Shown here: one piece after another, positions 1 to 25,579 of the stretch
Position numbering within the stretch: the stretch's first letter is position 1
Layout of the letters: the number at the start of each line of letters is the position of its first letter
Virus record (IMG/VR): IMGVR_UViG_3300031957_000011
Span: 1 to 25,579 of that record
DNA from: a virus
Length of the DNA stretch: 25,579 nucleotides
Reading direction: 5' to 3' (one strand)
The notes under the pieces: model-generated
Databases searched by the model: none
What the model was told of the DNA's origin: nothing
The model's input: the letters and a program-made list of their open reading frames with translations, nothing else
Translations under genes and position numbers: made by a program

Positions 1-2
1 GC

Positions 3-1571
3 GAGTATCGCCAACAAGCCGCAAAGGAAATGGGGGTAGGCCCAAGCGAGATGGGCACTGTAGCTCGCGCACAGCAAGGTATGCCACAAGGTATGCCACA
101 AGGCGCTCCACAACAGCAAATGCCACAGCAGCCACAAATGGCGCAAGGTGTTATGAGCCAAGCACGTCCAGTGCAGTTAGCTGGCGGCGGTATTGTTGCG
201 TTTCAAGAAGGTATGCGAGTTAATGCGCCGGAAAAAGCAGGATTTTTTAGTCAGTTTAGTTTGCCTGATATGGATGCCGTGCGCCGTGCTGAAGAGCGAA
301 GGAAAGCCGAAAGAGCTAGGGCTATAGCTGCCGGTGGAGATTACCCAGAAGATATAACTTTGGACGAAGCAGTAGAGGCAATTAACGAACTCGCTGAAAA
401 ACCTTTACCGTATACGTATAGAGCAAGACAAGAAGCTGAAAGAGCCGCTAAGGCTAAAGCTGACGAAGGGTTTGAATTTTCCGAAGAAGGTTTAGCTGCG
501 CTAGATGAAGCAATGCGCCCCGGAAAAGCTAGGCCAAAAGTCGTACCCCCTGCCGGTGCTGGTACTACTGCTGGAGGTATAGCGGGCGCTGATGGTGGAG
601 AGACACCGCCTACATTACTTGACCGAAGACAGCAGGCGCTAGATCAAATAACTTCTATGGCAGAGATTAAACCTTACCAACGGGATCAAGACCTGACAGC
701 GATGCTTAAAAAGCAAATGGCTAGAGACCCCAGTGCAGAGGGTAGGGCCGCAATAGAGCGCATTAAGGAGTTGTCGGGGCTAGAAGAAAGCCGACGTATG
801 CTGGACGCGCAACGCAAGCGTTTAAGGGAAGACTACGAATCAACCGCTCCATCCCGTATGGATAATCTTATAGATTTGTTTACGGCTGGTGGCAGGGGAG
901 GCATAACTGGCGTAGGTGTTCGTGGTAGTCAACTACGTGAAGCAGAGGCTAAACGCCGACGAGAATTTACCGCTGGTTTAGCAAACATAGACAACACTGC
1001 TATGGAGCTACAGAGATCGGTAGGCACTTCAGCAGCCAACAACTACGAAACGGCTGCAAAGACCGCTCAAGGAGCAATAAACTCGGCAACGTCTACATTA
1101 CAACAAGCTGATGCAGCGGGTAGAAGTGACTACGTAGAGCGCGTCAAACTGAAAATGAGCAGTAAGCAAAGTCTTCTGTCTCACCTAGAAAACCTGAGTA
1201 GAGACGAACAGGCAGCGGCAAGAGCCGTTTTGGACGAAAAGCGACTTAATGCTGATACTGCTTTAGGTATACAAAAAGCTGCGGAACTGACTATAAGTCA
1301 AGCATCAGAGCGTATAGCGGAAGCTCGTGAAAATGCAGAGAGCGTGTACGCAATGGAGTTGAGAGCGGCAGTTAACTCTGGCGATGATACAAAAGTTGAA
1401 ACGGTACTTACTCAAATTAATGAGAAAGCCACCGCAGACAGTGCGGCTGACACTGCTTTAATGGTACAGGCTAATGCTCGCTTACAAGCCGCAACTAATA
1501 TGCTTATCGGGCAAGGAGCGGGTATGGAAGTCGAAGACTCAGAAGACTTTACTACGTACGCACCGAAGTAA
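3..1571 (+). CDS. Ala/Gln-rich coiled-coil phage structural-type protein, 5' end outside window
   Basis: The reading frame is open to the left edge of the window, so the ATG at 30 is probably internal and the gene partial. The first ~55 residues are low complexity (tandem MPQG units, poly-Gln/Pro), followed by a Gly-rich turn GGGIVAFQEG, a segment type I associate with virion proteins of marine phages. Residues ~75-160 and ~200-510 are charged and mostly helical (many E, K, R, A), with no hydrophobic membrane segment. The stop overlaps the start of the next gene (TAATG at 1569-1573), so the two are translationally coupled. Position directly before a giant ejection-type protein suggests an internal virion or tail-associated role. 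This is inference from context; I recognise no catalytic motif. Confidence 0.75.
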   Translation, partial: EYRQQAAKEMGVGPSEMGTVARAQQGMPQGMPQGAPQQQMPQQPQMAQGVMSQARPVQLAGGGIVAFQEGMRVNAPEKAGFFSQFSLPDMDAVRRAEERRKAERARAIAAGGDYPEDITLDEAVEAINELAEKPLPYTYRARQEAERAAKAKADEGFEFSEEGLAALDEAMRPGKARPKVVPPAGAGTTAGGIAGADGGETPPTLLDRRQQALDQITSMAEIKPYQRDQDLTAMLKKQMARDPSAEGRAAIERIKELSGLEESRRMLDAQRKRLREDYESTAPSRMDNLIDLFTAGGRGGITGVGVRGSQLREAEAKRRREFTAGLANIDNTAMELQRSVGTSAANNYETAAKTAQGAINSATSTLQQADAAGRSDYVERVKLKMSSKQSLLSHLENLSRDEQAAARAVLDEKRLNADTALGIQKAAELTISQASERIAEARENAESVYAMELRAAVNSGDDTKVETVLTQINEKATADSAADTALMVQANARLQAATNMLIGQGAGMEVEDSEDFTTYAPK

Positions 1572-4500
1572 TGCCTACTCTACAGCAAGCGCGTCAAGCT
1601 ATAGCGAATGCAGAAGCAGCGGGAGATTTCGCAGCCGCTAACCGTATGCGACAGGCAGTTCAAGCAGCGCAAGCCAGACCACCTAGCTTCTTAGACGAAG
1701 CCGAAAAAATACGTGCTGACGTACGTAGGCGTAGAGAGGAGCGACTAGCCGCACAAACTCCTGCACCACGAGAAACCGGCATATTCGAGGACATCACCTC
1801 TGGATTCGGTGCAGGTGCCGTTGGTGTAGGTGAGATGGCTGCGCTTGGCCTTGCTGCCCCACTGGAAGAAGAAAGCGAACTTGCTGCAAGAGAGAAGATA
1901 CAGTCTATTGCTGAGTCCTTCCGCCCCGAAGGTGGAGACCCAGAATCTATCACTTATAAACTAAGTTCCGCGCTTGGTTCCATTGCTGGCCTTGCTTCTA
2001 TACCTGTTGCTGCGGGTATAGCTGGTGCCCCCGGTGCTGTAGGCTTAGGTCTTGGTGCGTTAGCTGCTGGTGCTGCTGGTACTGGTGAAGCAAGTGAACG
2101 TGCCCGTGCGGCTGAAGCTACCGAAGAAGAACGTGGAAGCGCCGCCCTACGAGGTACAGCAATCGGCTTGCTGGATATTCTACCCATTACGCGGGTAGTT
2201 AAGTTTGCCGACATGCCCAAGCTAGAAGCACTGTTAGATAAGATACCGCCTGAGAAAGTCGAGACTATTGGCGAGCGCGTTTACAGTGCAGGTATAACCG
2301 GCGGTGCAGAAGCCGCACAAGAAGCTGCATCCGCTTTCTTACAGAACCTCAACGAGCGAGAATATAACGCTGCTGCCGAGGTGTTTGGTGCTTCAGACTT
2401 AGAAGAAGCCGCACTAGGTGGTGGAGCGGGTGCTATCTTGCAGGGACTTGTTGATCTATTTGCTCCGCGAAAAGCAGGTAAGACTGTTGGCGATGCCGTT
2501 GAAGAAGCTGACGTACCGGCAGGCACCCAAATAGAACTGTTCGATGACGCAGAAAGACGTACTCCTAAGATAGATGAAGTCATAGACGACATAGATCAGG
2601 AAGAGCGAGACAGACTGTTTGAGGGGGAACGTGCCGCTGCAATAAGCCCTGACCAAATACCACTGCCGGGACTAGAGCCAGAACGTGTTGGGCCGCAGTT
2701 ACAAGGTTTGCCCGCGCCCGAAGGTGAAAGTGTTGCTGGTGAGACGTTAGCCGTAACACCAGAAGGCGAAGCATTAGGCAGAGAAGAGCAAAGAGAGCGC
2801 CTAGCTAGGCTCGCCAGAGAACAACAGATAACTGAAGAACCAGTATCTGATGAAGTAAGAACAGGTCGTGAACGTGCTGAGATTGCCCAACGGGAACAGC
2901 CCGATCTGTTTCCGACCGAACTTGCTGTAGCAGAAGAAGCCGCAGTAGCGCCAGAAGCTGCACCTGCGCCTGAACCACGCCCCGTCACAGAAGAAGACCT
3001 CACTACCGCCGGTTTTGCACCGAACGCCGCTGTGCGTAAACGTGTTATAGGTAAAGACTTAGATGACCCGGAAGTCCGGGTTGAGTTAACCAACGAAGCA
3101 AACCGTCTAAAGTCTCAGAAAGTTCGGCGTGGTGTTACCCGACTATTAGAAGGAGTGCCTAGTGAGCAACGTGATTTACCTACCCCACGCAAAAGAAAAC
3201 CTGACGCAGCAAGAGATAGAACAAGCGATGTCGTTGATATACCAAGCGTGGAGCCTACAGCAGTCGGTGAAGATACCGCCGTCGCTACTGTGCCTGACGG
3301 ACGAACAGTGGGAGATGTTGGAAGAGGCGTTAGACAGCCTGCTGCTGGAGCAAGGACAGAGCCAGATACACTAGCAGAGCCTGTAACACCGCCTACTGTC
3401 CGTGAGTTAAGAGCCGAGATAGCCGATGCTAGGCGTGCAGTAGTAGAAGCAGAACAGGCGTTGGCGACAAGACCAACACAAGCAAATCAGCGCAGCTTAA
3501 ACAGAGCAGAAAAACAGTTTCGGAACGTACTTGCGGCAGGCATAAACGCCAACAAGCAGCTCCCTGATGTAGATGTAGAAGTAATACCTCAAGAAACTGT
3601 AGAGCTGCAACGTCGCGCACAGCAGGTTATGCCAGCCACTGCCGAAACTACACCTACTGTAGAAGAAGTTTTGGCGAAGGAACCCACACCCGCCCCGGTA
3701 GAACCCGTCGTAGAGGAATCCACGGCAGATGTAGACGCACGCACCCCCCAACAGGTCAAGGCAGACAATCAAAGTCTACTAGCAGAACGTCGTGCAGAAA
3801 GAGACAGGCTTGTAAAAGAAGAAGGTCTCAGTAAAGCAGAAGCCATGCGGATAGCATCCGAGCAAATTCTTTATGCACCGCCTAGCAGTTCCTCAGATGT
3901 ACTAACTGCACCGCTACCTGACCCTGTAAAGCGTGCTGTACGTAAGAATGAGTTACGCCGCGCCCTGTTAGAACTGTCTGACAAGTCAGGAGATAAGTTT
4001 ATATCTCGCATAGCAAAGAAACTGTCTGACTTTACTGGTGATACTAGGGTGGTTACAGCTACAGCCGCTCAACTAGGCACTCGTGGTGGGTTGCAGGTTG
4101 ACGGATTGTTCTCTCCAAAAGACAACACGATAATACTGGACGGCGATTACGCTGACTCTTACGTCCTTCTGCATGAGATGGCGCACGCTGCAACGATTAA
4201 CATTCTGCGTAACCCGTCACACCCAACTACTAAAAAGCTAACTAAGCTGTATGAAAACAGTAAAGAGTTCCTATCTGGGCAGTACGGAGCTACGAACGTA
4301 GAAGAATTTGTAGCGGAAGCCTTTACTAACCCTACCTTCCAGAGCGAGCTAGCTCGAATCAACCCAAAGGGTAGGCCGCTTAGTGTCTGGCAAGAATTCG
4401 TTAGGATCGTATCTAACTTCCTCGGCCTTGGTCAGCGGGGCACCGCGCAGCGCGAAGCAGAACTGCTAATCGAAGAGATATTGGCACCCGCCGCTAAACA

Positions 4501-7435
4501 CCGTGGCGCACCCATGCTGGCATCTCTGTCCGATCCTGCTGGTGTGCGAAAGGTAGAACAAGGGATAAAAGACTCATTACCTAAAGGGTCGATAGCCCGT
4601 GCTGTAAAGAAAGTATCTGACAACTATAGGGCACTCACTGCTGGGCAGACTGAAGTTGGGCTAAAACGCAAGATACTCGGCTTCCTACCTAACAACGCCG
4701 TCGAAGTAGAACTTGAAAGAGCTGGTGTGGCTGGTGTTAGAGATGTGTTCGCTGCTATAGAAAACCAACGCGGAGGTTTAACTACCGCAGAACAATCGGT
4801 CAGGCAGAAGCTAAGTCCTATCCGAGAGTGGGCTGCTAAACAGTCTGGAGAAACGATTAAAGCGTGGAACAACTTAATCTACGACAGCACCCTTGACCAA
4901 GTAGATCCAGAGCTTACGCTCGCACAAGCACAAAAACGCTACGGTGAAGAAACAGTAGAGGGTACAGATCAGCTAAAGATAGACCGCTACAAAGAGTTAC
5001 GAGCCATCTACGATAGCCCTACTGTCGGCGCTGAAGGTAGAAAGGCATATTCCAACTTACGTAAGTTGTACAAAGAACAGTACAACCAACTAACTGATGC
5101 GTTACAGAATCGTATTGACGGTCTGCCGATTGAAGATCAACAGAAGGCTACACTCAAAAACGAGCTATACGCCAAGATGCTAGAGGCGACTAAGTTAGAG
5201 CCATACTTCCCGTTGACTCGTACCGGCACGTACTTCCTGTCTGTGAAGAATCCCAAAGAAGGTGCTGATTCTGCTGTGTTCGCTTTTGAAGATGCTGGAG
5301 AACGTCTAAGGGCAATGGAAGCGTACGAAGCAGAGGGTTATGACGTAGAGACGTTTCGCCCTAACGATAAGACTTCCTACGAAAACGCACCTTCCGGCTC
5401 ATTTGTCTCCACGATATTAGGGATCATGCAGGCGAATAAAGTAGACCCAGAAGTCCAAGAACAAATAACACGTCTGTTCATTGAGTACCTACCAGAGTCT
5501 TCTTTTGCTAAGTCATTGCTTCGACGTAAAGGCACTGAGGGTTATGACGTAGACGCTGTGGAAGCAGCACGTACGAAGGCTTTTGATCTGGCACGTCAGG
5601 TGGAGCGCATCAAGAACTCGCGGCTGATCGACAACGCTGTGCAGGATATGGTCGAAGCTAACCCTGAAATGAAGGACAGCCCAGAGATAGCGGAGGTGGT
5701 GGATCGCGCTAGGTTTGCCGTCAACCCCCCACTGGACAGTTTTGCTAAGAATGCAAACCGTATGGCGTTCCTGTGGACAATCGGCTTCAACGCTTCATCG
5801 GCATTGGTCAACTTGTCACAGATACCGCTGTTCGCATACCCGATGTTGGCAGGTAAGTATGGGTTCGGCGCTACGCGAACCGCTCTAGGCGGTGCTACTA
5901 AGTTGTTTATGGGTGCGCCAAGCAACAAAACCACTGAAAGCCTGTTTGGAGACACTAAGACACCAAACTCCATAAAAGATGCTCTACGTAAGGGAGATTT
6001 GGAGTCAGCAAAAGTTGCTCTTACAGAAAAATCGTTACCTTCATTAGATAACTACTACACGTTTACTCGTGACGAGAAGGGTAATCTTACCTACGCGGTG
6101 CGTGAGGACTTAAACCTCGATAAAAAACGCGCAGACGAACTAAAAGACCTCCTACCGTTGATGGAACTTGCCGCTCGGCGGGGTCAGCTCAACTCGTCGT
6201 TTATTGCCGACACACTCAGCACGAGTCAGGCGGGGCGCAAGATGTCTAAAATGGACGCGGTGACAAACGCCTCGGCTCTTATGTTCCATGAAGCAGAAGT
6301 AATGAACCGCCAAGTCACGATGGTGGCAGCGTATAAGCTAGCTCTAAAGAAGTTTAACGGTGACAAGAAGAAAGCCGCCGAAGAAGCCGTACGTGAGACG
6401 CAGTTAATCAACGGTGGTGCCACACTAGAAACTGGCCCTCGTTACGCACGCAGTAACATTGGACGTATTGCACTAATGTACAAAGCGTACGGCATCCAGA
6501 TGTACTACACGATGTTTAAGTCTGGTAGACAAGCTGTAGAAAATTTCTTTCCGGGCGATGATGCCAAGAGTAGGGAGCTACGTAACGAGGCTTTGAAACA
6601 GCTTGCCGGTGTACACCTGTCCGCCTTGTTCTTTGCTGGAGTGCAGGGTCTACCGCTGTACGGTGCGGTGTCTATGCTTTACGACATGCTTAAAGAAGAC
6701 TATGAAGAAGATGCCGACACTGTGCTTCGGCAGTACCTAGACAGCGATGTGCTGTTTAAGGGCGCTTTGTCTGAGATAACTGGGGTTGATGTATCGCAGC
6801 GCGTTAAACTAACCGACCTACTATTTGAGGCTGACAGGTTTAACAGTGACCCATCGCCAGAAGAAGAGTTCGCTCACTTGTTCGGTGGCCCTGCATGGAG
6901 CATTTACGCACGGGGTAGAGAGGGTATAGATAAATTGCGCAAGGGCGAGATAGAACGAGGCGCAGAAGATCTGATGCCGGGAGCTATACGTAACGCCTAT
7001 AAAGCTGTTATCAGGTACCCAAGGGATGAGGGCATCTTAACTCGACGTGGTGATCCTATTTACGATGACATCACAAACGGCGATTTATTGACGCAGTTGA
7101 TGGGCTTCCCACCCGTTGAGTACACCAGAGAAGCGGACGAAACATCTGCGGCTAAACGCATAGATGTGGCTGCAAGTAGTAAACGACGTGACCTGCTAAG
7201 AAATTACTACGTGGCGCTTAGGTTTGGCGACACTGAAGGTATGTCAGACGTGTTCGACGAAATCATGGAGTTCAACAGATCCAGTGCAGTGCAACGTGAT
7301 CCTAAAAAAGCCATAGGCCCAGACACTATAGAGAGATCTATGGTAGGACACATGGCTCGCTCCGCTGAAATGCACAACGGCACGACGCTATCGCCATACA
7401 TGAAAGCTGCGGTAGACGCACAAGGGTTCTTGTAG
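1571..7435 (+). CDS. Giant virion/ejection-type protein with HExxH metallopeptidase-like site and LPD38-like C-terminus
   Basis: 1954 residues. The N-terminus carries an ANAEAAGDFAAANRMRQA helical repeat; residues ~70-205 and ~235-295 are Gly/Ala-rich and hydrophobic, as expected of a protein crossing the envelope during DNA ejection. Residues ~355-780 are a long E/A/P/R-rich, probably disordered linker. A zinc-peptidase-like site follows: H868-E869-M-A-H872, with E912/E916 in EEFVAEAF as candidate third ligand (gluzincin pattern). Around 1398-1425 a hydrophobic FNASSALVNLSQIP stretch, and a C-terminus with the pattern 'DLMPGAIRNAYKA...EGILTRRGDPI', resemble the LPD38-type domain of large phage polyvalent proteins. 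Start ATG overlaps the upstream stop. Function inferred: internal virion protein delivered with the genome, possibly cleaving cell-envelope or host protein. Family assignment is from memory of motifs, not a search. Confidence 0.85.
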   Translation: MPTLQQARQAIANAEAAGDFAAANRMRQAVQAAQARPPSFLDEAEKIRADVRRRREERLAAQTPAPRETGIFEDITSGFGAGAVGVGEMAALGLAAPLEEESELAAREKIQSIAESFRPEGGDPESITYKLSSALGSIAGLASIPVAAGIAGAPGAVGLGLGALAAGAAGTGEASERARAAEATEEERGSAALRGTAIGLLDILPITRVVKFADMPKLEALLDKIPPEKVETIGERVYSAGITGGAEAAQEAASAFLQNLNEREYNAAAEVFGASDLEEAALGGGAGAILQGLVDLFAPRKAGKTVGDAVEEADVPAGTQIELFDDAERRTPKIDEVIDDIDQEERDRLFEGERAAAISPDQIPLPGLEPERVGPQLQGLPAPEGESVAGETLAVTPEGEALGREEQRERLARLAREQQITEEPVSDEVRTGRERAEIAQREQPDLFPTELAVAEEAAVAPEAAPAPEPRPVTEEDLTTAGFAPNAAVRKRVIGKDLDDPEVRVELTNEANRLKSQKVRRGVTRLLEGVPSEQRDLPTPRKRKPDAARDRTSDVVDIPSVEPTAVGEDTAVATVPDGRTVGDVGRGVRQPAAGARTEPDTLAEPVTPPTVRELRAEIADARRAVVEAEQALATRPTQANQRSLNRAEKQFRNVLAAGINANKQLPDVDVEVIPQETVELQRRAQQVMPATAETTPTVEEVLAKEPTPAPVEPVVEESTADVDARTPQQVKADNQSLLAERRAERDRLVKEEGLSKAEAMRIASEQILYAPPSSSSDVLTAPLPDPVKRAVRKNELRRALLELSDKSGDKFISRIAKKLSDFTGDTRVVTATAAQLGTRGGLQVDGLFSPKDNTIILDGDYADSYVLLHEMAHAATINILRNPSHPTTKKLTKLYENSKEFLSGQYGATNVEEFVAEAFTNPTFQSELARINPKGRPLSVWQEFVRIVSNFLGLGQRGTAQREAELLIEEILAPAAKHRGAPMLASLSDPAGVRKVEQGIKDSLPKGSIARAVKKVSDNYRALTAGQTEVGLKRKILGFLPNNAVEVELERAGVAGVRDVFAAIENQRGGLTTAEQSVRQKLSPIREWAAKQSGETIKAWNNLIYDSTLDQVDPELTLAQAQKRYGEETVEGTDQLKIDRYKELRAIYDSPTVGAEGRKAYSNLRKLYKEQYNQLTDALQNRIDGLPIEDQQKATLKNELYAKMLEATKLEPYFPLTRTGTYFLSVKNPKEGADSAVFAFEDAGERLRAMEAYEAEGYDVETFRPNDKTSYENAPSGSFVSTILGIMQANKVDPEVQEQITRLFIEYLPESSFAKSLLRRKGTEGYDVDAVEAARTKAFDLARQVERIKNSRLIDNAVQDMVEANPEMKDSPEIAEVVDRARFAVNPPLDSFAKNANRMAFLWTIGFNASSALVNLSQIPLFAYPMLAGKYGFGATRTALGGATKLFMGAPSNKTTESLFGDTKTPNSIKDALRKGDLESAKVALTEKSLPSLDNYYTFTRDEKGNLTYAVREDLNLDKKRADELKDLLPLMELAARRGQLNSSFIADTLSTSQAGRKMSKMDAVTNASALMFHEAEVMNRQVTMVAAYKLALKKFNGDKKKAAEEAVRETQLINGGATLETGPRYARSNIGRIALMYKAYGIQMYYTMFKSGRQAVENFFPGDDAKSRELRNEALKQLAGVHLSALFFAGVQGLPLYGAVSMLYDMLKEDYEEDADTVLRQYLDSDVLFKGALSEITGVDVSQRVKLTDLLFEADRFNSDPSPEEEFAHLFGGPAWSIYARGREGIDKLRKGEIERGAEDLMPGAIRNAYKAVIRYPRDEGILTRRGDPIYDDITNGDLLTQLMGFPPVEYTREADETSAAKRIDVAASSKRRDLLRNYYVALRFGDTEGMSDVFDEIMEFNRSSAVQRDPKKAIGPDTIERSMVGHMARSAEMHNGTTLSPYMKAAVDAQGFL
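3162..3374 (+). CDS. Nested (overprinted) 70-residue small protein candidate
   Basis: GTG-started ORF lying in a different frame inside the 1954-residue gene (over its residues ~531-601). An AAGGAG Shine-Dalgarno at 3150-3155 sits 6 bases before the GTG, ideal for initiation. The peptide begins MSNVIYLPHAKENLTQQEIE and continues as amphipathic helices with LTDEQWEMLEEALDSLLLEQ near the end. Composition (balanced D/E/Q/L/I, two Trp, few Arg/Ser) is that of a real soluble protein, unlike the Arg/Ser/Leu-rich shadows elsewhere. The host frame here is a disordered linker that tolerates overprinting, and its composition changes locally (R, P, D, V, T). Function unknown. Could be a spurious ORF, but ribosome site plus composition make me favour a real gene. 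Confidence 0.55.
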   Translation: MSNVIYLPHAKENLTQQEIEQAMSLIYQAWSLQQSVKIPPSLLCLTDEQWEMLEEALDSLLLEQGQSQIH

Positions 7436-7479
7436 AAAAAACCCCCCTACCGTGAGAAGGGGAGATCACGATAGGGGGG
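7436..7479 (-). terminator. Intrinsic terminator ending the leftward replication block
   Basis: Arms 7442-7455 and 7466-7479 pair over 14 positions around a 10-base loop. In the minus-strand RNA every position pairs (one G.U); in the plus-strand RNA one position is an A-C mismatch. Six C:G pairs at the base are followed, on the minus strand, by six U (7441-7436). The U-tract abuts the stop codon of the convergent plus-strand gene. No U-tract follows on the plus strand, so plus-strand termination here is less certain. Confidence 0.85.
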
Positions 7480-7539
7480 CGGATGGAAGATAAGACCCAC
7501 GTAGGAGGAGACCGAGAGACCTTATCAGGGCGAATCGTA

Positions 7540-7776
7540 TCACACCAATCTCCAAACGCGAATACCTGAAAAATTACCTTCTAGGCCCGATCTAGCCCGT
7601 ATATCCCACTCCATATCATCCACACAAATACGTTTGATCTGTTGTAACGCCTTGTCTGTGTTTATGCACGGCACGAACACCGAACTACCTACTACCATAG
7701 AACCCCAATCGACGACGATGCGTACCCCATCAGGGTTTAGGTCATACGTCCTGAGTGTTAGATTCGTCATCTTCAT
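7540..7776 (-). CDS. Small phage protein, 78 residues, unknown function
   Basis: Last gene of the leftward block; its first 35 bases overlap the 3' end of the primase gene in another frame. ATG at 7776 or 7770 (MKMTN...) could start it; neither has a clear Shine-Dalgarno, so translation may depend on coupling. The sequence has a GSMVVGSSVFVP strand-turn followed by a helix and a C-terminal WDIRAR...GIRVWRLV strand pair. The same layout (G-x-S-F-x-V, helix, W-x-I-x-x-R, R-x-W) recurs in the 88-residue gene at 18137-18403, suggesting two divergent members of one small-protein family. Role unknown; a DNA-binding regulator is possible but unsupported. Confidence 0.65.
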   Translation of the reverse strand: MKMTNLTLRTYDLNPDGVRIVVDWGSMVVGSSVFVPCINTDKALQQIKRICVDDMEWDIRARSGLEGNFSGIRVWRLV

Positions 7777-10642
7777 CAGTCGTGCCGAACACGTTACAGT
7801 TAACTATTAGCACCCGACTCGCCGGTATTGCTGATCCTATGTGGGTGCCTTTACCCAACCGTATAGAGCCACGCTTACCACCTAACTTGTTTATCAGGTC
7901 ATGCACAAACGCGCTGTAGTTTATCTGATGTGCTGCGCACCAAGACTTTAGGTATCTCGGCACCAAGTACGCCTTCTTTGTATCCGTTTCATACCGCGCC
8001 ACTAACTTACCTTTTGGTAGTGCTTCGGGTATGACGATGCTGTCCAGCCCGTTGCCAGAATTACTGCGTAGATCGTCCGTGCTCTTGATTATCAGTATGT
8101 TGTTGTAGTTTTCCGTGATGTAGTCATTAAGAGTCTGCTCTACTGTCGTGCCCATATCATCCACCGCCCGTAGGTTTGCTTTGAGTAACTTAATAGTCCA
8201 CTTGAACAGCGCCTGCATATCGTAGTCAACCAGTTCTAATTTATTGGCGATGTACGCACCAGCTAGGGTGGTAGCCGCTCCGGCAGACCAGAAACGATTT
8301 TCCGCTGTAAGCCCTGCTTTCTCATCGACTAGACGCTGAAATTTGAGTACGAGTTTCTTAACGTCCTCCAGATTCTGCAAAACGTACTGAATGTAGATCG
8401 GCCCTGCGTGTCCGTAGTTGTTCTTGAGAGCCATGTCAAAGCCATCGGTGTCCTTCTTGCTCTCGGTATCGTTGAAAACACGCTCTGCCCTCCACTCCAT
8501 TATCCTCTGCGCCTCTGCTTTCGGCGCTTGCTTATCCGCCGCAATACGTTCGACAACGCTGGCATTGCCGGTGGTAACACACAAGAAGTGCCATGACTCA
8601 CCACGGATGCGTTCTTGGTTAGAGCCGCTGGACATGCGACCACGCTGTTCCCCAGAAGATATTTGGTAAACCAAATTACTTAGCTGCTTTCCTTCTGTGT
8701 TGGTCAGCTCATCTATGTAAAACGGTAGATTGCGTAACAGCTCTGCACGGTTAAATTTGAACGCATCAGTAGCAGCTTCAGGTGTCATCATACCTTTCTC
8801 AGCTCCCCATACTGAGGACGCTACTCGTACGGCTGCAGACTTACCACACCCACTCAAGTTGCTATGTATGTGTAACGCGCAAGCGCTCTGAGGCAAAAAA
8901 CTCATCAAGGGGGAACCAAATGCTGTACACACGACATACTGGTGCATCACAAGTTCAGGCCGCGTGTTGTAAAAATTAGCCATTTCTTTCCACGCCTCCA
9001 ACGTACCCTTCGGCTGGAAGTACGAGATATAGGCAGCGGTGGACATAGACGGGGGGTTATGCCGTACGTGATCTGCGTGTATCTCTCTATCACCTACGAT
9101 AAAGGCACTCATGTCGTCGTTAACCCAACCGAACTGTCGGTGCGCTATATCTGCTGTAGCAGTAGCTTGTAATTCGTTTATCCAAGTAATCATATATAAC
9201 ATCAAGTCGTTGATTTGTGGGACAGCCACGCCCTGCATGGACATCTGCTTGCGTAGCTCCTCTTTTGAAGTAACCGCCGTAAGCGGCAGGGTGAACTCTC
9301 GTACTTCGTCTTGGGGCAGGTGTATCCGGCAGACTACAGATTCACCGGCTTCTACATCCATCACCCGCTGCGTAACGTAAATATCATTGTGGTAGATAAC
9401 GTGTTCGTCAACCTCACCGTCTTGGCTTATGTTCCTGACGTACACACCACCGTTCGTCCCCCGAAAATACGGACGTGGGTAAACTGGTATAACGTGTTCT
9501 GTAGAAAGTTCTTGACCGACAATTTCCGCAACAAGCGTACCTTCTATCGGATCGCTTGACCCATCTGACTCAACTACATACGTGCCGTCTTCGTTCACTT
9601 CGGCTTCGGGTATCTTACGCCCTAGAATAATCGGCGATTTGATCTTGCCCCAGTGTGGGCACTCCGTGCAGATACCGCCCTCGTTTTCGTCGAATGTCGT
9701 GCATCGGTACGGCCCCTTGATAAGATCTAGCTTCTTGAGCGTTAGTTCAGGCGTGTACTCAGGGTGCTGGTTTGAGATCTTGTGCGCGGCTTTCTCACCG
9801 TCTACGCAAAACTTGGCGATAGACAACCCTGCTCGCCACATAGGCTCACTCGTCTCGGCCTGACCTTTTATTATGCGGTGTAGTTGCTCGCATCCATTAC
9901 CGTTCTGCGCTTTGAGCAGTATGCTTCTGAATTCATACTTAATGTTGCTCATCAGTGCATCGCGTAGGCTTGCTGGCCCCTCGGCAGGCGCATACTTCTT
10001 GGGAACTGGTATCGTATCCATCCCCAATTTACTGGCAAAAAAGTCAAAGTTAACCGTATCAGGGGTGTTGCCTATGACTTCTACTGGCGCAGGCGTATCG
10101 GGTTTGTGGTTGTGTGTACCCACTACGCGGAGCACCCGCGCTATATCAGCAGGCACTGCGGGGTCTATCTCAAGCCCGAACTCTTTGCATTTGGCTTTGA
10201 ACTGGTCAGCTACTACTTTCCACTGTTCTACCGCTACGGACTCTGACAGCACCCAGTAAACGTGTATGCCACGCCCAGAGTTAACGATAAGAGGTTTTGG
10301 TAATTCTAACGCTGCACGAAACTCTTGCAGCCTGAGTAGTGCTTCCCTCTGTGTAGTAAACCCCTCGTTCTTAGCAGCTTTGTCTTCGCCAATGTCTAGG
10401 TCTAAAAAGAACGACTTAATCTGCTTGGCGTCTTCACTCTTGCGGGTACCTTCTTCTTTGAAGTTACTCAACGCAAAGTACATATCCCACCCTTCGCTGT
10501 CGTGGTACTCGGCGGCTTCTGCTAGTTCATCTGTCGAATGAAAGTACGTCTGCCGAACTCCGTTCGACGCTAGGTCATATTGAAGGGCGACGTATACACC
10601 CTCTGTGGGTAATACCCACCGTAAAAATTCTCTTGTATTCAT
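7742..10642 (-). CDS. PrimPol (AEP) primase fused to DUF927 helicase-like domain
   Basis: About 966 residues from the ATG at 10642; an upstream ATG at 10735 adds 31 basic residues and gives 997. Neither start has a good Shine-Dalgarno. I prefer 10642 because conserved sequence begins there (MNTREFLRWVLP) and its leader TCTCGGCATTGG resembles the leader of the gene at 12414-12824 (TCTCGGCAATGG). Numbering from 10735: archaeo-eukaryotic primase motifs are D112-L-D114, S153-G-R-G-I-H158, and D191/D197 with RVLRVVGTHNHK. A Cys cluster (CTTFDENEGGICTECPHWG) lies mid-protein. The C-terminal half has Walker A SGCGKS (K632) and FYIDEL, matching DUF927/SF3-like ATPases. Predicted to prime and unwind at the phage fork, working with the adjacent SSB and PolA. 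Good confidence in fold; helicase polarity not inferable. Confidence 0.88.
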   Translation of the reverse strand: MNTREFLRWVLPTEGVYVALQYDLASNGVRQTYFHSTDELAEAAEYHDSEGWDMYFALSNFKEEGTRKSEDAKQIKSFFLDLDIGEDKAAKNEGFTTQREALLRLQEFRAALELPKPLIVNSGRGIHVYWVLSESVAVEQWKVVADQFKAKCKEFGLEIDPAVPADIARVLRVVGTHNHKPDTPAPVEVIGNTPDTVNFDFFASKLGMDTIPVPKKYAPAEGPASLRDALMSNIKYEFRSILLKAQNGNGCEQLHRIIKGQAETSEPMWRAGLSIAKFCVDGEKAAHKISNQHPEYTPELTLKKLDLIKGPYRCTTFDENEGGICTECPHWGKIKSPIILGRKIPEAEVNEDGTYVVESDGSSDPIEGTLVAEIVGQELSTEHVIPVYPRPYFRGTNGGVYVRNISQDGEVDEHVIYHNDIYVTQRVMDVEAGESVVCRIHLPQDEVREFTLPLTAVTSKEELRKQMSMQGVAVPQINDLMLYMITWINELQATATADIAHRQFGWVNDDMSAFIVGDREIHADHVRHNPPSMSTAAYISYFQPKGTLEAWKEMANFYNTRPELVMHQYVVCTAFGSPLMSFLPQSACALHIHSNLSGCGKSAAVRVASSVWGAEKGMMTPEAATDAFKFNRAELLRNLPFYIDELTNTEGKQLSNLVYQISSGEQRGRMSSGSNQERIRGESWHFLCVTTGNASVVERIAADKQAPKAEAQRIMEWRAERVFNDTESKKDTDGFDMALKNNYGHAGPIYIQYVLQNLEDVKKLVLKFQRLVDEKAGLTAENRFWSAGAATTLAGAYIANKLELVDYDMQALFKWTIKLLKANLRAVDDMGTTVEQTLNDYITENYNNILIIKSTDDLRSNSGNGLDSIVIPEALPKGKLVARYETDTKKAYLVPRYLKSWCAAHQINYSAFVHDLINKLGGKRGSIRLGKGTHIGSAIPASRVLIVNCNVFGTTDEDDESNTQDV

Positions 10643-10755
10643 GGTTGCACCCAATGCCGAGAGTACGCTATGGCAGGGATGTCGGCGCATCTTTTTCGGG
10701 GTAGGCTTGCTAGCCCTGCTATAACCCCTAGCCATAGCGGAGTGATTGTTAGAGG

Positions 10756-11505
10756 TTAGTCATCCCAACCTTCAACAATGGCACTCAGATCGTCGTCATC
10801 TTCCTTGGGTGCGGGGGCAGATTTCTTCACGACCTTTTTTGGTTCCTCTACTTGAGAGGTATCTGGTTCATCACCGAATATGTCATCAGAGTCGTCATCC
10901 TCTAACGCAACGTCAGTGCTTTTGACACTACTGGTAGTATCATTAAACGGGTTATCAGGTTGTGCTACAAAGCCACCTTCTACAACGCCGAAAGGCGAGC
11001 GTGACACCATAGGCACGTATTCGATTACCTGCACACCGTTCAGGCGTAGGCTAACGCCGTTGTCCCGCATAGAGTACGGTACAAAAGTGAAAGCAAGGTT
11101 CACGGTACTGCCGGTAGTCAACTGAAAGTCTGTCGGCAGTTTGTTGTTCTGCGCGTCAACTTGTAGCGGGGGTGTGGTCTTGTCAGTGCCGTAAGCACCT
11201 TTCAACTTAGCCTTACCGACGTAGTTGCCGTCATCGTCCTTCTTGAACGGTAGCGGGAACTTATCGGGCCAGCCCTTTTCTTTCTTGGACTTGTAAGCCA
11301 CAGCCATTGCTTTGTATAGAGCCTTAGCTTCTGCTTCCGACATTACGAAAGACATAGAGTATTCCGCACCGTCATCCAGTGGATCACACTTAACAGAACC
11401 GCCTTTCCCACCGTTCGCTTTGTTATCGAACTTGTAGGTAGCGTCGAGTTTCGGATACAAGGCTTTTACGCCTTCAATTGTGTAGTACATAAAATCTTCA
11501 GCCAT
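10756..11505 (-). CDS. Single-stranded DNA-binding protein, T7 gp2.5/DUF2815-like
   Basis: 249 residues. The OB-fold-type core (residues ~1-190) contains KGAYGTDKTTPP and SPFGVVEGGF, which I associate with the DUF2815/gp2.5 group. The C-terminus (~193-249) is strongly acidic (EDDDSDD, DDDDLS) and ends EGWDD, the acidic tail with terminal aromatic by which gp2.5-like SSBs contact polymerase and helicase. Start ATG at 11505 is preceded by TAGGAG and overlaps the stop of the upstream gene by 8 bases. Neighbours (Cys4 protein upstream, primase downstream) fit a replisome role. Predicted to coat lagging-strand template and aid annealing; family assignment is by motif memory. Confidence 0.78.
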   Translation of the reverse strand: MAEDFMYYTIEGVKALYPKLDATYKFDNKANGGKGGSVKCDPLDDGAEYSMSFVMSEAEAKALYKAMAVAYKSKKEKGWPDKFPLPFKKDDDGNYVGKAKLKGAYGTDKTTPPLQVDAQNNKLPTDFQLTTGSTVNLAFTFVPYSMRDNGVSLRLNGVQVIEYVPMVSRSPFGVVEGGFVAQPDNPFNDTTSSVKSTDVALEDDDSDDIFGDEPDTSQVEEPKKVVKKSAPAPKEDDDDLSAIVEGWDD

Positions 11506-12169
11506 TTTGGTCTCCTAATTGGCTATTTATATCGAACCCTTCAGTCGCAACGAAGGGCGAACCTTCGCGGTTGTGCGGAGCAACGTCGAAAGCTATTGCT
11601 GCTAACGTGTCATCTGCATCCACTATTCCCCTGACCAAACGTAGTTCCTCTTCTTCTAACGGTCTTTGTGGGTAGAAGAATAGCTTTGGTACAGGGCTAC
11701 CCATATCAAAACTTATCCTTGTCACCACTGCTGCACTGGGCGTCCCATGCCCACTCAAGAACTTGGCATAAGCCTGTAGAGGCATAGAACTTCTACCTTG
11801 AGCCTTACCAAATATGGATGAGGCAGGAACTTGTAGTTGATACACAGTGTCTAACGCTTTTTCTTCAACAACCGCTAGCCGCTGGCTAAATCTACAAGCC
11901 CTACCCCCTCCAGTGCCGGAACCCCTGATGTTCTGTGAGCAGTCAATACACCGCGCACTTTGTTTCTGGTCTGACGGCACATCGGGTGAAGGTTTCTGGG
12001 TATCGCTAGACCAACACGTAGGCAGGCGTTTGGCGTTAGGATCGTAGGCATCTTTGTAGTACGAGCGCGATACTGCCGCTGCGTTCACGATGATTACGTC
12101 TATCGACGTGGCGTCTGCTTGAAAGTCTAACCCAGTAAACTTATTACCCTGTAAGCTGATTCGGCGCAT
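11498..12169 (-). CDS. Cys4 zinc-binding phage replication-associated protein
   Basis: 223 residues, unknown function. C52 in TCWSSD, C74-x-x-C77 in ARCIDCSQN and C92 in GRACRFSQR form a likely zinc site separated by Gly-rich turns. The rest is mixed alpha/beta with a PVPKLFFYPQRPLEEEE segment. Start overlaps the stop of the HTH gene (TAATG), and the stop overlaps the start of the SSB gene, so it is translated in series with both. Location immediately before the gp2.5-like SSB suggests a nucleic-acid-binding partner in replication or recombination. I have seen similar CWSSD...CxxC proteins in marine phages but cannot name a family; alternative roles are open. Confidence 0.75.
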   Translation of the reverse strand: MRRISLQGNKFTGLDFQADATSIDVIIVNAAAVSRSYYKDAYDPNAKRLPTCWSSDTQKPSPDVPSDQKQSARCIDCSQNIRGSGTGGGRACRFSQRLAVVEEKALDTVYQLQVPASSIFGKAQGRSSMPLQAYAKFLSGHGTPSAAVVTRISFDMGSPVPKLFFYPQRPLEEEELRLVRGIVDADDTLAAIAFDVAPHNREGSPFVATEGFDINSQLGDQNG

Positions 12170-12417
12170 TAAATGTCCGCATCAGGATCAAAGTCGGTAG
12201 GGTCAAACTCTTCATTCACTGTTGCAGGCTCTTCTACAGCCGTTTGGCCTTTTAGCAGAGCGTCAGCAATGGTCGCCAAAGCGAACCGTTGAGTCTTACC
12301 TACCTTGATGTACGTGTTCTCTGGTATTACCCCATCCCTCACCCATTTGCGGGCCGTGGATAATGACACACCAAAGTGCTTGGCGACATCTTCAATCGGA
12401 ACTAATTGCTCCATCAT
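12169..12417 (-). CDS. Small helix-turn-helix protein (MerR/excisionase type)
   Basis: 82 residues. Residues 1-50 form a HTH_17-type domain: LVPIEDVAKHFGVSLSTARK followed by WVRDGVIPENTYIKVGKTQRFAL, the helix-turn-helix plus wing strand seen in MerR-like and excisionase-like DNA binders. The tail is acidic (EEFDPTDFDPDADI). ATG at 12417 follows AAGGAA and overlaps the upstream stop (ATGA). Likely a DNA-binding regulator or replication accessory. No integrase is nearby, so an excisionase role is not supported. Confidence 0.8.
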   Translation of the reverse strand: MMEQLVPIEDVAKHFGVSLSTARKWVRDGVIPENTYIKVGKTQRFALATIADALLKGQTAVEEPATVNEEFDPTDFDPDADI

Positions 12418-12824
12418 GCTTTCCTTATCGTTAACGCGAACTCTGCGTCTACGTTCAAGCCCTTGGGCAGAAGATCTGGGTTTTCTTCTAAGAACTCCCG
12501 TACGTTCTTCTGATTCAGGCGCTTGTCCAAGAACTCTGGAACTTCATGCTCAAGGATAAATTCGTGCATAGATTCCCAGTCGGAAGTCCAATACTTCTGC
12601 TTAACCGTACGGTAAAACGTACCAGCATCCGTCTTGACACTCTTTATGTCGTTCTCTTTCAAGTAGTCCAGTAACGCGCTTTTGATTTTGTTTTGTTTAC
12701 TGACGAGTCTTTCGTCAGCTTCCCTGTATTCAGCGGATAGTCGATCCCTTTCCTCTTTGATTTTCAGATAAGCTCTGGTCAATTTCGGTAGGGGTATGCC
12801 ACCCACACTCTTCGCATCAGCCAT
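12414..12824 (-). CDS. Coiled-coil phage protein, Gp157-like layout
   Basis: 136 residues. Residues ~15-60 form a charged coiled coil (KIKEERDRLSAEYREADERL), followed by a beta hairpin KSVKTDAGTFYRTVKQKYW, a helical part around SMHEFILEHEVPEFLDKRLN, and a closing GLNVDAEFALTIRK. This order (coiled coil, hairpin, DxxxL-type helix, GLxxxxE-x-x-x-x-I strand) is that of Gp157-like/host-nuclease-inhibitor-associated small phage proteins, but sequence identity to them cannot be judged here. ATG at 12824 is preceded by GAAGGA. Sits between helicase and HTH genes; probable replication or recombination accessory. Confidence 0.75.
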   Translation of the reverse strand: MADAKSVGGIPLPKLTRAYLKIKEERDRLSAEYREADERLVSKQNKIKSALLDYLKENDIKSVKTDAGTFYRTVKQKYWTSDWESMHEFILEHEVPEFLDKRLNQKNVREFLEENPDLLPKGLNVDAEFALTIRKA

Positions 12825-12874
12825 GTTTTCGTCCTTCCATTGCCGAGAACTGCAATATAGTGGTAGGTAATGAC

Positions 12875-14410
12875 TTAATCAAGTATTTCTTTGTAAAGAT
12901 CAATAATTTTTGTATGTGTGTCTATTTTGTTATCTAGTAGTGCGTACACGCGCTTTTCTATGTGAGACCCTTGTAGCTGCACTATCGTACATTTGTGATC
13001 CTGCCCCGCCCTGTGAATCCGTGCGTTAGCTTGGGCGTATGTCTCCACCGAACTGGTTGGCCCCCACCATACGATTGTGTTCGCGGCGGTCAACGTAACG
13101 CCATGTGCCGCAGCCTGTGGCTGAATGACCAGCACTCGCGGGGTATCTGTCTCTTGGAACTCCTTGAATATGCGCGTACGGTCAGTAGCTTTTACTGCCC
13201 CGCTGATGATCTCGGTGGGTATCTTGTCCTTGCGTAGCTTGTCGGTAAGTAGCTGTATTGTGTGCTTGAACGGCACGAAGATCAGAACCTTCTTGCTAGA
13301 CTCGTCGATCACTTCACGCAGCACCTTGTATCGGTGCTTGATGTCGAACTCCACTACCTCTTTGTCATCGGTGTACACCGCACCAGAACTGATTTGCAGC
13401 AGCTTGTTCATGTTGACCGCTGCCGTAGCTGCCGTGACTGTCTCTTCCGCAGCTTCCATGACCATGCGGTCTTTTAATTCTTTGTAGTATTTTTCTTGCT
13501 GGCGAGTGAGCGGTACATCGCGGGTTGTGTATATGATGTCAGGCAGATCCAGACACTCTTCCTTGGTGAACCGTATCGCTGGTTGCAGCGCATTGAACAC
13601 GGTGTCTGTGGCGTCGGGCTTGGGCACCCACTTGAAGTTAGTCACTTTATACATGACCTGATCGCGGAACGAACCAAAGAAGCGTGGCACAGCCTTCGGG
13701 TTAACGAGTTTAGCCAGACCGTACGCATCTAGTGGGCTTTGTGCAGCGGGGGTGCCTGTCATCATCCATAGCCATGTGTCAGGACTGAGCAGCCTGTTTA
13801 GCGTCTTCCACCTGTCAGTCTGAGCATTCTTGTAGTGAGTCGCCTCGTCCACGATCACTAAGTCAAAACCTCCATTGGCTATGGCGTCCGCTACGATTGC
13901 TACACCGTCATAGTTTATTATCACGAACTCTGCATCACTTTCGATTACAGCAGTCCTCTTACTTACTGAACCGTGCGCTATATCTACCTTGCGGTGCATG
14001 GCAAAGCTGAATAAGTCCTCTCGCCACGCCGAGTCCATGATAGATAGAGGACAGATAACAAGAGCGCGGTTGATACGGCCTTGTTTCATCAAGAAGTCTG
14101 CCGCCCAAATAGCACTGGCGGTCTTTCCTGTACCTTGTTCGTTGAAACAGAACGCACGTTTATTGAGTGTGAGGAACCCCGCCGTAGATTTCTGGTGCTC
14201 GAAAGGTTTGTACTTACCTGTCCATTGGTACTGCCCTTCGATGGGTGACGGAGCGTTGATGTTTAAGTTCTTGAGTACGTGAGTCTCGTCTACACCCCAA
14301 TTAACCACCACTCGGTTATCTGATAACTCCTTACTCTTTGGGATAATACTTGTGACTTTCTGAGGATCGCGCAGACGCAGTAACAATGCTTTATTGTCTA
14401 TGACTTTCAT
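12875..14410 (-). CDS. SNF2-like SF2 helicase/ATPase
   Basis: 511 residues from the ATG at 14410, preferred over the frame's extension to 14488 because GGAAGGG lies just upstream and the longer form would run through a strong terminator. Motifs (numbered from 14410): Q-rich start FEHQ, Walker A EQGTGKT at ~91-97, DEAT box at ~188-191, TGTP at ~218-221, motif V AHGVTLTAANTIVWW, motif VI QANARIHRAGQ at ~460-470. This is the Rad54/SNF2 arrangement common in phage replication blocks. Predicted to translocate on double-stranded DNA or remodel fork/recombination intermediates; the PrimPol-DUF927 protein probably drives the fork itself. Its mRNA leader lies directly behind the terminator at 14427-14458, so expression may be conditional. 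Confidence 0.9.
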   Translation of the reverse strand: MKVIDNKALLLRLRDPQKVTSIIPKSKELSDNRVVVNWGVDETHVLKNLNINAPSPIEGQYQWTGKYKPFEHQKSTAGFLTLNKRAFCFNEQGTGKTASAIWAADFLMKQGRINRALVICPLSIMDSAWREDLFSFAMHRKVDIAHGSVSKRTAVIESDAEFVIINYDGVAIVADAIANGGFDLVIVDEATHYKNAQTDRWKTLNRLLSPDTWLWMMTGTPAAQSPLDAYGLAKLVNPKAVPRFFGSFRDQVMYKVTNFKWVPKPDATDTVFNALQPAIRFTKEECLDLPDIIYTTRDVPLTRQQEKYYKELKDRMVMEAAEETVTAATAAVNMNKLLQISSGAVYTDDKEVVEFDIKHRYKVLREVIDESSKKVLIFVPFKHTIQLLTDKLRKDKIPTEIISGAVKATDRTRIFKEFQETDTPRVLVIQPQAAAHGVTLTAANTIVWWGPTSSVETYAQANARIHRAGQDHKCTIVQLQGSHIEKRVYALLDNKIDTHTKIIDLYKEILD

Positions 14411-14426
14411 ATATACCCTTCCATAC

Positions 14427-14458
14427 AAAAAAGCGCGAAGTGGGTGTCCACTACACGC
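14427..14458 (-). terminator. Strong intrinsic terminator directly upstream of the helicase gene
   Basis: On the minus strand the arms at 14458-14448 and 14443-14433 pair over 11 positions with one U.U mismatch and one G.U, around the 4-base loop ACAC, and are followed without gap by six U (14432-14427). Only 16 bases separate the U-tract from the helicase ATG, so any transcript reaching the helicase must pass this site. It could end the upstream operon or a small RNA, or act as an attenuator. Confidence 0.78.
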
Positions 14459-14621
14459 AGTAAAAATGCGGTGGTCGATGAGATTCACGCCAATAACCTA
14501 GGAAAACAAACAACAAAACCTAGTCGTGGGAACGCACTTCATCTCACCCTTTCTTTAAGCAGTATGATTTACACTGCTAGGAGTGTCGGACGCCACCGCT
14601 CGCCCGACGTTATGTGCCCAC
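14427..14621 (-). ncRNA. Candidate structured small RNA or attenuating leader
   Basis: About 195 nt, from a putative start near 14621 to the terminator. Foldable elements in the minus-strand RNA: closing stem GTGGG (14621-14617) with CCCAC (14530-14526); an 8-bp stem with one G.U, arms 14608-14601 and 14592-14585, whose 8-base loop AGCGGTGG is complementary over 7 bases to CCACCGC at 14474-14468 (possible pseudoknot); a 6-bp AGCAGT/ACTGCT stem at 14578-14558; a U-rich stretch at ~14520-14500 flanked by CTAGG/CCTAG. No ORF with a ribosome site was seen in it. Some stems compete (ACACT/AGTGT). I match it to no known RNA family; structure is by eye only. Confidence 0.4.
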
Positions 14622-14627
14622 ACCATA

Positions 14628-14636
14628 GTTATATCA
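14628..14636 (-). promoter_or_regulatory. Extended -10 promoter candidate
   Basis: Minus strand reads TGATATAAC: an extended -10 (TGn) joined to TATAAC, one base off consensus. The -35 region is weak (TTAATT at 17-base spacing, within a T-rich tract). Expected start is near 14621, exactly where the candidate RNA's closing stem begins. Confidence 0.4.
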
Positions 14637-14651
14637 TTTCAGACAAAAAAA

Positions 14652-14741
14652 TTAAGCTAGTAGGTACAAAATAAACGCTACGAAGTATATAGACGCTGCA
14701 ATACCCGCGCCCATGAGAATACCCCTAAGCTCTTCTCTCAC
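14652..14741 (-). CDS. 29-residue single-span membrane peptide
   Basis: GTG start at 14741 overlaps the stop of the HNH-like gene (GTGA). The peptide has a charged head (VREELRGIL) and one hydrophobic span, MGAGIAASIYFVAFILYLLA, ending at a TAA followed by seven T. Reinitiation by overlap is the likely mode; an internal ATG at 14714 with TTAGGGG upstream gives a 20-residue form. Such tiny single-span peptides are frequent in phage early regions. Function unknown; holin or anti-host activity is possible but not shown. Confidence 0.5.
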   Translation of the reverse strand: MREELRGILMGAGIAASIYFVAFILYLLA

Positions 14742-15013
14742 CTACGTCTTGGGCTTTTGCCATTACGACTGCGGTTAGCACTCCTGCTCTCCACACGCAC
14801 ACCGTCTTTATTGCTGCCGCCCTTACTCAACATCTTGTTGTGGCTGACATCTTTACCTTCCCGCTTGTCAGCTTTGCCGTTTTTGTTGGCATCGCGTCCA
14901 GCTTTGTCCATAGCACGTCGCGCACGTTGTCTTTCCATCCGTGCTTCATGTGCGGGACTGCCAACTGGCGGGTTCTTTTGTTTTTTGCGGTCTTTCGGAT
15001 TCTTGTACGGCAT
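14738..15013 (-). CDS. Small basic HNH-like protein
   Basis: 91 residues, rich in Lys/Arg (start MPYKNPKDRKKQKNPP). Residues ~54-84 read GKDVSHNKMLSKGGSN, a short strand, then SRSANRSRNGK, matching the beta-beta-alpha core of HNH nucleases in which His (here in DVSH), Asn and the terminal Asn of the helix bind metal. The N-terminal zinc ribbon usual in longer HNH enzymes is absent, and the first metal/general-base pair is SH rather than DH or HH, so activity is doubtful. Start overlaps the upstream nuclease stop (TAATG), with GGGAAG before it. Could be a nuclease or a basic nucleic-acid binder. Confidence 0.65.
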   Translation of the reverse strand: MPYKNPKDRKKQKNPPVGSPAHEARMERQRARRAMDKAGRDANKNGKADKREGKDVSHNKMLSKGGSNKDGVRVESRSANRSRNGKSPRRR

Positions 15014-15684
15014 TAATTCTTCCCGTTATGTGGGCACTCCAACACTGGGCACCATGCTTTACACAGTCCACTGGGGTTGGGGTTCCACGTATCGTTCTCA
15101 AAAGCTGTTTCCATGTCGCTGTATCTACCCAGCCACTTAGCCCACAACTTCTCCTCTTCTTCTATGGTGTAGCGGTCTCGTATCAGATCATTACTCACCA
15201 CAAACAGTAGCCCAGCCCGAACAGTCTCCACTTCGGGGTAGTGCTTAAAAGCCGCTAGAGCCATAAGTTCTAACTGGCCTTTGTCAGCGTATCTTGCCGA
15301 CTTCCCTGTCTTGTAGTCAATAACCCAAGCTAGCCTTTCCTCACGATCTAATATCAGTAAGTCTGCGATACCACGAAACCACACGTTACTATCAAAGAAG
15401 TCGCACGGCTCCAGATCCTCGGTAAGCCCCATCTTGATCTCGCATAGCTTCTCGCCCTTCTTGGCGTTTAGCGCGTCGAGCATACCCTGTGCGTAGCTGA
15501 ACCGTGGGTCAAGTTCACCACCGTCGCGGATGTATTCTTCCGCAGCTTCGTGAAAAGCTGTTCCATACAACGTGGCCTCAGTCTCCTTGAACGGGTACTG
15601 CTTGAGCACCTTCTCATGGTAGAACTGCTTGGGGCATTGCTGGAACGCTTTTATCTTGCTAAATGACCACGGTGCTACGCTCAT
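15013..15684 (-). CDS. Cas4/RecB-like PD-(D/E)XK exonuclease with Fe-S-type Cys set
   Basis: 223 residues. Motifs: N-terminal WSFSKIKAFQQCPKQFY with C17, H45 in GTAFHEAAEEY, D108 in GIADLL, D123-Y-K125 in VIDYKTGK, Q137 in KGQLELMAL, then C208, C212 and C217 near the C-terminus. C17 plus the three late Cys form the 4Fe-4S pattern of Cas4/AddB-type nucleases. Predicted single-strand exonuclease for recombination, end processing or host DNA degradation. Its ATG at 15684 overlaps the stop of the 74-residue gene (ATGA). The first 12 codons are duplicated upstream at 15917-15952 (see the stub). Confidence 0.9.
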   Translation of the reverse strand: MSVAPWSFSKIKAFQQCPKQFYHEKVLKQYPFKETEATLYGTAFHEAAEEYIRDGGELDPRFSYAQGMLDALNAKKGEKLCEIKMGLTEDLEPCDFFDSNVWFRGIADLLILDREERLAWVIDYKTGKSARYADKGQLELMALAAFKHYPEVETVRAGLLFVVSNDLIRDRYTIEEEEKLWAKWLGRYSDMETAFENDTWNPNPSGLCKAWCPVLECPHNGKN

Positions 15685-15905
15685 TTGTTCATCAAACCCT
15701 CGTTAATACGGGTTATCCTGTCAAAATTCCTAGACCAGAATATGTCGTCAGTAACTCTAAAACCTTTCGGAGCTTCTATTACTTCAAACTCCAATTCTGA
15801 AAACCTCTCTTCCTTAAAATGCTCTTTTATTTCTTCTGCGTAACCTTTGTCTGCGTATACACCATCCACATACGGTGTGCCTACAAACACTACAAGATAA
15901 CCCAT
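15681..15905 (-). CDS. 74-residue unknown protein, apparent insertion in the nuclease locus
   Basis: Begins MGYLVVFVGTPYVDGVYADK and continues with an acidic helix and a mixed C-terminal half (IFWSRNFDRITRINEGL). The short hydrophobic start is a beta strand rather than a membrane span. No family recognised. AAGGAA lies before the ATG at 15905, within the upstream 15-codon stub, whose TAA overlaps this ATG. The stop overlaps the nuclease start. It sits exactly between the two copies of the nuclease 5' end, so it looks like a cassette acquired at this site. It lacks visible endonuclease motifs, so it is not an evident homing element. Confidence 0.75.
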   Translation of the reverse strand: MGYLVVFVGTPYVDGVYADKGYAEEIKEHFKEERFSELEFEVIEAPKGFRVTDDIFWSRNFDRITRINEGLMNK

Positions 15906-15952
15906 TACTGAGATTCCTTAATTTTACTGAACGACCACGGCGCTACGCTCAT
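15905..15952 (-). pseudogene. 15-codon stub duplicating the N-terminus of the Cas4/RecB-like nuclease
   Basis: ATG at 15952 overlaps the upstream gene's stop (ATGA). It encodes MSVAPWSFSKIK, identical to the first 12 residues of the nuclease at 15013-15684, then ESQ and a TAA that overlaps the next ATG. Over 36 bases the two copies differ at 7 positions, all silent third positions. Either a relic left by insertion of the 74-residue gene, or a coupled leader peptide. Confidence 0.75.
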
Positions 15953-16314
15953 GTTTCATTAGGCCAAAGTCGGCTACCTGATGGTTCATCGTCCCAACTC
16001 ATGTAGGTAGTCCCTTTGTGTTGGAGTATTAACAGATCAGGCACTTTACAAGAGTGTTCGCAGTTAAAACTAATCCGTATACCATCTCTTCTTTCGGAAG
16101 GGTTCAGTACGCCAGCGTACAATCTGGTGTGCACCATGCATTCTCCGTCTGGAGTAACTAAAAATCCTTGGCTATCCTCTCGTCTGCTATCAAAGGGGTT
16201 ATGGTAAACCCCCACGGCTTGTTGATGTAAGTTATCGTTGCGGCAAATAGGGCACAGCACACGGTGTTCAAAAGGATCTGACGTTAGTTCCACGTCACCG
16301 TCGTGGTAACTCAT
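15949..16314 (-). CDS. Zinc-ribbon-like small protein, 121 residues
   Basis: Start ATG at 16314 overlaps the PolA stop (TAATG), with GGAG nearby; the TTG at 16323 is less likely. C21-P-I-C24 near the N-terminus and C85-E-H-S-C89 later form a probable split zinc ribbon. The middle is a beta-rich domain and the end reads LLILQHKGTTYMSW, which I recall from small bacterial and phage proteins of unknown function with the same CPxC...CExC...QHKG layout. Likely nucleic-acid or protein binding; no enzyme motif. Confidence 0.75.
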   Translation of the reverse strand: MSYHDGDVELTSDPFEHRVLCPICRNDNLHQQAVGVYHNPFDSRREDSQGFLVTPDGECMVHTRLYAGVLNPSERRDGIRISFNCEHSCKVPDLLILQHKGTTYMSWDDEPSGSRLWPNET

Positions 16315-18146
16315 TACTCGCAATCTCCATATGCTTTAGCCATACCGCTTTCGCATTCTAGCGGCAATCCTTTTGCCCATGTCGGAACGTACCTCATGCA
16401 CTTCTCGACGTACTGCTGGGCTTCTTCTGCTTCAGACTCAGGTACACATGCTATAACTGAGTCGTGAACTGTTAGTACCGTACGGTACTTGTTGTTTATC
16501 AACAACATCTGGTCGCCTATCACACAACGTGCTAACGCTTGGCAGACGTTCTCGATCACCTTCCCACCGTAGATCCGTGTCCGGCCTCGGCGTGTCTTGT
16601 AGGTGTATTCAACCCCCCGCTCACCTAGCTCCCCACGTAGATCCTCATAACGCATTAGGAGCTTAGACGGTAGACGTATGGCTTCCCGGTTTCCTATAAC
16701 TTCAATCACACCCTCCTTACCAAGCTGTACGGAGTCACCTCGTCCCATAGCAGCAACCATGAACTGTGCTCTTCGCCACGCATGACTAATTCTCCAGTTT
16801 GCATCACGGTAGATGTTTATAATCCGCCGTGCTTCATCAAGTGATATGTCCGTACCAAAAGATTTCAACTGCGCTTGGAATTTGACGGCACCCATGCCGT
16901 ACCCAGCGCCGAGGATCGTAGTCTTCCCCACGAACCGCTGATCCTTCGTTATCTGATCTTCAGGTACTTCATAGATCCGTGCCGCCATCTTGACGTACAC
17001 ATCTTCTTTGTTGCGGAACGCATCGGTTAGGTCATCCTGCCCTGCGAACCACGCCAGCACCCTAGCTTCAATCTGCGACGAGTCGCAATCTATGAGTATG
17101 TATCCTTCAGGCGCGACGATGCTTCTCTTTAACATCTTACCGTTTGGCCCACGGCTCGGTAGATTTTGCAGGTTGATCTTGTCATCCCCACCCCACCTAC
17201 CAGTGTGTGCCGCATAGTACCGCACAGGAACCGGCAGAGTCCCACGCTGGGATATGTCAATGAATCGCTGTGTACGAGTTTCTTCCAAGGTGCTTTTGTT
17301 GCCTAGCCTCGCAGCCACTAGCGCCTGCACTTCTGGGTTCTCATGTTCAGCTAGTGCTTTGAACCCTTCATCGGTCTTAGCGAATGCGTAAGTTTCTTTA
17401 CCTGTAGTGGCGCTGACCTTGGTTGGTGGTAGGACACCTTTAGATCTGAGTAGCTCGGCAAACTTGTCGTTACTCATCAACTCTTTCTTATCCGTTATGC
17501 CAGCATCAGATAACAACTTATCCTTATGCTTTTTGATGTCGTATAAGTGATCCTCAAGTAAGTCCCTATCTAGTCCCAACATGGGATCAATGAACATACG
17601 CAGGGTACAGTCAATGATCCTGAGTTCTTTCTTGGGAAACCCTTGCTTCAAGAACTTATTAAAGAGCCTGTAAGTAAGCTCAACATCGTTGATGCAGTAG
17701 TCGCCGTAGCGGTCTAGCTCGGCATCAGTAAACGCTTCGCGGCGTTTGTCTAACGCGTTAAGTATCTCGGTGCCTTTAGCACCTATATTATATCTTTCCG
17801 CAAGTGCCTTGAGACTTCCGCTAACTTCCACCCCATGTAGAGCACGGGCGATACAAAGAGTATCAGCCCAAACGCGAGGGCGAACATCGAATAGCCAAGA
17901 TAATATAGCACCGTCGAACATAGTGTTGTGAGCAAGCACCATGCTGTCAGCCCAGTTAAACCCGTCAAGGTATTCTTGAAGTTCCTCGCGTGTCCCAGAA
18001 GCCCATTCTGTGTTGCCATTGTTTACCTTTATACCTACACCCACTACCTCAAAGCGAGGATCGCGGATGTATTCTTCGGTTGTCATTTTGGTCAGCGAGT
18101 AATCTTTGCTGTAATACGTTTCAAAGTCGAGAGTTATTAAGTCCAT
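16314..18146 (-). CDS. polA: Family A DNA polymerase (phage PolA, Leu762 type)
   Basis: 610 residues with no 5'-3' exonuclease domain, as usual for phage. The 3'-5' exonuclease has D7-F-E9, AHNTMFD (N74-D78) and Y150-CIN-D154 (DEDDy). Polymerase motifs: TGRWGG and NLQNLPS (315-331), motif A D355-SSQIEAR, motif B R404-FVG-K408-TTI-L412-GAG-Y416-G, motif C VHD562. L412 aligns with E. coli Phe762, the residue that varies among F, Y and L in marine phage PolA. ATG at 18146 overlaps the upstream stop and follows AAGGACGG. Main replicative polymerase of the phage. A small ORF lies out of frame within its exonuclease region (17783-18019). Confidence 0.96.
   Translation of the reverse strand: MDLITLDFETYYSKDYSLTKMTTEEYIRDPRFEVVGVGIKVNNGNTEWASGTREELQEYLDGFNWADSMVLAHNTMFDGAILSWLFDVRPRVWADTLCIARALHGVEVSGSLKALAERYNIGAKGTEILNALDKRREAFTDAELDRYGDYCINDVELTYRLFNKFLKQGFPKKELRIIDCTLRMFIDPMLGLDRDLLEDHLYDIKKHKDKLLSDAGITDKKELMSNDKFAELLRSKGVLPPTKVSATTGKETYAFAKTDEGFKALAEHENPEVQALVAARLGNKSTLEETRTQRFIDISQRGTLPVPVRYYAAHTGRWGGDDKINLQNLPSRGPNGKMLKRSIVAPEGYILIDCDSSQIEARVLAWFAGQDDLTDAFRNKEDVYVKMAARIYEVPEDQITKDQRFVGKTTILGAGYGMGAVKFQAQLKSFGTDISLDEARRIINIYRDANWRISHAWRRAQFMVAAMGRGDSVQLGKEGVIEVIGNREAIRLPSKLLMRYEDLRGELGERGVEYTYKTRRGRTRIYGGKVIENVCQALARCVIGDQMLLINNKYRTVLTVHDSVIACVPESEAEEAQQYVEKCMRYVPTWAKGLPLECESGMAKAYGDCE
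17783..18019 (-). CDS. Possible nested two-span membrane protein inside PolA (low confidence)
   Basis: 78-codon ORF on the same strand as PolA but another frame. ATG at 18019 follows AAAGG by 6 bases. After ~25 polar residues it has two hydrophobic segments, around AWCLLTTLCSTVLYYLGY and MFALAFGLILFVSPVLYMGW, then a basic tail (SRHLRKDII). That is the layout of a class II holin-like protein, and no other lysis gene is visible. Against it: the host frame is the conserved exonuclease domain, and out-of-frame readings of such genes can look hydrophobic by chance. Confidence 0.25.
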   Translation of the reverse strand: MATQNGLLGHARNFKNTLTGLTGLTAWCLLTTLCSTVLYYLGYSMFALAFGLILFVSPVLYMGWKLAEVSRHLRKDII

Positions 18147-18403
18147 GACTTACCGTCCTTTTCTGTCAACCAGATACGGTAATCGCCTCCATTAGTAACC
18201 TTGCGGCTTGTGATATTCCAACCCCTACGTCTGGCAGATACCCGAAACGCCCGTACCTTGCCACCGTCAGGATCATGCACTACAAACGAATCCCCTAAAG
18301 ACATACGGTCTAACGTGTCCTCATATGGGCGCTGATGCTTATACTGCTTATCAAACAACAGCACCCCTTTTTCGATCACGATTTCTTCTAGTTCATCCTC
18401 CAC
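18137..18403 (-). CDS. Small phage protein, 88 residues, unknown
   Basis: GTG start at 18403 shares one base with the upstream TAG; AGGGAG precedes it. The N-terminus is acidic. The core MSLGDSFVVHDPDGGK, a helix, then GWNITSRKV and YRIWL repeats the layout of the 78-residue protein at 7540-7776. Stop overlaps the PolA start by 10 bases. Possibly a small regulator; no named family recognised. Confidence 0.72.
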   Translation of the reverse strand: MEDELEEIVIEKGVLLFDKQYKHQRPYEDTLDRMSLGDSFVVHDPDGGKVRAFRVSARRRGWNITSRKVTNGGDYRIWLTEKDGKSWT

Positions 18404-18591
18404 TACACCCGCTCCCTTTCAGATATAGCTATAACAGCTTTACCTGTGGTTATAGGCATACGAACTATCGTGCCGCAGTCATCTACGGCTTGGTATCGCG
18501 CTTCCTCTTCGTTCTTCGCTTCCACTGCCACCTGCACTGAGACGGTCTCTTCGACAGTCACATAAAAAGTCTTCAATGGTTCATCACTCAT
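18403..18591 (-). CDS. Tandem paralogue B of small beta-rich protein
   Basis: 62 residues from the ATG at 18591 (MSDEPLKTFYV), preceded by GAGAGGAAG and overlapping the upstream stop by 8 bases. Aligns with the adjacent upstream gene: shared K-x-F-x-VT, ETV-x-x-QV-x-VEAK, AR, PIT and ER near the end. A strand-helix-strand fold with the VEAK...EEAR helix is common in small phage proteins of unknown role. Confidence 0.75.
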   Translation of the reverse strand: MSDEPLKTFYVTVEETVSVQVAVEAKNEEEARYQAVDDCGTIVRMPITTGKAVIAISERERV

Positions 18592-18799
18592 TAGGCTTCC
18601 TCTCCGCAACGGTAGAGATAGCCACGTCTATTGTTATCGGTTTCTCTACCCATGTACTCCAAGCACCGCGATTGTTTTCTACCTCACTACGCGCATCGCT
18701 GGCGGTCTTAGCCTCCACCAGCACTTGACGCTCTACGGTCTCCGTGAAAGTTACTACAAACTTCTTCACCTCAACCCCCAAGACGTTTGATCTCTGCAT
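18584..18799 (-). CDS. Tandem paralogue A of small beta-rich protein
   Basis: 71 residues from the ATG at 18799, or 61 from the GTG at 18769, which lies just past the stop of the upstream gene with GGGGG before it. I favour the GTG because similarity to paralogue B begins there (KKFVVTFTETVERQVLVEAK). Relative to B it has a short insertion around WSTWVEK. Unknown function; duplicated with its neighbour. Confidence 0.72.
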   Translation of the reverse strand: MQRSNVLGVEVKKFVVTFTETVERQVLVEAKTASDARSEVENNRGAWSTWVEKPITIDVAISTVAERKPNE

Positions 18800-19250
18800 C
18801 TATGTAGAAGCGGATCTTCTTGGCATCGCGCAGCCGATCAGAGTGTGATGATTGTCCGTAACGGTATGCAGATCGAAATATCTCACCGATCTGAGCATTC
18901 ATATCCTTAAACGAAATCAAGTCTTGCAGCTCCTTAGCGCCATCAGGTAAGTCGTAATAAGATGCAGTGCTACCGTCACTCCGGCCTGCCAACGTCTGCA
19001 TTATCGGTGCCCGTTGTGCATTGTCCGTCAGCTTCGTATCCGATAAGTGTGTTTTATGCACCTGTGGTGATTTATCTTCCGGCGTAGCTTGTTCCTCAGA
19101 ACTTGTTACTGCTTCTTCACACAACTTTCGCTTGATCGCCCAAGCGTTGCCGTAACTGCACTTCGCCCACTCCGCAGCTTCCTTAATTGTCGCTTCGGGG
19201 TTTCTCTCAAAATACCTACGCAGTCTCGCTGCCTTAGTTTTACTCGTCAT
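18771..19250 (-). CDS. HTH-containing DUF3310-like protein (T7 gp1.7-like C-terminus)
   Basis: 159 residues from the ATG at 19250, chosen over 19292 because AAGGAG lies just upstream. Residues ~1-45 form a helix-turn-helix-like unit (NPEATIKEAAEWAKCSYGNA). A polar linker follows. The last ~65 residues, starting YYDLPDGAKELQDLI and including IFRSAYRYGQ and IRFYIDAEIKRL, match the DUF3310 pattern (Y-x-L-P-x-G...L-I...A-x-R-x-G...YI-x-x-E) found in T7 gp1.7-type nucleotide-metabolism proteins. The joining of an HTH to DUF3310 is unusual to me. Function could be nucleotide kinase-like or regulatory. Confidence 0.75.
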   Translation of the reverse strand: MTSKTKAARLRRYFERNPEATIKEAAEWAKCSYGNAWAIKRKLCEEAVTSSEEQATPEDKSPQVHKTHLSDTKLTDNAQRAPIMQTLAGRSDGSTASYYDLPDGAKELQDLISFKDMNAQIGEIFRSAYRYGQSSHSDRLRDAKKIRFYIDAEIKRLGG

Positions 19251-19263
19251 ATCGGTCTCCTTA

Positions 19264-19587
19264 TTAAAAATCGAACGCCATTTGACGCTCATCTACTTCT
19301 TTTTTATTGAGGATGTCCGGCACCATGTGCACGTTGTCCTCGTTCACTACCGCAGCGATTCCACCCGCCGCTGTAATCTGTTTCAGGTTCATGTCTTGCA
19401 GTGCAGTGGTTTTTCCCTTCCCCGCCTTGCACTCAATACCAAAGAACCTACCGTTGTAGCACCCCACTATGTCCGGCACACCACTCTTACCGTACCCGCC
19501 CGTCACGGGATAAAAGTAGTAAGCACCTAACTGCTTTAGTGCAGCCGCCACCTTTTTCTTAACCTTCGCCTCTGGCGTCATCGCCAC
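19264..19587 (-). CDS. VRR-NUC nuclease
   Basis: 107 residues. GTG start at 19587 lies 6 bases after AGGAGG, making it better placed than the ATG two codons on. G36-V-P38-D39-I, E52-C-K54 and Q64 form the PD-(D/E)XK core of the VRR-NUC family, whose phage members are stand-alone and about this length; members act as Holliday-junction or structure-specific nucleases. The first 29 bases overlap the upstream gene in another frame. Likely resolves replication or recombination intermediates. Confidence 0.9.
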   Translation of the reverse strand: MAMTPEAKVKKKVAAALKQLGAYYFYPVTGGYGKSGVPDIVGCYNGRFFGIECKAGKGKTTALQDMNLKQITAAGGIAAVVNEDNVHMVPDILNKKEVDERQMAFDF

Positions 19588-19792
19588 TGCGTACCTCCTT
19601 TAGCAAATTAGTCACGCTGGTTGTGAGCTTTTTCATCTCACGTTGGTTAGCTGAAATAGCTTTGGATAGGGATTGCAAATCGTCTAACATCTCCATCGTT
19701 GTTTTAGCCAGACCCTCCACCGCCCGCAGGCCAGCAAGAACCTCCTCCAGCGTTTGCTCATCGACCTCAAGCTCTACGCTTATCTTTGCCAT
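19559..19792 (-). CDS. Small coiled-coil protein, 77 residues
   Basis: ATG at 19792 (MAKISVELEVDEQTLEEVLA) is preceded by AAGGAG; the longer frame to 19843 overlaps the upstream gene without benefit. Almost entirely helical with heptad-like L/I/V spacing (LEEVLAGLRAVEGLAKTTME, LQSLSKAISANQREMKKL). No family recognised. Overlaps the VRR-NUC start, so the two may be translationally coupled. Confidence 0.75.
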   Translation of the reverse strand: MAKISVELEVDEQTLEEVLAGLRAVEGLAKTTMEMLDDLQSLSKAISANQREMKKLTTSVTNLLKEVRSGDDARGEG

Positions 19793-19827
19793 CCTGTTTC
19801 TCCTTGGAAACTGGTATCGGTGTTTTG

Positions 19828-20175
19828 TCAACCATAAACCCAAAAGCTATCTTCGCCTGACCGCAGCCCTACCTCGGCTACCTCAGATTGTTGTGGCTCT
19901 AACATATGCAGAGTCGCCAGCTTTTTCCGCAGGTCAGCAGGTAGGGTTTCCACGCCATAATAAGTAGGCTTATACGGCGAGTCAATACATTCTGTGCCTA
20001 AACAGGTGATCTGCCATACATCTCTGTCAGAATCTACTTTTACATAGTAGATTGGCCCTTTATGAGTTAACTTGTTTTGACTACCTAGCGTGGTGGCTAT
20101 GTCCTCGATCATGCGTAACATATCCAAACTCGGAGGCCCAGCAGCGGCCCTAAGTAAAATATCTCTAGCAGACAT
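19828..20175 (-). CDS. Unknown phage protein, 115 residues
   Basis: ATG at 20175 (MSARDILL) follows GAGG and overlaps the previous stop by 11 bases. A helical N-terminus (LDMLRMIEDIATTLGSQN) is followed by a beta-rich part with YYVKVDSDRDVWQITCLG and a mixed C-terminus ending FWVYG. No motif recognised; last gene of the run that begins with the MoxR-like ATPase. Confidence 0.7.
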   Translation of the reverse strand: MSARDILLRAAAGPPSLDMLRMIEDIATTLGSQNKLTHKGPIYYVKVDSDRDVWQITCLGTECIDSPYKPTYYGVETLPADLRKKLATLHMLEPQQSEVAEVGLRSGEDSFWVYG

Positions 20176-21004
20176 AGAACATATCCTCGTCAACCTTCAT
20201 ACCAACGCCAGACACATACTCACCGACCGCAGCCATGTTCAGCACGCTGACTTTGCCAAATAGATCGCTGTACCTATCGTCCGTAGAATTTTCCCAGTAG
20301 CGTGCTTGCGGGGCATCGGTCTGTATGTAGTTATAGCCGATGGTGTCGATGTGCAGGGTGTCCATGAACTGTGTTCCGTTGGGGATCTGCCCGATGTACA
20401 CAAACGTAGGTTGACCGCCGATACCTCGTAAGTCTTCTGACTCTTGCATGTAACGTGTCACGTCCAACACTTTAGACTTCACATCCAGATCGGCTATCTG
20501 GTGCACCATGTTCTTGAGCGCAACCAACGCACGCGATTTGCTAGACAGCCCCAGATACGCGGCCCCCTCTTTCATTTTGGACTCGACCTCGCCTATCTGT
20601 AAGTCGCGCCCTTGGTCATAAGTCTTGGAGTGAATCGAAGCCATCTCACGCACCGACCAAGGTGTTAACGCTGCCGCAGCCCTCTTGACGGCAGTATCAA
20701 GTCTCCCACTCTCGTGCCTGTAATGCTCTCTTTTATCAGGACGGTACTTTTGGTTCGCAATCGTACGACTCTGGACTTGCCATTTGCGAGAGGTATTAAT
20801 CAATTTACCCCGTACAAACGGCTCGTGCGGGTAATAGACATGACAAGAGTTGTGCATGTTCCTACTGAACTGTACGTCACGCATCTTCTTACGCAGTGCC
20901 TCTTGGAAGTCTCGCAGTCCTTCGCTGGGAGCTACGTCACGGTCAAGTTCGTTCATAGCACTGGTACGCACTAAGAACATATCACTTGGTTTTTGAATCC
21001 ACAT
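20165..21004 (-). CDS. Unknown phage protein, 279 residues
   Basis: ATG at 21004 is preceded by AAAGGAG and lies within two bases of the upstream stop. The first ~110 residues are basic and rich in Arg, His and Tyr (RNMHNSCHVYYPHEPFVRG, RPDKREHYRH); the middle is helical (AAAALTPWSVREMASIH); the last ~90 are acidic and beta-like. No catalytic motif or membrane segment recognised. Conserved spacing with the VWA/MoxR genes suggests it belongs to the same functional unit, perhaps as substrate or adaptor. That is inference only. Confidence 0.75.
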   Translation of the reverse strand: MWIQKPSDMFLVRTSAMNELDRDVAPSEGLRDFQEALRKKMRDVQFSRNMHNSCHVYYPHEPFVRGKLINTSRKWQVQSRTIANQKYRPDKREHYRHESGRLDTAVKRAAAALTPWSVREMASIHSKTYDQGRDLQIGEVESKMKEGAAYLGLSSKSRALVALKNMVHQIADLDVKSKVLDVTRYMQESEDLRGIGGQPTFVYIGQIPNGTQFMDTLHIDTIGYNYIQTDAPQARYWENSTDDRYSDLFGKVSVLNMAAVGEYVSGVGMKVDEDMFYVC

Positions 21005-21005
21005 A

Positions 21006-22070
21006 TCATTCTCCTTTTGTTGTTGTAACTAGACCGCAGGCTTTGTTGGCCCAGCGATTGAATTGTGCGCGTACTCTCTTAGCGTCATCTGGTGTAACAG
21101 CGTTTTTCATATCAGATGTTAGCATAAACATAGCTAATAGTGGTAGACGTAACTCATGGTCACTTGTTGTGAGTACATGTTGTACCTTGTCACCATCATA
21201 CCTGCTATTTGAATACCAATGTGAGTTGGTCAGCACTTCGGCACCGCGTAGCTGGCTCTTGGCATCCCGTATGTACTCCCAGTCGGTTATAGGTAACAGC
21301 TTTCCTACAGAACACCCCCACCGCCAGAACTCATCGAGATACGGCTTTAGTTCTTTCTTACGCTCCCTATCCACACGCGACTTGGGATTGACTGCCTTGA
21401 ACTCAGGACTGACTAGCACCCAGTCACTAAAAACAAGATCAGTTATGGAGTTGATAGGGTCTGGCACGTATGCCTCCCTAGCAAACACCAGATACTTGTG
21501 GTCATCCTCACGCTGGTATTTTTCAGCCCAGTATTCAGGCTGGGGGCGGCTCACAAAATAGTCCCACTGCGCTTCCTCGACTGACCGACTCTTGGGCAGG
21601 TAATACTTGGCACCCTCTACCCCCGCAATTTTGATGTGCTGCCTACCATCACTACCGCCGACATACAGCAGACCTTTGGGTAAGAACTCATATAGAAACT
21701 GATACCGGCTGGTATGTGCTTGGTCTCCTGATCCGTTGCGTACCTTGACTGTCTCTAGGTATGAGCCATCAGGTTGCACTTGAATGTCCCACACAATAGG
21801 CGACAGATTGTATGTATCTGCTTTCGACGTAGGTATTGAATTGCGCCCAGAGTAGGTGCGAGTAAATACCGGATCACCGTATCCACCGTCGCACAAGGCG
21901 TAGCAGGTAGGTGATAACTTAACAATGTGTTCCCACTTACGATCCCGTCTGTAAGCCGGACGTAGATCATCCTCCTCCTTGTGGTACTTGCTGACCAACG
22001 GCTTGACGTTGTTGTATCTACGCTCGACGTGCCAAAACGAATCTAGTCCCATCTTATATCCGTATCTCAT
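21006..22070 (-). CDS. Unknown phage protein, 354 residues
   Basis: Start at 22070 (MRYGYKMGLDSFWHVERRYN), chosen over 22133 because TAAGGAG, overlapping the VWA stop, sits just upstream. Rich in Tyr, Trp, Arg and Asp. Contains CYALCDGGYGDPVF early, a beta-rich middle (LLYVGGSDGRQHIKIAG), a basic helix (NPKSRVDRERKKELKPYLDE) and a C-terminal helical part. No known family or catalytic signature. Like the next gene it shares the MoxR/VWA operon; possible substrate, adaptor or effector of that pair. Confidence 0.75.
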   Translation of the reverse strand: MRYGYKMGLDSFWHVERRYNNVKPLVSKYHKEEDDLRPAYRRDRKWEHIVKLSPTCYALCDGGYGDPVFTRTYSGRNSIPTSKADTYNLSPIVWDIQVQPDGSYLETVKVRNGSGDQAHTSRYQFLYEFLPKGLLYVGGSDGRQHIKIAGVEGAKYYLPKSRSVEEAQWDYFVSRPQPEYWAEKYQREDDHKYLVFAREAYVPDPINSITDLVFSDWVLVSPEFKAVNPKSRVDRERKKELKPYLDEFWRWGCSVGKLLPITDWEYIRDAKSQLRGAEVLTNSHWYSNSRYDGDKVQHVLTTSDHELRLPLLAMFMLTSDMKNAVTPDDAKRVRAQFNRWANKACGLVTTTKGE

Positions 22071-22080
22071 TTCCTTCTCC

Positions 22081-23358
22081 TTACATATCACTTGATTGAA
22101 TGTGTACGACCTTGCCGTTGTCGGGAGTCGCATGTTTGTTGTTCAGAACACACCACAATGTCGGGCAGTCCCATGTACCCCAGTCACCGAACAAGTAGCC
22201 ATCGGTGAGGATGACCGTCGCTTGCGGCTTGATCTGGTGCGCTTGCATGTACTCGACAACACACTCGACATCGGTGCCGCCACCGCCCTTGACCTTGGTG
22301 GAGTTGACCAGCGCACCTAGCTCATGTACCCCGTACGATTCGTCACCCACAACCTCGTCACCCCAGTACAGCACGCGAACCTTGTCGGGCTTGACCGTAG
22401 TACAGATAGACTGCACCTCGGATAGAAACAGAGCGACAGCGTGATCGCTGATAGACCCTGACGTATCAATAGCAAGTACAAGCTCGTCGATTCTCTCGCT
22501 GATGCCGCTAGGCAAGTAGACATCGGCACCGATGTATCGTCGGTTGGGACGTTTCCATGTGGAGTAGTCGTTGCCGGTGCATGTGGTCTGGATGAACTCA
22601 CGCAGTGCCTCACGCCAATCGACCTGCGGTTGCATAAGCTCATCGAACCGGCGGTTGCCTTTGCCACCCAGCTTGCCAGCTATCAAGCTGCCCTGACGTA
22701 TTGCCACGTCGATCTCTTTCTCAAGCTCTTTGACCTCATCGTCCGACAGCTTGTTGGCTTCTTCCCAATCATGCTCATCAAAGCCTTGGGCGGAAGACGT
22801 ACCTTGTGGGTTACTACCACCTGACCCGTTACTGGGTTGACCATTAGGGCCGTCCTCGCGGCCGCCCTGTTGCTGTCTTCGCTGTTCTTCTCTCAGCTTA
22901 TGAAAGATAGCAGCCGAGTCCATCCATGACCCATCGGGATTGCGGAACTTATCGTCATACAGACCTTGGTACTTGCCGGTGGGCATCTTGGCGAACCCGT
23001 CCTCACGGTTGTCATCCACAATAGTGCCGTTGATGTAGTAGTCACATGCTTGGTTGGCTAGGCTCGGATCAATGTCGTACATCCACCTGTAAGTTGTTAG
23101 GTGACGTAGTAGCTTGTGGCCCTCGTCTTCGTGCAGCATGACAAAGCGAAGCTCGGCATCAGTCAGTTCATCGACCATCGCACGTCCGAACTCCACATCG
23201 CGTCCGTTGGTACATGCAGTTGGTATGTCATCGCTGACAGTCTTGGTGCCGATCATAAGAACGCCAGCCAGTGCGATGTACCGCTCATGTGCCGTGATGT
23301 CCACGACTGCCTTGGCAATCCGCTGCTCGGCGGTCAGTTGTTGGTTTAGTGCTAGCAT
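22081..23358 (-). CDS. VWA-domain protein with putative metallopeptidase-like N-terminus
   Basis: 425 residues. The N-terminal part carries LHEDEGHKLLRHL (H76-E77...H81) and LANQACDYYINGTIVDD, the layout of the putative-metallopeptidase domain that precedes VWA in DUF2201-type proteins, but the His spacing is HExxxH rather than HExxH. Residues ~155-200 are a Gln/Gly/Asn-rich linker. The C-terminal VWA domain has an intact MIDAS: D298-T-S300-G-S302, T362 and D386. AAGGAG precedes the ATG at 23358, ten bases after the ATPase stop. Paired with a MoxR ATPase it is expected to work as a metal-dependent adaptor in a chaperone-like complex. Related to the CobT-like genes seen in phages; a cobalamin role is not implied. 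Confidence 0.85.
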   Translation of the reverse strand: MLALNQQLTAEQRIAKAVVDITAHERYIALAGVLMIGTKTVSDDIPTACTNGRDVEFGRAMVDELTDAELRFVMLHEDEGHKLLRHLTTYRWMYDIDPSLANQACDYYINGTIVDDNREDGFAKMPTGKYQGLYDDKFRNPDGSWMDSAAIFHKLREEQRRQQQGGREDGPNGQPSNGSGGSNPQGTSSAQGFDEHDWEEANKLSDDEVKELEKEIDVAIRQGSLIAGKLGGKGNRRFDELMQPQVDWREALREFIQTTCTGNDYSTWKRPNRRYIGADVYLPSGISERIDELVLAIDTSGSISDHAVALFLSEVQSICTTVKPDKVRVLYWGDEVVGDESYGVHELGALVNSTKVKGGGGTDVECVVEYMQAHQIKPQATVILTDGYLFGDWGTWDCPTLWCVLNNKHATPDNGKVVHIQSSDM

Positions 23359-23367
23359 GTTATCTCC

Positions 23368-24474
23368 TTACACCTTGTCCGCTGCGAACATGTAGTTGTT
23401 GTCCATAGCCCACTGTGTGAACTGCTTGTTCTGCATGACCATAGACTGCTTGGCCTTGTTGTATTTGCTGGATCGAACGCCGTTGGCAAACAGACTCTGG
23501 AACTCAGTGCCGAGGCGCAGCATGTAAGTCATCCACGCATCCATCCAGTCACGCTCAACCGTTGACAGTGAACGGAACACCACCATGCAAGTAGCCGATG
23601 CTGATGTCGGCACCGTGGCGTTGTCAGGATCGTTCTTGATTGACTCTAGCGACGGTAGCTGGTCAGCCAGCTTGAGGAACGCCATGAAGTCCATAGCTGC
23701 GCGAGTACCGATAGTGCCCATGAGTGCTGCTGTTAACGTGTTGTCATCAAGCCCCTCACGGTTCTGTAATATATCGCTCGCTGCATGTAGTGAACGTGGT
23801 GTACAGAACGCAGCCCGATCTACTGCTTTTGGGTGGAAGATGTACTGGTTGTCATCTGGATTCGGCACATCACGGAAGTCCTGCATGACCTGCGGATTGT
23901 CTTTGACCCAGCCCAGTATTGTGTGATCGACACCGTTGCCGATACCCCACTCGACCCACTCCATAGCATCGGGCTTCTTGGTCTCGACGACAGTGATGCG
24001 GTTACGGGCATGTGCTGGTAACAAGTCACCCACACCTTCACTGCCGAGGTTAGTCGTAGCAAACACAATAGAGTCGGGGTGCAGCGTGTAGCTGCCGATC
24101 TTACGTTCGAGGATCAGACGTAACAGGGCATTCTTGACTGCGGGGTTGGCCTTACCGAACTCGTCAATCATCAGAATAATCGGCTTGTTCTCGTGAGCAC
24201 CCAGTTCCTCGTTGGTTGCGTATGTGACGTAAGGCACATCTTGATTGACCTTGATGTTGGGTAGCGTGATGTCACCCAAGTCCTTAGTCGTGCAGTCAAA
24301 GTAGCACGGCACATGATTCGACAGATCAGGGTCAGCGGCTAGCGTGGTAAGTAGTGATGACTTACCTGTGCCCATGTGACCTTGAAGTAGAAAAGTGCGA
24401 AGGTGCCCGACCGACTTGATTAGCGCACCGGCTTGGTCAAGGTTCAGTGCGTACATTGCTTGTGCGTAGCTCAT
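23368..24474 (-). CDS. MoxR-like AAA+ ATPase (CobS-like)
   Basis: 368 residues, cytoplasmic. Walker A GHMGTGKSS (K38), Walker B IILMIDE (D104, E105), sensor 1 FATTN (N142) and arginine-rich HARNRI (157-160) as candidate finger. GGAG lies before the ATG at 24474. MoxR ATPases act with VWA partners to remodel or load cofactors into target proteins; the partner is the next gene. The DUF3150-like gene upstream completes a trio I recall from phage genomes. The target in this phage is unknown. A promoter-like region lies directly upstream (24495-24562). Confidence 0.9.
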   Translation of the reverse strand: MSYAQAMYALNLDQAGALIKSVGHLRTFLLQGHMGTGKSSLLTTLAADPDLSNHVPCYFDCTTKDLGDITLPNIKVNQDVPYVTYATNEELGAHENKPIILMIDEFGKANPAVKNALLRLILERKIGSYTLHPDSIVFATTNLGSEGVGDLLPAHARNRITVVETKKPDAMEWVEWGIGNGVDHTILGWVKDNPQVMQDFRDVPNPDDNQYIFHPKAVDRAAFCTPRSLHAASDILQNREGLDDNTLTAALMGTIGTRAAMDFMAFLKLADQLPSLESIKNDPDNATVPTSASATCMVVFRSLSTVERDWMDAWMTYMLRLGTEFQSLFANGVRSSKYNKAKQSMVMQNKQFTQWAMDNNYMFAADKV

Positions 24475-24494
24475 TGCTATCTCCTAGTTGCTTT

Positions 24495-24562
24495 GTTATA
24501 GGTTCCTATAACTTTGGTTGTGGGCGGTATTGCCCTGTGGTGAATCACCATTATACATGGTG
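24495..24562 (-). promoter_or_regulatory. Promoter-like region with three inverted repeats before the MoxR-like gene
   Basis: Minus-strand TATAAT at 24555-24550 is a perfect -10, with TG directly before it; the -35 is poor (TTAGGT at 18-base spacing). It is embedded in CACCAT-N5-ATGGTG (24546-24562), which overlaps TGGTGA-A-TCACCA (24538-24550). An 18-base perfect palindrome, GTTATAGGTTCCTATAAC (24495-24512), lies between this and the ribosome site, and can form a 7-bp hairpin in the mRNA. Reads as a regulated promoter. Confidence 0.5.
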
Positions 24563-24587
24563 TTTGGTGTTAGACCTAAGAATCTGA

Positions 24588-25556
24588 TTACAGATCCAAG
24601 GACGGTAAGTTGCGGATGATGTCTTTGACCTCTTGCTGCTTCTCAAGACGTAAGCTCTCACTGTTCTTGAGTGCGTCGGTGTTCACGCCATACAGCGCAT
24701 TCTCTAGCTGGTCAGCCACTTGCGTCATGCGTGTATCGCCAGTCAGGTTGAAGTCACGCATCATGCGGATCAGATCAAGGGACGTATCGAATACGCTGTC
24801 ATACAGCTTGTTGTATTTTCGACTGCCATCGGAGTTGGGGGTCTTTGTCCAGCCGGTTGGTGCGGGGTGAGTCTCATCTTTCGGCGATAGCTGACGTAGC
24901 ACCGTGTCGAGATTCTTCTTGAGCCGTGCCCACACATCGTTGACCGCGCTTTGTATCTGAGCACTGTAGAACTCGTCATACTCTCGCTTGAGTATTTCCT
25001 GCTGCTCGTTGGGTATGTCGAGCCGGAAGTCACCAGACTCAGGTAGCGGTTGCTTCGACAAACTCCACCCGAACTTTCTACGAATATCGTCAACGGACGG
25101 GTACTCGTTGTGATCGAACATATTGCCCAACTCTGCCATCGCAGTAGACGTGCGCCACTGGTATGCATCCTCGAACAGTTTGTAGAGCCGCCAGAACTCT
25201 TGCTCCAAACCTGTCATGTGGTTGATGTAGTCAAAGAATGCAGACGTAGGTATCAGACGCATACCCATATCAGACCAAGGCACAGTCATCGCATAGTGCT
25301 CGTTGCGTGCGTTACCTACAAACTTCTTTAGGTCTTCCAACTCAGTACAACCGGCGAGCAGGTTCTTGTTGTAGTTACCGGCCTTGGCTGACGCGCCGCT
25401 GTCACGGGCTACCTTGGCTGACGCGGCTTTGTCTTTCTTACGCGCTGTCCACACAGAGATATTGAGTTGCACCAGCATAGATCCTGAACTGATGCTCGGC
25501 ACGTTGCTGATGGTAGGCGTTGCCGCCAGTTGCTGAATGTTGCTTACTTGTTCCAT
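24588..25556 (-). CDS. DUF3150-like phage protein
   Basis: 322 residues, AAGGAG before the ATG at 25556. The motif LVQLNISVWTARKKD near residue 30, followed by KNLLAGCTELEDLKKFVGNA, resembles the start of DUF3150 proteins, which I recall next to MoxR and CobT/VWA genes in phages. The remainder is mostly helical with a Tyr/Trp-rich middle (EFWRLYKLFEDAYQWRTS) and a charged tail. No enzyme motif. Separated from the ATPase gene by 113 bases holding a promoter-like region, so it may be transcribed both alone and with the trio. Family call is from motif memory. Confidence 0.7.
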   Translation of the reverse strand: MEQVSNIQQLAATPTISNVPSISSGSMLVQLNISVWTARKKDKAASAKVARDSGASAKAGNYNKNLLAGCTELEDLKKFVGNARNEHYAMTVPWSDMGMRLIPTSAFFDYINHMTGLEQEFWRLYKLFEDAYQWRTSTAMAELGNMFDHNEYPSVDDIRRKFGWSLSKQPLPESGDFRLDIPNEQQEILKREYDEFYSAQIQSAVNDVWARLKKNLDTVLRQLSPKDETHPAPTGWTKTPNSDGSRKYNKLYDSVFDTSLDLIRMMRDFNLTGDTRMTQVADQLENALYGVNTDALKNSESLRLEKQQEVKDIIRNLPSLDL

Positions 25557-25579
25557 TGGGAACTCCTTATCGTTGGTTT

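Follow-up and report, generated by a model that had tools for sequence, protein, structure and literature searches.

A candidate family of compact double-pseudoknot RNAs encoded among the replication genes of uncultured phages

Introduction

Does the intergenic region upstream of a helicase gene in a marine phage encode a structured RNA and, if it does, does this RNA control the gene that follows or act on its own? The question arose from an initial annotation of the DNA studied here, a stretch of 25,579 nucleotides hereafter called the window, which proposed a hidden pseudoknotted RNA in a minus-strand gap at positions 14411-14737 and offered two roles for it, either a stand-alone RNA or a leader that sets read-through into the helicase, SSB, and primase genes according to whether its pseudoknot forms. 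Here we report a comparative analysis of this gap in related and distant phage loci. The gap almost certainly encodes a real structured RNA, predicted on the minus strand at about 14466-14626, and this candidate RNA belongs to a phage family that is widespread, measures about 115-165 nt, and has a predicted double-pseudoknot fold.

Results

The gap is present as originally described, and its flanking genes encode a 91-aa protein (14738-15013) and an SNF2-type helicase (12875-14410). The surrounding long replication operon includes the genes for DNA polymerase A, a PDDEXK nuclease, a Gp2.5-like SSB, a primase/helicase, a MoxR-like ATPase, and a DUF2201 protein. The protein encoded at 22081-23358 is named an HNH endonuclease in PHROGs, whereas Pfam assigns it a DUF2201 metallopeptidase and a VWA-like domain; a MoxR-like AAA ATPase adjoins it. 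Open reading frames listed in the gap are a 76-aa plus-strand ORF (14444-14674) and an extended helicase start, GTG at 14488. A coding reading of the gap was dropped because the indels in the hairpins P3 and P4 of the relatives (Table 1) are not divisible by three.

The folding energy of the minus strand is unremarkable (z = -0.82 and -1.42, with 18 of 200 shuffles folding as well in the latter case; z = -1.52 for the plus strand), and promoter-like sites are not above chance in a consensus scan against shuffled sequence (2 found, 2.0 expected). Thus, the claim could not be settled from the window alone: single-sequence energy does not show a structured RNA, whereas the comparison with relatives clearly does.

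A query with the helicase yielded 80 related IMG/VR loci, and a pattern for the RNA core matched 23 stretches, with 17 distinct sequences over all loci. The 8-bp stem GUCGGGCG/CGUCCGAC with loop AGCGGTGG that had been noted initially is indeed there, as is the complementarity of the loop over 7 nt to a downstream CCACCGC, a perfect match at 14474-14468, and the relatives keep this pairing by paired substitutions. In close relatives, the loop/tail pair GCGGTGG/CCACCGC is replaced by GTGATGG/CCATCAC or GTGGTGG/CCACCAC, and another paired change turns GGTGAGAT/ATCTCATC into GGTGAAAT/ATTTCACC. When P1, P2, the loop-tail helix, and P5 were scored on A2, a plain MAFFT alignment of close relatives with 16 rows, 99.2% of cells were paired and both-side changes numbered 29 versus 9.9 in shuffles (0/500), while slid structures all dropped to 34-55% paired. 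The number of pairs that show any both-side change (6 versus 4.5) does not reach significance on its own in these close relatives. Compensatory substitutions, the lack of which had been named beforehand as the first refutation of the proposal, were found in the homologues, both in the pseudoknot and in three further helices, and strongly support the hidden RNA with a pseudoknot.

In the predicted fold, P1 encloses two hairpins, P2 and P3, and also the 5' strand of P5, with the 3' strand of P5 and a 7-nt tail lying 3' of P1. Since P1 and P5 cross and the P2 loop pairs with the tail, the structure contains two pseudoknots. One column pair of P1 is G-C, A-U, or U-A across relatives, and P1 is wholly rewritten in the most distant members. 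In diverse members, six of the eight P5 pairs are changed on both sides; compensatory changes between L2 and the tail occur at two columns in close relatives and at five of seven in diverse members, the sequences of which were mostly preselected for pairing. The helices P1 and P5 had been missed by the initial annotation, which instead proposed an outer stem beginning at the transcript start. That stem forms in the single-sequence minimum-energy fold, but it consumes the tail strand, and the relatives favour the loop-tail pairing together with P1, a different helix that competes with it.

Table 1. Predicted elements of the RNA and adjacent signals in the window
Element	Positions	Strand	Remarks
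Extended -10-like TGATATAAC	14628..14636	-	sequence resemblance only
Whole structured RNA, P1 to pseudoknot tail	14466..14626	-	models R2 and R3 match 14465-14626 and 14467-14622, by construction, the window sequence being among those used for building them
P1 5' strand GUGGG	14617..14621	-	pairs with CCCAC near 14526-14530
P2 5' strand	14601..14608	-	8-bp hairpin stem; C-G/U-A/U-G changes
L2 hairpin loop AGCGGUGG, pseudoknot 5' strand	14593..14600	-	7 nt pair with the tail
P2 3' strand	14585..14592	-	8-bp stem with 14601-14608
P3 hairpin, variable in length and sequence	14558..14578	-	minimum-energy fold; relatives have different hairpins here
Purine-rich conserved junction UAAAGAAAG	14549..14557	-	RAAA-rich, just 5' of P5 in nearly all members
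P5 5' strand GGUGAGAU	14541..14548	-	8-bp helix with 14477-14484
GAAGUG after P5	14535..14540	-	conserved in one large subfamily
P1 3' strand region CCCACG	14525..14530	-	pairing kept in relatives
P4 variable hairpin	14498..14523	-	CTAGG..CCTAG becomes CATCG..CGATG in relatives
P5 3' strand AUCUCAUC	14477..14484	-	exactly 2 nt 5' of the tail in nearly all members
Tail CCACCGC, pseudoknot 3' strand	14468..14474	-	pairs with L2
Separate 3' hairpin GCGUG-U-AGUGG..CCACU-U-CGCGC with T6	14427..14458	-	terminator-like; -15.3 kcal/mol with T6

Covariance model R2, which was built without the pseudoknot and without P1, turned up additional members at different genomic locations (L109, L108, L172, L110, and, as a partial match, L201). 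All four full-length finds have a perfect loop-tail complement of differing sequence (GUAUUAG/CUAAUAC, GUGGCAG/CUGCCAC twice, and GCGUGGG/CCCACGC), and these complements are an unselected test of the predicted pseudoknot. A degenerate hairpin pattern added many contigs. It gave 213 matches over all loci, with 87 distinct sequences listed that carry an exact 7-nt complement downstream, versus 48 of 2,130 (2.3%) with scrambled loops; at least three of the 87 are chance matches. In nearly all such members, an 8-bp P5 starts after the RAAA-rich junction and ends exactly 2 nt 5' of the tail. For 36 non-redundant members, in a count for which P5a was chosen for fit and loop-tail pairing was a selection criterion, P5 is 99.0% paired with 103 both-side cells versus 24.2 when shuffled (maximum 43 in 500), and P2 has 36 such cells versus 11.7 (maximum 19). 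Over P2 and P5 together, 83 cells are G-U and 2 are A-C, so the structure belongs to the RNA strand as read here.

Because of this selection for fit and pairing, the pairs were recounted on A4, a MAFFT alignment of 18 diverse members, in most rows of which the loop-tail pairing was preselected, whereas P5 and the variable P2 pairs were not. In this alignment, both-side changes affect 14 of the 23 pairs (86 cells versus 23.1 shuffled; 0/500), and the covariation score is 0.625 versus 0.208 shuffled (0/500), slid structures reaching at most 0.114. The GAAG sequence is invariant in A4, all members of which belong to the GAAG subfamily. Since R2 had missed distant members, model R3 was built from A4 with P2 and P5 only, and it returned full-length matches in about 40 diverse IMG/VR contigs, with E-values that are rough owing to short calibration. 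Members that were not preselected for pairing (L290, L347, L276, and L355) also possess a complementary tail, with G-U pairs. The family described by R2 and R3 has P2 with a loop starting with GAG, the RAAA-rich junction, an 8-bp P5 located 2 nt before a loop-complementary tail, and P1 crossing P5. All members of the family come from metagenomic contigs.

The long records contain a single R3 copy in 22 of 23 cases. Within records of 30-60 kb, hits of the two models form one cluster per record, on the early strand and at varied operon positions, namely before the helicase (G001), before a VRR-NUC-like gene (G005), near the operon 3' end (G004), and at the operon 3' end adjoining convergent genes (G007). 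The big RNA is always intergenic and mostly co-directional with the preceding gene, and its start usually lies within some tens of nucleotides past the stop codon that ends a co-directional, often SSB-like gene (C-termini DDIPF or AWS). The genes 3' of it vary (methyltransferase, HNH, polymerase, and recombinase, as named from reading the sequences and not from a family search), no flanking gene is constant, and a convergent gene comes next in L301, L319, and L323. The conserved tie to the 5' side of one gene class that characterizes riboswitches and attenuator leaders was not found, the downstream genes being many and some of them convergent. In L311, sixteen tRNA genes lie in a row (1-2703), about 2.4 kb upstream of a distant family member.

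The extended -10 promoter that had been assigned to the RNA is present as the sequence TGATATAAC at 14636-14628, but the consensus scan did not list this site, and the resemblance is visible only in the closest relatives of the window (L001, L002, and L095); elsewhere among the relatives, the RNA is directly 3' of another RNA motif or a stop codon. Where a terminator had been placed, 16 nt before the helicase ATG (14410), there is a terminator-like hairpin (stem-loop 14433-14458) with T6 (14427-14432), and the pair is present in close relatives too, but the T-run is lost in more distant ones, the full U-run being absent in L042, L047, and L062. This 3' hairpin also occurs without the big RNA. 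Its sequence GTGGACACCCAC (window 14433-14458; also L062, L042, and L047) is kept upstream of the helicase even without the U-run, and thus it may have a role beyond termination, such as that of a processing site.

In the window, the gap has no modules other than the big RNA and the 3' hairpin; in the relatives of the window, it is a modular array. A second motif of about 60-100 nt, in which P1 encloses a variable hairpin and a hairpin with the loop UCCCGUC pairing with GGCGGGA just 3' of P1, was found in at least 120 stretches (92 distinct forms), with tandems of up to four in one gap. It lies 5' of the helicase or small accessory genes (for example, L027 711-922, L021 382-683, L008 2512-2784, and L158 2770-2918), and in L158 it is, as seen for the big RNA, before a convergent gene. 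Over 35 sequences, the second motif is 97.5% paired with 56 both-side cells versus 11.5, and it has no Rfam match. Two matches to this small motif came from genome_contigs, of which that in L233 is inside a gene and due to chance, and that in L232 is on a phage-like contig binned in a MAG. In L006, L010, L020-L025, and L036, the gap before the helicase is a hotspot of small accessory genes, several of which have their own copy of the small pseudoknot motif just 5' of the ribosome-binding site. A third conserved element of about 75 nt, cloverleaf-like, was seen in 33 stretches (GGGGUAYGRCC..CUCAACCGGAUGCUCGG..GCCCUGCCCC), including L032 4887-4960, L011 at about 4690-4760, L225, and L217; in L225, a tRNA-like gene comes immediately after the element. 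Together with the companion motif, this element suggests that structured RNAs are clustered in some marine phages in the way that tRNAs are in others.

At the gathering threshold, Rfam 15 gave no match in the window, in 15 close relatives, or, tRNAs aside, in 15 loci with distant members. Permissive matches to lncRNA or CRISPR-repeat models (GHRLOS, bxd_1, and CRISPR-DR9) were rejected as far below the cut-off, and other permissive Rfam searches returned nothing. No description of the RNA family was found in the open-licence literature, a weaker point than its absence from Rfam. The candidate phage RNA family looks new, being without a match in the current public RNA library. Among cultured phages, blastn found nothing convincing for the RNA, and those with the nearest helicases showed no such RNA; a match of 24 nt in Erwinia phage Pastis stops within the hairpin and is attributed to chance. 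Acinetobacter phage Effie (L375) has repeated AT-rich intergenic blocks at 9950 and 24528 with AAATCAGAGCGGT hairpin arms, which are unrelated to the RNA. Scans of 385 and 398 cellular genomes, with 7-8 candidates scored per genome, returned nothing, which is not evidence of absence.

Discussion

The best reading of the RNA, which we hold with confidence and doubt in equal measure, is that of a trans-acting early phage noncoding RNA. It rests on the single copy per record, the free placement, the lack of a constant flanking gene, and the sites next to convergent genes. The RNA would be made within the early replication-operon transcript of the phage and, in the subclade of the window, perhaps also from its own promoter. 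Once the flanking mRNA is processed, a compact nuclease-resistant RNA would be left, which would act in trans in early infection by binding a host or phage factor, such as a nuclease or a defence protein, and would not be a switch of whichever gene follows. In close relatives, it would be one module of an array with one to several copies of the second pseudoknot RNA. Of the two roles initially proposed, the stand-alone one is the better fit, as a stand-alone or trans-acting RNA. The usual place just after a co-directional, often SSB-like gene speaks against the trans-acting reading, as it is also expected of a cis-acting 3'-UTR element. In addition, neither a target nor a partner nor a processing signal could be identified, and the searches of cultured phages did not turn up the RNA.

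More tentatively, the double-pseudoknot core may define an undescribed widespread class of early, trans-acting RNAs (e.g., a ribozyme, or a decoy or inhibitor that targets a host nuclease or defence system), present as a single copy in the genomes of many unrelated uncultured phages, with a second new tandem-pseudoknot RNA accompanying it in one marine group.

A serious though less probable alternative is that the RNA is a cis-acting mRNA element, a pseudoknotted block 3' of a gene that halts an exonuclease or flags a site for processing and stabilizes the upstream or downstream part of the early operon transcript. Such an element would account for the strictly intergenic, mostly co-directional location between operon genes and at operon 3' ends, for the tandem copies of the small motif, and for the topology of both motifs, which resembles that of viral exonuclease-resistant RNAs. 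However, there is a single site per genome despite many operon junctions, the neighbouring genes vary, and the core sequence is conserved beyond pairing, in the junction and in the GAG at the loop start, which suggests specific recognition.

A putative self-cleaving or catalytic RNA, in which a compact double pseudoknot with a conserved purine-rich core cleaves the early transcript, appears unlikely. The fold and the conserved RAAA-rich junction followed by P5 persist across very divergent members, as a catalytic core might, but no conserved cleavage-site candidate and no Rfam ribozyme match were identified.

The proposed leader, in which termination or read-through into the helicase, SSB, and primase genes would depend on the pseudoknot forming, is quite improbable. 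In the window, the terminator-like hairpin with T6 3' of the RNA and the helicase start 16 nt downstream speak for it, but in the relatives the RNA precedes other genes or a convergent gene, the U-run is outside the conserved RNA, the hairpin also occurs without the big RNA, and the promoter is not conserved. With varied or convergent genes beside the RNA at its many other sites, a helicase riboswitch or attenuator does not fit. Finally, a single-stranded DNA structure or replication-origin signal, which the single site per genome among replication genes and often beside SSB genes might indicate, is very improbable, since the excess of G-U over A-C cells means that pairing is kept on one strand only; the cumulative GC skew also has its extremes away from the array, and a replication origin was rejected.

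The trans-acting reading invites comparison with known RNAs. In viral exonuclease-resistant RNAs, a hairpin enclosed by P1 has a loop that pairs with a tail on the 3' side of P1, and both phage motifs share this loop-to-tail topology, the comparison being of pairing topology alone. The phage RNA differs from them in its DNA phage context and its extra P5 pseudoknot, and no sequence similarity or Rfam match was seen.

Type III toxin-antitoxin RNAs and phage ToxI mimics are tandem RNA repeats folding into pseudoknots (PMC3475682, PMC8860590). The small motif resembles them in its pseudoknotted tandems, and a terminator-like hairpin precedes a gene in the relatives of the window; unlike in those RNAs, the fold here is larger, with a junction and several hairpins, the repeats differ from each other, and there is no Rfam match. 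The big RNA is single-copy, and no toxin gene was recognised alongside it, its neighbours in the window including the SNF2 helicase, PDDEXK nuclease, and DNA polymerase A.

The STAXI motif (RF01728), of unknown function, consists of pseudoknots that are usually in tandem and near SSB and DNA-handling genes (PMC2864571). Its model had no match above the cut-off in ten of these phage records, and in contrast to STAXI the window RNA is single-copy, the tandem element here being the companion small motif.

ROOL and GOLLD, which with STAXI are the closest known kinds among the structured RNAs carried by phages or mobile elements, are phage or prophage noncoding RNAs with pseudoknots and unknown function (PMC12286853). 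Like them, the window RNA family is phage-encoded, elaborate, pseudoknotted, and not bound to one neighbouring gene, and the L311 member shares its locus with an array of 16 tRNA genes. Unlike them, the family measures about 115-165 nt and not several hundred, has no gathering-level match to either Rfam model, and is usually inside a replication operon rather than a tRNA island. The role of structured phage RNAs such as ROOL, GOLLD, and STAXI is an open question, for which the present family is compact and single-copy, of a size that suits pull-down, structure determination by crystallography or cryo-EM, and chemical probing. The secondary structure is firm owing to strong covariation, and because the RNA is sited among replication genes in diverse phages, a role in early infection can be tested directly.
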